Shown piece after piece: positions 1 through 52,532 of a DNA stretch of 52,532 bases. The stretch spans positions 1 through 52,532 of the forward strand of contig JADGBR010000025.1 of assembly GCA_015231405.1 (NCBI GenBank), written 5' to 3'. Both the position numbers and the translations under genes were made by a program. The stretch comes from Candidatus Omnitrophota bacterium (GTDB lineage Bacteria > Omnitrophota > Gorgyraeia > Tantalellales > Tantalellaceae). Position 1 is the stretch's first letter. Every line of letters starts with the position of its first letter. Below the pieces are notes generated by a model. That model ran no database searches. It was given only the letters and a program-made list of their open reading frames with translations, and was not told where the DNA came from.

Positions 1-558
1 GATATTTTTAACGAATATGTGAAGGAGACATCAGTCGATACGATAATCGCGTACCTGGATTCGCTTTGCAAAAAGTACGGTATAGCCGCGGAGTTGGGCG
101 GAGCGCCGGAACAGATAGTTTCAAATATACCCAATATGATCGAGTTTTACGAAGTGGCCATGAAAAGGGACAGGGCCCTGATCGATAACACTATCAATGA
201 AATGAATAAGTCCGGCAAGAACCTGAGCGTTCTCATAACCGGCGGTTTCCACACCCGCGGCATGATGAAGCTTCTGGAAGAGGCCGGTATCTCTTACGTG
301 GTCGTTATGCCGAAAATAACGAAAGACGTCGAGACGCCCTATATTAAGGTATTGACCAACCAGAGGACCTCCTTGGAGGATATCATAACCGAACGCGTCA
401 TGCCGGGTACGGAACCTTCCGATAAAAAGCAGACTGTAGAACCGTCAGTCTCGAAGATGCTTTCGCCGCTACTGAGAACTTACGGGCTCGGGGAGCTGTA
501 CAAAGAAGCTAGGCGTTCCCACAGGGCTATTCGAGGTATTGACCCTAGAACTGGGTAA
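1..558 (+). CDS. 3' part of a giant Omnitrophota-type protein (5' end outside window)
   Basis: The frame is open from the first base, so the true start lies upstream; the GTG at 19 is only the first start-like codon. The visible 185 residues are charged and mostly helical, with a segment reading VLITGGFHTRGMMKLLEEAG that looks like a Rossmann-type beta-alpha unit. I do not recognise a family. The frame stops at 558. The next frame is open from 476 and runs directly into the 1,762-residue ORF. Removing one base near 505 would join the two as ...YKKLGVP..., so this is probably the same giant gene split by a frameshift, either real or an assembly error. Function unknown. Confidence 0.6.
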   Translation, partial: DIFNEYVKETSVDTIIAYLDSLCKKYGIAAELGGAPEQIVSNIPNMIEFYEVAMKRDRALIDNTINEMNKSGKNLSVLITGGFHTRGMMKLLEEAGISYVVVMPKITKDVETPYIKVLTNQRTSLEDIITERVMPGTEPSDKKQTVEPSVSKMLSPLLRTYGLGELYKEARRSHRAIRGIDPRTG

Positions 559-3500
559 AACTGGCGAGGATTTCGCTCAAGTGGCGGGGGATATAAAAAC
601 ACAGTTTGCCGAACTTTACGTTAAGACCTATCTCGAAAAGATGCGGGACAAACTTCGCGATGCGGCAATGAAGCTTGCAGATACCGAGCCCGCGTTCGAT
701 AGGTCGGCCCAGGGCAGATGGGTGCGCGACCAGTGGAACCAATTTGTCGAGAACCCTAAGCTGAGAGATATGTTCATAAAACATTTCTTCGAACAGTCGG
801 AGAGCCAGTACGTGGATTATGTGACCGAGGCCGAAAGGTCAGGCGACGCCAAGGCCGCGAAGGCACTATATCAAAAAGTAGTGGCGGGTCTTTTGAACGC
901 CGATTTCACGGCGGCTTTGGAAAGGAACCACGTGGCGCTCGACGATAAAGGGGATTTTATCGCGGTACACGGAGCGGCTGATTTTGGATCAGAAACTCCC
1001 GGGACAGGAAAAGCAGGCGGACGTGTTTTGACGGTAAATGAAGCCGGGACGTTCGACGTTATATTGAGAGGGTCATATTTGGCCGGGGAAGTACTTGATG
1101 AGGAGTGTCCTTCCGACCCGAGACTAGCGGAGTTTGGGTTTGTTTTTGCCCGGCACAATGGCCTGGCCCGAAAGTGTGCCGATAGGGGACTGCCGCTTGT
1201 CGTACATCCGGGAAGGGGCGGGGTTCAGGGAAGGAAAATTGACAGGTCGGTATTTAGCTGGATAGATCTGGATAAATTGAAAGGCAGGCTCGAGCACAAA
1301 TATATTTCTCATTACAAAGACAAAGGGCTTTTGGACAGGATCGTGGATCATAAGATCAATAAACTCATGTTGAGGGGATTGTTCCAGGCCCATATAGACA
1401 GCGGGTTGTACTCGAAATTAAGCCCCAAAGACCTGAATATACTGGCCAACCACGAGCTTATGCATCTTTATATTTTTAACGCCGCGGAAGCCTATGAGAT
1501 GATGAAATTGTATTTTTCCGATAAGACAAGCGCGGATATTTACGTCGAGACAAAAAGATTTTTATCGGCAAAATTCGGCAATAAAGAGATGGTAGATGAG
1601 ATGCTGGATATTTGGGTGAAATGGAAATATTCCGAGGAGAGCGCGCTTAAGGCTGCCGCCGGAAGACTTGCCGGGGGATCGGACCCGGAAAGAGTTCTAG
1701 CGGACGCTCTGGAGATCTTTATCAACGATTTTCTTGTGAGCTATAAAGGGTTGTCGGTCAATGTAAGGTCGATAGAGGGAAAAATGGCCGAATACGCCGA
1801 AGAGGCGGGGATAAGTTTTACCGCTGACCGAACCGCCTCCGTTCCCGGAAATGAACTTTTAGCCCCAGGAGAGGAGCTCCTAGCTTCTCAAAGGTTCGAG
1901 ATCCCGGTTTGGCAGGTCGATAGGATAAGCGTCCGTCTCGGCGAGATGGGCGCTCCCCGTGACGCCGTAGAAGGTATTGTTGAAACGCTCAGGTCAGGGC
2001 TAGCCGACAGCGAGGACAATTGGTTCTATTCGAGGATAGTCAGGCTGACAGGCGTGGAAGACTTACGCCAGCCTTTGACCGGAAAAAAGAGATACTATGA
2101 GCGCGCGCCGTTCTTGAAAGACGGCGGAAAGCGTGGGAGACTTATCAACGCGGTTACATCCGTGTATGTCTTCGATAAGGACGATACGCTTGACCTCGCC
2201 GCCACAAAGCTCGGCGTCGATTCGGCAAGGCGGCTCGCCTCTATGGTCGCGATGGGCGGAAAGGTCTGCATAAATACCGCGAAAGCGCTGCAGGAACTGG
2301 GTAAGGGTAAGGATTCTATCACAAAGGAACAGGGCCTTGAGATATACGCGCCTCTTCGTGCCGCGCTTGTCGAAGCCGTGTCCAAAGAGGGGTGGGACAC
2401 CCCGGCCGAGGATGTAGCCGACGATATACTGGGGGACCTGTTCGATCTTTATCTTGATACGGCGGCGACTAAACTGGTGCCCACGCGCGGTGCCGTGACT
2501 CAAAAGGACCTTTACATAGACCCGGATTTCCAGGTAGGGTTCGGTGAAAAAGTTTGCGATAATATAAATTCGGTGCTTACGGGAGAAAGGATGCCCGCCA
2601 TGCTCAGGGAAGCATTGGAGGCGGAGAGGGGAAAATTGAGGGCTAAAGGTTTAGCCCACCTGGCAAACGAACCGGTGTTGAATATTTACGCTATGGACGT
2701 CGCGGAGGGTCATCCGCTATACGGAAAATTCGGCGGGAAAGTCATCACCAAGCTACTTTACAGGCCGTTCGGGTACGACGCGCCTGACAAAAAGAAAAAG
2801 GAGGAATGGGACGCCGTTCTCGACGCCAGGAAAGAGATCCAAAAAGTCCTGGTAAAGATCTTTGACGGGATGCATATCGACCGTTCTCTGGGTGACCTGA
2901 CAATACTCCCCGTGGTAGCCGGCCCTACCGCCATAGACCTCAACATGGTGCTGGTGCTTGACCGTGTCCCGTCTGGCGAGACAGGGGAAGAGTCTTTGGA
3001 GATAGGCACGTATAGGAGGATACAGAAAGACCGCGCGATCGAGGATCTGGCGGGGCAGGGTTTTGTCGACATCAGCTTTTTCGATAATGAAGCCCTTGCC
3101 GGGAACGGACTTGCCGTCACACAGCGTTTGGTCCAGAGACCTATTCCCGGAGTGGCCCTTAAAGTCATCGCGGCGGACCCTGAAACTCCCGAAGGAGTGA
3201 AGAGGTCATCTCTCGCCGATAAAAAGTACATAGGAGGTTCCAACCACGGTAAACCGTTAGAGGAAACGGCCGGAGCTGAATCCGATCCGAGGGATGTTAT
3301 TCCTTTGGATGAGATCGCTGGACTTCATCATATAGGAGGGGAATTTGCCGGCGTGGGAAGTTATCTGGACGAAAGGATAGTAGCGCAGGGCGACGCCAGG
3401 CTATCCGAAGCCAGGGCGGGTTATGTGAATGTAGCGGGGGGAAGGAATAGTTTCGCGATCAAGCCAGGGACCTTGGGGATGGGATCTATGGAGTATGAGC

Positions 3501-5827
3501 CGTCGTTAGGAGGTATGCAGGCGGCCGGTGGAAGGGTCCTCTCCGCGAAAAATGCCAGGGGTTTCGACGTTCTTGTAAGAGATTCATATGCAACTGGAGG
3601 TAAATTAGGATCTGAAAGGCCCTCCGACATGCGGCTAAGCGCTTTAGGTTTTACTTTCGTCAGGCACAGGGATCTTGCCAGGAAAAGCAGCGATTCAGGT
3701 TTTCCTCTGATAGTTCATCCCGGCAGGGGCGGCGTACAGGGAGAGAAGCTCGATAAGAGCATGTTCAGCTGGATAGATTTCAATAAAATGAGACGCTGCC
3801 TGGAGCAAAAATATTTTTCCCGGTACAACGAAGCAGATTCTCTTGATAAGATCGTCGGATATAAGATCGGGAAATTGCTTCACAGGGGTTATTTACAGGC
3901 GCATATAGATGACGGGTTGTACGATACTTTGAACCCGGAGGAAAGGAATATCCTCGCGAATCACGAGCTCGTCCATTTACATATCTTCAACGTGTCTGAG
4001 GCGTATGAGATGATGAAGGCATATTTCGCGGATAACGCAAGGGCTGATATCTATGTGGAGACCAAAAGGTTCTTAACCGTTAAATTCGGGAATAAGGAGC
4101 TTGTGGACGAAATGCTGGATGTTTGGGTGAGATGGAAATACGACGAGGAGCGCGCTGTGCACGCGGCAATGAGGAAGCTGGGGAGCGGAATGCCGGAGGA
4201 GCGTATCGAATCAGAAGCACAGGAGATCTTTGTCAATGATTTCATGGTCAACTATAAGGGGTTGTCTACCAATGTCAGGTATATAGAAGAAAAAATGGCG
4301 GAATACGCCGAAGAGCTCGGTCTCAGGTCCGATCTGGTCGCTGAAATAGAAGAGCCCGCCGGGGTCGTGCCGTTTGACGAGAGTTCAATGCCAAGCCCCG
4401 GTGTTCAGGCCGCCGGAGCGGTAGAACCCGTGGAAACGATAACCGTGAATGTGGATGAACCCGGAAGCGTTGAACGGTTAAAGATTGCTCCAGACGGGTC
4501 TATGCGCGGCAGTTATGAGACGACGCTGGATCTAATGCTTGTCGGAACCAGACTTGAGACGGTAAGGAAGATAGTTATAAGGACAAGTGACGTTTCTAAC
4601 GCTCCGGCAATACCGAGAGACCTGATAGCCGGGGATGGGAAAAAAGTCATAATTGCATCTGATAAGGGTTTTGTCATAGCCGGAGTGGACGCCAACGGTA
4701 GAATAGTGACCGGTGGACAGGTCATGATATCCCCGGGCGAGGAAGTGACCTTATTCAGAGATTCCGGAAACTCTGGCCATCTCACACTCGGAGGGGAACA
4801 AGGCAACTTGGATCTGCAAGCTGCCAAGGAAGTCTCGGGTTATAAGCTTCTCAACCCGTCTGATACTGATGGTTTCACTAAGGTCAGCATCCGCTATGAC
4901 GAGACCCGCGGAGAGAAAGCGTCTTACGACGTGTTCGCGAAATTCAAGAAGCATCTTCAGAGGGAGGTAGCGAGGGCGTTAGGCCAGCCTCAGGCGGCTC
5001 CCGGATATTTTCTCCAGAAGCCCGTAGACTTGGTATTCTCCAGTGAGGCTCTCGCCAACAGCGAAATAGCCGAATACGCGGCGATTGACGGTAAGACAAG
5101 CGGAGATGCCGCGAGGGCGCTTCTGGAAACCACCCTTAACGATCTTATCGAGAAGGAATTCGAGTCGGCCGGGATGGATAAAGGCGAATATCAGAAATAT
5201 CTCGCTGATAAAGGACTGAAAAGCGGTGAAAAGTTTATCAGGATCATAACCTACGACGCCGAAGACGTCGATAAGCTCGCGAGGATAAAAGGAAGAAAGG
5301 ACGCGGTGATGGTGTTCGGTATCGTCGAGGAGATCCAGAAAAAAGCCAAGGACGAGGATAAGACAAACCAGCTGAACAACTTCGTGACAAATAACAACGC
5401 GCATGTCCTTCCGTTCCCGTCGCTGAAAGAGATAGGCCAGAGGTCGGACGGGAAAGGGCTTGATTTCGTTCTGGATATGACGGGCAAAGCCATAATGCAG
5501 GCTAGTTTGACCAGCGAAATGATAATCAACCAGGAACAGCTGGCGCTGGATTTCCAGGCGGTATTCTCAGAGTATATGGAAAAAGGGCGGTCGCTTAAAG
5601 ACCATGAGCTCCTATACTTCCTCGCGTACAATGACCTGAAAGGGCTCGATATCGAGCAGCTTACAAAGGACCATGAGCGGTTCCAGTCGGTGAAAGACGA
5701 ACTGGCCGAGATCACGAAAGACGTAGCCAAGTGGATAAACCACATGCTGACCGCGATCAAGCCGATAGTGATAGAACAGCTTAAGAACGAGTTCAAAGCT
5801 CTCAAAAAAGTTATGTGGTCCGTGTAA
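539..5827 (+). CDS. Giant multidomain protein with duplicated HExxH domain and HAD-like motif
   Basis: 1,762 residues from a nominal TTG at 539; the frame is open from 476 and probably continues the preceding ORF. Two copies of a ~265-residue domain lie at about residues 160-423 and 996-1262. Each carries an HExxH zinc-protease-like motif (HELMH 305-309; HELVH 1142-1146) followed by conserved Glu residues, and each has a VHPGRGGVQG segment upstream. Between them is DKDDT (546-550) followed by KVCINTAK, resembling HAD hydrolase motifs I and II. The C-terminal ~500 residues are charged, helical and unassigned. No clear signal peptide is visible because the N-terminus is missing. A strong terminator follows. 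Peptidase activity is inferred from the motif only; the gluzincin or other clan cannot be fixed by eye. Confidence 0.75.
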   Translation: MTLELGKTGEDFAQVAGDIKTQFAELYVKTYLEKMRDKLRDAAMKLADTEPAFDRSAQGRWVRDQWNQFVENPKLRDMFIKHFFEQSESQYVDYVTEAERSGDAKAAKALYQKVVAGLLNADFTAALERNHVALDDKGDFIAVHGAADFGSETPGTGKAGGRVLTVNEAGTFDVILRGSYLAGEVLDEECPSDPRLAEFGFVFARHNGLARKCADRGLPLVVHPGRGGVQGRKIDRSVFSWIDLDKLKGRLEHKYISHYKDKGLLDRIVDHKINKLMLRGLFQAHIDSGLYSKLSPKDLNILANHELMHLYIFNAAEAYEMMKLYFSDKTSADIYVETKRFLSAKFGNKEMVDEMLDIWVKWKYSEESALKAAAGRLAGGSDPERVLADALEIFINDFLVSYKGLSVNVRSIEGKMAEYAEEAGISFTADRTASVPGNELLAPGEELLASQRFEIPVWQVDRISVRLGEMGAPRDAVEGIVETLRSGLADSEDNWFYSRIVRLTGVEDLRQPLTGKKRYYERAPFLKDGGKRGRLINAVTSVYVFDKDDTLDLAATKLGVDSARRLASMVAMGGKVCINTAKALQELGKGKDSITKEQGLEIYAPLRAALVEAVSKEGWDTPAEDVADDILGDLFDLYLDTAATKLVPTRGAVTQKDLYIDPDFQVGFGEKVCDNINSVLTGERMPAMLREALEAERGKLRAKGLAHLANEPVLNIYAMDVAEGHPLYGKFGGKVITKLLYRPFGYDAPDKKKKEEWDAVLDARKEIQKVLVKIFDGMHIDRSLGDLTILPVVAGPTAIDLNMVLVLDRVPSGETGEESLEIGTYRRIQKDRAIEDLAGQGFVDISFFDNEALAGNGLAVTQRLVQRPIPGVALKVIAADPETPEGVKRSSLADKKYIGGSNHGKPLEETAGAESDPRDVIPLDEIAGLHHIGGEFAGVGSYLDERIVAQGDARLSEARAGYVNVAGGRNSFAIKPGTLGMGSMEYEPSLGGMQAAGGRVLSAKNARGFDVLVRDSYATGGKLGSERPSDMRLSALGFTFVRHRDLARKSSDSGFPLIVHPGRGGVQGEKLDKSMFSWIDFNKMRRCLEQKYFSRYNEADSLDKIVGYKIGKLLHRGYLQAHIDDGLYDTLNPEERNILANHELVHLHIFNVSEAYEMMKAYFADNARADIYVETKRFLTVKFGNKELVDEMLDVWVRWKYDEERAVHAAMRKLGSGMPEERIESEAQEIFVNDFMVNYKGLSTNVRYIEEKMAEYAEELGLRSDLVAEIEEPAGVVPFDESSMPSPGVQAAGAVEPVETITVNVDEPGSVERLKIAPDGSMRGSYETTLDLMLVGTRLETVRKIVIRTSDVSNAPAIPRDLIAGDGKKVIIASDKGFVIAGVDANGRIVTGGQVMISPGEEVTLFRDSGNSGHLTLGGEQGNLDLQAAKEVSGYKLLNPSDTDGFTKVSIRYDETRGEKASYDVFAKFKKHLQREVARALGQPQAAPGYFLQKPVDLVFSSEALANSEIAEYAAIDGKTSGDAARALLETTLNDLIEKEFESAGMDKGEYQKYLADKGLKSGEKFIRIITYDAEDVDKLARIKGRKDAVMVFGIVEEIQKKAKDEDKTNQLNNFVTNNNAHVLPFPSLKEIGQRSDGKGLDFVLDMTGKAIMQASLTSEMIINQEQLALDFQAVFSEYMEKGRSLKDHELLYFLAYNDLKGLDIEQLTKDHERFQSVKDELAEITKDVAKWINHMLTAIKPIVIEQLKNEFKALKKVMWSV

Positions 5828-5853
5828 TTTCAGCCCGACACGGGACGGAAAAA

Positions 5854-5882
5854 GGCCGGGAAAAAATCCCGGCCTTTTTTTT
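5854..5882 (+). terminator. Rho-independent terminator after the giant gene
   Basis: A perfect GC-rich 7-bp stem (GGCCGGG/CCCGGCC) with a short A-rich loop is preceded by A's and followed by eight T's, 27 bases after the stop codon. Confidence 0.93.
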
Positions 5883-5898
5883 AGCTGGAGCAAGCGTT

Positions 5899-5983
5899 AG
5901 GGGCAAGGGTCAGGGGTCATGGGTCAAGGAAATGGGCAGGCAAAAAAATGAAGAATAACTCGACCCTTGACCCTTGCCCCTCA
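5899..5983. repeat. Intergenic palindrome built from tandem short words (GGGTCA type)
   Basis: The left arm is made of variants of GGGGTCA/GGGCAA; the right arm carries the reverse complements (CGACCCTTGACCCTTGCCCC). GGGGCAAGGGTCA at 5900-5912 pairs with 5968-5980. The same architecture with different words recurs at 9553-9689 and 26102-26219. Confidence 0.75.
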
Positions 5984-6004
5984 AAATGCTCGAATAACAT
6001 ATCC

Positions 6005-6033
6005 TTGGCAAAACACCTGTTTTATTTTATACT
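6005..6033 (+). promoter_or_regulatory. Sigma70-type promoter, predicted leaderless
   Basis: TTGGCA (6005-6010), 17-bp spacer, TATACT (6028-6033). The downstream ATG begins 8 nt after the -10, so the transcript should start at or next to the start codon. No Shine-Dalgarno sequence precedes it. Confidence 0.75.
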
Positions 6034-6041
6034 AAGCACCT

Positions 6042-9000
6042 ATGCCCGACAGCAGTATAAAGAACATCCTTGCTAACATAGACCTGGCGAAACGGAATAT
6101 CCGTGAGAACCGGAACATCCGCGATGTGGTACTCGTCCTTGGCAATGAAAAGGATAGGAATTACTGGGAGAAACGATTGGCCCTGACCTCTTGCAATGTT
6201 TTTAACGCCGACGGCAAGACGAGGATAACCGCTCTTGAGGAAAAGCTTGGCGAAAAAACGCGCCAGGGGAATTTTCTGGGCACCCTCCTAGCCTATTCCA
6301 GACACAAGGATATCCAAAACCCGAACCCGAACCACGAACCACGCCTGTCCTCCGTAGCTTTAGCGAAGGAGGGAACCACGCCTGTCCTTCGTAGCTTTAG
6401 CGAAGGAGGAAACCACGATCTAAATAAAGTAATTCTAATGGGCATGCTTTTCGGAAAGGGTGAACGCATTTCGCCGTTCAGCCAGATAGAATGCGGATGT
6501 AAGAGCGCCATCGCCTCAGTTTCCATCCCGGATAAAGAAAAGATCGGCTATAGAATGCTCTCCGAGATCGAAGAGGCCCTTATGTATTTTTCTCCCGTGG
6601 CGAAATACCTTGAGGAAGGGGGATTCGAGGGTATATTGAACAAATGGGGGGACGAGACCGAGATACCTTCCATTGACCTTGCCCAGGGCGCGTCCCTGGA
6701 AGGGAAGTACGCGGCATATGACATTGTGAAATTCATATCCAGGGTGAGGGTCACTGGATCTCTGGCGGCTAATAAGGATTGGGTAGCTTATGACAGCAAT
6801 AATACGCTTATCACCCAGATAGCCAGGGCGGATAAAAACGAGCTCATTAGGCGTTTGGAACAAAGCGGGATAGAGAGGTCCGACGACGGTGAATACTACG
6901 CGGGTGTGAGCCTCGGCCCGGTGGCGCTTTCTTATCGTTTTCTGGATGTCGCGCTGGAAGTTTTCTCGGAAGATATGGACAAAACCGGAGTTTTCTACGA
7001 TTTTGACCCTTATCTCATAATGGCTTTCGCGCTTGGCGCCGATAACAAGAAATGGGAGCGTATGGTTTCCGACGACCCGAAATTGAATGCCCTGGCGGGA
7101 CCACGGGGCATGGTACCCGACCTGTACGATAAGGTCAGGAAAACTGCCGCGGTATTTAGGGAAAGGCACGGCCGCGAGCTGACCGTTAGGGTAATAGATC
7201 TCGGGGACAACGTTTTCTGGACGGACATAGGCCAGCATGACCGTATGCGCGAGAAATATCTGGCCCTTACCGAGGATACGGAATTCGGGAAGATAGCGCG
7301 TAAGATAGAGGGATTGGATGATAAAAGGGACGAGAATGGAAATATCGTGGTCAATTCGGAGATATCGCCCGATATGGCTGTCAGGGATTCGGTCGTGATA
7401 AATTCGAGGTTGTTAGGGAAGGGGAGTATAAGATCGAGCGTAATAAAGGATTCGCTCCTTAATAACTCCGAAATGTTCAGGGCTTTTTCCGTGCTCTGCC
7501 ACAGGACTGGGAATACCGTCCTTAAAGAGAATAGCGGCATTTACAGGTCCCTAGGCTGCTCTTTGGACGGCCTTCTCCTTGAACCCGGCATGAGGCACGG
7601 TACGTTGCTTTCGCCCCGGGGACCCATTGACATGAGCGTTTCCGAAACTTCAGATCTCCGTGATAAAGAGAAGAATTACGACAATCCGGTATTCGGGAAC
7701 CCCATATCTTTCGGGGAGGCGTATGACCTGATGAAAGGCTCCGAATATTCGGATATTCAGGAAAGAAAAATAGCCATGCTCATAAAAACAGGAAGGATCG
7801 ACGAGATGAAAAATATAACAGTGGAACTCAGTTTTGGCACAAGCGGTCTCAGGGATACGGTCCTGAATATGACCGATATGGAATGTTACATAAATGCTAT
7901 GGGGTTCATAGCGTATCTCGAGATGAAAGGCGAATTTACCGCCGGAACAGTTGTCGCCCTCGGGGCGGACAGGAGGCCATCCAGCCCGAGGATAAAAAGG
8001 GCCGTGGCCGCCGCGGTAAGAGATAGGGGCGGCGTGGTCGACGACCAGGGTCTTACCCCAAGCCCGGCGCTGGCGTTCTATGCCGCGAGTAAAAAGATCC
8101 CGAGCGTAATGGTGACCGGCAGTCATATTCCCGCGGACCGTAACGGCATAAAATTCACTAAGCCAGAGGGAGAGGTCCTGAAATCCGACGAGAAAGGGAT
8201 ACTTGAGAATGTCCTCAGTGAAAGGAAAAAAGTTTATTCACAGGACCCGGAGAGATCAATGTTTGACGGGTCCGGGATGTTCAAGGAAGGTCCGGCCCTC
8301 GAGGCAGGGCTTCTTCTTGGGGCCCAAGACGCAGGCGGCGAGGCGAACGGCATGTATGTAGAAAGGTACTCGGGTCTATTCGGCAGTGACTTTTTTCCGA
8401 AAGGCGCGAAGATATTTCTTTACGAGCATTCAGCCGTCGGCAGGGATATAGTTAAAGAGATATTTACGCGTATCGGTGTTGAAGTGTACGCTCCCGACGT
8501 TTCGGTGGATATTGAATACTCCGGTATCAAAGAAAAAGCCTTTTTGAGGAGTTCGGAATTCGTGCCGGTCGATACCGAAAGTGTTTCGGCGAGAACGATG
8601 GCGGTATTCAAAAAAGTCATGCTGGATAAAGGTATAGATATAGGTATATCGCTAGACGGGGATTCCGACAGGCCTTTGCTGGCCTATCGGGTTTATAAGG
8701 AAGGGAAACCCCTCGCCGAGGTCAGCTATGTTACCGGCGATATCCTGGGCCTTTTATCGGTTCTCGGGCTTGAATCCCTTGGGGTCAAAATAGACGCGGT
8801 TTGCTGCCCGGTAAGCGCCAACGACGCCATAGCTCAGGTATTATCGCCGAAAGGGCTTGAGATCACCGAAACAAAGATAGGTTCCCCGTATGTAATAGCG
8901 GCCATGAACGATTCCATAAAGGCTAATTCTTCCGGGAAGTCCGGGTCATGGGCCGTTTGTTCATGGGAATCCAACGGCGGATTTTTAACCGGGACGGATC

Positions 9001-9560
9001 TTACCATCAGGGGGAAGATACTGAAGGCTTTGCCCACAAGGGACGCAGTTCTTCCGCTCATTTCCGTGATCCACTCCGCTTATCGTGAAGGTACGGGAAT
9101 ATCCGGTCTTTTAAAGGGACTTCCTCCGAGGTTCACTTACGCCGACAGGCGTAAAGAATTCCCGACGGCGAAAAGCAAAGCAATCATAGGTAAAATATCC
9201 CCTTCCGGCGAGAGGAATATCAGGCAGGCGGTCTTTATGGGTGATCGCGGAGTGATATTGGAGAACTGGAACGGCCAAAAGTCCGGGGTGGATAAAGATG
9301 GAGAGCTCCTGGCGATAAAACAACTGCTTGAAAAGGCTTATGCGGGGTTCCCGGAAATAAAAAGTCTGAACTATACCGACGGGGTGCGGGTGATATTCGG
9401 GAACGGCGAGATATCCCATTTACGCCCCTCCGGGAACGCCCCCGAATTCAGGAATTACGCGATAGCGGACTCGCCTGAGAGGGCGAGGGAGATCGTGCGG
9501 CTCGGTCTTGAAAAAGTCATACCGAGGCTTTTGGAGTTATGTGAAGTGCAGAGCGCATAG
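6042..9560 (+). CDS. Nucleotidyltransferase-like / phosphomannomutase-phosphoglucomutase fusion
   Basis: 1,172 residues. The N-terminal half resembles a sugar-nucleotide pyrophosphorylase: GMLFGKGERISPF (134-146) stands where the GxGxRxxP loop would be, a WTDIG segment follows, then hexapeptide repeats suggesting a left-handed beta-helix (~436-480). The C-terminal half (~590-1165) is an alpha-D-phosphohexomutase with all four landmarks: phosphoserine loop TGSHIP (S694), metal loop DGDSDR (872-877), sugar loop ESNGG (976-980) and phosphate loop RPSGNAPEFR (1128-1137). In this context it probably interconverts Man-1-P and Man-6-P; whether the N-half still makes a nucleotide sugar is unclear because its loop is atypical. 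A palindromic repeat is inserted in frame at residues ~99-123. The gene precedes manA. Confidence 0.85.
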   Translation: MPDSSIKNILANIDLAKRNIRENRNIRDVVLVLGNEKDRNYWEKRLALTSCNVFNADGKTRITALEEKLGEKTRQGNFLGTLLAYSRHKDIQNPNPNHEPRLSSVALAKEGTTPVLRSFSEGGNHDLNKVILMGMLFGKGERISPFSQIECGCKSAIASVSIPDKEKIGYRMLSEIEEALMYFSPVAKYLEEGGFEGILNKWGDETEIPSIDLAQGASLEGKYAAYDIVKFISRVRVTGSLAANKDWVAYDSNNTLITQIARADKNELIRRLEQSGIERSDDGEYYAGVSLGPVALSYRFLDVALEVFSEDMDKTGVFYDFDPYLIMAFALGADNKKWERMVSDDPKLNALAGPRGMVPDLYDKVRKTAAVFRERHGRELTVRVIDLGDNVFWTDIGQHDRMREKYLALTEDTEFGKIARKIEGLDDKRDENGNIVVNSEISPDMAVRDSVVINSRLLGKGSIRSSVIKDSLLNNSEMFRAFSVLCHRTGNTVLKENSGIYRSLGCSLDGLLLEPGMRHGTLLSPRGPIDMSVSETSDLRDKEKNYDNPVFGNPISFGEAYDLMKGSEYSDIQERKIAMLIKTGRIDEMKNITVELSFGTSGLRDTVLNMTDMECYINAMGFIAYLEMKGEFTAGTVVALGADRRPSSPRIKRAVAAAVRDRGGVVDDQGLTPSPALAFYAASKKIPSVMVTGSHIPADRNGIKFTKPEGEVLKSDEKGILENVLSERKKVYSQDPERSMFDGSGMFKEGPALEAGLLLGAQDAGGEANGMYVERYSGLFGSDFFPKGAKIFLYEHSAVGRDIVKEIFTRIGVEVYAPDVSVDIEYSGIKEKAFLRSSEFVPVDTESVSARTMAVFKKVMLDKGIDIGISLDGDSDRPLLAYRVYKEGKPLAEVSYVTGDILGLLSVLGLESLGVKIDAVCCPVSANDAIAQVLSPKGLEITETKIGSPYVIAAMNDSIKANSSGKSGSWAVCSWESNGGFLTGTDLTIRGKILKALPTRDAVLPLISVIHSAYREGTGISGLLKGLPPRFTYADRRKEFPTAKSKAIIGKISPSGERNIRQAVFMGDRGVILENWNGQKSGVDKDGELLAIKQLLEKAYAGFPEIKSLNYTDGVRVIFGNGEISHLRPSGNAPEFRNYAIADSPERAREIVRLGLEKVIPRLLELCEVQSA
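6337..6410 (+). repeat. Two tandem 37-bp palindromic repeats inside a coding sequence
   Basis: Two near-identical 37-bp units (6337-6373 and 6374-6410, two differences) contain the imperfect palindrome CCTCCGTAGC..GCGAAGGAGG, with an extra AACCACG copy on each side. Since 37 is not a multiple of three, the two units are translated in different frames (RLSSVALAKEG, then PVLRSFSEGG), yet the host ORF stays open. Confidence 0.85.
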
Positions 9561-9689
9561 AGCATGGCGCATAGAGCATAGCGTGTCGGTCAGAGCGCAT
9601 TGTGCTCAGAATAAAATGTAAAACGTAAAATACAAGATACAACTACGCAATGCGCTCTGCGCCATGCCCCATGCGCCATGCGCTATGCC
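9553..9689. repeat. Intergenic palindrome built from tandem short words (GCATAGA/GCGCAT type)
   Basis: The left arm repeats GCGCATAGAGCATG variants and begins inside the last codons of the preceding gene. The right arm (9651-9689) repeats the complement (GCGCCATGCCCCATGCGCC). The spacer is AT-rich. Together they could form a long imperfect hairpin in the intergenic RNA. Confidence 0.75.
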
Positions 9690-9708
9690 GATACGCAAAG
9701 GAGAGACA

Positions 9709-10875
9709 ATGGAAAAAATAATAAAATCAGTCAAGAACGGCACCCCGATCTACATAAAGCCCTACAAGGAGCCGAAGGTTTGGGGCATCGGCGGTATAGG
9801 GGAATATTGGTATGGCGCCGAAAAAGGGGAAAAAAGTTCCCTTGGGGTTATAGGCAAAAACAGCGTACCTCTTGATATGCTGCTAAAAGCTATCCCGCAT
9901 GAACTTTTAGGTGAAAAGGTCTTTAAAAAATACGGTATTTTTCTGCCTTTAGTCAAGATACTCACCCCCGCCGGTCGTTTATCTGTCCAGTTCCACGACG
10001 CCAAGAACGAACTTTGGGTCGTAACAGGTATTCATAAAGAAATAACTGGCAATAAACCTGACCTTATCGTGGGTTTTTCCCCTAAAGCTCTTAAGAAACA
10101 TAAGGGGAACATACGCAAAGAGTATTTAAAAGCCCTGGAGGTGTACGGCGACAGTTTGAATGCCCTGATATCATCGATGGAAGAAAAAGGCATGAGGGTA
10201 ACCTTATCCCTTTCCGGGAACGCGATAAAGGCCGCGGAGAATGTGAAGGACGAAGATCCTGGCATTAAAAAACTTCTAGGAGCGCTTAAATCGGCCGGGG
10301 AAAAGCTGGACGGGTTTTACCACCATGTAAGAGTAAGGATAGGTGACGTAATCCCCGTCCCTAAAGGAACTCTGCACGCTCTGGGTCCGGGCATCGAGGT
10401 GGTCGAGCCCCAGATACCCGGGCCGACGCAATCCCTTGAGGACGGGGCGACCTATCCCGTGCGATACAATTTCCCCGCTCATCCCGCCGCTACGGCAAAA
10501 AAACCCCTCGACCTGGACAGGGTAGGGGAGATCAATATATCCGAATGGAAAAAAGGAGAGATAGAAACCATATTCGATAAGGACCAGGTATCCGTCGGGC
10601 GTATGCCAGGCAAGTTCGAGGAAAAGGGAATGCAGGTTAACAGGATATCCATGAACAAGGGATCAAGGCTTGTCTTTGACGGTCTAAAGACCTATCACAT
10701 TTACGTAGTGGTGAGCGGTAACGCCGCGCTTCAAGGGCTTGATGAGGAAAAATACAACATACCGAAGGCTGTCCCGGGAGGAGAAATGCTCCTCGTGCCC
10801 GCCTGTATCGGGGGATTCGAAGTGCTCTCAGGCGCGAATACAGAGCTCCTGGACATTTTTACCCCCGTTCCTTAG
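9709..10875 (+). CDS. manA: Mannose-6-phosphate isomerase, type I-like
   Basis: 388 residues; interconverts mannose-6-phosphate and fructose-6-phosphate in the cytoplasm. The ATG at 9709 was chosen because AAAGGAGA sits just upstream; an in-frame ATG 45 bases earlier lies inside the word-repeat palindrome. Type I cupin zinc ligands are visible: QFH (Q94, H96), the Glu of KNELWVV (E101) and the His of GTLHALG (H223). The GPGIEVVEPQIPGPTQ segment also fits. It follows the phosphomannomutase fusion and precedes the mannoside locus, so it fits the last step that feeds mannose into glycolysis. A promoter of its own may lie within the repeat; none is clear. Confidence 0.88.
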   Translation: MEKIIKSVKNGTPIYIKPYKEPKVWGIGGIGEYWYGAEKGEKSSLGVIGKNSVPLDMLLKAIPHELLGEKVFKKYGIFLPLVKILTPAGRLSVQFHDAKNELWVVTGIHKEITGNKPDLIVGFSPKALKKHKGNIRKEYLKALEVYGDSLNALISSMEEKGMRVTLSLSGNAIKAAENVKDEDPGIKKLLGALKSAGEKLDGFYHHVRVRIGDVIPVPKGTLHALGPGIEVVEPQIPGPTQSLEDGATYPVRYNFPAHPAATAKKPLDLDRVGEINISEWKKGEIETIFDKDQVSVGRMPGKFEEKGMQVNRISMNKGSRLVFDGLKTYHIYVVVSGNAALQGLDEEKYNIPKAVPGGEMLLVPACIGGFEVLSGANTELLDIFTPVP

Positions 10876-10893
10876 AATAACTTTTTAAAATCT

Positions 10894-10922
10894 TTGACAG
10901 GGTCTGTCTTTTCCTGTAAAAT
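10894..10922 (+). promoter_or_regulatory. Consensus promoter for the mannoside operon
   Basis: TTGACA (10894-10899), 17-bp spacer, TAAAAT (10917-10922), giving a leader of about 60 nt before the permease gene. Confidence 0.8.
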
Positions 10923-10990
10923 GACCAGACCTTATCTATACCGGCTATTATTCAAGTGGCATAATACTAATAGTTTGCGCTTACAGGGGT

Positions 10991-11905
10991 ATGATGGAGC
11001 AAGAAACATTCCGGCAAAAGTTCCGTAGACAAAAAGTGTCATACCTCTTTATAAGCGTTCCGTTCTTCCTGTTCTTTATCTTTCAGCTAGTACCGCTATT
11101 CGTGTCATTTTTTCTGTCTTTCACGCAGTATGACGTGATCCACCCGCCGAAATTCATCGGGCTTGAGAACTACAGGAAGATATTTTTCGAGGATCCGCTG
11201 TTCTGGCTGGCTATCAAGAATACCGCGGTATATACCGCCGGCGTGGTCCCCACAGGCATTTGTATATCCCTTCTTTTGGCCGTAGCTATCGATCAGAAGA
11301 TCAGGTTCAAGAATTTCTTTAAATCGATATTCTTTCTTCCGACCGTGACCGCGATGATCGCGGTGTCGGTCATATGGAAATGGTGTTACGCCGGGGAAAA
11401 ATACGGCCTTTTCAATTTTCTTCTCATGAAAGCCGGCTTTAGCCCCGTGGATTGGCTCGCCTCGCCGACATGGACGCTTCCGTCGATAATGATAATGTCC
11501 GTCTGGGCGGGTATCGGTTATAACATGATACTATTCCTCGCGGGGCTCCAGACCATACCGCATACCATGTACGAGGCGGCTGAGATCGACGGCGCCGGAT
11601 TCTGGAGGCAGTTCTTTCACATTACGCTCCCTCTTCTCAGACCAACGATCATCTTTGTCACAATGATGAGCCTTATCTTCAGCTTCCAGGTTTTTGAGCA
11701 GATATACATAATGACGGGGGAGATGGGAGAAATGGGGGGCGTCCTTAACTCGGCGCTCACGATAGTGGCTTATCTCTATGACCAGGGTTTCCAGAAGTTC
11801 CATATGGGATACGCGTCGGCGTTGGCCTACATAATAGCTTTTTGCGTTTTTATCATCACTATGCTTTACAAAGGCGTGATGAAAGATACCAAGGTGGAGT
11901 ATTGA
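10991..11905 (+). CDS. Carbohydrate ABC transporter permease, MalF/UgpA type
   Basis: 304 residues, about six membrane segments. The EAA loop that contacts the ATPase reads EAAEIDGAGFWRQFFHITLP and begins at E195, the standard CUT1-family signature. The start could be 10991 or the adjacent ATG at 10994; only a weak AGGGG precedes it. The stop overlaps the next permease start (TGATG), so the two are translationally coupled. The solute-binding partner is probably the lipoprotein at 18467. No ATP-binding gene is in the window, so the pair likely uses a shared MsmX-type ATPase encoded elsewhere. Confidence 0.92.
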   Translation: MMEQETFRQKFRRQKVSYLFISVPFFLFFIFQLVPLFVSFFLSFTQYDVIHPPKFIGLENYRKIFFEDPLFWLAIKNTAVYTAGVVPTGICISLLLAVAIDQKIRFKNFFKSIFFLPTVTAMIAVSVIWKWCYAGEKYGLFNFLLMKAGFSPVDWLASPTWTLPSIMIMSVWAGIGYNMILFLAGLQTIPHTMYEAAEIDGAGFWRQFFHITLPLLRPTIIFVTMMSLIFSFQVFEQIYIMTGEMGEMGGVLNSALTIVAYLYDQGFQKFHMGYASALAYIIAFCVFIITMLYKGVMKDTKVEY

Positions 11906-12750
11906 TGCTTAAAGGCGAGATCGTGATCAGGAAAGACGCGCTGGTGATAAAGACTTTCATATACATTTTCCTGGCTGCCGGGGCCGTTACGATGGTGCTC
12001 CCCTATGTGTGGATGGTGGTGACATCCATTAAACCCCTGGATGAGATCCAGGCCTTTCCCCCCAGCTTTGTCGTCAGGCACCCGACTTTGGAACCATACC
12101 GTGACCTTTTCAGCCTGGTGCCCATGGTGCGTTATATCTTCAACAGCCTTTTCGTCGCGGGGAGCATCACCCTTTTCAATGTGTTCGCCACGTCGCTGGC
12201 GGGTTATGCTTTTGCTAAACACAAGTTCTGGGGCAGGGACAAGATATTCTTTATTTTCATAGCGTCGTTGATGATACCCTGGCAGGTCAACATAATTCCG
12301 GGGTTCATCATCGTTAAGAACCTGGGTTGGCTTAACACGTACACGGGACTTATTGTTCCGGCTATGGCATGGTGCGCTTTCGGAATTTTTCTGAACAGGC
12401 AGTTCATTTATAGTATACCCGACGACCTTATCGACGCCGCCAGGATGGACGGATGCAGCGAATTCAGGATATACTGCCTGGTCATACTTCCGCTCATTAA
12501 GCCAGTGCTGGCGACGCTCGCAATATTCACTTTTTTGCAGCAGTGGAACAATTTTGTCTGGCCCCTGGTCGTGATACATACCAGCTCCATGAGGACCCTT
12601 ACCCTCGGACTAGCGGTATTGACTGGACAATTCGGGGCTAATTATGCTATGGTAATGGCCGGTGCGGTGGTAGCTACCCTGCCGATGCTGATAGTGTATC
12701 TTATGTTCCAGAAGTATATTATAAAAGGTATTAACTTGACGGGCCTGTAA
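11905..12750 (+). CDS. Carbohydrate ABC transporter permease, MalG/UgpE type
   Basis: 281 residues from the ATG at 11905, which overlaps the upstream TGA; an earlier in-frame start would overlap the first permease by 64 bases. About six membrane segments, with an EAA-type loop DAARMDGCSEFRIYCLVILP. It forms the second half of the CUT1 transmembrane channel. Substrate is inferred from neighbours to be beta-mannooligosaccharides. A hairpin terminator follows. Confidence 0.92.
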   Translation: MLKGEIVIRKDALVIKTFIYIFLAAGAVTMVLPYVWMVVTSIKPLDEIQAFPPSFVVRHPTLEPYRDLFSLVPMVRYIFNSLFVAGSITLFNVFATSLAGYAFAKHKFWGRDKIFFIFIASLMIPWQVNIIPGFIIVKNLGWLNTYTGLIVPAMAWCAFGIFLNRQFIYSIPDDLIDAARMDGCSEFRIYCLVILPLIKPVLATLAIFTFLQQWNNFVWPLVVIHTSSMRTLTLGLAVLTGQFGANYAMVMAGAVVATLPMLIVYLMFQKYIIKGINLTGL

Positions 12751-12760
12751 AGGGGTTCCG

Positions 12761-12794
12761 GTTCCCTTTTTATCAGTAAAAAAGGGAACTTTTT
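12761..12794 (+). terminator. Probable terminator after the permease pair
   Basis: GTTCCCTTTTT pairs with AAAAAGGGAAC around a 7-nt loop, followed by five T's. A TATAAT at 12810-12815 then offers a new promoter for the next gene, without a clear -35. Confidence 0.65.
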
Positions 12795-12840
12795 CCGATA
12801 AATTAGTGTTATAATAAACAAGGAGAAAAGTTAACTGACC

Positions 12841-14487
12841 ATGAAAAAATACCTTTCTTTCCTAATGTTCTCTGCTTTATCGATATCCTTGATAGCGTGC
12901 GGGTGTTCGCCCAAGGCACCGTCCGGTCCTGAAAAAGAATTTGTCGGGCCGGTTCCGGCAGGGACCAAAGATCTGGAATTCGCGAAAACCACGGCGAATG
13001 ATCCTCTTTATTACCTCAAGGTATCCGCGGCTAAAGCCTCAAGTTTCGATACCACTCCGGACTGGGCCCCGGAACCAAACCCCATGGCCCCGGTTGACGG
13101 CGATATTCTCACGAGGTGGTCAAGTAATTATGAGGGGAGCAGCGAATGGATATATTTCGATCTTGGCAAAAGATCGGCCGTGAGCGACGTCATCGTAAGG
13201 TGGGAAAGGGCATGTGCCAAAAAATATAAGATACAGGTATCCAACGACGCTGAGACATGGAGAACGGTTTATAATGAAGTCGAGAATCGCGGCGGCGCCA
13301 AGGAAGCTTCTTTCCCCGCCGTTCTGGCGCGATACGTCAGGGTCCAGTGCGTCGAAAAAGCGGACGAAGACTGGGGAATATCGATATGGGAAGTTGAGAT
13401 ATACGGTCCAAAGTCCCTTAACCCCGGAGTTGCCGTATCCAAAGACGATTATACTTCCAAGGGGAAGGAAGAGGGGATGAAGAAGCAGGCGGAGGATCTG
13501 GTGTCCTCACTTGCCGGACCCGTGAAATCCATTCAGGAAAGGTCTTTCCAGAGCGGAGTCGTGTACACTTCATGGACTTCGGATGAGCTTCTCAACCCGG
13601 CTTCGGACATTACCCTGGCGGGTATAAAAAAGAAGGGCTTCGACACCGTAGCCATAATGGTCCCGGCATACCAGGATGAGATATCGTCGGAAAAAGTTTT
13701 CACCAACGACTACGACGGAGGGGACACTCCGAATGAAAAGTCTTTGAAGCACGCAATAGAGACCTGCCATAAGTTGGGCCTAAGGGTCATGTTGAAACCC
13801 CACGTCGACCCCAGGACTAACGAGGCCAGGATTAATATTATCGCTTCCGAGAAATGGTTCGATTCGTACGACGCCTTCATAATAAGATACGCTAAGCTTG
13901 CCGCCGCCGGTAACGTAGAGATATTTTCCATAGGTACGGAGCTTGAGGCGACGACTTTTTCCGCCTGGGATAAAAGATGGCGCGGAGTTATAGCGAAAGC
14001 CAGGGAGGTTTACAAAGGAACGATCACCTATTCGGCGAACTGGACCGAATACAAGGAGGTGCCTTTCTGGGACGTGCTCGATCTTATCGGCATTGACGCC
14101 TATTTTCCCCTCTCAGAGAAAGACGATCCTTCGGCAGAGGAGCTCAGCGCCGCGTGGGAAAAACATGCTGCCGAAATAGAGGCGTGGCTAAACGAAAAAG
14201 GGTTAGCGGCTAAAGGCGTGATCCTGTCAGAAATAGGGTATACCTCCTCCGATGGCACCGGCAGGCAGCCGTGGGCGGCTATTTCCGCCAGGGAAGACCA
14301 GGCGGAGCAGGCTGATTGCCTTAACGCAGTTTTCGAGGTCCTGAGCAAAAAGGAATGGTTCAAGGGCTTTTATATCTGGCAATATATGCCTCAGGAAAGA
14401 TGGAGTCCTTTGGGGTTTACCATAGATAAGAAGAAGGCGGAAGAAGTCGTTAAAAAGTGGTTGGATGTTTTTGTCGCGAAAAAATAA
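12841..14487 (+). CDS. Secreted lipoprotein: discoidin domain + GH113 endo-beta-mannanase
   Basis: 548 residues. A lipoprotein signal with lipobox LIAC (Cys20) predicts membrane anchoring after export. Residues ~60-186 are an F5/8 type C (discoidin) fold (WSSNYEGSSEWIYFDLG...YVRVQC...WEVEIYG), likely carbohydrate-binding. Residues ~235-545 match the GH113 TIM barrel: RVMLKPHVD, FSIGTELE with the probable acid/base E367, YSANW, IGIDAYFPL, and LSEIGYTS with the probable nucleophile E464. GH113 enzymes cleave beta-1,4-mannans. The start follows a good AAGGAGA. The enzyme should release mannooligosaccharides for the adjacent transporter. The family call rests on motif layout, so a related clan GH-A family is possible. 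Confidence 0.85.
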   Translation: MKKYLSFLMFSALSISLIACGCSPKAPSGPEKEFVGPVPAGTKDLEFAKTTANDPLYYLKVSAAKASSFDTTPDWAPEPNPMAPVDGDILTRWSSNYEGSSEWIYFDLGKRSAVSDVIVRWERACAKKYKIQVSNDAETWRTVYNEVENRGGAKEASFPAVLARYVRVQCVEKADEDWGISIWEVEIYGPKSLNPGVAVSKDDYTSKGKEEGMKKQAEDLVSSLAGPVKSIQERSFQSGVVYTSWTSDELLNPASDITLAGIKKKGFDTVAIMVPAYQDEISSEKVFTNDYDGGDTPNEKSLKHAIETCHKLGLRVMLKPHVDPRTNEARINIIASEKWFDSYDAFIIRYAKLAAAGNVEIFSIGTELEATTFSAWDKRWRGVIAKAREVYKGTITYSANWTEYKEVPFWDVLDLIGIDAYFPLSEKDDPSAEELSAAWEKHAAEIEAWLNEKGLAAKGVILSEIGYTSSDGTGRQPWAAISAREDQAEQADCLNAVFEVLSKKEWFKGFYIWQYMPQERWSPLGFTIDKKKAEEVVKKWLDVFVAKK

Positions 14488-14522
14488 CAAACACGCAAGA
14501 TAAAAAGAAGGGAGGGAGAACG

Positions 14523-15113
14523 ATGAAGAAGCTGTTGTTGGGTGTTTTATTAGCAGGTCTCGTGTTAAGCCCCATGGTAAGTGAGGCGGCGGATGAGGTC
14601 CTCTTCAGTTTTGAGGAAGGTATGGACGGCTGGGATATACCCGATTGGGCGTATGAGAAACCCGACCATGTCCAGAGAGAGATAAACATGTCCGATAAGG
14701 TTGCCAGTAACGGGAAAAAAAGCCTTGAGATGATGACGGAGTTCCCTGGCGGCAGCTGGGCCGGAGCCATCATAGAGGTAATGCAGTACATGGATTGGAC
14801 GGACTACACCGAGCTCGCCTGCGACATTTATCTTCCTGAGGGCGCTCCGGAGGGGCTTAAGGGAAAGATGATACTGACCGTCGGCGATACCTGGAAATGG
14901 GTCGAGATGAGCAGGGATTTTGCGCTTGTGCCGGGAGAATGGGTTAAAGTTTCAGCTTCCCTGGCTCCGGGCAGCATAGATTGGCGCAAGGTTCAGGTGG
15001 ACGACGCTTTCAGGAAAGATGTCAGGAAGATAGACATCAGGGTAACATCGAACGGGAAGCCGGCCTATAAGGGCCCGGTCTATATCGACAACATAAGGGT
15101 ATCGAAACCGTAA
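14523..15113 (+). CDS. Exported carbohydrate-binding-like beta-sandwich protein (paralog 1)
   Basis: 196 residues with a cleavable signal peptide ending near VSEAA. The ATG at 14523 was chosen over an upstream one for its AGGGAGGGAG site. The mature part is a single domain beginning with an FEEGMDGWDIPDWA pattern and ending YIDNIRV, typical of jelly-roll sugar-binding domains. No catalytic motif is visible. It shares this whole pattern with the next gene (LTVG.TWKWVEM, PG.WV, DW.KV, DVRKI), so the two are recent paralogs. Sitting between two GH113 genes, it probably binds mannan outside the cytoplasm; it is not assignable by eye to a numbered CBM family. Confidence 0.75.
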   Translation: MKKLLLGVLLAGLVLSPMVSEAADEVLFSFEEGMDGWDIPDWAYEKPDHVQREINMSDKVASNGKKSLEMMTEFPGGSWAGAIIEVMQYMDWTDYTELACDIYLPEGAPEGLKGKMILTVGDTWKWVEMSRDFALVPGEWVKVSASLAPGSIDWRKVQVDDAFRKDVRKIDIRVTSNGKPAYKGPVYIDNIRVSKP

Positions 15114-15132
15114 CAGTGACCGATGTTAAAAT

Positions 15133-15170
15133 TCCGCTCCGGACTTCCGTCCGGAGCGGAAAATTTTTTT
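15133..15170 (+). terminator. Strong terminator between the CBM-like paralogs
   Basis: A perfect 12-bp stem (TCCGCTCCGGAC/GTCCGGAGCGGA) with a 4-nt loop, followed by AAA and seven T's. Confidence 0.92.
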
Positions 15171-15215
15171 ACCGTTATAAAACACCGAACCAAAAATAAG
15201 GGGAAGGACTTAACG

Positions 15216-15908
15216 ATGAATGAGCTCCGAAAACAAAACTTTATCTGGATGGTCATGTTCCTGGCCGTAGCCGTTGTTTTCGGCGCCGGATGCGGGAAAA
15301 AAACCGACAAGCAGTCTGCCGAACAATCGAAAGCCGCTGAAAAACCTGCCGAAGAGATGCAGGCGCCTTCCACAAAACCCATAACCGAGGAAAGGACTTT
15401 TTACGGTTTTGAGAACGACTTGCAGGGTTGGGAGATCCCGGCATGGGCTGAGGGGAAGAACGACTATGTGGCCGAGACCGTGAGCCAATCAAAGGATTTC
15501 GCGTCCGAAGGAACAGCCAGTATGAAAGTTATGGCTAATTTCCCCGGCGGGAACTGGACGGCGGCGCTGGTTGAGATACAGCAGTATCTTGACATAAGTT
15601 TTTACAGGGCGATAAGAGTAGACGTGTACGTTCCGGCCGACGCACCGGAAGGCCTCAAAGCGAGTTTGATACTGACAGTGGGCAACAACTGGAAATTCGT
15701 TGAGATGAACCAGAATATCCCCCTTTCTCCGGGTAAATGGGTGACCATAACCGGCAACATAGAGCCGGGTAGTTACGATTGGAAAAGAGTTGTGCCGGAC
15801 ACCGAGTTCGGACAGGATGTGAGGAAAATTGCTGTCAGGGTAATGTCAAACCGTCAACCTCAGTATAACGGGCCGATCTACATAGATAATATAAGGGTCG
15901 GCAAATAA
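15216..15908 (+). CDS. Lipoprotein with carbohydrate-binding-like domain (paralog 2)
   Basis: 230 residues from the ATG at 15216, preceded by AGGGGAAGG. The signal region ends in a lipobox (GAGC), followed by a ~45-residue linker rich in K, E, A and Q. The domain matches paralog 1: GWEIPAWAEG, a conserved FPGG.W.AA..E..QY, PEGLK, WKFVEM and YIDNIRV. It differs in being lipid-anchored rather than free, so the pair may bind mannan at different distances from the cell. No catalytic residues were recognised. Confidence 0.78.
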   Translation: MNELRKQNFIWMVMFLAVAVVFGAGCGKKTDKQSAEQSKAAEKPAEEMQAPSTKPITEERTFYGFENDLQGWEIPAWAEGKNDYVAETVSQSKDFASEGTASMKVMANFPGGNWTAALVEIQQYLDISFYRAIRVDVYVPADAPEGLKASLILTVGNNWKFVEMNQNIPLSPGKWVTITGNIEPGSYDWKRVVPDTEFGQDVRKIAVRVMSNRQPQYNGPIYIDNIRVGK

Positions 15909-16043
15909 TATTTCGGGAATAATATCGGCAGGGTTGTTTTTACTCTTATTTTAAGCTCTTACTAAAGAGTATTACACAGAAGCTCTATAGTTGTTTGAAA
16001 AGAATATTAACCGTCGAAAAAAAAGAGCTAACCGGGGTACAAA

Positions 16044-17129
16044 ATGGCTGAAATGCGAAAAATCGTGAAAGCGGCGCTACTTGTGGCTATATTAGCCGCT
16101 GTGGTACTAGTATCAAAGTTCTTTATTTTTGGCGTCTTTACGGGATTTAATAAGATACCGCTGGAGTTCCAGAAAGGGATAGCTTATTGCTCATGGGCTG
16201 CTGAGGGCTATAGCAATCCTAAGAGTACAGATTCTCTTAAAGCTCTTAAAGCGACCGGGACGGACCATATTGCGATCCTTGTCACATGGTACCAGACGAA
16301 CTGCTGGTCGGGTGATATACACAGGTTGGAGACCACGCCTTCCGATGAATCTATCATCAGCGCGATAAGGAAAAGCCATGAGCTGGGCCTTAAGGTCATG
16401 TTAAAGCCGCATCTTGATATTATAGACCAGTCCGACGGGAGCTGGAGGGGAGAGATCGGATGCGTAAGGGACCCGGACTGGGATAAATGGTTCGAAGAAT
16501 ACACTAAGTTCATCATGCATTATGTGGATATTGCCCGGAAAGAAAAAGTTGAACTTTTCTGTGTAGGCACCGAGCTGTCTACTACGGCCACGATCAAAGG
16601 TTATAAATGGATCGATTTGATCAAGCTTATCAGAAAAAAATACTCGGGAGCTTTGACCTTCGGCGCTCATTGGGAAACCTATCAGGACATAAGGTTCTGG
16701 AAGGATCTGGATTACATCGGGATAAACGCGTATTTCCCGCTGTCGGAAGAGATGAGGCCGGATAAAGTCAGGCTCAAAGAGGGTTGGGAGAAATGGGTTA
16801 AAGAGATGGAAGATTTCCAGGCCAAGATCGGGAAACCCGTTATATTCCCCGAAGTCGGTTGTAACTCCTCTGATGGGGCCGCGATCAGGCCATGGGAACA
16901 TACCCCGCGTTGGGAAATAAACCTTGGTCTCCAAGCCGATTATTATGATGTTCTGATGGAGATCTTTTCGGAGAAAAAATGGTTTTACGGAGCGTACTGG
17001 TGGTTCTGGGGAACGAACCCCGATATGGGAGGGGATCTTAACGCAAATTTCACCCCTCAGAACAAGCCAGCCGAGGATATAATAAAAAAATGGTATGCGA
17101 AACAGCTTGTCCGGCCGGTGAAGTTTTGA
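16044..17129 (+). CDS. Membrane-anchored GH113 family beta-mannanase/mannosidase
   Basis: 361 residues. One N-terminal hydrophobic segment (~8-32) acts as a signal anchor; the rest is a compact GH113 barrel without the discoidin domain of its paralog at 12841. Motifs: WYQTNCW, LKVMLKPHLD, VGTELS with probable acid/base E177, IGINAYFPL, and FPEVGCNSS with probable nucleophile E270, then WWFWG. The mixture of endo- and exo-like members in the family means chain-end preference cannot be told. It lies 31 bases upstream of the ROK regulator gene. Confidence 0.84.
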   Translation: MAEMRKIVKAALLVAILAAVVLVSKFFIFGVFTGFNKIPLEFQKGIAYCSWAAEGYSNPKSTDSLKALKATGTDHIAILVTWYQTNCWSGDIHRLETTPSDESIISAIRKSHELGLKVMLKPHLDIIDQSDGSWRGEIGCVRDPDWDKWFEEYTKFIMHYVDIARKEKVELFCVGTELSTTATIKGYKWIDLIKLIRKKYSGALTFGAHWETYQDIRFWKDLDYIGINAYFPLSEEMRPDKVRLKEGWEKWVKEMEDFQAKIGKPVIFPEVGCNSSDGAAIRPWEHTPRWEINLGLQADYYDVLMEIFSEKKWFYGAYWWFWGTNPDMGGDLNANFTPQNKPAEDIIKKWYAKQLVRPVKF

Positions 17130-17159
17130 TACCAAAGGGTTTTTGTCAGGGAGGTCGCT

Positions 17160-18422
17160 ATGCGGGGTTTTTTAGACAGGGTTGAAAGGCTTACGGAGAA
17201 GGAAAGAAGGAACTTAAGCATCCTCGACACTATACGCCGAAATAACGAGGTTTCCAGGGCGGATATCTCTAAACTCACAGACCTGAACATAGTGACGGTA
17301 TCGAATTATGTGAGCAAGTATGTTAAAAGCAAACTTGTTTTTGAGACCGGCCTTGATATCTCTTCAGGAGGCCGCAGGCCAGAGCTCTTGAAGCTGAATA
17401 ACGAATTCCGTTATACCATCGGCATAGATCTCGGGGCGCCCCATCTTATCTCCGACGCCTCTATAATAGGGGTTATCCTCGATGTTACCGGCAAAGTCGT
17501 AGCCAAGGAAAAGATAAAAAAAGAAAAAGAATCATTCGAAGCTCTTTCCACCAGAGTGATAGACCTGGTAGACAGGCTGCTCGTGAAGTCAGGCATCGAG
17601 ACTTCGCTGATACATGGTATAGGCGTCGGGATATGGGGAGTTATAGATCGATACCGCGGGATGGTCAGATATGCCGTGGAAGAGGAGATCATCGTAAGTT
17701 ATACGGGGCTTCTGGACAGCTTGGAGAACAGGTTCAACCTCCCTACGATCATTGAGCATGACGCTACGCTGGCGGCTTTCGGCGAAAAATGGTCCGGGAT
17801 CGGAGCAATTTCCAGCGCGGATAATCTGATCTTCATGTGTTCGGATTCCAGCTGCGGGCTGATAATTAACGGGGAATTATATTACGGCGCCAGTAAAAGC
17901 GCCGGCGAATTGAACCTCTCGCCCCCGAGGCCTTCGCAGGAGGCGGTGGCTCTAGACCGTTGTTGGACCAGCTATGAGTACGGGTGCTGCATGAGGTCTA
18001 GGGGTCTCGACCTTTCGATCGCGGCCAGGGTCCGGAACGCTTTGAAAGAAAAGCCCGAGGACGGCCAGATCATCATGAAAATGGCAGGCAATTCGCCTGA
18101 AAATGTCACGTTTGCCATGGCTATAGAGGCATCCGAGGCCGGAGACGAGCTCTCGCGTAAGGTGATTGACGACGCCGGGGATTATCTTGGAACGAAGACA
18201 GCCTTTCTTATTAACCTTTTCAACCCCGAGGTAGTTGTTATCGGCAGGGGAATTGAGAAAGCGGGCGACACTTTCTTTTCGGCTGTCAGGAAATCTGTGC
18301 GGCGATGGGGTTATGAGGAGTCGGTCAAGATAGTCAAGATACTTCCGGCAAGCCTTTCCGAGGATTCCGTGGCGGTCGGGGCGGCGGCACTTGTTACCCA
18401 GGATTTCTTCGCGAAGGTCTAG
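17160..18422 (+). CDS. ROK family transcriptional regulator
   Basis: 420 residues. An N-terminal winged helix (~20-75, IRRNNEVSRADISKLTDLN) precedes a sugar-kinase fold with TIGIDLG, GIGVGIWG and EHDATLAAFGE. The zinc motif normal in ROK proteins (CxCGxxGC, preceded by a conserved His) is not preserved: only CCMRSRG and SAGELNLSPP stand in those places, so kinase activity is doubtful and a purely sensory role is likely. GGGAGGT precedes the ATG. Its position between mannanase and binding-protein genes suggests that it senses a mannose-derived sugar and controls this locus. Confidence 0.88.
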   Translation: MRGFLDRVERLTEKERRNLSILDTIRRNNEVSRADISKLTDLNIVTVSNYVSKYVKSKLVFETGLDISSGGRRPELLKLNNEFRYTIGIDLGAPHLISDASIIGVILDVTGKVVAKEKIKKEKESFEALSTRVIDLVDRLLVKSGIETSLIHGIGVGIWGVIDRYRGMVRYAVEEEIIVSYTGLLDSLENRFNLPTIIEHDATLAAFGEKWSGIGAISSADNLIFMCSDSSCGLIINGELYYGASKSAGELNLSPPRPSQEAVALDRCWTSYEYGCCMRSRGLDLSIAARVRNALKEKPEDGQIIMKMAGNSPENVTFAMAIEASEAGDELSRKVIDDAGDYLGTKTAFLINLFNPEVVVIGRGIEKAGDTFFSAVRKSVRRWGYEESVKIVKILPASLSEDSVAVGAAALVTQDFFAKV

Positions 18423-18466
18423 TCTTTGGCGCTGTAATATCCCATTTTTCAAGAAGAGGCTGAATA

Positions 18467-19699
18467 ATGTATTTAAGGCGTTGTATCCCTTTAGCGGCCC
18501 TGTTCATCTCTGTTCTATTCCTCTCTTCTTGCGGGAGTGGTCCAAAAACGCCTAAAAAAGCGATAACCATCTGGCTGGTGGGTTCGGAGGCCCAGGCCCG
18601 CACGATAAACGGCCTCAGCCGCGCCTTTACCGAGAGCACGGGATATACGGTCGATTGCCAAGCGATCTCCTGGGGCAACGCCCACAGCAAATATCTCACC
18701 TCCATAGCCGGGGAAGTTACCCCCGATATCGGGACAATGGGTTTGACCTGGGGGATGGAATTCGGCGAGCTCGGGGCTATGCTGGACCTCAGGGAAAGAT
18801 TTCCCGAAGACGTGGCTGTTCTTGAAAATAAAAATTTCCCCGGACTCGTGGAATCGACCAGGATAGGGACAAAGGTGTACGGGGTGCCTTTTGACCTTTC
18901 CGAACATATAATGTTCTATCGTAAGGATATGATCCCGGAGCCCCCCGATTCATGGGAGTCGCTCATGGCCGTACTTAAGGACCTTAAATCCCGGGGAAAA
19001 GGCATGGTAATTGACCTGGGTTCTCTGGATTGGATAGGTTTTTCACCGTTCTTATGGCAGGCAGGCGGCGATTATTTTTCTAAAGGTTATGATTCGATAA
19101 CGCTTAATTCGTCCGAGGGGGCAAAGGCGCTCGGATTTTTCGGATCGCTTTACTCCGAAGGCGTGCCGAAAACTCAGGTGCCTATCGAGCAGGGTATGCG
19201 TACCGGCGATTATCCTTTGGCGATATCCGGGAACTGGAAGATAACAAGTATGACGCTCTCGGCGCCGGAGATATCCGGAAAATGGGGGATAGCTATGCTC
19301 CCCAAAGGCCCTTCAGGGAAAAGAACGGCTTTTGTCGGCGGCCGGATCATGGGAATATTCAAAAGATCGATGAACGCTCCCGTAGCGTGGGAATTCATTA
19401 AATTTCTTTCCAGCCCCGATATCCAGAAAAAACTATATCAGGCTTCCATTGAGACGGAAGATTCGTATCTTCCGCCGAACATGGACACCTGGCGCGACCT
19501 CCCCATGGACGACAATTTCAAGAACGTGCTCGAGATGCAGGCGAAGGAATCCAAAGGCCCTCCACCTGTCTTGGGGTGGGATTCCATGACGAGATTCGTC
19601 AATCACGCGATACAGCGCGTCATTCTTCAGAAAGCTGACCCTGCCGCTGAACTTGACAAGGCGGTTAAAGGGATGAGGGAAGAGTTCAAAACGGTATAA
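18467..19699 (+). CDS. Sugar ABC transporter substrate-binding lipoprotein (family 1)
   Basis: 410 residues; lipobox LSSC near residue 22. Features of extracellular solute-binding proteins of the CUT1 class: an ITIWLVGSEAQ opening strand, TPDIGTMGLTWGMEF, YGVPFDLSEHIMFYRKD, and a late VAWEFIKFLSSPDIQKKLY helix. It should capture oligosaccharides and deliver them to the permeases at 10991 and 11905. It is separated from those by 5.7 kb of mannoside genes, all in the same direction, which supports one functional locus. Confidence 0.9.
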   Translation: MYLRRCIPLAALFISVLFLSSCGSGPKTPKKAITIWLVGSEAQARTINGLSRAFTESTGYTVDCQAISWGNAHSKYLTSIAGEVTPDIGTMGLTWGMEFGELGAMLDLRERFPEDVAVLENKNFPGLVESTRIGTKVYGVPFDLSEHIMFYRKDMIPEPPDSWESLMAVLKDLKSRGKGMVIDLGSLDWIGFSPFLWQAGGDYFSKGYDSITLNSSEGAKALGFFGSLYSEGVPKTQVPIEQGMRTGDYPLAISGNWKITSMTLSAPEISGKWGIAMLPKGPSGKRTAFVGGRIMGIFKRSMNAPVAWEFIKFLSSPDIQKKLYQASIETEDSYLPPNMDTWRDLPMDDNFKNVLEMQAKESKGPPPVLGWDSMTRFVNHAIQRVILQKADPAAELDKAVKGMREEFKTV

Positions 19700-19736
19700 T
19701 TGACCACAAATAACCAAGGAAAGGAGTGAATGAACA

Positions 19737-20666
19737 ATGGCGAACGAAACGGTGTTTAAAAGGTACAAGGGTAATCCCATTATCACGGCCGCGGCCGTAC
19801 CCCGGGCTAACAGCATCCATAACAGCGCTGTCGTGGAATTCGGCGACGGATACGCGGGCATATTCCGCGTGGACGAGATCGATTTTAATTTCACCATGCA
19901 TGTCGGGTTCTCCAAGGACGGGATAAAATGGGCTATCAACCCCGATGTCATCAAAATGAAGTGCGACGACCCGGACATCATGACAGATGCGAGGACATAT
20001 GATCCGCGTCTCACAAAGATAGAGGACACCTATTACTTCACCTGGTGCATCGATTCGAAACAGGGGCCATGTATAGGCATGGCCACGACCAGGGATTTTA
20101 AGACTTTCCACCAAAAAGAGAACCTGACGATCCCGGCGAACCGTAACTGCGTCATATTCCCGAGGAAAATAAACGGGAAATACGCCATGTACAGCCGGCC
20201 GAGCGACAGGGGGCATACCCCTTTCGGGGACATGTTCTATTCCGAGAGCCCTGATATGACACACTGGGGCTGTCACAGGTTCGTATTCGGCACAAGAACG
20301 AGCAGCTGGCAGTCGACTAAAATAGGTCCCGGCCCGGCTCCTGTAGAGATAAAAGAGGGCTGGCTCCTCATATACCACGGCGTTTGGACCAGCTGTAACG
20401 GATATCTTTATTACGCGGGAGGCGCAATTCTGGATAAAGAGAAGCCCTGGAAGGTTCTTTACCGCACAAAAGACTATTTGTTGGCGCCGACGGAGATATA
20501 CGAGCGCGTGGGCGACGTTCCGAACGTTGTTTTCGCGAGTTCCGCGATCGTCAAGAACGGAAAGATGAGATTATATTACGGCTGTGCCGATACCTGCATT
20601 TCCATAGCCGACGCGGATATGGGAGAGCTCGTTAAATTCATAAAGAAGAACAGCTTTAAAGATTGA
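19737..20666 (+). CDS. GH130 family beta-mannoside phosphorylase/hydrolase
   Basis: 309 residues, no signal peptide, so cytoplasmic. A five-bladed beta-propeller pattern with PRANSIHNSA near the N-terminus, YDPRL containing the family's catalytic Asp (D89), and IGPGPAPVEIKEGWLLIYHG. The length and the PGPAP block resemble the shorter GH130 subgroup that acts on beta-mannosides, either phosphorolysis to alpha-mannose-1-phosphate or hydrolysis. Phosphorolysis would link directly to the phosphomannomutase at 6042. AAAGGAG precedes the start. It is convergent with the outer-membrane protein gene across a bidirectional terminator. Confidence 0.88.
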   Translation: MANETVFKRYKGNPIITAAAVPRANSIHNSAVVEFGDGYAGIFRVDEIDFNFTMHVGFSKDGIKWAINPDVIKMKCDDPDIMTDARTYDPRLTKIEDTYYFTWCIDSKQGPCIGMATTRDFKTFHQKENLTIPANRNCVIFPRKINGKYAMYSRPSDRGHTPFGDMFYSESPDMTHWGCHRFVFGTRTSSWQSTKIGPGPAPVEIKEGWLLIYHGVWTSCNGYLYYAGGAILDKEKPWKVLYRTKDYLLAPTEIYERVGDVPNVVFASSAIVKNGKMRLYYGCADTCISIADADMGELVKFIKKNSFKD

Positions 20667-20725
20667 TACATTCGGCGGCGCTAAATCCCGGCGTTGACGC
20701 CTGGGTTACATGTAAGCCGCCTCAG

Positions 20726-20782
20726 TATGAAACCTTACCTGAACCCCCGGGCTTTAGTCCGGGGAGTGTGTATGGTTTCATA
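20726..20782. repeat. Two-tier hairpin between convergent genes
   Basis: Outer arms TATGAAACC (20726-20734) and GGTTTCATA (20774-20782) pair perfectly. Inside, CCCCGG and CCGGGG (20759-20764) form a second stem. This resembles REP or IS200/IS605-type end hairpins, but no transposase is nearby. Confidence 0.65.
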
Positions 20783-20801
20783 AAAATGCGGTCGCGGAAA
20801 T

Positions 20802-20834
20802 AAAAAAAGCGGGATGGAATATCCCGCTTTTTTT
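20802..20834. terminator. Bidirectional terminator
   Basis: A7-GCGGGAT-loop-ATCCCGC-T7, symmetrical, serving both GH130 (+) and the outer-membrane protein gene (-). Confidence 0.92.
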
Positions 20835-20853
20835 ATTGGTATCTCCGGTGAAA

Positions 20854-21762
20854 TTAATATTGGCCGGCGAGTTTCAAAACGACTTCCTGATCCTGATTTA
20901 CGTTCCTGCCCCAGAACCAGTAGCCGTATTGTACCGAAAGTTCAAGGCCTTTTCCTTTGCGAAGGATGCTGGTATTTGCGCCCTGCTTGCCGGGTTGAGT
21001 CTTTTTACCCGAAAAGATATCCCATAGGTCCAGGATGTCAAATGTGGGGCCTACGCGCCAAATGGCGTATTCTTTTTTGGTCCTTCTTTTGCTATCCTGT
21101 ATCAGCCAGAAACCGTCCACCTCGGTTCTCAGGATAAGCCATGAGAGAGGCCAGAACCCGCCTTCGACGAAGAACGGGACGTCGCTGCCGGAGTTCCTGT
21201 CCTTGAATCTGATACCGGACTCTGCTCCGAGGTAATATGGAATGGCGGCTTCCCATTTTTTGCCTGCGAGGAGGCGGAGGTCCAGCATATTGACCCTGTC
21301 TCCGAGTTCAGGGGCTTCCGCCACATCTTGCAGAGAAAGATCCTGATAATCGGTGTATACCTCAAATTTAGCCTGGGCGCTCAGCACCATAGGGTTGTCC
21401 AGTATCCTTATTCGTCCTCCGAAATCGACTTGCGTGAGTGCGTGGTTCTTTACGGAGTAGGGGCCCCAGTTTATGGGCCGCGCGAGCTCCTTGTACCAGG
21501 CTTCTTTGTATTCGAGACCGCCAAGGGCCGTGAACCAGTCGGTAACGCCGTATTCCATTTTTGGGAGCATTCCCCAGCCCCAGCTTCTGGCGTCGTTATT
21601 CATGCGGCCAAGGTTCTTGGTATTATTGAAGGTCTTTTTCGCCCAGTTATACTTAATAGTGTACTCGGTCCATAGGTTCTCTTTTGGAAGCGTCCACGCT
21701 CCGGCGAAGGCGAGTTCGGGAAGCAACATAAGCGAGATAAAAACAGTTATCAGTTTTCTCAT
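20854..21762 (-). CDS. Outer-membrane beta-barrel protein, function unknown
   Basis: 302 residues with a classical signal peptide ending LAFA. The mature protein has alternating aromatic/polar strands (LWTEYTIKYNW, KMEYGVTDWFTALGGLEYKE, LRTEVDGFWLI), a long middle region, and an aromatic C-terminal residue (Tyr), as expected for a BAM-inserted barrel. It resembles transporter- or MetA-pathway-type outer membrane proteins only in general pattern; no substrate can be inferred. It points to a diderm cell. The upstream 95 bases contain no obvious strong promoter. Confidence 0.72.
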   Translation of the reverse strand: MRKLITVFISLMLLPELAFAGAWTLPKENLWTEYTIKYNWAKKTFNNTKNLGRMNNDARSWGWGMLPKMEYGVTDWFTALGGLEYKEAWYKELARPINWGPYSVKNHALTQVDFGGRIRILDNPMVLSAQAKFEVYTDYQDLSLQDVAEAPELGDRVNMLDLRLLAGKKWEAAIPYYLGAESGIRFKDRNSGSDVPFFVEGGFWPLSWLILRTEVDGFWLIQDSKRRTKKEYAIWRVGPTFDILDLWDIFSGKKTQPGKQGANTSILRKGKGLELSVQYGYWFWGRNVNQDQEVVLKLAGQY

Positions 21763-21857
21763 TATCCCCCCTCTAGTAGGATTTGCTAAGAGTATAGTCC
21801 ATATGACAGCCTTATGTCAAGCAAATGAGTCTATCGCGGGCAACCTAGCCCGGTCGC

Positions 21858-22814
21858 CTATTTCAGCATATGGTCATCTCCGGACTGGTTCGTATTGTTG
21901 TTGCCTATAGAACATTTAGGATATGAAGAAATGCTGCCCGGCTCATACGCGCCGCTTCTGGGACAAATAGGCACAGAGGGCAAATACCCCGGAATAAGGT
22001 CCTGCCACGAAGGCGTCACGTAATCGCCGGCCGTGTTATCCCTCGCCCATGACAGTTTCGAGGCCTCGATCTGTTTCAGATTGTTGACGCAAACATTTGC
22101 CTGGGCCGTATTCCTAGCCATAATAAAATTGGGGATGGCTATAGCCGCCAGAAGCCCCAGCACCGGCAACGCGCATAAAAGAATAATAGCTGCTGTAACT
22201 CCACTGGACATCTTGCTAGGCCTGTTCTTGTAGGGCTGAGGTTCGGGGTTTTGGGTAAGGCTGTTCTTAAGTATTCCGGTCAGGTATGAAAGCACCCCGA
22301 AATTGAGGACAAGCGCAATGGCGCCGTCAATTATTCTGCCGAAAAATGTGGATGTCAAAAGAATGAGTCCGACTGCCCAAGGCTGTAATGTTTTCACTAC
22401 GCTTCTGGATCTTATGAAGCCGATAAGTTCGGCCGGCCATTTGAAGGCCCAATAAAGGTTATAGAACGGTAAGAAACCGTAACCGACAGCCCTCGCGGGT
22501 GAGATAGGATAACAGTTGTCGGCCATGACAAGGGCGGCTTTATGCAGTTTGTGAAGGCAAACACACCAGTATACAAGACCGACGAGCCCGATAAGGATCT
22601 CCCATCCCGGTGTCCGCCTATGCCCGGCCATCAGTTCCGCTATTTCGACGGTAAGGAACAGGGCAGCCAGTAGATATCCCGGATATAAGGCCGGGAATTT
22701 TATAGAGTCAGGCGCGATAGGCGGTTTCTTTTCCCTCGCAAGGAATTCGCCGCAATATCTGCATTTCAGGGCATCGTCCTGGATCTCTTCGGAACAGTAG
22801 GGGCATCGTTTCAT
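21858..22814 (-). CDS. Zinc-ribbon membrane protein with C-terminal pseudopilin-like segment
   Basis: 318 residues from the ATG at 22814 (GAGGAGGAGACC upstream); a longer in-frame extension enters the transposable element and is not used. Residues 4-21 form a zinc ribbon (CPYC...CRYC). Several membrane helices follow (~40-190). From ~216 the sequence LLAAIAIPNFIMARNTAQA...LKQIEASKLSWARDN looks like the N-terminal helix and following region of type IV pseudopilins, but internal rather than N-terminal. The C-terminus carries Cys residues (PICP, YPKCS). Such fusions fit proteins of poorly characterised bacteria; the role is unknown, possibly envelope assembly. Confidence 0.72.
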   Translation of the reverse strand: MKRCPYCSEEIQDDALKCRYCGEFLAREKKPPIAPDSIKFPALYPGYLLAALFLTVEIAELMAGHRRTPGWEILIGLVGLVYWCVCLHKLHKAALVMADNCYPISPARAVGYGFLPFYNLYWAFKWPAELIGFIRSRSVVKTLQPWAVGLILLTSTFFGRIIDGAIALVLNFGVLSYLTGILKNSLTQNPEPQPYKNRPSKMSSGVTAAIILLCALPVLGLLAAIAIPNFIMARNTAQANVCVNNLKQIEASKLSWARDNTAGDYVTPSWQDLIPGYLPSVPICPRSGAYEPGSISSYPKCSIGNNNTNQSGDDHMLK

Positions 22815-22894
22815 TGAAGGTCTCCTCCTCTTGGAAGTTATGCCACCAAATATATCATAACTATCCGAACCAGGCAATGATACATGATATAAAT

Positions 22895-23405
22895 GATAGT
22901 GTAACAATTTATGCTGACTTTTAAAGAGTTCCTTGCTTCTCGTCGCGATGGCGTGAAGAAGATGGGAACCTTCTACCGGCACTTTGCAAACTTCTAGTTC
23001 GGCTTGTGGTCTTCATTGTAATAGTTGCAAGGTCCACCGACAAGGCTACTTTGGATGTTGGGACGGCAAAGTGCCGTACGAAGAACTCCATCTCCTTCAC
23101 GCCTTCACCCCTCGCGCAATAACCTGAAAATTAAGGGGCTGATCCATGACGGGTACGGGTCAAGGTGTGGATATCCTCTTTAAGCAAAGGGGCCCCTTGG
23201 GGAATTTAGCCTTTAACATGCCGTTTTTATGGCAACCTCCTTGCTTGCGGCTCGCCCTCCGAAGCCGGAGGCGGAGGAGGGTGAATGCGCAAGGTCTAAA
23301 AACGGCATGTTAAAGGCGTTGTTAAATTCCCCGGGGAAGGCTTGAAGAGGATGTCCACACCTCGCCACTAGCATGATGAAAGTCAGCATAAATTGTTACA
23401 TTATC
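22895..23405. mobile_element. MITE-like element with 27-bp TIRs and 9-bp target duplication
   Basis: Terminal inverted repeats at 22895-22921 and 23379-23405 match at 26 of 27 positions. The 9-mer GATATAAAT flanks both ends directly (22886-22894 and 23406-23414), as a target-site duplication should. The 511-bp body has no credible ORF. It contains two further foldback arms: 22950-22987 with 23066-23103 (30/38), and 23163-23228 with 23297-23362, capped by a GC-rich hairpin. It is a non-autonomous element, presumably moved by a DDE transposase encoded elsewhere. Confidence 0.88.
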
Positions 23406-23483
23406 GATATAAATGACCCGCTTGACTCGGGTATCGTAATACGATATCATTACATGCTAAGTAAGTTATCGGAAAGGAACAAA

Positions 23484-24185
23484 ATGATAAAAGCCAGCGT
23501 ATCTTTCGTGTTGCCCATGTTCAACGAAGAGGACAATATCTCGTCCTCGATCTCGAGCATAAAGAAAGTCGCTTCCGAATTGACACGGGATTTCGAGATA
23601 GTCGTTGTTGACGACGCCTCGACGGACAGTTCCGCGCGGATAGTTTCCGGCATAGCCTCGAATGACCCGTCCGTAAAGCTTTTTGTGCTAGCCAGGAACA
23701 CCAAGTTCGGCGGGGCTTTCGCGAGAGGTTTTAAGGAAGCCCGTAAGGATACGGTCATGTACATGGATTCCGACATGCCCGTGAGCCTGGAGGACATTAA
23801 AGGGGCGTACGCATATAGCGGCGAATTCGACATAGTAACTGGCATAAGCAAGGTGAAAAAAGGCGATACCCTGACACGCAAGCTCATCTCAGGTTTTTAC
23901 AACCTGCTGGTCAGGACGCTTTTCGGGCTCACTATCAGGGATATCAATTCAGGCTTCAAGATAGTGAAAAGGGATATTGTAAAAGATCTCGAGTTCATAT
24001 CCCTTAGCCCATTCGCGGACGTCGAGATATTCCTCCAGGCGAAGAGGAAGAACGCTTCGATAAAACAATACCCCCTTATTTTCAGGACACGTACGGGCGG
24101 GAAGTCATACATTGCCCGATTTCCGGTCATTTTAGCCACTTTCAGGGATATGTTCAAAGTGTGGTTCCGTGAGATAACCCGTTAG
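23484..24185 (+). CDS. Family 2 glycosyltransferase (DPM1/polyprenyl-phosphate type)
   Basis: 233 residues from the ATG at 23484, preceded by AAAGGAAC; a longer frame starting at 23373 runs out of the transposable element and is rejected. GT-A motifs: VSFVLPMFNEEDNI, VVDDASTD (D43-D44) and the metal-binding D95-S-D97. No C-terminal membrane pair is evident, as in soluble dolichol/polyprenyl-phosphate mannosyltransferase-like enzymes. It likely transfers a sugar from a nucleotide donor to a lipid carrier. The YdjC-like deacetylase follows in the same direction. Confidence 0.85.
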   Translation: MIKASVSFVLPMFNEEDNISSSISSIKKVASELTRDFEIVVVDDASTDSSARIVSGIASNDPSVKLFVLARNTKFGGAFARGFKEARKDTVMYMDSDMPVSLEDIKGAYAYSGEFDIVTGISKVKKGDTLTRKLISGFYNLLVRTLFGLTIRDINSGFKIVKRDIVKDLEFISLSPFADVEIFLQAKRKNASIKQYPLIFRTRTGGKSYIARFPVILATFRDMFKVWFREITR

Positions 24186-24202
24186 TTTTCGGTTGTAGGT
24201 TG

Positions 24203-24250
24203 CCCGCCCGCCGAAGCTATGTAAGCATTTGTTATAAAAGCGAAGGCGGA
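24203..24250. repeat. Palindromic repeat, CCGCCGAAGCTATG family
   Basis: 48 bases with complementary ends (CCGCC...GGCGG). A reverse-oriented relative occurs at 29927-29974 and 34228-34275 inside the tmRNA-linked array, where an empty site is also available. Confidence 0.7.
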
Positions 24251-24271
24251 CCGGTTTAGGTGGTATAGACG

Positions 24272-25123
24272 ATGGCCAGGCTTATTATTAACGCGGATGA
24301 TCTCGGGTATTCAGTCGAGATAAATGATGCCGTAAAAAAGTGTTTTTCCCTCAAAAAGATATCGGGCGCGAGTCTGATGCCGACGGGTGGGGCTTTTTTA
24401 GAGGCTGTCGCCATGTTGAAAAGTCTGGGCATAAAGGAGATAGGCGTCCACTTGGCGATTACCGGCGGTTTAAACCCGAGCTGTCCCGAAAGGGGAGCGG
24501 TATCGTCGGTCCTGGATAAGAACGGGGCGTTCCTCTCGGGGTATCTGTGTTTCGCGTGGAAGTACCTTTCTGGTTTCTCCGACAAGCGTCATGTCTACAA
24601 CGAGTTTAAAGCGCAGATCGACAGGGTTAAAGCCCAGGGGTTCTCGATAACTCACATCGACAGCCATGAGCACGTGCACATGCTTCCGGGCATATTTAAG
24701 ATCGGCCTCCGGCTCGCTAAAGAATATAATATTCCTTACGTCAGGTTCCCTTATGAGCCTTCGTTCGTGATCTTCAAGAATTTCGGGGTGAAGGATATTT
24801 TAAGACATACGGTCTTGAAGATCTCGTGTTTATTGGGGTTGGGGGTATTAAAGGAAAGCGGGCTCGGGAGCCATGCGGGTTTTTTGGGGCATTTTCATTC
24901 GGGGAGGATAGACAGGGGGGTGTTCGAATTCCTTCTGGGTGGCGTTAAGGACGGTGTTTACGAAATAGCGTTTCATCCGGCGGTGGTTTCGGATGGGTTC
25001 ATTGCAAAATATCCTCAGTACGCAAACTCCGGGATCGAGCTTTCGGTTTTGGAAGGGTTGGATCAGAGCGTGCTCATAGAGAAAGGTGTGAAAGTTGTAT
25101 CGCATCGAGACGTTCCGAATTGA
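24272..25123 (+). CDS. YdjC/ChbG-family carbohydrate deacetylase
   Basis: 283 residues. The family hallmark residues are all present: NADDLG (D9, D10), GVHL (H60), and HIDSHEHVHMLP (H128, D130, H132, H134, H136), which bind a divalent metal. The family removes acetyl groups from N-acetylated oligosaccharides or glycolipids. AGGTGG precedes the start. It sits 86 bases after a polyprenyl-type glycosyltransferase, so a glycolipid or cell-envelope saccharide is the likely substrate, as for HpnK-type members; a diacetylchitobiose role is less supported because no chitin genes are near. Confidence 0.87.
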   Translation: MARLIINADDLGYSVEINDAVKKCFSLKKISGASLMPTGGAFLEAVAMLKSLGIKEIGVHLAITGGLNPSCPERGAVSSVLDKNGAFLSGYLCFAWKYLSGFSDKRHVYNEFKAQIDRVKAQGFSITHIDSHEHVHMLPGIFKIGLRLAKEYNIPYVRFPYEPSFVIFKNFGVKDILRHTVLKISCLLGLGVLKESGLGSHAGFLGHFHSGRIDRGVFEFLLGGVKDGVYEIAFHPAVVSDGFIAKYPQYANSGIELSVLEGLDQSVLIEKGVKVVSHRDVPN

Positions 25124-25426
25124 AAGCGAAAGGGGTGGCGAGATATTATTGCGGCACTCGCGCTGCTCGTGCGCATGAAGGCGGGGTGGAAACGGGTGAT
25201 GAGAGGGACTTGGCGCCTCCGGGCTCTTGTTATTTTAGCAGCCCTCGCTAGCGCTCGTGCTGCAAAAGATTGTCGCCCTGCGGTCGGCCACCCGACATTT
25301 CGGTTGTAAGTCGCATCCTGCGGATGCGACCTGGATTAGAGGCTCAATGTCTCCCTTCAAGTCCCTTGTGGTTTTTCAAATGGTGTTAAGCTTTTGTGAG
25401 GGGGATGGTTGTTGTTGGGTTTTGTT
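25124..25426. other. Non-coding stretch with a perfect hairpin
   Basis: No credible gene. GTCGCATCC/GGATGCGAC (about 25311-25331) forms a perfect 9-bp stem with a 3-nt loop, and CAGC...GCTG-type short inverted repeats lie around 25230-25262. Confidence 0.6.
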
Positions 25427-25513
25427 TGGTGCGGGTGAAGGGACTTGAACCCCCAGGAAGTTGCCTTCATATGGACCTGAACCATACGCGTCTGCCAATT
25501 CCGCCACACCCGC
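25427..25513 (-). tRNA. tRNA-Leu (CAG), CCA encoded
   Basis: Reverse-strand cloverleaf: acceptor GCGGGTG/CACCCGC, D arm GCGG..CGC, anticodon stem TATGG/CCATA with loop TTCAGGT (anticodon CAG), a long variable arm as in class II tRNAs, and GTTCAAGT in the T arm. The discriminator A is followed by an encoded CCA. Confidence 0.95.
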
Positions 25514-25648
25514 ACTAAACCTTGAAAAGAGCCGAGAAATTATTGATGCAATGATGAACGCATTGAATTATACTATAGAAAGTAATTTACGTCAATTAAT
25601 AGGCGGGTCAGAGTAAAAGCCCCGAAAATTAAGGAAATCTGGTATAAT

Positions 25649-26101
25649 ATGGTTGAGAGATCCCCGGAAATAAGCAATAAGCAGGTCTACAGGGACTACG
25701 AGATAGAGAAGAAGTACGAAGCGGGGATCGTGCTCTTTGGTAACGAGATAAAGTCCTTAAGGGCCGGCGAAGTGAGCCTGAAAGGCAGTTTCGTGAAGGT
25801 CGACGGGGAAGAGCTTTTCGTGCAGAACATGCACATAACCCCTTACGATTTCACAAGGGAAGAGCAGGATCCTTTAAGGCTAAAAAAACTGCTGTTACAT
25901 AGATCTGAAATACGGCAGATCAGGGTAAAGCTTAACGAAAGAGGTTACGCGCTTCTCCCTTTAAAGATATTTTTCCACCGCGGCTACGCCAAAGTGGAGC
26001 TCGGCCTCGGGAAAGGAAAGAAGTTCTACGACAAGCGCGCGGATATAAAGAAGAAAGAGGTAAATCGGGATATAGCGCGTGAAATTGGACGTAGAAGATA
26101 A
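25649..26101 (+). CDS. smpB: SsrA-binding protein SmpB
   Basis: 150 residues, the normal length. It binds tmRNA and escorts it to stalled ribosomes for trans-translation. Conserved blocks: DYEIEKKYEAGIVLFGNEIKSLR, QNMHITPYD, the DPLRLKKLLLHRSEI segment, and the basic C-terminal tail KGKKFYDKRADIKKKEVNRDI that enters the mRNA channel. AAGGAA lies 12 nt before the ATG. A perfect extended -10 (TGGTATAAT) abuts the ATG and would start transcription inside the gene, so it is probably not its promoter. The tmRNA gene follows 143 bases downstream, an arrangement common in bacteria. Confidence 0.96.
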   Translation: MVERSPEISNKQVYRDYEIEKKYEAGIVLFGNEIKSLRAGEVSLKGSFVKVDGEELFVQNMHITPYDFTREEQDPLRLKKLLLHRSEIRQIRVKLNERGYALLPLKIFFHRGYAKVELGLGKGKKFYDKRADIKKKEVNRDIAREIGRRR

Positions 26102-26219
26102 TTGTTCATTGAGAATAGAGAGTTTGAGCAAGAGAGCGTTTGAACAATAGAGCAATAGAACAATAGAACGCAATTGAACATATGGGGTTTGTTCTAATGC
26201 TCTATTGTTCTATTGCTCT
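26102..26219. repeat. Intergenic palindrome built from tandem short words (GAACAATAGAGC type)
   Basis: The left arm repeats GAACAATAGAGCAATAGAAC variants; the right arm (about 26189-26219) carries TGCTCTATTGTTCTATTGC. A separate perfect 11-bp inverted repeat (AAAATTTTTGC/GCAAAAATTTT, 26220-26244) ends exactly at the tmRNA 5' end. Confidence 0.75.
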
Positions 26220-26244
26220 AAAATTTTTGCCATGCAAAAATTTT

Positions 26245-26631
26245 GGGGGTGACAGGAATCGACATGTTCTTCTAGCGGAGGGGCAGCATGCAGAGGTTGT
26301 CGGGAGGCCTCTTAAAACACCTGGCACAACGTAAAATGTCGACTACAATCCAGTAGCAGACGCCGAAGCGATCCTTGCTTCGGATACACTAGCTTCCAAT
26401 TTCATGGAAGCGGGTTTATTAGAGTGCGCCCTAGTGCGCTAATAGACTTACCAGAAATAGGGATGATCGGGGAAGGCTCCTTCCGGGCCCCGGTCTAAGC
26501 GCGTAGAAGGATGCTCGAGGGTGCGACCCGCGCGACGGCCGCCCCGAGAAAAGACCAAAGCCGCGATAAGCATGTAGATACTCCTTTGTTAAGGCTCATG
26601 GACCCGGGTTCGAATCCCGGCACCTCCACCA
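26245..26631 (+). ncRNA. ssrA: Transfer-messenger RNA
   Basis: 387 nt. The 5' end GGGGGTGACAGGAATCGACA and the 3' end GGTTCGAATCCCGGCACCTCCACCA are typical. Acceptor stem GGGGGTG pairs with CACCTCC (one G-U), and CCA is encoded. The T arm is intact. The tag frame is unclear: from GAC after ATGTC (26341) the frame runs 33 codons to tandem stops TAATAG (26440-26445) and ends ALVR rather than the usual ALAA. SmpB is encoded just upstream. The 3' end is the integration target for the islands downstream. Confidence 0.94.
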
Positions 26632-26710
26632 CTTTTTTACACGAAGCGCAAGTCGTTGCATTATAATGGTTTGCGCTTTTTGTTTTTATGCCAACTTTCG
26701 ATGGTGCCCA
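26616..26710 (+). repeat. att copy A: functional tmRNA 3' end, terminator and GTGCCCA arm
   Basis: The block CCCGGCACCTCCACCA (26616-26631), the terminator and ATGGTGCCCAAATGGGGCCT form the reference copy of a unit repeated at 28877, 30111 and 34410. It marks the left boundary of the first island. Confidence 0.8.
26644..26686 (+). terminator. tmRNA terminator
   Basis: AAGCGCAA/TTGCGCTT 8-bp stem with a ~19-nt loop, followed by a T-rich run (TTTTTGTTTTT). The hairpin is carried along in every att copy. Confidence 0.85.
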
Positions 26711-26854
26711 AATGGGGCCTATATAACGTACATTGCTGGACTGTATTCTGTATATATTCTTGTCTGAAAAGTGGTGGAGATGCAGAAAGGATAACCAACT
26801 GACGCCCTATTACTTGTGTTCTTTTTGAAGGATGCATTGTAGACGAAGAAAATA

Positions 26855-26905
26855 TTTACAAAATAAGATAATATGGTATACTCTGTTTTGTGGGTTATAC
26901 CATAT
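26855..26905 (+). promoter_or_regulatory. Promoter with overlapping inverted repeat operator
   Basis: TTTACA (26855-26860), 16 bp, TATACT (26877-26882). A perfect 10-bp inverted repeat, ATATGGTATA (26871-26880) and TATACCATAT (26896-26905), overlaps the -10 and covers the start site, suggesting autorepression of the fic operon. Confidence 0.7.
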
Positions 26906-26917
26906 TAAGGAGATAGG

Positions 26918-27865
26918 ATGGAATATTTGGATAAAGAAGTGATAAAGCGTATCGACTTAAAACTGGACGAACTTAATCGGCTTAGACCACTTCCGCCGTC
27001 CGCTGTTAAAAAGCTCCGCGAGCAGTTTGAGATCGAGATGACGTATAACTCCAATGCGATAGAGGGGAACAGCCTGACATTAAAGGAAACATATCTGGTT
27101 ATCAGCGAAGGAATAACGGTAAAGAATAAGTCTTTGAAGGATCATCTGGAAGCAAAAGATCACTATGAGGCGCTGGAATTTATAATGGAGCTTGTGGAGC
27201 ACAAAAAGCCGCAAACAGTTTCGGAGCAGCTTATTAAAACTCTTCACCAGATAGTAGTAAGAGATATTGAAAAAGAATGGGCCGGGAGATATAGAAATAG
27301 CAACGTAATGATAACCGGTGCCAGGCACAGACCCCCGGAGGCTATTAGTGTTCCTTCGGCCATGGCAGGACTCATACAGTGGTTTAGGGATAATGAGGGT
27401 AAACTGCATACGATCGAATTGGCGGCTATTGCTCATCATAAGTTTGTTAATATTCACCCCTTCTTTGACGGCAATGGCAGGGTTAGCCGGCTCCTTATGA
27501 ATGTGATACTTTTGCGTGAAGGATATCCGCTATCGGTAGTTTTAAAAAACGACAGGAAAAAGTATTACGATACTCTTTCAAAAGCAGATGAAGGCGATTA
27601 TACTCCTTTTGTTAGAATGATGGCTAGTAGCGTTGAGAGGTCTCTGGATATTTATCTCAAAGTTCTCAGGCCTGGAACTAAGGGCGACGAGAAGTATTTG
27701 GGCCTCTCGGAAATAAGCCCAAAAACACCATACTCGACAAAATATCTCAATTTGCTGGTTAGGCAGGGTAAATTGGAAGCGCACAAAGAAGGGAGGAATT
27801 GGCTGGCGAGCGTTGAAGCAGTTGAGAGATATATCAAGAATAGAAAACGTAAAAGGGTGCGCTGA
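26918..27865 (+). CDS. Fic domain protein (AMP-transferase type, class II)
   Basis: 315 residues. The catalytic Fic motif HPFFDGNGR spans 180-188, preceded by a beta-hairpin flap (NVMITGARHRPP). The N-terminal inhibitory motif S/TxxxEG is present as SNAIEG with Glu49, so the enzyme is probably self-inhibited until triggered. Fic enzymes usually transfer AMP to a target protein; the target is unknown. The last ~60 residues look like a helix-turn-helix (GLSEISPKTPYSTKYLNLLV), which could bind the palindrome upstream. AAGGAGA precedes the ATG. It is the first gene of island I and is followed by a beta-lactamase gene 34 bases away. Confidence 0.92.
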   Translation: MEYLDKEVIKRIDLKLDELNRLRPLPPSAVKKLREQFEIEMTYNSNAIEGNSLTLKETYLVISEGITVKNKSLKDHLEAKDHYEALEFIMELVEHKKPQTVSEQLIKTLHQIVVRDIEKEWAGRYRNSNVMITGARHRPPEAISVPSAMAGLIQWFRDNEGKLHTIELAAIAHHKFVNIHPFFDGNGRVSRLLMNVILLREGYPLSVVLKNDRKKYYDTLSKADEGDYTPFVRMMASSVERSLDIYLKVLRPGTKGDEKYLGLSEISPKTPYSTKYLNLLVRQGKLEAHKEGRNWLASVEAVERYIKNRKRKRVR

Positions 27866-27899
27866 CATCTTTCCATTTGAAAAATCAGCCATAATACAT

Positions 27900-28685
27900 A
27901 TGAAGCAAATATTATTTTATTTATGTTTTTCCCTGATGTGTACATTAGTAAACGCCCAGGAAGCCGATAAGGAGTTTTTCAAGGACTACGATGCCGCGTT
28001 CGTAATGTATGACCGGTCTTCTGGGCGGTTTATTAATCCCAATCCATCGCGTAGTGCCGAGCGATTAACCCCGTGTTCTACTTTTAAGATTTACAACACA
28101 CTTATTGGCTTGGAACTTGGTTTGATCCAAGGGGCTGATAGCCCTTGGTATAAATGGGACGGAATTCATCGTGATATAGACGGGTGGAATCGGGATTTGA
28201 CCCTTCGTGAAGCGTTCCGTGTATCGGCCGTGCCCGCGTATCAGATCTTGGCGCGTGAGATCGGTGCTGGACGGATGAAAAAATATATTGAACAGATCAA
28301 CTATGGAACCAATGATATTTCGGCCGGGATTGATACTTTCTGGCTCTATCGACAGGGTAACGCTTCGATTATGATCAGCGCAGATGAACAAGTTGCGCTC
28401 CTCAATAAACTTTTTGATGGGAAGCTGCCGTTCTCCGAAAAGAATATCGCGACACTTAAAGATGTTATGACAGCGGTTAAAACTGAAAAGGGAACGCTTT
28501 ATGGTAAGACCGGGTCAGGGATGAACAGAAATGGGAAATGGGATTTGGGATGGTTCGTTGGTTTCCTTGAACACGGCGGCGCGACGTATGTGTTTGCCTG
28601 CAATATAACCGGAGGAGAAGATCCTTCAGGGAAGACCGCTCGGGCGATCGTAGAAGATGTTATAAGATCTCAAGGGCTACTTTAG
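27900..28685 (+). CDS. Class D (OXA-type) beta-lactamase
   Basis: 261 residues from the ATG at 27900 that opens a clear signal peptide (cleavage after VNA); a longer frame overlapping fic is not used. Class D active-site motifs: STFK (60-63) with nucleophile Ser60 and carbamylation-type Lys63, SAV (109-111), YGT (135-137, usually YGN) and KTGS (203-206). It should act in the periplasm on beta-lactams; activity against any drug class cannot be told from sequence. The usual acidic residue after FWL is replaced (WLYRQ). It is probably co-transcribed with fic, an odd pairing, on a small tmRNA-linked island. Confidence 0.9.
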   Translation: MKQILFYLCFSLMCTLVNAQEADKEFFKDYDAAFVMYDRSSGRFINPNPSRSAERLTPCSTFKIYNTLIGLELGLIQGADSPWYKWDGIHRDIDGWNRDLTLREAFRVSAVPAYQILAREIGAGRMKKYIEQINYGTNDISAGIDTFWLYRQGNASIMISADEQVALLNKLFDGKLPFSEKNIATLKDVMTAVKTEKGTLYGKTGSGMNRNGKWDLGWFVGFLEHGGATYVFACNITGGEDPSGKTARAIVEDVIRSQGLL

Positions 28686-28723
28686 ACCGAGTTTGATTTT
28701 GGTCTAGCCTGCACAATTTACAA

Positions 28724-28970
28724 CGGTGCCCAAACGGTGCCCATTTTACATCAAACAATCTGCATACAAACGTCACAATATGTAACAATCCGCACTACTT
28801 AAACCCCGATCAAAACTGGGGTTATATGCTGAAAGCCTTATAAACGCTGGACTTGTGGAAATGTGCTTAGTAGTCTCCCGGCACCTCCACCATAATTTAG
28901 ATGAAGCGCAAGTTGTTGATTTATAACGGTTTGCGCTTTATTGTTTTAAGCCGACTTTCGTTGGTGCCCA
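28724..28970 (+). repeat. att copy B: island tail + tmRNA 3' end + terminator + arm
   Basis: Contains GGTGCCCAAACGGTGCCCA (28725-28743), a conserved ~130-bp tail, CCCGGCACCTCCACCA (28877-28892), the tmRNA-terminator relative (AAGCGCAAG...TTTGCGCTT) and a further GTGCCCA (28964-28970). The rest of 28686-29220 holds no gene. This copy lacks the palindromic insertion seen in copies C and E. Confidence 0.85.
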
Positions 28971-29220
28971 AATAGGGCCTAACAGCATTAATTTTTTTAA
29001 CATGCATCTGGCATAGGGTCCTTACGTGACCCGGTGGAGATGTAGATGATCCAAAACAATGTGAGAATTGGGATAGATTTTTAAGGTGCCAATTTGGCAC
29101 CTTAATTTGGTATGTCAAAAGATGTCAGGGTAAACATGAGGTCACATTTTGCGACATCATGTTGAGGTATCGAGCATATAAGAAATTATAGCGGTAGCAA
29201 TAAATAAAACACTACCGGGC

Positions 29221-29248
29221 TTGACTATTGTACCAAATATGGTACACT
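29221..29248 (+). promoter_or_regulatory. Toxin-antitoxin promoter with operator in the spacer, predicted leaderless
   Basis: TTGACT (29221-29226), 16 bp, TACACT (29243-29248). The dyad GTACCA...TGGTAC (29230-29245) lies between the two boxes. The ATG at 29257 begins 8 nt after the -10. Confidence 0.8.
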
Positions 29249-29256
29249 TATAGCAG

Positions 29257-29601
29257 ATGAATGTACAACATCCTTTAAACGTTTTCTTTTATCGAACGGA
29301 TACCGGTAATGAGCCTGTTAGAGATTGGCTAAAAGGTTTATCCAAAAGTGAGATGAAACGGATAGGTGTGGACATTAAAACGGTTCAATACGGTTGGCCG
29401 ATCGGCATGCCCGTAGTTCGGAATTTGACTCGAGGGTTATGGGAAGTTAGAAGTAACTTAGGGAATAAAATATCGAGAGTTCTTTTTACGTTGTATGGAA
29501 ACAATATCATTCTTCTTCACGGTTTCATAAAAAAGACCGCATCAACTCCGAAGGATGATTTAGATTTAGCTTTTAAAAGGATGAAGCAGATAAAGGGGTG
29601 A
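29257..29601 (+). CDS. higB: HigB/Gp49-type toxin (RelE superfamily)
   Basis: 114 residues matching the phage-derived Gp49/HigB pattern: PVRDWLKGLSK, GWPIGMPVVRNLTRGLWEVR, a basic RVLFTLYGN strand, and LLHGFIKKTASTPKDDLDLA. Family members are ribosome-dependent mRNA endonucleases. No Shine-Dalgarno precedes the ATG, consistent with the leaderless promoter. The antitoxin gene starts 4 bases after the stop. It is carried on island II. Confidence 0.92.
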   Translation: MNVQHPLNVFFYRTDTGNEPVRDWLKGLSKSEMKRIGVDIKTVQYGWPIGMPVVRNLTRGLWEVRSNLGNKISRVLFTLYGNNIILLHGFIKKTASTPKDDLDLAFKRMKQIKG

Positions 29602-29605
29602 CCAT

Positions 29606-29899
29606 ATGAAGAAAGCCAATCATAAACATGTAGGATCCAATTTTGATGATTTCCTCAAGGATGAAGGCATATTGGAAGAAGCACAAGCTGCAGCCGCGAA
29701 AAAGGTCGTTGCTTTTCAAATATTGAAGATCATGAAAGAAAGACGTATTTCCAAGTCGGGGATGACCAGAAGGATGCATATGAAAAGCCGTACGCAATTA
29801 GACAGGCTTCTCGATCCTGCAAATAGTTCTGTCACCCTTTTGACGCTGGAGAAAGTGGCTAACGCTTTGGGCAAGCGCTTGGAGGTCCAATTGGTCTAG
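29606..29899 (+). CDS. higA: HigA-type antitoxin with HTH domain
   Basis: 97 residues. A helix-turn-helix occupies ~45-95 (KSGMTRRMHMKSRTQLDRLLDP...LTLEKVANALGKRLEVQL). The N-terminal ~40 residues (FDDFLKDEGILEEAQAAAAKK) should wrap the toxin. It likely binds the GTACCA/TGGTAC dyad in its own promoter. AAGGGGTGA precedes the start, so it is translated by normal initiation, unlike the toxin. Confidence 0.92.
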   Translation: MKKANHKHVGSNFDDFLKDEGILEEAQAAAAKKVVAFQILKIMKERRISKSGMTRRMHMKSRTQLDRLLDPANSSVTLLTLEKVANALGKRLEVQLV

Positions 29900-29908
29900 A
29901 GTTTTGAG

Positions 29909-30355
29909 TGGTGCCCAAACGGTGCCCCCGCCTTCGCTTTCATTTAAAGGACTCACATAGCTTCGGCGGGCAGGCATTTTAAATCAAACAATATGCATAC
30001 AAACGTGACAATATGTAACAATCCGCACTACTTAAACCCCGATCAAATTTTGGGTTATATCCCGAAAGCCCTATAAATGCTGGATTTGCTAAAAATGTGC
30101 TTAGGAGTTTGCCGGCACCTCCGCCAACCTTCGCCACATATAAAAAAAGCTTATGGCTACGGTTGGCATCGTCCGCCTACGGCGGACTCGCCAGTTACTT
30201 TTATATTCAGGGAAGCGAAGGTTGTCCTCCGTAGCCGAATAATATAAGTTGATTTGGCGAAGGAGGGCTTTGTCACACGAATCGCAAGTGGTTGGATATA
30301 ATGACTTGCGATTCTTGTTTTTCAGCCAATTGTTTATTGTGCCCAAACTGTGCCC
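29909..30355 (+). repeat. att copy C: tail + diverged tmRNA 3' end + terminator, interrupted by insertions
   Basis: GGTGCCCAAACGGTGCCC (29910-29927), a palindromic insertion (to 29974), the conserved tail, GCCGGCACCTCCGCCA (30111-30126), a further palindromic insertion (30127-30273), the terminator relative (GAATCGCAAG...CTTGCGATTC), and two GTGCCCA (30339 onward). No gene lies in 29900-30475. Confidence 0.82.
30127..30273. repeat. 147-bp palindromic repeat cluster inserted in att copy C
   Basis: Made of CCTTCGCC/GGCGAAGG, CCGTAGCC/GGCTACGG and CCGCCTACGGCGGA units. The other att copies pass directly from CACCA to the terminator, so this block is an insertion. Its words match the repeat inside the coding sequence at 6337-6410. 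Confidence 0.72.
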
Positions 30356-30438
30356 AATTTGGGGTAGTCGAGATGCAAGCATTCACAACAGCGAAGGAAC
30401 ATTAAAATGTTAATATGTAAAAATTCAGTAAAACAACC

Positions 30439-30467
30439 TTGACTAAGTGTAGCTTATAAGCTACACT
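30439..30467 (+). promoter_or_regulatory. Second toxin-antitoxin promoter with perfect 24-bp palindrome, predicted leaderless
   Basis: TTGACT (30439-30444), 17 bp, TACACT (30462-30467). A perfect 24-bp palindrome (30445-30468, centre TTATAA, ends AAGTGTAGC/GCTACACTT) fills the spacer and covers the -10. The ATG at 30476 begins 8 nt after the -10. Confidence 0.88.
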
Positions 30468-30475
30468 TGTATCGT

Positions 30476-30805
30476 ATGGCGGAAAAGACGATCATAGTTT
30501 ATAGGACTCATGATAACAAGGAACCTTTTGCGACGTGGTTGTTTTCTTTGCGTGACAAGATAGTCAGGCAGCGCATTGAAACACGGGTAGATAGGATGAG
30601 ACAGGGCAACTACGGGGACCATAAACGTATTTCCGGTATTATAGAATTGCGTTTGGATTTTGGAAAGGGTTACAGGCTTTACTGTGGTGAGGACGGAGAG
30701 GTTCTGGTGGTGTTGCTTGTCGGAGGGGATAAAAGTACTCAAGAGCGCGACATAAAGAAAGCGTTGAGTTATTGGAGGGATTACAATGGCGAAAAGAAAA
30801 TTTAG
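30476..30805 (+). CDS. RelE/HigB-type toxin of the 'addiction module killer' family
   Basis: 109 residues from the ATG at 30476; a TTG at 30467 lies within the -10 and cannot be the start. Family pattern: PFATWLFSLRDKIVRQRIETR, GNYGDHKRISGIIELRLDFGKGYRLY and LLVGGDKSTQERDIKKA. Expected to be an mRNA endonuclease. It overlaps the antitoxin gene by 20 bases. First gene on island III. Confidence 0.92.
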   Translation: MAEKTIIVYRTHDNKEPFATWLFSLRDKIVRQRIETRVDRMRQGNYGDHKRISGIIELRLDFGKGYRLYCGEDGEVLVVLLVGGDKSTQERDIKKALSYWRDYNGEKKI

Positions 30806-31091
30806 AACGTTTGATGAAGTGCAGCTGGAACGGTATAAGAAACATCCGAAAGAGCTAAAAAGTTATCTTCAGGTAGCGCTGGCCGAATATCAAAAAGACG
30901 GAGACGAAAAAGCGTTTCTCGCGGCGCTTTCTGTCGCGGCAAGGGTGCATGGCGGTTTCAGCAAATTATCCAGGGCAACGGGGCTTAACCGTGAAAACTT
31001 ATACCGGGCGCTTTCTCGCAATGCGGACCCACGTCTCTCAACCATCATACAGGTGCTGAATACATTGAAATATTCGCTCAAGATCGCGTAG
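30786..31091 (+). CDS. Antitoxin of the 'addiction module antidote' HTH family
   Basis: 101 residues. The family pattern is clear: YLQVALAEYQKDGDEKAFLAALSVAARVHGGFSKLSRATGLNRENLYRALSRNADPRLSTIIQVLNTL, with an HTH in the second half. It should neutralise the toxin and bind the palindrome at 30445-30468. It overlaps the toxin by 20 bases, ensuring coupled translation. Confidence 0.92.
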   Translation: MAKRKFRTFDEVQLERYKKHPKELKSYLQVALAEYQKDGDEKAFLAALSVAARVHGGFSKLSRATGLNRENLYRALSRNADPRLSTIIQVLNTLKYSLKIA

Positions 31092-31101
31092 GCAAAAAGG
31101 C

Positions 31102-31140
31102 GGTGCCCAAATGGTGCCCATCCAAAGCGACAATGTTGTA
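31102..31140 (+). repeat. Short island-tail copy D
   Basis: GGTGCCCAAATGGTGCCCATC followed by CAAAGCGACAATGTTGT; a close relative is at 40057 (GGCGCCCAAGCGGCGCCCATC, then GAAAGTGACAATTTTGT). No tmRNA 3' end follows either, so these look like ends of decayed islands. Confidence 0.65.
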
Positions 31141-31256
31141 AGCTCTTGTATAATCTTGAATAACGCGTATAAGATCTAAAGCAAAGCGGCAATAGAAGTT
31201 ATCGTAAAAATCTGTTAATAGTGCAGAATTTTTGACGAGAGGGGAAGCAAAAATTT

Positions 31257-31274
31257 CTGCAGGTATACCTGCAG
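31257..31274. promoter_or_regulatory. Perfect 18-bp palindrome upstream of the helicase gene
   Basis: CTGCAGGTATACCTGCAG, 80 bases before the helicase start. An imperfect inverted repeat (GCAGAATTTTT/AAAAATTTCTGC) lies just upstream. A candidate operator; no clear promoter boxes are seen around it. Confidence 0.55.
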
Positions 31275-31354
31275 GAACATTACGATAAGTAGCTGTTTAG
31301 TCTAATTAGTAGTGATACAGCAGGTGGGGGCAGGTCAAGCCAAGGAATATTTGC

Positions 31355-34132
31355 ATGAACCCGCGCCAAAACATGATCATCGCTAACGGGAAGATCATTA
31401 CTCCCGAGGTTGTTTTTTGCCGGCTCAATCCACGCACTCGCAAATACGATATCAAATTTAAAGCGGGTAAGGTTTATTCGTATGGTTGTAATTCTGTAAC
31501 CTGGCTGAAAAATCCTAAAGTATTGAACCCCTCCAATTTGTTGATCAAACACAACAAAAAAGAACTATTCAGGATATCTGCTATTTATGTTTTCGGCGAT
31601 AAGCCTTCTCAATACTGGCATATTTGTTTTGACGATGGCAGTGAGCGGTATTATGAGGCAAGTGCGTTGGAGGTCACTACTTCTGCCCTGAATGACGAAG
31701 CTGCAAAAAATGTATTTGAGTATTTGAAGCGGACTGCTGCTTTTGTCGGCCCCTGCGCGGAGGATGGGACAAGGCTTCTTTTTAAACAGTACGAGAAAAT
31801 AAACTTTGTAAATGAAGGCGATGTGCTTTCGTGTTATTTGAATCCTGGAAAGCTCCGGGCAAGCCAGTTGGGTGCAGCTAGTCCCGTTTTCCCATTCGGC
31901 TGCAACGCAAGCCAGGAGTCGGCGGTAAAAAACGCACTTGAGAATCAGCTAAGTGTAATAGAGGGGCCGCCCGGTACCGGAAAAACACAGACAATCCTTA
32001 ATATTATCGCTAATCTTCTTATCGCAGGGAAAACCGTGCAGGTTGTTTCCAATAACAATTCTGCGACATTAAATGTTTTTGATAAATTGTCCGAAGATGG
32101 TTTTGGTTTTCTTGTGGCCCCGTTGGGGAATTCAGAGAACAAAGCAAATTTTATTCACGCCCAGACGGGGAGTTATCCCCTCGCAATTCAATCCTGGGCT
32201 TCGGACATATCATGTGAAAAAGTACTTCTCCAGGATATTCGCAAGCACTCTGAAGAACTGGGGGAGATTTTTAAAAAACAAGAGAGGCTTGCCAGTATCA
32301 GAAAGGATTTGCAGGAACTGGACATAGAGCTGAAATATTTTGAAGAGTATTTAAACGAAAACATTAGTGCTTCCTGTAACACCAAGATCCGCAGAACATT
32401 AAAGAGCGATAGGATCCTGCAGCTGTGGGGGGAATGTCAGGGGTTTTCTGAATCAAAAAAACGTCCATCATTCCTGTTTAGATGTAAATGCCGCTTTGTA
32501 TATGGCATATCAGAGTGGCGTTTTTACAAGAAGGACATTAATGAGGTCGTGGCACTTATGCAGGCGCTGTTTTATCGCGCACGGCGAAGGGAATTAACCG
32601 AAGAGATCTGCGGCATCGAAAAGAGCCTCGCTGCTTGCAGCCGTGATAAAAAGGCTGAAGACCTGCGCGACAAGTCGATGCGTTATTTGAAGGTGAAAAT
32701 GCATATGCGGTACGGTCAGAAGGCGGATCGAAGAGTCTTTACCGAAGAAGATCTGTGGCGAAATCCGAGGGTAGTCCAGAAGGAATATCCGATTGCTCTG
32801 AGTACCACGTTTGCGGCTCGCAGCAGTCTATGCGGAAAAGCCTATTTCGATTATGTTATTGTTGACGAAGCTTCACAGGTCGACGTCACGACCGGTACCT
32901 TGGCTTTGTCGTGCGCGCAAAATGCTGTTGTTGTCGGAGATACAAAACAGCTCCCTAACGTGGTAGCCGGTGATGACAAAAAAAACTTGCAGGATATATT
33001 TAATTCGTATGCTATCAGTCCGAATTATAATTTCGCCGAAAAGAGTTTTTTGCGGTCGGTATGCGATGTTGTGCCGGACGTGCCGAAAAAACTGTTGCGT
33101 GAGCATTACCGATGCCACCCCAAAATTATTAATTTCTGTAATCAGAAATTTTATGACAGGCAGCTGGTAGTCATGTCTCAGGATAGCGGCCAAAAGGATG
33201 CTATTTCGGTTATTAAATCGGTTGCTGGTGATCACGGGCGGGACCGCATGAATCAACGGCAGATCGACGTAGTAATGAAGGAAATACTGCCGACCATTCC
33301 TTACCCCGACGAAGAGATCGGCATTATTGCTCCGTATAATAACCAGGTTGATGCGATCCGCGCAGCCCTTAGCGATAGGAAAATAGAGGTTGCTACTGTA
33401 CATAAATTTCAAGGACGCGAAAAAGACGCTATTATTATTACCACTGTTGATGACGAGGTGACCGAATTTTCGGATGACCCGTATTTGTTGAATGTGGCAG
33501 TTTCTCGTGCCAGGCAAAGTTTATACCTTGTTGTTTCAGGGAACGGACAGCCGAAAGACAGTAATATCGGCGATTTGATCGACTACGTCGAATATAACAA
33601 TTTTAAAGTTGTGAAAAGCTCAATATATTCCGTTTTCGACTTTCTCTACAGGCATTATACGGAAAGCCGTATAAGATACCTGAGAAGGTATAGACATGTT
33701 TCTGAGTATGATTCCGAAAATCTAATGTATGCGCTCATAATCAATGTGTTGCAGGCGAACGGTTATTCGGCGTTGGGTGTGGTGTGTCACCAGCCATTGA
33801 ATATGCTGATCCGTGATTTCAGGCTGCTGACCGACGAGGAATGCCATTATGCGATGAACAGTTCTACTCACTTGGATTTTTTGATTTATAATCGCATCAG
33901 CAAAAAACCGGTTATTGCGGTCGAAGTCGACGGTTTTCACTACCATAAGAAGGGGACGGATCAGCAGGTGCGTGATATAAAGAAAGACCATATCCTTGAG
34001 CTTTATGGAATACCGCTTCTACGTTTTACGACAAATGGAAGCGGAGAAAAAGAGAAGCTTACCGCTAAACTGAAAGAAGTGTATTATTCAAAGGAGCAGG
34101 CCGGAGTCGCCCTATCTTCGCGTATATCTTAG
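31355..34132 (+). CDS. SF1 (Upf1/Dna2-like) helicase fused to a VSR/DUF2726-like nuclease
   Basis: 925 residues. Helicase motifs: Walker A GPPGTGKT (204-211), Walker B VDEASQ (D504-E505), GDTKQLP, HYRCHP, TVHKFQGREKDAIII and NVAVSRAR. An insertion of ~200 charged residues follows Walker A (~280-470). The last ~90 residues form a VSR-like nuclease: D841 in HLDFLIYN, then E857-V-D859-G in AVEVDGFHYHK. A single large helicase-nuclease on a TA-bearing island fits a one-gene phage-defence protein, comparable in design to Mokosh type II or Hna, but with a different nuclease. AAGGAA precedes the ATG. DNA repair is the alternative. Confidence 0.87.
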   Translation: MNPRQNMIIANGKIITPEVVFCRLNPRTRKYDIKFKAGKVYSYGCNSVTWLKNPKVLNPSNLLIKHNKKELFRISAIYVFGDKPSQYWHICFDDGSERYYEASALEVTTSALNDEAAKNVFEYLKRTAAFVGPCAEDGTRLLFKQYEKINFVNEGDVLSCYLNPGKLRASQLGAASPVFPFGCNASQESAVKNALENQLSVIEGPPGTGKTQTILNIIANLLIAGKTVQVVSNNNSATLNVFDKLSEDGFGFLVAPLGNSENKANFIHAQTGSYPLAIQSWASDISCEKVLLQDIRKHSEELGEIFKKQERLASIRKDLQELDIELKYFEEYLNENISASCNTKIRRTLKSDRILQLWGECQGFSESKKRPSFLFRCKCRFVYGISEWRFYKKDINEVVALMQALFYRARRRELTEEICGIEKSLAACSRDKKAEDLRDKSMRYLKVKMHMRYGQKADRRVFTEEDLWRNPRVVQKEYPIALSTTFAARSSLCGKAYFDYVIVDEASQVDVTTGTLALSCAQNAVVVGDTKQLPNVVAGDDKKNLQDIFNSYAISPNYNFAEKSFLRSVCDVVPDVPKKLLREHYRCHPKIINFCNQKFYDRQLVVMSQDSGQKDAISVIKSVAGDHGRDRMNQRQIDVVMKEILPTIPYPDEEIGIIAPYNNQVDAIRAALSDRKIEVATVHKFQGREKDAIIITTVDDEVTEFSDDPYLLNVAVSRARQSLYLVVSGNGQPKDSNIGDLIDYVEYNNFKVVKSSIYSVFDFLYRHYTESRIRYLRRYRHVSEYDSENLMYALIINVLQANGYSALGVVCHQPLNMLIRDFRLLTDEECHYAMNSSTHLDFLIYNRISKKPVIAVEVDGFHYHKKGTDQQVRDIKKDHILELYGIPLLRFTTNGSGEKEKLTAKLKEVYYSKEQAGVALSSRIS

Positions 34133-34208
34133 TACACCTGTCCCTGAATTTGCAGAGTGAGGGCAAGTGGGATCAGACCTTGGAATAAGAAATAACGAGT
34201 AAAATCGA

Positions 34209-34505
34209 AATGGTGCCCAAACGGTGCCCCCGCCTTCGCTTTCATTTAAAGGACTCACATAGCTTCGGCGGGCAGGCATTTTAAATCAAACAATATGCAT
34301 ACAAACGTCACAATATGTAACAATCCGCACTACTTAAACCCCGATCAAAATTAGGGATATTTTGAAATCATTATAAATGCAGGACTTGCGGAAATGTGCT
34401 TAGTAGTCTCCCGGCACCTCCACCATATTTTTATAAGAAGCGCAAGTCTTTGAGTTATAACTGGTTGCGATTTGTTGTTTTATGCTAACTTTTCTTGTGC
34501 ACAAA
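34209..34505 (+). repeat. att copy E: right end of the tmRNA-linked array
   Basis: GGTGCCCAAACGGTGCCC (34212-34229), the palindromic insertion (34228-34275), the conserved tail, CCCGGCACCTCCACCA (34410-34425), a terminator relative, and a decayed arm (GTGCACAAACGGTGCC). No gene in 34133-34671. Confidence 0.85.
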
Positions 34506-34671
34506 CGGTGCCAAGTTTATGATATTTTTGGAATTATTATCTTTCTATGATTCCGGAATGTAGTGTTGGAGAGGAATTTTTGTGAATAGAGCTATTGTCG
34601 GGCCTTCGGCATCGCTCGGGATCCAGGCTTTCGGTTCAGCAAGGAGATTAAGCCAAGTTGAAAATGTCATG

Positions 34672-34716
34672 TTATACCAAGGTGCAATTGACATCATTCG
34701 GAATGTATCCAATAAT
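34672..34716 (+). promoter_or_regulatory. Promoter with ATACCMAGGTRC box (copy 1)
   Basis: The box ATACCAAGGTGC (34674-34685) sits two bases before TTGACA (34688-34693); a 17-bp spacer leads to AATAAT (34711-34716). The same box in the same register occurs at 40291 and 49681. It drives the DUF6132-peroxiredoxin genes with a leader of ~88 nt. Confidence 0.72.
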
Positions 34717-34810
34717 CAACCCATCGAGATATAGTCGTTCTGGAATATGCCTGATCGCAATTAACTTTATGTTGCGGAGATCGGCTGAACCAATGTAAAA
34801 AGGAAAAGAG

Positions 34811-34975
34811 ATGAAAATCTTGTTAAGTGTCGCCATTGGTGCTGTTATCGGTTTTGTTATAGGATATTTTGGGAAATGCGCGTCCGGAACATGCCCATTA
34901 ACAAGCAATCCGATTATCAGTACGATAATAGGCGCTTTGCTGGGGCTTGTAATAAGTATGATGCCTAAAAGTTAA
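34811..34975 (+). CDS. Small DUF6132-type membrane protein
   Basis: 54 residues, two membrane helices joined by a short loop with KCASGTCPLTSNP, the signature I associate with DUF6132 proteins, which often sit beside rhodanese, thioredoxin or peroxiredoxin genes. The two Cys in CxxGxC could be redox- or sulfur-active. AGGAAAAGAG precedes the ATG. It is followed 28 bases later by an exported peroxiredoxin, so a shared role in oxidant or sulfur handling at the membrane is likely. Confidence 0.8.
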   Translation: MKILLSVAIGAVIGFVIGYFGKCASGTCPLTSNPIISTIIGALLGLVISMMPKS

Positions 34976-35003
34976 GGGGCACCCGATAACAAGAGTAGAA
35001 TGT

Positions 35004-35777
35004 ATGTGTAAGAAAATGATGTTGATGTTTTTGGCCTATATGTTTTGCATATCGCCGTTAGTGAGCGTTGCGGAAGATGCTGCCATTCGTATCCCGTTAA
35101 TAGGGGAAGACGCCCCGGCTTTTCAGGCCGAGACCACTCAGGGGCCGATCAATTTCCCCGGGGATTATAAGGGCAAATGGGTTATCCTTTTCAGCCATCC
35201 GGCTGATTTCACTCCGGTGTGTACTACAGAGTTCATGACATTTGCCACGATGGCCCCGGAACTCAAAGCGCTTAATTGCGAGCTTGTTGGCCTCTCGATT
35301 GATTCAACCTATAGCCATATAGCATGGTTAAGGACCATTAAGGAAAAGATCAAGTTTAAAAATATGGAGAACGTTGAAGTTAATTTTCCGCTTATCGCTG
35401 ATGTCAGAATGGATGTGGCAAAAAAATACGGGATGCTCCAGGAGTCCGCAAGCAACACAAAAGCGGTGAGAGCAGTATTCTTTATTGATCCAAATGCCAA
35501 GATCCGAGCGTTAATTTATTATCCGCTTTCAAATGGAAGGAATTTTCAGGAGATAAAAAGGCTTCTAATAGCCATGCAGACCTCAGACGCGAATCAAATC
35601 GCTACCCCGGCGGATTGGCAGCCTGGGGACGACGTGATAATTCCGCCGCCAGGCTCCTGTGGAGCAGCGAAGGATAGAGTTGAGAAATCCGGGACGGATT
35701 ACTACTGCCTTGATTGGTTCATTTGCTTTAAAAAGCTGCCGATTGATAAAATCGGTATTTCTGGATTAGATAAATAA
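35004..35777 (+). CDS. Exported peroxiredoxin, Prx6/archaeal 2-Cys type
   Basis: 257 residues. The N-terminus (MCKKMMLMFLAYMFCISPLVSVAEDA) is a signal peptide, unusual for this normally cytoplasmic family. Peroxidatic Cys73 lies in PADFTPVCTTEF. The C-terminal extension carries C219 and, in YYCLDWFIC, C235 and C241, like archaeal-type Prx6 members that use C-terminal resolving Cys residues. It should reduce peroxides in the periplasm. Neighbours are a DUF6132 membrane protein and a desulforedoxin-like protein. Confidence 0.9.
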   Translation: MCKKMMLMFLAYMFCISPLVSVAEDAAIRIPLIGEDAPAFQAETTQGPINFPGDYKGKWVILFSHPADFTPVCTTEFMTFATMAPELKALNCELVGLSIDSTYSHIAWLRTIKEKIKFKNMENVEVNFPLIADVRMDVAKKYGMLQESASNTKAVRAVFFIDPNAKIRALIYYPLSNGRNFQEIKRLLIAMQTSDANQIATPADWQPGDDVIIPPPGSCGAAKDRVEKSGTDYYCLDWFICFKKLPIDKIGISGLDK

Positions 35778-35893
35778 AGCGGTTTCGGTGGTAGGCTGCG
35801 CTAGCGCGGGGATACAGTAAGAGCATGAGTTTATTATGAATGAGCAAGAGAAAAATGTTCCACAAAATATAACTCAAAAAAAAATGAGGCAAA

Positions 35894-36019
35894 ATGAAGG
35901 TTGAAAAACCAGGAGAGAAGTATAGCTGCGGTATTTGCGGTAACGAGGTTACCGTAACAAAAGCGGGTGGCGGGGAGCTTGTTTGCTGCGGAAAACCGAT
36001 GGATAAAGTATCCGAGTGA
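35894..36019 (+). CDS. Desulforedoxin-like rubredoxin-type iron protein
   Basis: 41 residues: CGIC (C12, C15) and VCCG (C31, C32) provide four Cys ligands for one iron atom, exactly the desulforedoxin/desulfoferrodoxin N-domain pattern. The superoxide-reducing domain of desulfoferrodoxin is absent. It may donate electrons to the peroxiredoxin or another oxidant-detoxifying enzyme. GAGG 7 bases upstream serves as ribosome site. It lies 116 bases after the peroxiredoxin gene. Confidence 0.85.
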   Translation: MKVEKPGEKYSCGICGNEVTVTKAGGGELVCCGKPMDKVSE

Positions 36020-36088
36020 TCGGTTCCGGGTCTGTACAATTCGCAACGGCACCCATCTACAAGATATCAAGACGGTAGATTCTAACTT

Positions 36089-36174
36089 CTAGTGCAACAC
36101 CTCTTGAAACTTTTCATGAGGCGTATACCAGCCAAGAGTTTTGCGAGGCCGGTCGTTTATAGCTATCAAGACGC
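36089..36174 (-). pseudogene. IS30-family transposase C-terminal remnant
   Basis: On the minus strand the last ~28 codons read AINDRPRKTLGWYTPHEKF and end at TAG, a typical IS30 transposase C-terminus. The stop lies in CTAGTGCAACACCT, the same inverted end found at 52427. The rest of the element is deleted. 36020-36440 holds no other gene. Confidence 0.82.
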
Positions 36175-36255
36175 TTTATCTATCCCATATATTTACATTA
36201 TCTTCCAAATCAAATCCGGGTAAAAAATTAAAACATAAAGGATGATTTCGGGGCT
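36160..36255 (+). repeat. Direct repeat flanking the LysR-DUF4914-carbonic anhydrase block (left copy)
   Basis: A 25-bp exact match (36202-36226; begins CTTCCAAATCAAATCC) within a ~90-bp diverged repeat, shared with 40129-40215. A degenerate island tail (CAACGGCACCCATCT) lies just before it at 36045-36059. Confidence 0.75.
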
Positions 36256-36440
36256 GTTCATTTCCGGTGCTAAAACTGCGCCTGAGAATATTAGATTCCC
36301 GTCGACATTTGAGGTCTATTCCCCCTTGTAAAATTTGAGAAACCTGGGCGAGTATATGTTTTATGGATCATGAAAACATTCTTACAGCAACTTGCAGCGG
36401 GATGATCTTTGCGAGTTATTATGGTATTACGCGAGTGCGG

Positions 36441-37337
36441 TTAAGCTGAGATGCGGAACTGGGAGACAATCTTCTGTACGAGAGGATGTTTTTTTTTGCG
36501 TGTTTTTGTAAGCAGATAGACTTTGTCGAAAATCCCGTGTTTTTCGTTATTATTTAAGATCGCAAGGGATTCCTTGCCAGGTGCTTTAAGTATTGTGAAT
36601 TTATTGAGCGGCGCGATCCCGATCTTTGCAAGGACCAGCCTGCGTATGTTCTCGAGTTCCTGGATTTCCCCTATGATCCTAGGTTTGATCTTGTGTGTGA
36701 TGAAGTAATCTTGGATGGCCATATAAACCTGGCTATGTGCAGTAGGCAATATGACCGGAGCGTTGTTTAGATCGCAAGGTAATGTCCGGTATTTTTTGGC
36801 AAGAGAAGAGTGAACGCAAAAAACAACAGGGATTTTTGCAATGAGCTGGCATTCAATATTTTCTTCAGAGTACGCGTGAGTGATCGCGTCTGACAAAACT
36901 ATATCAAATTGATGGGTTTTTAATCCTTCGGCGAGGAACTCCACGTTATCTTCATGGACGGAAAGGTAAGCTTCTGGTTCTATGTTAAGCAGGAATTTCA
37001 GCAGAGCGTCAACGACCGATCTCGGGATGTGGTGTGAGATGCCGATATGGATCTTGACCCTGCCCTTTTGCGAGATATTATTCAAGTTGTAGATCATTTC
37101 ATCTCCAAAATCAAATATTTCCGAGGCGTAAAATAATACATGCCGACCTTCTTCAGTGAGGATCAGTTTCTTGTTCTCCCGTTCAAAGAGCCTGACGTTC
37201 AGATAGTTCTCGAATTGTTTCAGTTGAGCGCTTAGGGTTGGCTGGCAAAGCCGCAGTTTATCGCAAGCCTTCGAGATAGATCCCAGTTTGGCTATGATAT
37301 GAAAGTAATATAAGTGGTGATAATTAAACGGTATCAT
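36441..37337 (-). CDS. LysR family regulator, NhaR-like
   Basis: 298 residues. The winged HTH at the N-terminus (NYHHLYYFHIIAKLGSISKACDKLRLCQPTLSAQLKQFE) matches the NhaR subgroup, where the opening NYNHLYYF is characteristic. The effector domain follows (RVKIHIGISHHIP, FDIVLSDA). NhaR responds to sodium in enterobacteria, but no antiporter is next to this gene. It is transcribed away from the DUF4914 gene across a 173-bp AT-rich gap and probably controls it. Confidence 0.9.
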   Translation of the reverse strand: MIPFNYHHLYYFHIIAKLGSISKACDKLRLCQPTLSAQLKQFENYLNVRLFERENKKLILTEEGRHVLFYASEIFDFGDEMIYNLNNISQKGRVKIHIGISHHIPRSVVDALLKFLLNIEPEAYLSVHEDNVEFLAEGLKTHQFDIVLSDAITHAYSEENIECQLIAKIPVVFCVHSSLAKKYRTLPCDLNNAPVILPTAHSQVYMAIQDYFITHKIKPRIIGEIQELENIRRLVLAKIGIAPLNKFTILKAPGKESLAILNNNEKHGIFDKVYLLTKTRKKKHPLVQKIVSQFRISA

Positions 37338-37366
37338 ATATAGATTATATAAATGATGCCATAAAT

Positions 37367-37395
37367 ATTATCTATTTTACTTATATATTAGTCAA
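37367..37395 (-). promoter_or_regulatory. Promoter of the LysR gene
   Basis: On the minus strand TTGACT (37395-37390), 17 bp, GATAAT (37372-37367). A TATAAT six bases before the ATG is an alternative leaderless -10 without a matching -35. Confidence 0.6.
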
Positions 37396-37510
37396 GGCAT
37401 ATATTGATCAAGTAATGTGAAAGCATCTCGGGGGCAACGTCTGTAAAAGCTATGTTCAGATATATCGATAAATGCCCAATAAAAATTTAAGAGAGGAGAA
37501 TAACTGATCC

Positions 37511-39391
37511 ATGAAGAAGGTCGAGAGCCGTTCGTGGCGGATCCCGCAAGGGGCAAAAGAGATACTTGGTCAAAATAACTGGGGCATTCCGAATGACAGG
37601 CAGGAGCTGTTCGCTTTGGCAATGGGAGGGGGATCAAGCGATTCTTTTGAGGTCGCATATGAGGTGCCGGGGAAAGGGCGGGTAGTTGAAGCGGTGCTTG
37701 CACGTTGCGAGAACGGGATAGCTGTTAATTACCCTGATGATTATATGCGTCGACGGGATCCGGAGTCCATGGTAATAGCGGATGATAGTCCCACCGACAA
37801 AATCACTTTTGAGGCGCGTTTCGGCTTGTCATTTGATCATTTGTGCACGAGGACGATCGATTGGCTGAAAGGACAGGAGCTGATAGTTGTTCCTTTTTCA
37901 CCAGGGCAGGATATACCCGGTCATTTCGGCATATTGCTTGCTCCGCGTAATGCGAGTTTCTTCGCTGCGGCCCTGGCGGATATCCAAATGCTTGTGGATT
38001 CCGGAAAGATCGCGGAAAACTTTTGTCCCAAAACTGTCATTTATCTGGCACCCCAGTTCAGGCACGAGTATTTTGGAGAAAAGCAAGTTGTGGTCCATAG
38101 GCGCAGCGGTGATGCGCATGAAATATTCGCTTATAATCTATATCCCGGTCCTAGCGCAAAAAAAGGAGTTTATAGCGTTCTTTTGGATATCGGTGAAAAA
38201 GAGGGTTGGTTGACCCTTCACGCATCAACTGTCCAGATAGTTACTCCTTACGACAACACATTGACCATCCTTCATGAGGGTGCCAGCGGAGGCGGCAAGA
38301 GTGAAATGCTGGAATATATACACCGTGAAGATGACGGACGGATATGTTTAGGAAAGAATGTTGTGACCGGGGAAGCCCGGATGCTTACCTTGGGACAAGG
38401 GTGCGTTCTAAGGCCCGTTACGGACGATATGGCGCTTTGTCATTCGAGCTTAAAGGCGGATGACGGCAAGCTAGTCGTAGTTGACGCCGAGAATGCCTGG
38501 TTTGTAAGGGTTAATCACATCGGTGAGTATGGGACGGATCCGCATTTAGAGAAGCTCTGTATTCATCCTCCCGAGCCGCTGATCTTTCTGAACTTAAAAG
38601 GCATCCCTCGAGCAACTTGTTTACTGTGGGAACATATGCGTGACAAAAATGGGGAACCATGTCCTAATCCGCGGGTTATCCTTCCGCGTAGGATTATCCC
38701 GAATATTATAAATGGCCCGGTGAGCGTTGATGTGCGAAGCTTTGGAATAAGGATGCCTGCATGTACAAGAGAGAACCCGACATATGGGTTGGCGGGGCTT
38801 TTTCATTTTCTGCCGCCGGCTCTAGCTTGGCTCTGGCGTTTAGTTTCACCCCGAGGACATAACAATCCGAGTATCGTCGGGGATCTTGGGCTGTGTAGTG
38901 AGGGAGTAGGTTCATATGGTCCCTTTCTTGCAGGAAGAAGTGTTGTTCATGCGAATATGCTGCTAAAACAGATCATGGAGACCAAAAGGACGAGGTATGT
39001 CCTTATTCCCAATCAGCATATTGGAGCCTGGAAAGTCGGGTTCATGCCGCAATGGATCGCGCGTGAGTATTTGGCCAGGCGTGGAGGCGCGAAATTCAAA
39101 CCGGAACAGCTTGCCGAAGCCAGGTGTCCTTTGCTGGGATTTGTTCCCCGTAATCTCCAGGTAGAGGGTACCTTTGTGCCTGACTGGATATTGAACGTTG
39201 ACAGACAGGCGGAAGTTGGATCGGAGGGTTATGACGCCGGAGCTTTGATCCTTTATGATTTTTTTGCTGAGCGTCTTAAAGGATATTTATCGCCGGATAT
39301 CCATCCCATAGGCAGAGAGATCATTTTGTGTTGTTTAGATAAAGGGCAAGCGCTGGAATATGAACGTTTTTCGGATGTAGGAATATTGTGA
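37511..39391 (+). CDS. DUF4914 protein, PEP-carboxykinase-like P-loop fold
   Basis: 626 residues, the full length of the DUF4914 family, which I recognise from RRRDPESMVIADD, HEIFAYNLYPGPSAKKGVY, CLRPVTDDMALCH-type and TDPHLEKLCIHPPEP blocks. A P-loop GASGGGKS (257-264) resembles that of PEP carboxykinase/HPr kinase folds, suggesting a nucleotide-dependent phosphotransfer, but the reaction is unknown. GAGGAG lies 13 bases before the ATG. It is divergent from the LysR gene and followed by a HAD fragment and a gamma-carbonic anhydrase, a grouping that hints at bicarbonate/PEP metabolism. Confidence 0.85.
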   Translation: MKKVESRSWRIPQGAKEILGQNNWGIPNDRQELFALAMGGGSSDSFEVAYEVPGKGRVVEAVLARCENGIAVNYPDDYMRRRDPESMVIADDSPTDKITFEARFGLSFDHLCTRTIDWLKGQELIVVPFSPGQDIPGHFGILLAPRNASFFAAALADIQMLVDSGKIAENFCPKTVIYLAPQFRHEYFGEKQVVVHRRSGDAHEIFAYNLYPGPSAKKGVYSVLLDIGEKEGWLTLHASTVQIVTPYDNTLTILHEGASGGGKSEMLEYIHREDDGRICLGKNVVTGEARMLTLGQGCVLRPVTDDMALCHSSLKADDGKLVVVDAENAWFVRVNHIGEYGTDPHLEKLCIHPPEPLIFLNLKGIPRATCLLWEHMRDKNGEPCPNPRVILPRRIIPNIINGPVSVDVRSFGIRMPACTRENPTYGLAGLFHFLPPALAWLWRLVSPRGHNNPSIVGDLGLCSEGVGSYGPFLAGRSVVHANMLLKQIMETKRTRYVLIPNQHIGAWKVGFMPQWIAREYLARRGGAKFKPEQLAEARCPLLGFVPRNLQVEGTFVPDWILNVDRQAEVGSEGYDAGALILYDFFAERLKGYLSPDIHPIGREIILCCLDKGQALEYERFSDVGIL

Positions 39392-39403
39392 GGGTGACCG
39401 CGA

Positions 39404-39466
39404 ATGAATAGGACGATATTTTTGGATCGTGACGGTACGATCGATCAGGATGAGGGGATTGTATGA
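39404..39466 (+). pseudogene. 20-codon HAD phosphatase fragment
   Basis: The ORF reads MNRTIFLDRDGTIDQDEGIV and stops. IFLDRDGTI is motif I of GmhB/HisB-type HAD phosphatases, whose remaining ~150 residues are missing. Its TGA overlaps the next gene's ATG (ATGA). Either a truncated gene or a leader peptide that couples translation. Confidence 0.6.
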
Positions 39467-40026
39467 TCAAAAAAGGTTGTGGCATTATCAGAAAAAATCC
39501 GGACGGAGATATCCCGAAGGTTGATAAGAGTTCATATGTTGACCCGACAGCGCTCATCGTCGGCAGGGTTAAAATAGGGAAAAACGTTTTTATCGGTCCC
39601 TATGCTGTCATGCGCGCTGATGAGCCTGGAAGTACGATCGTGATAGGCAATGATTGCAATATTCAGGATCGGGTCGTGATCCATGCCTTAACAAATTCTG
39701 TCGTAAGCGTTGAACACGGGAGCTCTTTATCTCACGGGTGTATCGTGCATGGTCCTTGCCGGATCGGAGCAGGGGCATTTATCGGTTTTGGGGCTGTTGT
39801 TTTCCGTTCTATCCTGGCAGAGAGGGTGTTTGTGGGGCATTTGTCGTTGACTTTGGGAGTAGATGTTCCTGAGAGACATTTGATCCCAAATCGCGGTAAA
39901 GTTGACTCAGCGGCTGATGTTAAAGCGCTTGAGCGAGTCTCTGTGAAGGAGGCAGAATTCGTAGCCGGTGTTGTTTTAATGAATAAAAATCTGGTCAAGA
40001 GATATAAAAGATCTTCGAAAAGGTGA
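39463..40026 (+). CDS. Gamma-class carbonic anhydrase family protein
   Basis: 187 residues with left-handed beta-helix hexapeptide repeats (PTALIVGRVKIGKNVFIGPYAVMRAD). The three zinc-binding His are placed as in Cam-type enzymes: H74 (VIHAL), H91 and H96 (SHGCIVHG). It should hydrate CO2, although many homologs lack tested activity. The start overlaps the HAD fragment stop. The C-terminus is lysine-rich. Probably an operon with the DUF4914 gene. Confidence 0.86.
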   Translation: MIKKGCGIIRKNPDGDIPKVDKSSYVDPTALIVGRVKIGKNVFIGPYAVMRADEPGSTIVIGNDCNIQDRVVIHALTNSVVSVEHGSSLSHGCIVHGPCRIGAGAFIGFGAVVFRSILAERVFVGHLSLTLGVDVPERHLIPNRGKVDSAADVKALERVSVKEAEFVAGVVLMNKNLVKRYKRSSKR

Positions 40027-40054
40027 AATGATGTAAAGGGATTACCGTCAATTC

Positions 40055-40215
40055 AGAATGGCGCCCAAGCGGCGCCCATCGAAAGTGACAATTTTGTCTC
40101 GATATGACGATGCTGCACGTATTCTCCGCCCAGTTATCCAGACGCTTTACCCGTCTGCAATCTTTGATATAACTTCCAAATCAAATCCGGGTAAAAATTG
40201 AAAACGTAACGTATG
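40055..40215 (+). repeat. Island-tail relative and right copy of the 36.2-kb direct repeat
   Basis: GGCGCCCAAGCGGCGCCCATC (40057-40077) resembles tail D. The exact 25-bp match to 36202-36226 lies at 40173-40197. No gene occupies 40027-40340. Confidence 0.72.
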
Positions 40216-40287
40216 ATCTCGGCAATATTTATTCCATAAAATATCGGGCAGTGGGGTAGATGCAGATGCCGGTAAACAAGATCCTAA

Positions 40288-40333
40288 AGTATACCCAGGT
40301 ACAATTGATTCATTTTGTCATCATCATTAAAAT
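40288..40333 (+). promoter_or_regulatory. Promoter with ATACCMAGGTRC box (copy 2), predicted leaderless
   Basis: Box ATACCCAGGTAC (40291-40302), TTGATT (40305-40310), 17 bp, TAAAAT (40328-40333). The ATG at 40341 begins 7 nt after the -10, and no ribosome site precedes it. Confidence 0.75.
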
Positions 40334-40340
40334 TAATCTA

Positions 40341-40751
40341 ATGGAATATCTATCTGTTGTCGCAAAAGGGCTTTCCAATAAAGCTGCGCAGCCGGTTGCG
40401 TGTTTGTACGCAATTTGTATTATTTTGATATGGGGGTTATTGGGGATACCGCTTCATTTTAATGATACATGGCAGCTCATTATCAACACTTTGGCTGCGA
40501 TCATCTCTATTATAATGCTTTTTATTATTCAAAATAGTCAAAACCGTCACACCATTGCGATCCAGCTCAAACTCGACGAGATCATCCGTGCTACCCAAGG
40601 CGCCCATAACGAAATGATGGACATTGAAAAGCTCGCCGACGAGGATTTGGCTAAGATCCAGAAAAGGTATGGCTCTCTGTCCGAGAAAACGAAAAAGGAC
40701 TTGAAAAATGGCAAGCTCGATACTCACACTGGGGACATTGACCTCCCTTGA
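40341..40751 (+). CDS. Low-affinity iron permease family protein
   Basis: 136 residues from the ATG at 40341, chosen because the promoter's -10 ends 7 bases before it; a longer frame from 40260 would start upstream of the promoter. Two membrane helices (PVACLYAICIILIWGLLGIP; WQLIINTLAAIISIIMLFII) are followed by the family signature IQNSQNRHTIAIQLKLDEIIRA and an acidic helical tail (DIEKLADEDLAKIQKRY). Family members are linked to low-affinity iron uptake in yeast; the bacterial role is not established. Confidence 0.85.
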   Translation: MEYLSVVAKGLSNKAAQPVACLYAICIILIWGLLGIPLHFNDTWQLIINTLAAIISIIMLFIIQNSQNRHTIAIQLKLDEIIRATQGAHNEMMDIEKLADEDLAKIQKRYGSLSEKTKKDLKNGKLDTHTGDIDLP

Positions 40752-40888
40752 TCGTTAAATCCTGTTTTGGGCTAGATCTTTCGTGGGTGACAACGGATAG
40801 TGAGCAAAATCAGGGAATTATTCCTTATTTATTTCTTAGAATAAGCTCTATGAACGGGCGTTAACAAAACAATGGGAGTTCGCGAAAA

Positions 40889-43800
40889 GTGGAGAAACCG
40901 GTAAGTGAGATCATTAAGGGCGTGAGTCGTTTGATGGGGCGAGCGGTGGGGGCCCCTGGGGCTCGAAAATCTGAAGAAGAACAGCCTCTTAGGGCCGAGC
41001 TTTTCAGTATCGAGCAATTGGAACAACACGCGAAGTCCCTGGCCGGATGGCATGAAGTCACGGAGAGGCCCGGTAAGGACAAGATCCTTCCCCGCCTTGC
41101 CGAGAATGAGGCCTTGCTCATTAGTACCTACGAACTACTTGTGGCCGCAATAGCCGAAAAAAGAAGGATAGCTCCCGCCGGAGAATGGCTTCTCGATAAC
41201 TTTTATCTCATTGAAGAACAAATAAGGGTCACGCGCAGGCACTTTCCCGAAAGTTACAGCCGGCGATTGCCGCGTCTTATCAACAAGCCTCTCGAGGGGT
41301 TGCCAAGGGTGTATGAAATGGGGCTCGAGCTCGTCTCTCACGGTGACGGCAGAGTTGACGCTCGGGGCCTTTCAAGCTTTGTCGCGGCGTACCAGACGGT
41401 TAAACCCCTTAAACTCGGTGAGTTGTGGGCGATACCGATCATGCTTCGGATCGCGCTAGTCGAGAATTTGAGGCGCGTCGCCTCAAGGATAGCTCTTGGC
41501 CGCAAGGACCAGGACATAGCCGGTTACTGGGCGGATAGGATCATAAAAATGGCCGAGAAGGAACCCGGCAACCTTGTGATCGAGATAGCCGACATGGCGA
41601 AAAGTAATCCCGCGATATCCACGGCTTTCGTGGCTGAGTTAACCAGACGTCTCCAGGGACAAAGTCTGGCGCTGGCGTTACCCCTGTCATGGCTGGAGAT
41701 GCGTCTTTCCGAGAAGGGGATGAGGGTAGAAGGGCTCGTGCAGATCGAGAGTCAGCAGCAGGCCGCGGACCAGGCGTCTATCCGCAATACGATAGGGAGC
41801 CTTAGGTCGATGGGCGCTATTGACTGGCGTGAATTTGTTGAGACTATGAGCGTAGTGGAAAAAGTTTTGCGAGGGGATCCCAACGGAGCATACGCCAATA
41901 TGGATTTCTTAACGCGCGATCAATATCGCCACGTTATCGAAAGGATCGCGGAAAAGTCCGGTGTATCAGAAAAAGAAGCGGCTATAAAAGCCATAACGCT
42001 GGCTGGGGCGAACGCTTCCGGGAGGGGCGCCGACGATAGGACGGCTCATGTGGGTTTCTTCCTTATAGACAAGGGGCTTTCAAGCTTTGAAAAAGCCATG
42101 TGTGTTCGTCTTGGCCCGGGCGAGATGATAGAGAGAGTAGCCCGACGTTCACCTTTTTTTTTATACCTGTCTGCGATAGCGTCTATTACGGCGGTAGTGA
42201 CTATTTTTGGATTGAGCCGGTGTTACGCGGAAGGCGCGTCCCTTCCGGCCTTGTTATGGCTCGGAATTATTATCGCGCTATGTTCCAGCCGTTTTGCGCT
42301 TGCCCTGACTAACTGGTTCGCGACGGTAGCGGTTATGCCGCAAGCGGTCGCGCGTATGGATTTTTCCAAGGGGATCCCTACCGAGAAGAGGACTCTCGTT
42401 GTCGTGCCGACATTGATGAGGAATAAAAGCGGGATCGACTCGCTCCTTGAGGGGATAGAGGTGGGATATCTGGCTAACAGAGATCCCAATCTGTTTTTTG
42501 GGCTCCTGACGGATCTATATGACGCTCCTCACCGAACCATGCCTGAAGATGAGGGGATTCTTGAATACGCCAGAAAGGGTGTTGAGACATTGAATGAAAA
42601 GTATTCGACCGGAAAAAAGTATATATTTTCATTATTTCACCGCAGGCGTATATGGAACGCCGAAGAGAACGTTTGGATGGCCTATGAAAGAAAGCGCGGA
42701 AAGCTTTCGGAGCTCAACCATCTTTTAAGGGGCAAAGGATACCTGGTTGTAGGTGATGCCGAATCGCTACAGAACGTAAAGTATGTAATAACGCTGGATA
42801 CCGATACAAATATGCCGCTTGGTTCGGCCAGGGAACTTGTGGGAACTATGGCGCATCCCCTGAACAGGGCAGTTTATGACGACAAGGGGAAAAAGGTTAC
42901 GGAAGGATACGGCATCCTCCAGCCTCGCATGGCGATGAGCATGTCAAGCGCCAACCGTTCATGGTTCGTGAATTTATTCGGAGGGGAACCGGGCATAGAT
43001 CCTTATACGCAGACGGTCTCGGATGTTTACCAGGACCTGTTCCGGGAGGGTTCGTTCATCGGAAAAGGCATTTACGATGTCGACGTCTTCACAAAGTTAT
43101 TTGACGGGCGTTTTCCCGATAATCTTATCTTGAGCCATGATCTCCTGGAGGGATGTTACGCCAGATCAGGGCTTGTGAGCGACATACAGTTCTTCGAGGA
43201 ATATCCGTCGAGTTACATGGCGGACGTTAAACGACGTCACCGGTGGATACGCGGTGACTGGCAGATAGCCGCATGGCTTTTGCCGATGGTCCCGACTTCC
43301 GAAGGGGGGTGGATAAAGAATCCGTTATCTCTCATTTCGAAGTGGAAAATATTCGACAATATTCGCAGAAGCCTGTTTCCCGCGGCAATGACCCTGCTTT
43401 TTTTAAATGGATGGTTCTTGTCAGGGAGCGCCGCGTTTTGGACGTTATTCGGGCTGGGGATCATGTTAGTGCCGCAAGTGACCATATCAGCCGCGGGTTT
43501 TTTGAAAAAACCAAAAGAAATGACTTTTGGCGGACACATGATGTCATCGCTTTTTGGGTTGGTAAGGCAGATCTGTCAAGCGATATACATGACGATAATG
43601 TTGCCTTATGAAGCGTTCTTCAGTGTCGACGCTATAAGGAAGTCCCTTATCCGGATGTTCATAACGCGTAAAAAAATGCTGGAATGGGTCACTTCAAGCG
43701 ATTCGAAGAGCTCGGCCAATACGAGTTTTGCGGGTTTATACGGTTCAATGTGGATATCCCCGGCGATCGCCGTTCCCGCGATGGTGTTGCTAGCCGTTCT

Positions 43801-46800
43801 GAAGCCTGAGCTTCTTCCTATTCCGGCGGTTATCCTTATTTCGTGGTCTTTATCTCCGGCGGTCGCCTGGTGGGTCAGCCGGGTCAGGCCGGACAGAAAA
43901 ACGCGATTTTCTGAAACAGAGAAACATTTTCTTCGTGCTGTCGCCCGCAGGACATGGCGCTTTTTTGAGCATTTTGTGGGTCAGGAAAGCAATTGGCTTC
44001 CTCCGGACAATTACCAGGAAGCATTGCTGAACATGACCATAAAACGTACTTCCCCGACGAACATCGGGATGGCGCTTTTGTCGAATCTCGCGGCGTATGA
44101 TCTTCGTTATCTGTCAGCGGCTCAGCTTCTCGATAGAACTTCCAAAAGTTTTCAGGCCATGGAACAACTTGAAAAGTTCAGGGGGCATTTTTATAATTGG
44201 TATGACATAAGAACGCTCAAGCCTCTCGATCCGAGATATATTTCAACGGTGGATAGCGGCAATCTCCTAGCGGCGATACTTGTACTGAAACAGGGGCTTT
44301 TGCAGCTCAAGGGGGCAAAGGTCGTTCATGAAGATCTGATGCACGGCATTCAAGATACCGCGGGCATGCTTGTTGTCGCGGCAGCGGAAGCCAGGAAAGT
44401 CCCACCGGACCTGGTTGAGACCGTGAAAAAGATAAAAGAGGAGACCGGGAGAGAAGTCATTGGGGTCGAAGCGACGAGGTCCGCGTTGGACCGTATCGCT
44501 TCCCTGGCCGTCGATATCATCTCGGGTTGGTCTGACAAAACGGGTGATGTCAGTTGGTGGGCGGTCGCGCTTCGGAAACAATGCGTCGAAATGATGAACG
44601 AAATGAACTCATTTATGCCCTGGGCCGGGAACAAGCCGCCCGATAGCATATGGATGAACGGTACGCCTGGATATGAAGCTCTGCTCACCGTTATGCGTAA
44701 TGAGGTGGAAAAGATATATGCCGTATCGACGTTGTCGGAGCTGGCTCTCATGGATGTGACAGGTTTCAGGGAACTGGCTGAGAAGATCGTTTCTTTTGAA
44801 ATGGAAAGAGATCAGGCAGGCATTGAAAGAGATCAATGGTTGCGGGGGATGTCAAAACGGATAGACGACGCGGCGGCTCGGGCCGGAGAAAGGATATCCT
44901 TGATAGATAGATTGGCGCTTGAATGCGGCGATCTCGCGAGCCTGGAATTCGATTTCATCTATGACAAAGCGTATAATCTCTTGAATATCGGTTACAACGT
45001 GACAGAAAGACGGGCCGACGCGAGTTTTTATGACCTTTTAGCGTCTGAATCACGCCTTACAAGTTTTACGGGCATAGCCTTGGGCCGGATCTCTGAGGAC
45101 CACTGGTTCGCGCTCGGGCGCCTCCTTACGTCCTGGAAGAACGGCGAACCCGCACTTCTTTCCTGGGGCGGTTCGATGTTCGAGTATTTAATGCCGCTTC
45201 TTATAATGCCGACTTATGATAATACTCTTCTGGATCGCACATACAGATCAGCGGTCGCGAAACAGATAGAATATGCCGCTTCTCGCGGGATCCCCTGGGG
45301 GATATCAGAATCCGGATACAACACTACGGACGCCCAGATGAACTACCAGTACCGCGCGTTCGGAGTGCCCGACCTTGGGTTCAAGCTGGGATTGGCAGAC
45401 GATCTGGTGATCGCTCCGTACGCCTCTGTCATGGCGCTCATGGTGTGTCCGGCCAAAGCGTGCGCTAACATGGAGAGAATGATGAGCGAAGGGTTTCTCG
45501 GCAAATACGGTTTTTACGAGGCAGTGGATTATACGCCGTCACGGCTGCCGCACGGCCAGATCAAGCCGGCCATCGTCAGGTCTTTTATGGCGCATCATGA
45601 GGGCATGAGCCTGCTTTCTCTTTTATACGCGCTTAAAGACCGGCCCATGCAGCAACGGTTCCTTGCCGACCCGATGTTCCAGGCGACTGTACTCCTTCTC
45701 CAGGAGAGGGCAGCTAAGTCAATGCCATTTCATCCGCATTCGACGGAATCTATTTCGGCGATCAGGACTTCTGACGAAAGAGAGGCGCTGGTCAGGGTAT
45801 TTACTTCTCCCAATACGCACATACCGGAAGTGCATCTTCTCTCCAACGGCAGATACAGCGTCATGGTAACAAATTCCGGAGGCGGATATTCAAAGTGGAA
45901 TAACTTAGCCATTACAAGATGGAGCGCCGACACGACAAGGGATGATATGGGTTCGTTCTGTTATATAAGAGATACAGGGTCCGGAGAAATATGGTCGGCG
46001 GGATACCAGCCGTTATGTAAAATGCCCAAGCATTATGAAGCCATTTTTTCCCAGGGCAAGGCCGAGTTCAAGCAGAAGCACAGAGACATTGACACCCATA
46101 CAGAGATAGCGGTTTCTCCGGAAGACGACATAGAGCTCAGAAGAGTTATCGTAAAGAACGGTTCGAGGTACCGGAAGGTCATAGAACTTACAAGCTACGC
46201 GGAAGTTGTTCTCGCACCTCCGGCCTCTGACGCGGTCCATCCGGCTTTCAGCAAACTTTTTATTCAAACGGAGATAGTAGGCGCAAAACAGGCTATCCTG
46301 TGCACCCGCCGTAAACTTGCAAAAGACGATCCCCTACCGTATATGTTCCATCTTGTCGCGATCCATGGCAGAGTGGAAGGAGAAGTCTCTTACGAAACTG
46401 ACCGGGCCAGGTTCATCGGGAGGGGGAATGATCTTCTGGGAGCGGAAGCGATGAGATCACCGGGAAGACTAAGCGATACGGAAGGCTCTGTGCTTGATCC
46501 GATAACTTCTACCCGCTGTCGGGTAGCGCTTGAGCCGGACGAGATAGCCACGTTGGATTTTGTGACCGGGATAGCTGAGACCCGGGAAAAGGCGATGGAA
46601 CTCATCGAGAAATACAGGGACCGCAACCTGGCGGACCGTGTATTTGACCTTGCCTGGACGCATGGACAGGTGGTCCAGCAGCATTTCAACGTTACGGAAG
46701 CGGATGTCCAGCTTTTCAGAAGACTCGCGAGTTCTATCATATACCCCAGCAATGTAAGGCGTGCCAGCCAGGGTGTCATGATCAATAATAGGCGCGGGCA

Positions 46801-49654
46801 GTCGGGTCTTTGGGGATACAGCATATCCGGGGATCTGCCGATATCTCTGGTGAGGATATCGGACGAAGCCAATATAGATCTTGTGCGGCAGATGCTTAAC
46901 GCGCATGCATATTGGCGCATGAAAGGGTTGGAGGTCGACCTGATCATCTGGAACGAAGAGCATTCCGGATACAGGCAGGAACTACAGGATAAAATAATCG
47001 GGCTAATATCTTCCGGAACTGAAGCACATTTTTATGAGAAGCCAGGCGGTATATTCGTAAAGCGAACGGATCTGATCTCCGAAGAGGACAAGGTACTCAT
47101 GCAGACTGTCGCGCGGGTAATAGTTTCCGACACGAGAGGGACCCTCGCCGAGCAGATCGATCATCGCGGTGTTCCGGAATTGAATATCCCGCGTCTTTCA
47201 AAGATAAAAAATAATCCGCAGACGGTTTTGTCCGCGGGTGGACAGGCGAAAAACGATCTTTTATTTTTTAACGGCATAGGCGGGTTCACACGTGACGGCC
47301 GCGAATATGTCATCACAGTAGAACGCGGCCTTACCACTCCGGCGCCGTGGGTGAATGTTATAGCCAACCCGGAGTTTGGAACGGTTATATCGGAAAACGG
47401 GGGTTCTTATACGTGGTGTGTCAATTCCGGGATGTTCAGGCTTACTCCGTGGTACAACGACCCTGTGACCGACAAAAGCGGAGAAGCGTTATATGTGAGG
47501 GACGAGGAAACGGGCAGGGTCTGGTCTCCATCACCGCATCCGGCTCACGGAGCGACACCTTATGTTGTGCGGCACGGTTTTGGTTATACGGTCTTTGAGC
47601 ATTCCGAAGAGGGGATAAAGACAGAACTTTGGGTTTACGTGTCCATTGACGCCTTCGTGAAATTCTCCGTTCTTAAGATAAAGAACTCCTCCGGCAGGGC
47701 GAGGAAGCTTTCAGTGTCGTCCTATATCGAACCTGTGCTTGGCGAGACGCGTTCAAAAACTCAGATGCATGTTATTAGTGAGATCGACCCAAAAACAGGG
47801 GCGTTTTTCATCAGGAATTTCTATAATGCCGATTTTGGAGAGTATGTGACTTTTCTGGACGTGAATCAGCCCGTTTGGACCGCGACTGGCGACAGGACCG
47901 AGTTCGTCGGCCGGAACGGAAGGGTTTCCACCCCGTGGGCCATGTCGAGGACGCGTCTTTCAAACAGGGTCGGCGCCGGTTTTGACCCGTGCGCGGCTAT
48001 CCGGGCCGAATTCGAGCTGGCTGACGGCGAAGACAAGGAAGTGGTTTTCACCCTCGGTTGCGGGAAGAACACCGATAACGCGCGTGAACTTGTGGATCGT
48101 TACCGCGGGTCAGGCGCGGCGCGGGCGGCACTGGAGGGAGTATGGGGGCATTGGAAGCACACACTCGGCGCGGTCAATATCGATACCCCTGATGATTCTT
48201 TGAACGTTCTTGCCAATGGATGGCTGTTGTATCAGACGATCTCATGCCGCATGTGGGCTCGGGGGGCATTTTATCAGTCCGGCGGAGCTTTTGGTTTCCG
48301 GGACCAGTTGCAGGACGTGATGGCACTCGTGTATGCCGAACCGGCGCTGTGCCGAGAGCACATACTCAGTGCGGCTTCCAGGCAGTTCAAAGAAGGGGAC
48401 GTCCAGCATTGGTGGCATCCCCCGCACGGAGTGGGCGTGCGCACGCGCATCTCCGACGATCTTTTGTGGCTGCCGCTCGCGGTTTCGGCGTATGTCAGGA
48501 CAACTGGTGATACGGGTATTCTCGATGAAAAAGTGAGATTTCTTAAAGGGAGACTGGTAAAGCCTGAGGAGGACGCGTATTATGAGCAACCGGTCTGGTC
48601 GGAGGAATCGGCCACGCTGTACGAACATTGTCTGAAAGCGTTACGCAAGGGGCTTACGTCCGGAGAGCACGGCCTTCCGCTCATGGGCACGGGGGATTGG
48701 AATGACGGGATGAACCTGGTTGGTTCCGGCGGCAAAGGAGAAAGTGTATGGCTCGCGTTCTTTATCTCGCATGTTCTCGGGGAGTTTGCCATGATATCGA
48801 GTTCGCGCGGAGACGTAGTTCTCTCTAAGATGTGGAAGGACGAAAGGGATCGGATCAAAAAGAACATTGAAAAAGAAACATGGGACGGCAACTGGTATCT
48901 GCGCGCATATTTCGACAACGGTTCCCGCCTGGGGGCGGCGTCGAACGAGGAGTGTCAGATAGATTCCATTCCTCAGAGTTGGGCGGTGATCTCATCCGCC
49001 GGCAGGGTTGATCGCGCGAGAACGGCTATGGATGAGGTCGCGAGAAGATTGGTTGACCGGGATAGTGAGCTCATAAAACTTTTCGGACCTCCTTTCGATG
49101 TTTCAGAAATGGATCCCGGATACATAAAAGGGTATGTGCCCGGAGTGAGGGAGAACGGAGGACAGTACACTCATGCCGCTTTGTGGGTAGTGATAGCTTT
49201 CGCGATGCTGGGCAACACTGAAAAAGCATGGGAACTTTTCAACCTGATAAATCCGGTTAAACATGGTTCCAGCGCGAGTAAGATAGCCGTGTATAAGGTG
49301 GAGCCTTATGTCGTGGCCGCGGATGTTTACGCGGTACCGCCGCATGCGGGCCGGGGTGGATGGACATGGTATACGGGATCCGCCGGCTGGATGTACAGGC
49401 TGATAATAGAAAACCTCCTGGGGCTGAGGCTGGAAGGAGATAAGCTGTGGTTCAAACCTTGTCTCGCCGCGGATTGGAAGTCTTTCGCGGTGCATTACCG
49501 CTACAGGGAAACTATCCACCACATTAACTTCCGGAGGACGGGCCCTGGACAAGAAGTAAAACGAGTCGAAGTGGACGGCAGCGACCAGGAAGATATGATC
49601 GTGCATCTTATTGACGACAGGCGTGAGCACACGGCATTTGTCGAATTAGGATAA
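40889..49654 (+). CDS. ndvB: Cyclic beta-1,2-glucan synthase (NdvB/ChvB family)
   Basis: 2,921 residues, the usual size. The GTG start has GGGAG 10 bases upstream. The N-terminal ~420 residues are soluble; membrane helices lie near 422-480, 829-875 and 953-1000. The GT84 glycosyltransferase region between them has D637-T-D639 and a RHRWIRGDWQ loop (W786). A glycoamylase-like region follows with MAHHEGMSLLSL (~1565-1576). The C-terminal third is a GH94 phosphorylase-like domain with GTGDWNDGM (D2603, D2606), which sets product length in known enzymes. It should make beta-1,2-glucan, probably cyclic, at the inner membrane for the periplasm. The transporter NdvA is not in the window. Confidence 0.93.
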   Translation: MEKPVSEIIKGVSRLMGRAVGAPGARKSEEEQPLRAELFSIEQLEQHAKSLAGWHEVTERPGKDKILPRLAENEALLISTYELLVAAIAEKRRIAPAGEWLLDNFYLIEEQIRVTRRHFPESYSRRLPRLINKPLEGLPRVYEMGLELVSHGDGRVDARGLSSFVAAYQTVKPLKLGELWAIPIMLRIALVENLRRVASRIALGRKDQDIAGYWADRIIKMAEKEPGNLVIEIADMAKSNPAISTAFVAELTRRLQGQSLALALPLSWLEMRLSEKGMRVEGLVQIESQQQAADQASIRNTIGSLRSMGAIDWREFVETMSVVEKVLRGDPNGAYANMDFLTRDQYRHVIERIAEKSGVSEKEAAIKAITLAGANASGRGADDRTAHVGFFLIDKGLSSFEKAMCVRLGPGEMIERVARRSPFFLYLSAIASITAVVTIFGLSRCYAEGASLPALLWLGIIIALCSSRFALALTNWFATVAVMPQAVARMDFSKGIPTEKRTLVVVPTLMRNKSGIDSLLEGIEVGYLANRDPNLFFGLLTDLYDAPHRTMPEDEGILEYARKGVETLNEKYSTGKKYIFSLFHRRRIWNAEENVWMAYERKRGKLSELNHLLRGKGYLVVGDAESLQNVKYVITLDTDTNMPLGSARELVGTMAHPLNRAVYDDKGKKVTEGYGILQPRMAMSMSSANRSWFVNLFGGEPGIDPYTQTVSDVYQDLFREGSFIGKGIYDVDVFTKLFDGRFPDNLILSHDLLEGCYARSGLVSDIQFFEEYPSSYMADVKRRHRWIRGDWQIAAWLLPMVPTSEGGWIKNPLSLISKWKIFDNIRRSLFPAAMTLLFLNGWFLSGSAAFWTLFGLGIMLVPQVTISAAGFLKKPKEMTFGGHMMSSLFGLVRQICQAIYMTIMLPYEAFFSVDAIRKSLIRMFITRKKMLEWVTSSDSKSSANTSFAGLYGSMWISPAIAVPAMVLLAVLKPELLPIPAVILISWSLSPAVAWWVSRVRPDRKTRFSETEKHFLRAVARRTWRFFEHFVGQESNWLPPDNYQEALLNMTIKRTSPTNIGMALLSNLAAYDLRYLSAAQLLDRTSKSFQAMEQLEKFRGHFYNWYDIRTLKPLDPRYISTVDSGNLLAAILVLKQGLLQLKGAKVVHEDLMHGIQDTAGMLVVAAAEARKVPPDLVETVKKIKEETGREVIGVEATRSALDRIASLAVDIISGWSDKTGDVSWWAVALRKQCVEMMNEMNSFMPWAGNKPPDSIWMNGTPGYEALLTVMRNEVEKIYAVSTLSELALMDVTGFRELAEKIVSFEMERDQAGIERDQWLRGMSKRIDDAAARAGERISLIDRLALECGDLASLEFDFIYDKAYNLLNIGYNVTERRADASFYDLLASESRLTSFTGIALGRISEDHWFALGRLLTSWKNGEPALLSWGGSMFEYLMPLLIMPTYDNTLLDRTYRSAVAKQIEYAASRGIPWGISESGYNTTDAQMNYQYRAFGVPDLGFKLGLADDLVIAPYASVMALMVCPAKACANMERMMSEGFLGKYGFYEAVDYTPSRLPHGQIKPAIVRSFMAHHEGMSLLSLLYALKDRPMQQRFLADPMFQATVLLLQERAAKSMPFHPHSTESISAIRTSDEREALVRVFTSPNTHIPEVHLLSNGRYSVMVTNSGGGYSKWNNLAITRWSADTTRDDMGSFCYIRDTGSGEIWSAGYQPLCKMPKHYEAIFSQGKAEFKQKHRDIDTHTEIAVSPEDDIELRRVIVKNGSRYRKVIELTSYAEVVLAPPASDAVHPAFSKLFIQTEIVGAKQAILCTRRKLAKDDPLPYMFHLVAIHGRVEGEVSYETDRARFIGRGNDLLGAEAMRSPGRLSDTEGSVLDPITSTRCRVALEPDEIATLDFVTGIAETREKAMELIEKYRDRNLADRVFDLAWTHGQVVQQHFNVTEADVQLFRRLASSIIYPSNVRRASQGVMINNRRGQSGLWGYSISGDLPISLVRISDEANIDLVRQMLNAHAYWRMKGLEVDLIIWNEEHSGYRQELQDKIIGLISSGTEAHFYEKPGGIFVKRTDLISEEDKVLMQTVARVIVSDTRGTLAEQIDHRGVPELNIPRLSKIKNNPQTVLSAGGQAKNDLLFFNGIGGFTRDGREYVITVERGLTTPAPWVNVIANPEFGTVISENGGSYTWCVNSGMFRLTPWYNDPVTDKSGEALYVRDEETGRVWSPSPHPAHGATPYVVRHGFGYTVFEHSEEGIKTELWVYVSIDAFVKFSVLKIKNSSGRARKLSVSSYIEPVLGETRSKTQMHVISEIDPKTGAFFIRNFYNADFGEYVTFLDVNQPVWTATGDRTEFVGRNGRVSTPWAMSRTRLSNRVGAGFDPCAAIRAEFELADGEDKEVVFTLGCGKNTDNARELVDRYRGSGAARAALEGVWGHWKHTLGAVNIDTPDDSLNVLANGWLLYQTISCRMWARGAFYQSGGAFGFRDQLQDVMALVYAEPALCREHILSAASRQFKEGDVQHWWHPPHGVGVRTRISDDLLWLPLAVSAYVRTTGDTGILDEKVRFLKGRLVKPEEDAYYEQPVWSEESATLYEHCLKALRKGLTSGEHGLPLMGTGDWNDGMNLVGSGGKGESVWLAFFISHVLGEFAMISSSRGDVVLSKMWKDERDRIKKNIEKETWDGNWYLRAYFDNGSRLGAASNEECQIDSIPQSWAVISSAGRVDRARTAMDEVARRLVDRDSELIKLFGPPFDVSEMDPGYIKGYVPGVRENGGQYTHAALWVVIAFAMLGNTEKAWELFNLINPVKHGSSASKIAVYKVEPYVVAADVYAVPPHAGRGGWTWYTGSAGWMYRLIIENLLGLRLEGDKLWFKPCLAADWKSFAVHYRYRETIHHINFRRTGPGQEVKRVEVDGSDQEDMIVHLIDDRREHTAFVELG

Positions 49655-49678
49655 AAGCGGAGCGGGAAAGTTTCGCGG

Positions 49679-49722
49679 TTATACCCAGGTACTATTGAAC
49701 GATCCTCGAGTATTCCTATAAT
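49679..49722 (+). promoter_or_regulatory. Promoter with ATACCMAGGTRC box (copy 3)
   Basis: Box ATACCCAGGTAC (49681-49692), TTGAAC (49695-49700), 16 bp, TATAAT (49717-49722). It precedes the Cys-rich protein and azoreductase genes with a ~67-nt leader. Confidence 0.78.
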
Positions 49723-49796
49723 ATTTTTAACAAGACCGGTGGATCGGAGCCTTGAGGCGAAGTATTGCGGTAATGTTATTGGAAAAAGGAGGAGAC

Positions 49797-50102
49797 ATGG
49801 AGAATAAGTGTGCCGCGGAAAGTTGTGAAAGTAAGGAGCAGTCGCATTGCAAATCGGAGGAATGCTGTCCGGTGGAGTCGGCGATCGAGAAATGGAACAA
49901 ATCATTCTGTCAGGCTATGCATGAGGTGCAAGTCGATATCCTGAAAAAGAAGATCCAGTCCGCATGGGGCCCGGGAATGGAAAAGGCTGCGGACGCGGTC
50001 ATGGAAGCGATGGGAGTGAAATGGCAGTCCATGTTAGCTAAAGGTAGATCACATGTGGACCTCCGCGAAAAAATGGTGAAGATATGGGGAGAGAAAAAAT
50101 GA
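49797..50102 (+). CDS. Small Cys-rich protein of unknown function
   Basis: 101 residues from the ATG at 49797 (AAAGGAGGAGA upstream). Six Cys lie in the first 38 residues (5, 10, 18, 23, 24, 38), including an ECCPVE block, which could bind metal. The rest is an amphipathic helical domain (QVDILKKKIQSAWGPGMEKAADAVMEAMGVKW). No family name is known to me. It is followed by an FMN azoreductase-like gene and shares a promoter box with iron and peroxide genes, suggesting a redox or metal role. Confidence 0.75.
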   Translation: MENKCAAESCESKEQSHCKSEECCPVESAIEKWNKSFCQAMHEVQVDILKKKIQSAWGPGMEKAADAVMEAMGVKWQSMLAKGRSHVDLREKMVKIWGEKK

Positions 50103-50172
50103 ACATGTTCTGGCGGATAAGGGCCGTGTCTTCACAGCGGCGCGGCACTTATTTCCGCTAAAGGAGGACCGT

Positions 50173-50799
50173 ATGAAAAAAATACTGCATATTGTCGCGA
50201 CACCCCGCGCCGCGGGATCAAGGACCCTTCAAGTAAGCGCGGCTTTTCTTGCGGAATTTACGAAGAGACATCCGGGGTGGGATGTCGAGGAGCTGGATCT
50301 TTCAAAGGAGAAGTTGCCTGGTTTGACCGTGAAACGAGTTGATGGCAAGTACGCGCTTTTAGGAGGTAAGGAGTTATCGGGCGAGTTTAAGGCCGCTTGG
50401 GAAGAAATTATCCAGCACATAAACAAATTTCTATCCGCGGACGCGTATCTTATCAGCACACCCATGTGGAACTTTTCAATTCCCTATATGTTGAAACAAT
50501 ACCTGGACGTGATAGTTCAGCCGAAATATCTTTTTCAGTATACCAAGACCGGCGCGGTGGAAGGCCTGGTAATTAATAGGAAGATGGTCGTGATAACTTC
50601 AAGAGGCGGCGATTATAGTTCACCCGAAGCGCGCAAACTTGACCACCAGGAGCCATATTTACGGACCATATTTGGATTTGTGGGGATCAAAGATATACAA
50701 TTCATTATCGCTCAACCGATGGATATGGGCGAGCAGTTACAGAAAGAAAAGATACTGGAAGCACTTGTCAAAGCGAAAGAACTCGCCAAACAGTTTTAA
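50173..50799 (+). CDS. FMN-dependent NADH-azoreductase/quinone reductase family
   Basis: 208 residues with a flavodoxin-like fold: a phosphate-binding N-terminus (HIVATPRAAGSRT, S16), the FMN-contacting STPMWNFSIP (95-104), and SRGGDYS near 143-149. AzoR-type enzymes reduce quinones and azo compounds by two-electron transfer with NAD(P)H. AAAGGAGGA precedes the ATG. Probably co-transcribed with the Cys-rich gene 70 bases upstream. Confidence 0.9.
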   Translation: MKKILHIVATPRAAGSRTLQVSAAFLAEFTKRHPGWDVEELDLSKEKLPGLTVKRVDGKYALLGGKELSGEFKAAWEEIIQHINKFLSADAYLISTPMWNFSIPYMLKQYLDVIVQPKYLFQYTKTGAVEGLVINRKMVVITSRGGDYSSPEARKLDHQEPYLRTIFGFVGIKDIQFIIAQPMDMGEQLQKEKILEALVKAKELAKQF

Positions 50800-50819
50800 A
50801 AAGTCATAAGGGGTGTTCA

Positions 50820-51317
50820 ATGAACAGGAAAATAGTATTAAAATGTACGCTGATAGCCGGATTATTCTTTATTTCTATCGGAGGATGGTTGCTGCATTTA
50901 CGGATACATCCCCCCACAAAGGATACAGATTTCTATATTCCATTCATTGCCGGGATATTAAGCGCTTTTTGTCTGCCGCTCCTTTTTTGTTTCAGGAGGA
51001 CTATCGCATTGGCGTATATAATTAATGGCTTCCTGGTCATGATCGGCACAATAACTATGGCGCAATTTTCCATCGTTAATTTCAAGGGCCCTGTTACCCT
51101 AACGAACATTATTCTGACAACTTTATTCGCCGATATCGCTATGCTATGGGGAAAATTTACTATAGGAAAAGCGATCTTTGATCTGGAATCGTTAAAGTCG
51201 GACGCTGACAGATCAGCGCAGGGGCGTTTTCTCAGATACCCGCATATGGGGTGGTGGCTGATACATCTTTTTGCTTTATCGTTAGTGTATGCACTGGGAA
51301 ATATTCTCTGGAAATAA
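50820..51317 (+). CDS. Integral membrane protein, unknown
   Basis: 165 residues with about four membrane helices (10-30, 40-60, 65-85, 95-115) and a last one near 145-163. Histidines lie at helix ends (GGWLLHLRIH; GWWLIHLFALS). AGGGGTG precedes the ATG. The C-terminal helix pattern GWWxxHxxAxS is repeated in the 31-residue protein that follows. No family recognised; the arrangement suggests a small membrane complex, possibly linked to the flanking flavoproteins. Confidence 0.78.
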   Translation: MNRKIVLKCTLIAGLFFISIGGWLLHLRIHPPTKDTDFYIPFIAGILSAFCLPLLFCFRRTIALAYIINGFLVMIGTITMAQFSIVNFKGPVTLTNIILTTLFADIAMLWGKFTIGKAIFDLESLKSDADRSAQGRFLRYPHMGWWLIHLFALSLVYALGNILWK

Positions 51318-51330
51318 AGGGGGAACGCGC

Positions 51331-51426
51331 ATGAATAAATTTCTATTATTTAAACCCGGTTGGTGGGTCCTTCATATAGCCGCGGTATCATTTATCTGCT
51401 GGCTAGGGCATGCGGTGCGGTTCTAA
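51331..51426 (+). CDS. 31-residue single-helix membrane protein
   Basis: A strong AAAGGGGGAA site precedes the ATG by a normal distance. The sequence contains PGWWVLHIAAVSFICWLGHA, one membrane helix matching the C-terminal helix of the preceding protein (GWWLIHLFALSLVYALGN). The gene starts 13 bases after that gene's stop, so the two are likely co-translated. Confidence 0.68.
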   Translation: MNKFLLFKPGWWVLHIAAVSFICWLGHAVRF

Positions 51427-51436
51427 GGCATCCTAA

Positions 51437-51475
51437 ACGGACGATCCGCGCTACTTGAACCCCGATCTTATTTCG
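51437..51475 (+). repeat. Degenerate copy of the island tail
   Basis: CGATCCGCGCTACTTGAACC followed by CCGATC resembles CAATCCGCACTACTTAAACC plus CCGATC of att copies B, C and E. No tmRNA 3' end or GTGCCCA is preserved. Confidence 0.6.
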
Positions 51476-51607
51476 CGATATCGCCGCAACTGTGACCATC
51501 CCATTTGTTTTTGGCGTGTTTTACATATCCTAAAAACGACAAAGACGATACAATAAGGATGGGTCCGGGAAGATCTTACACAAGATAATAGATAGAAGGA
51601 GACAAGT

Positions 51608-52240
51608 ATGAAGGTATTGCTGGTCAATGGAAGTCCTAATGAGAAGGGTTGCACTTACACGGCGTTGGAAGTGGTCGCTAAAGCGTTAGGGTCTAACGGG
51701 ATCGAAACAGAGATATTCCAGCTAGGGAGAAAACCCTTGTCCGGATGTGTCGCTTGCCGAAAATGTATGGAGTTGGGGCATTGTGTTCTCTCCGACAGGG
51801 TAAATGATCTTCTTCTGATAGCGAAAGATATCGATGGATTTGTGTTCGGTTCTCCGGTGCATTATGCTTCCGCGGGCGGAGCGATAACTTCTTTTATGGA
51901 CCGTTTGTTCTTCGCTGATCTACTCTCCGGGAGAAGATCATTTTACCTGAAACCAGCGGCAGCGGTAGTTTCAGCGAGAAGAGCCGGAACGACCGCCGCG
52001 TTTGACCAGCTTAACAAATATTTTACCATCTCGGAAATGCCGGTAATATCGTCATCATATTGGAACATGGTTCACGGCAGCGCGCCGGAAGACGTAAATA
52101 AGGATCTGGAAGGACTGCAGATCATGCGGACACTCGGAAGGAATATGGCATGGTTCTTGAAGTGTAAAGAGGCGGGTATTAAAGCCGGAGTCGTTTTTCC
52201 CGAGAGAGAAGAACGCATCCGCACAAATTTTATACGCTAA
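51608..52240 (+). CDS. Iron-sulfur flavoprotein (NADPH-dependent FMN reductase family)
   Basis: 210 residues. Flavodoxin-like start VLLVNGSPNEKGCTYTAL, a Cys cluster C47-x2-C50-x2-C53-x5-C59 typical of ISF proteins binding a 4Fe-4S cluster, and FGSPVHYASAGGAITSFMDRL for FMN contact. ISF proteins pass electrons to reduce oxidants or quinones in anaerobes. AGAAGGAGA precedes the ATG. It is separated from the azoreductase cluster by the degenerate island tail. Confidence 0.9.
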   Translation: MKVLLVNGSPNEKGCTYTALEVVAKALGSNGIETEIFQLGRKPLSGCVACRKCMELGHCVLSDRVNDLLLIAKDIDGFVFGSPVHYASAGGAITSFMDRLFFADLLSGRRSFYLKPAAAVVSARRAGTTAAFDQLNKYFTISEMPVISSSYWNMVHGSAPEDVNKDLEGLQIMRTLGRNMAWFLKCKEAGIKAGVVFPEREERIRTNFIR

Positions 52241-52386
52241 AAATACGGGTAGTCAGGGAAATAGTATCTACGGTATTTAAGAAAAATGTCCGGATCGGAT
52301 TGTTCGTTGTCGTCTCCCGCCTTTGCTAATTCTTCGAGATAAGGGTATGAATTGGTCATACCCGTATTTGTGTTACAATTACCCAT
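52237..52386 (-). CDS. Possible small acidic protein, perhaps a truncated gene end
   Basis: 49 residues from the ATG at 52386, convergent with the flavoprotein gene (4-base overlap). Rich in Asp, Asn and Tyr (DDNEQSDPDIFLKYRRYYFP). No family recognised and no strong ribosome site. The IS30 end lies 41 bases upstream, so it may be the 3' remnant of a gene cut by the insertion. Confidence 0.35.
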   Translation of the reverse strand: MGNCNTNTGMTNSYPYLEELAKAGDDNEQSDPDIFLKYRRYYFPDYPYF

Positions 52387-52426
52387 ATCTAAAAGGTTTG
52401 CGCACAGTGTCCTTAGGTTCAAGCTA

Positions 52427-52532
52427 CTAGTGCAACACCTTATTCTGCTACTATAGCAGGAAAGGAGTTGTATATGGCTAAGTATAACCGGCTTAATATG
52501 TTAGAACGTGAAGAATTAAGTCGTCAACTAGC
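52427..52532 (+). mobile_element. Left end of an IS30-family insertion sequence
   Basis: Begins with CTAGTGCAACACCT, identical to the end of the remnant at 36089. CTGCTACTATAGCAG forms a small hairpin before the transposase gene. The right end is outside the window. Confidence 0.82.
52474..52532 (+). CDS. IS30-family transposase, N-terminus only
   Basis: AAAGGAG precedes the ATG. The 19 visible codons read MAKYNRLNMLEREELSRQL, the typical start of IS30 transposases (leading HTH). The rest lies beyond the window edge. Confidence 0.85.
   Translation, partial: MAKYNRLNMLEREELSRQL

Follow-up and report, generated by a model that had tools for sequence, protein, structure and literature searches.

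Introduction

What does a gene that joins a helicase to a nuclease in one chain do on a mobile-looking tract next to a tmRNA gene? The gene lies in a stretch of 52,532 nt from a Candidatus Omnitrophota genome (here "the window"), and the first-pass annotation had proposed it as a one-protein defence. We give a probability of roughly 58% to the reading that it is a stand-alone, horizontally spread effector against phages (or plasmids) that would act by motor-driven PD-(D/E)XK cutting. The evidence comes from the predicted protein, the cassette that carries it, its relatives in other genomes and their neighbours.

The predicted protein

The gene and its parts are as follows.

31355..34132, + strand: helicase-nuclease gene (open reading frame with ATG start, 925 aa; Pfam; AlphaFold pLDDT 89.3, pTM 0.89)
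31355..31684, + strand: N-terminal residues 1-110, two five-stranded beta units in tandem (strands in the AlphaFold model)
31889..33604, + strand: SF1 helicase core, residues 179-750 (Pfam, motif alignment, AlphaFold model, Foldseek)
33758..34081, + strand: PD-(D/E)XK (DUF2726) nuclease domain, residues about 802-909 (Pfam, conservation, model, Foldseek)
33875-33877, 33923-33925, 33929-33931 and 33983-33985, + strand: nuclease residues D841, E857, D859 and K877

The frame has no internal stops and the protein is intact. Pfam recognizes AAA_11 (183-537, 4e-24), AAA_12 (568-727, 7e-27) and DUF2726 (835-906, 4e-10, or 7e-11 with the C-terminus as sole query), with weaker matches to MTES_1575 and DUF559, and no model in PADLOC, NCBIfam or PHROGs spans the entire protein. 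In the AlphaFold model, built with 66 aligned relatives, an all-beta region (1-110) and a helical linker are followed by RecA-like domains 1 and 2, a further helical linker (762-801) and the nuclease.

The helicase core carries Walker A GPPGTGKT (204-211), Walker B DEAS (504-507) and motif VI NVAVSRA (713-719), with a helical insertion (286-477) that the model places inside RecA-like domain 1. Motifs I, Ia, II, III, IV, V and VI show practically no variation across 87 aligned relatives, the set on which all conservation counts given here are based. The nearest solved proteins by sequence are IGHMBP2, Dna2, UPF1 and SEN1, and the best Foldseek matches are SETX, IGHMBP2, UPF1 and Dna2. With motifs I-VI present and UPF1, IGHMBP2 and SETX as closest structures this is a UPF1-like SF1 helicase, in agreement with the complete Upf1/Dna2-type helicase proposed before.

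The C-terminal domain scores 40 bits against DUF2726 (PF10881), above the curated Pfam cut-off of 24.7. A nuclease core D841/E857-V-D859 had been proposed, and these residues are indeed in place and conserved in 87, 86 and 84 of the 87 relatives, respectively; H864 is found in 85, Q870 in all 87, and R873, D874, K877 and R890 in 86 each. Judged from the alignment, the conservation of the nuclease and helicase motifs far exceeds chance. The core of PD-(D/E)XK enzymes is alpha-beta-beta-beta-alpha-beta. In the model D841 lies on strand 839-846 and E857 and D859 on strand 852-859, followed by helix 869-883 (with Q870, R873, D874 and K877) and strand 888-892 (with R890), which places the acidic pair on adjacent strands of such a core, as in DUF2726-type nucleases. 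The order of strands and helices is the one expected, and a lack of catalytic geometry, which would have counted against the proposal, is not seen. D859 takes the place of the canonical lysine of (D/E)xK, for which K877 may be the migrated substitute.

The best Foldseek match of the C-terminal model (pLDDT 85.7) was BstEII (E 0.001, probability 0.99), with further matches to TnsA and I-Bth0305I (TM 0.60 by target length). Matches with probability 1.0 to viral proteins were to DUF2726 proteins and to restriction and homing endonucleases. Single alignments to solved nucleases are loose, with low TM-scores, and the leading probable matches in either library belong to a single fold class, so that the earlier term "VSR-like" is a fair label at fold level. 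By sequence, the best match of the C-terminus to a solved structure was I-Bth0305I (E 0.22, not significant alone).

At the other end of the protein, the roughly ten strands of residues 1-110 group in the model as two units of five, a strand count that would suggest SH3-like barrels; this region had no family match in Pfam and no PDB match by sequence. In short relatives the N-terminal region has 118-148 residues versus about 178 otherwise, and by eye it holds one copy of the motif "KGedkT...F.sGKtYsY". These relatives appear to retain one beta unit, which fits a duplication or the loss of one unit.

A cassette array at the tmRNA gene

The gene is carried by the last of three tandem cassettes (26598-34425) with ends in common and different cargo. 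The features of the array are listed below.

26245-26631, + strand: tmRNA gene (Rfam RF00023, 142.8 bits)
26598..26631, + strand: tmRNA 3' end, first boundary copy (Rfam RF00023; repeat D4)
26632-28892: cassette 1, Fic protein and class D beta-lactamase
28859..28892, + strand: boundary copy, cassettes 1/2 (tmRNA 3'-end repeat)
28893-30126: cassette 2, RelE/ParE-type toxin and HTH antitoxin
30093..30126, + strand: boundary copy, cassettes 2/3 (tmRNA 3'-end repeat)
30127..34425, + strand: cassette 3, 4.3 kb, second toxin-antitoxin (TA) pair and helicase-nuclease (bounded by tmRNA 3'-end copies)
30467..30805, + strand: RelE/ParE-type toxin, HI1419-like (TIGR02683, 108 bits, cut-off 62.85)
30786..31091, + strand: antitoxin, HI1420-like (TIGR02684, 61.4 bits, cut-off 53.7; PF21716)
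31257..31274, no strand: 18-bp perfect palindrome CTGCAGGTATACCTGCAG, upstream of the helicase-nuclease gene
34211..34391, + strand: right end of cassette 3, alike to the ends of cassettes 1 and 2
34392..34425, + strand: boundary copy after cassette 3 (tmRNA 3'-end repeat)

Each cassette is closed by a copy of the tmRNA 3' end, CCGGCACCTCC(A/G)CCA, preceded by AAATGTGCTTAG; counting the tmRNA itself there are four such copies in the window, against 0.24 expected. The similarity extends beyond the copies. Positions 34211-34425 are 91% identical to the end of cassette 2 (29909-30126), and 34277-34505 are 87% identical to the end of cassette 1 and beyond (28742-28972). The 80-100 nt 3' of each boundary copy are also alike, shifted in cassette 3 by an insertion of about 140 nt (30127-30267) that contains a GTCCGCCTACGGCGGAC inverted repeat and separates the boundary copy from the left-end homology. 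What had been called a hotspot island can thus be described more precisely as three cassettes in a row at the tmRNA 3' end, each bounded by repeats. The TA module reported beside the gene is also real, both members exceeding the curated cut-offs of their families. The palindrome is there as described (the chance of one like it in the 263-nt upstream stretch is 0.0008). Its supposed role as a controller is not supported: the corresponding stretch upstream of 84 relatives contains no palindrome longer than 14 bp, so that it is not a family feature and a conserved operator was rejected.

The sequence after the boundary copies resembles that 3' of the tmRNA gene in the genome of a member of the same family (G222). 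In this family member an MNT-like nucleotidyltransferase and a HEPN-like protein were noticed by eye 3' of the tmRNA gene (L111:2702-3663), which supports the tmRNA as a hotspot in the lineage. The predicted tag of the tmRNA in the window is unusual, AEAILASDTLASNFMEAGLLECALVR, and that of G222 is also long and odd, EAESILAEDALVPQYAGASSLVGALAY; either the tags are misread or this lineage has unusual ones.

A local integrase was considered and rejected. The whole assembly has only two tyrosine recombinases, open frames of 301-302 aa on other contigs, which by their size are probably XerC and XerD, and no phage-type integrase was found in it. For this reason we regard the cassettes as integrase-less units with common ends. 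They may be what successive insertions left behind or units moved in trans, and a fourth one may follow beyond 34425. An autonomous element with these ends was rejected as well, as they have no exact match in viral contigs and no further copy in the genome; the genomes of family relatives have only short stretches in common with them. It is conceivable, as a tentative picture, that integrase-less cassettes moved in trans accumulate at the tmRNA gene and deliver an uncatalogued, widespread single-gene defence (UPF1-like helicase plus DUF2726 nuclease), the tmRNA 3' end being the landing site at which defence, toxin-antitoxin and resistance cassettes line up in increasing number. The array is in any case a concrete example of how such genes may pile up at a tmRNA.

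Several other features of this region deserve mention. The motif GGTGCCCAAA(T/C)(G/A)G(G/T)GCC recurs at 31102, 28725, 29910, 34212, 26703 and 28963, mostly at cassette ends, and is possibly a recombinase or arm site. Directly 3' of the tmRNA gene, 26918-27865 encodes a Fic/DOC-family protein whose best PADLOC match is SoFic. The class D (OXA-like) beta-lactamase of cassette 1 (27813-28685) reaches 216 bits, below the NCBIfam cut-off of 250, and is therefore taken as a divergent member of the class; it is doubtful that translation begins at the TTG, which overlaps the Fic gene, and more likely that it begins at an internal ATG that precedes a signal-like stretch. Outside the array, a 102-nt direct repeat (36161-36262 and 40132-40233, 75-77% identical) surrounds a 4-kb block with a LysR regulator and a 626-aa ORF.

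Relatives and their neighbourhoods

A scan of 84,980 genomes gave at least 80 loci with 37-58% identity, and plasmids, E. coli and viral contigs supplied further relatives down to 33%. The resulting 87-row tree spans at least nine phyla, which are intermixed (its groups are Bacillota, Bacteroidota, Spirochaetota, Chlorobiota, Campylobacterota, Bdellovibrionota, Fibrobacterota, Pseudomonadota and Melainabacteria), and the window protein pairs with one from a Treponema bin (98% SH-aLRT) within a Bacillota-rich set. Among the sampled genomes the gene is present in 1 of 292 of the window's class and 1 of 384 of its phylum. Its GC content is 44% versus 50% in the flanks. With dN/dS values of 0.08-0.33 within the family, the coding sequences themselves indicate that the gene is under purifying selection, and the simplest reading is horizontal spread with function retained. 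The mobile setting that had been suggested is supported.

The gene is frequent in E. coli, where 646 of 5,426 genomes (ca. 12%) carry it, always on the chromosome and in islands. It is full length there, and in two of the three islands examined the adjoining genes are broken; WP_170937855.1 is one of the intact E. coli homologues. A disrupted copy is suggested in O157:H7, since in the listed O157:H7 records the match covers two annotated features. A prophage origin was rejected: in 2.9 million viral contigs only nine of 252 pattern matches were relatives (two of them 33-residue matches only), and three phage records matched.

We then counted neighbours within 10 kb of 49 loci in whole genomes, with expectations that use rounded genome sizes and a Poisson approximation and treat related loci as if independent. 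On these terms N6_Mtase was found near six loci (0.59 expected, P 4e-5) and GmrSD_N near three (0.30 expected, P 0.004), while UvrD_C was at background level (one locus, 0.78 expected). The observed counts are lowered by the many short contigs. The relatives therefore sit in defence-rich settings and, judged by UvrD_C, not mainly beside repair genes, a context that would have spoken against defence. One relative is directly adjacent to a TOTE primase-helicase (L078) and another to a Schlafen-group helicase that matches the PADLOC candidate PDC-S41 (L044); the gaps at single loci are 6 bp to the primase-helicase, 8 bp to the Schlafen-group helicase and 10 bp to a DUF2779 gene. On a Parabacteroides plasmid (L006) N6-methylase, SNF2 and bSEFIR genes lie upstream. 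A Bacteriovoracaceae operon (L065:3328-12499) encodes a DUF2779-like protein, EVE-McrB, McrC and then the helicase-nuclease, and is a possible CoCoNuT-like system.

A constant operon partner was rejected, as neighbour clustering found no gene common to more than 10 of 89 loci; generic ABC ATPases made up its largest cluster. Since no partner recurs, the helicase-nuclease is best seen as a stand-alone unit.

Function of the helicase-nuclease

What we have is an intact and conserved two-enzyme protein of which both fold classes are recognized, kept by purifying selection, widely transferred, found in defence-rich and in mobile settings and lacking a constant partner. From the genomic context, anti-phage defence is its likely role. 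Non-defence cargo is also found in defence islands. In our model the UPF1-like motor, together with the N-terminal beta units, would engage a nucleic acid characteristic of infection, with ssDNA, free ends or replication/repair intermediates as the most likely forms. Driven by ATP hydrolysis, the motor would move or remodel this substrate, and the fused PD-(D/E)XK domain would cut it. We infer the anti-phage activity, the choice of DNA over RNA and the control that the motor exerts over the nuclease. As long as it is not engaged, the motor probably holds the nuclease back, by analogy with the two-subunit HamAB, in which the helicase holds the nuclease in check until damaged DNA is met (PMC12278908).

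It is also possible, though we consider it unlikely, that the substrate is RNA. The motor would then load on RNA of the phage or of the stressed cell and the nuclease would cleave it, leading to growth arrest or abortive infection. RNA is a frequent substrate of UPF1/IGHMBP2-type helicases, which counts against a DNA-based defence, and the best helicase matches (SETX, IGHMBP2 and UPF1) are RNA helicases. Along the same lines, the authors who described CoCoNuTs argue for RNA as the target of systems with the UPF1-like CnuH and consider that it may also be cleaved by some Vsr-like nucleases (PMC11090510). However, the C-terminal fold matches the DNA enzymes BstEII, TnsA and I-Bth0305I, DNA-modification and restriction genes are among the enriched neighbours, and helicases of the IGHMBP2 and Dna2 types are active on DNA too.

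More improbable is a general DNA repair or recombination enzyme, a bacterial counterpart of Dna2 that reached islands by chance. The domain logic, a nuclease with a UPF1-like helicase, is that of Dna2. However, the nuclease is C-terminal and of DUF2726 type, whereas that of Dna2 is N-terminal and RecB-like, and a patchy, mobile gene that is not enriched beside UvrD-type helicases hardly fits a repair function.

We see still less chance that the protein is part of an McrBC-coupled CoCoNuT type III-B system with its partners elsewhere in the genome. Its design is that of CnuH III-B, and two relatives are near McrBC genes (one 7 bp downstream of the EVE-McrB/McrC pair of L065, the other about 6 kb from McrC at L077), which suggests a real CoCoNuT link. 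Nevertheless, McrC is within 10 kb of only these 2 of 49 loci, McrC has no match anywhere in 36 of the 49 genomes, and the cargo of the window cassette is the TA pair and the helicase-nuclease only. Finally, that the gene serves the cassettes that carry it, by processing or protecting the element or by keeping competitors out, would agree with its position within a cassette and is very improbable, given that cassettes 1 and 2 have like ends without it and that the relatives are not bound to one type of element.

Comparison with known systems

The first-pass annotation had held that known one-protein helicase-nuclease defences use other nuclease folds. This is contradicted by CoCoNuT type III-B, whose CnuH has been predicted to consist of a UPF1-like helicase with a Vsr-like PD-(D/E)xK nuclease fused directly to it (PMC11090510). 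The design is thus already published and the novelty claimed is reduced accordingly. CnuH, compared by description only, shares with our protein the UPF1-like SF1 helicase, a large helical insertion after Walker A and the C-terminal Vsr-like nuclease in one chain (PMC11090510). It is described with an N-terminal wHTH, where residues 1-110 of our protein are modelled as all-beta with a duplicated unit, and is encoded with CnuA, CnuB/McrB and CnuC/McrC. No CnuB/McrB or CnuC/McrC was found among the searched ORFs of the window cassette, and because the McrBC context is missing here and in 47 of 49 loci we have not filed the gene under CoCoNuT. The literature searched contained no stand-alone version of this fusion.

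The other known systems are more distant. Hhe, a DUF4011-containing anti-phage protein of about 1,800-1,900 aa, is a helicase-Vsr fusion. It is likewise a single-protein defence with a helicase core of the same class (a partial HMM match), whereas our protein has half its length, lacks DUF4011 among the Pfam matches and reaches 104 bits against a cut-off of 2000, outside the Hhe family. Dna2 also joins a UPF1-like helicase to a nuclease of PD-(D/E)XK class and is a Foldseek match, with the domain order reversed, another nuclease family and the role of a core cellular enzyme. The best PADLOC match is Mokosh type II MkoC (1.8e-49, helicase only), in which a UPF1-like helicase and a nuclease are similarly combined in one defence protein; Mokosh types I and II have a PLD-like nuclease domain (PMC10952713), in place of which our protein has PD-(D/E)XK, with no PLD domain among its Pfam matches. 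DUF2726 nucleases have the REase fold and are already tied to defence through AbiJ-NTD3 fusions (PMC3710099), where the same C-terminal domain family occurs without a helicase.

The helicase-nuclease is therefore set apart from CoCoNuT (with CnuH compared as above), Hhe and Mokosh. If active, it would be a defence made of one gene, carried by about 12% of E. coli genomes and occurring in at least nine phyla, for which PADLOC-DB and NCBIfam have no specific model, and it would allow helicase-triggered nuclease action to be studied in a single chain. It would also suggest that the effector known from CoCoNuT III-B exists mostly as a stand-alone weapon.
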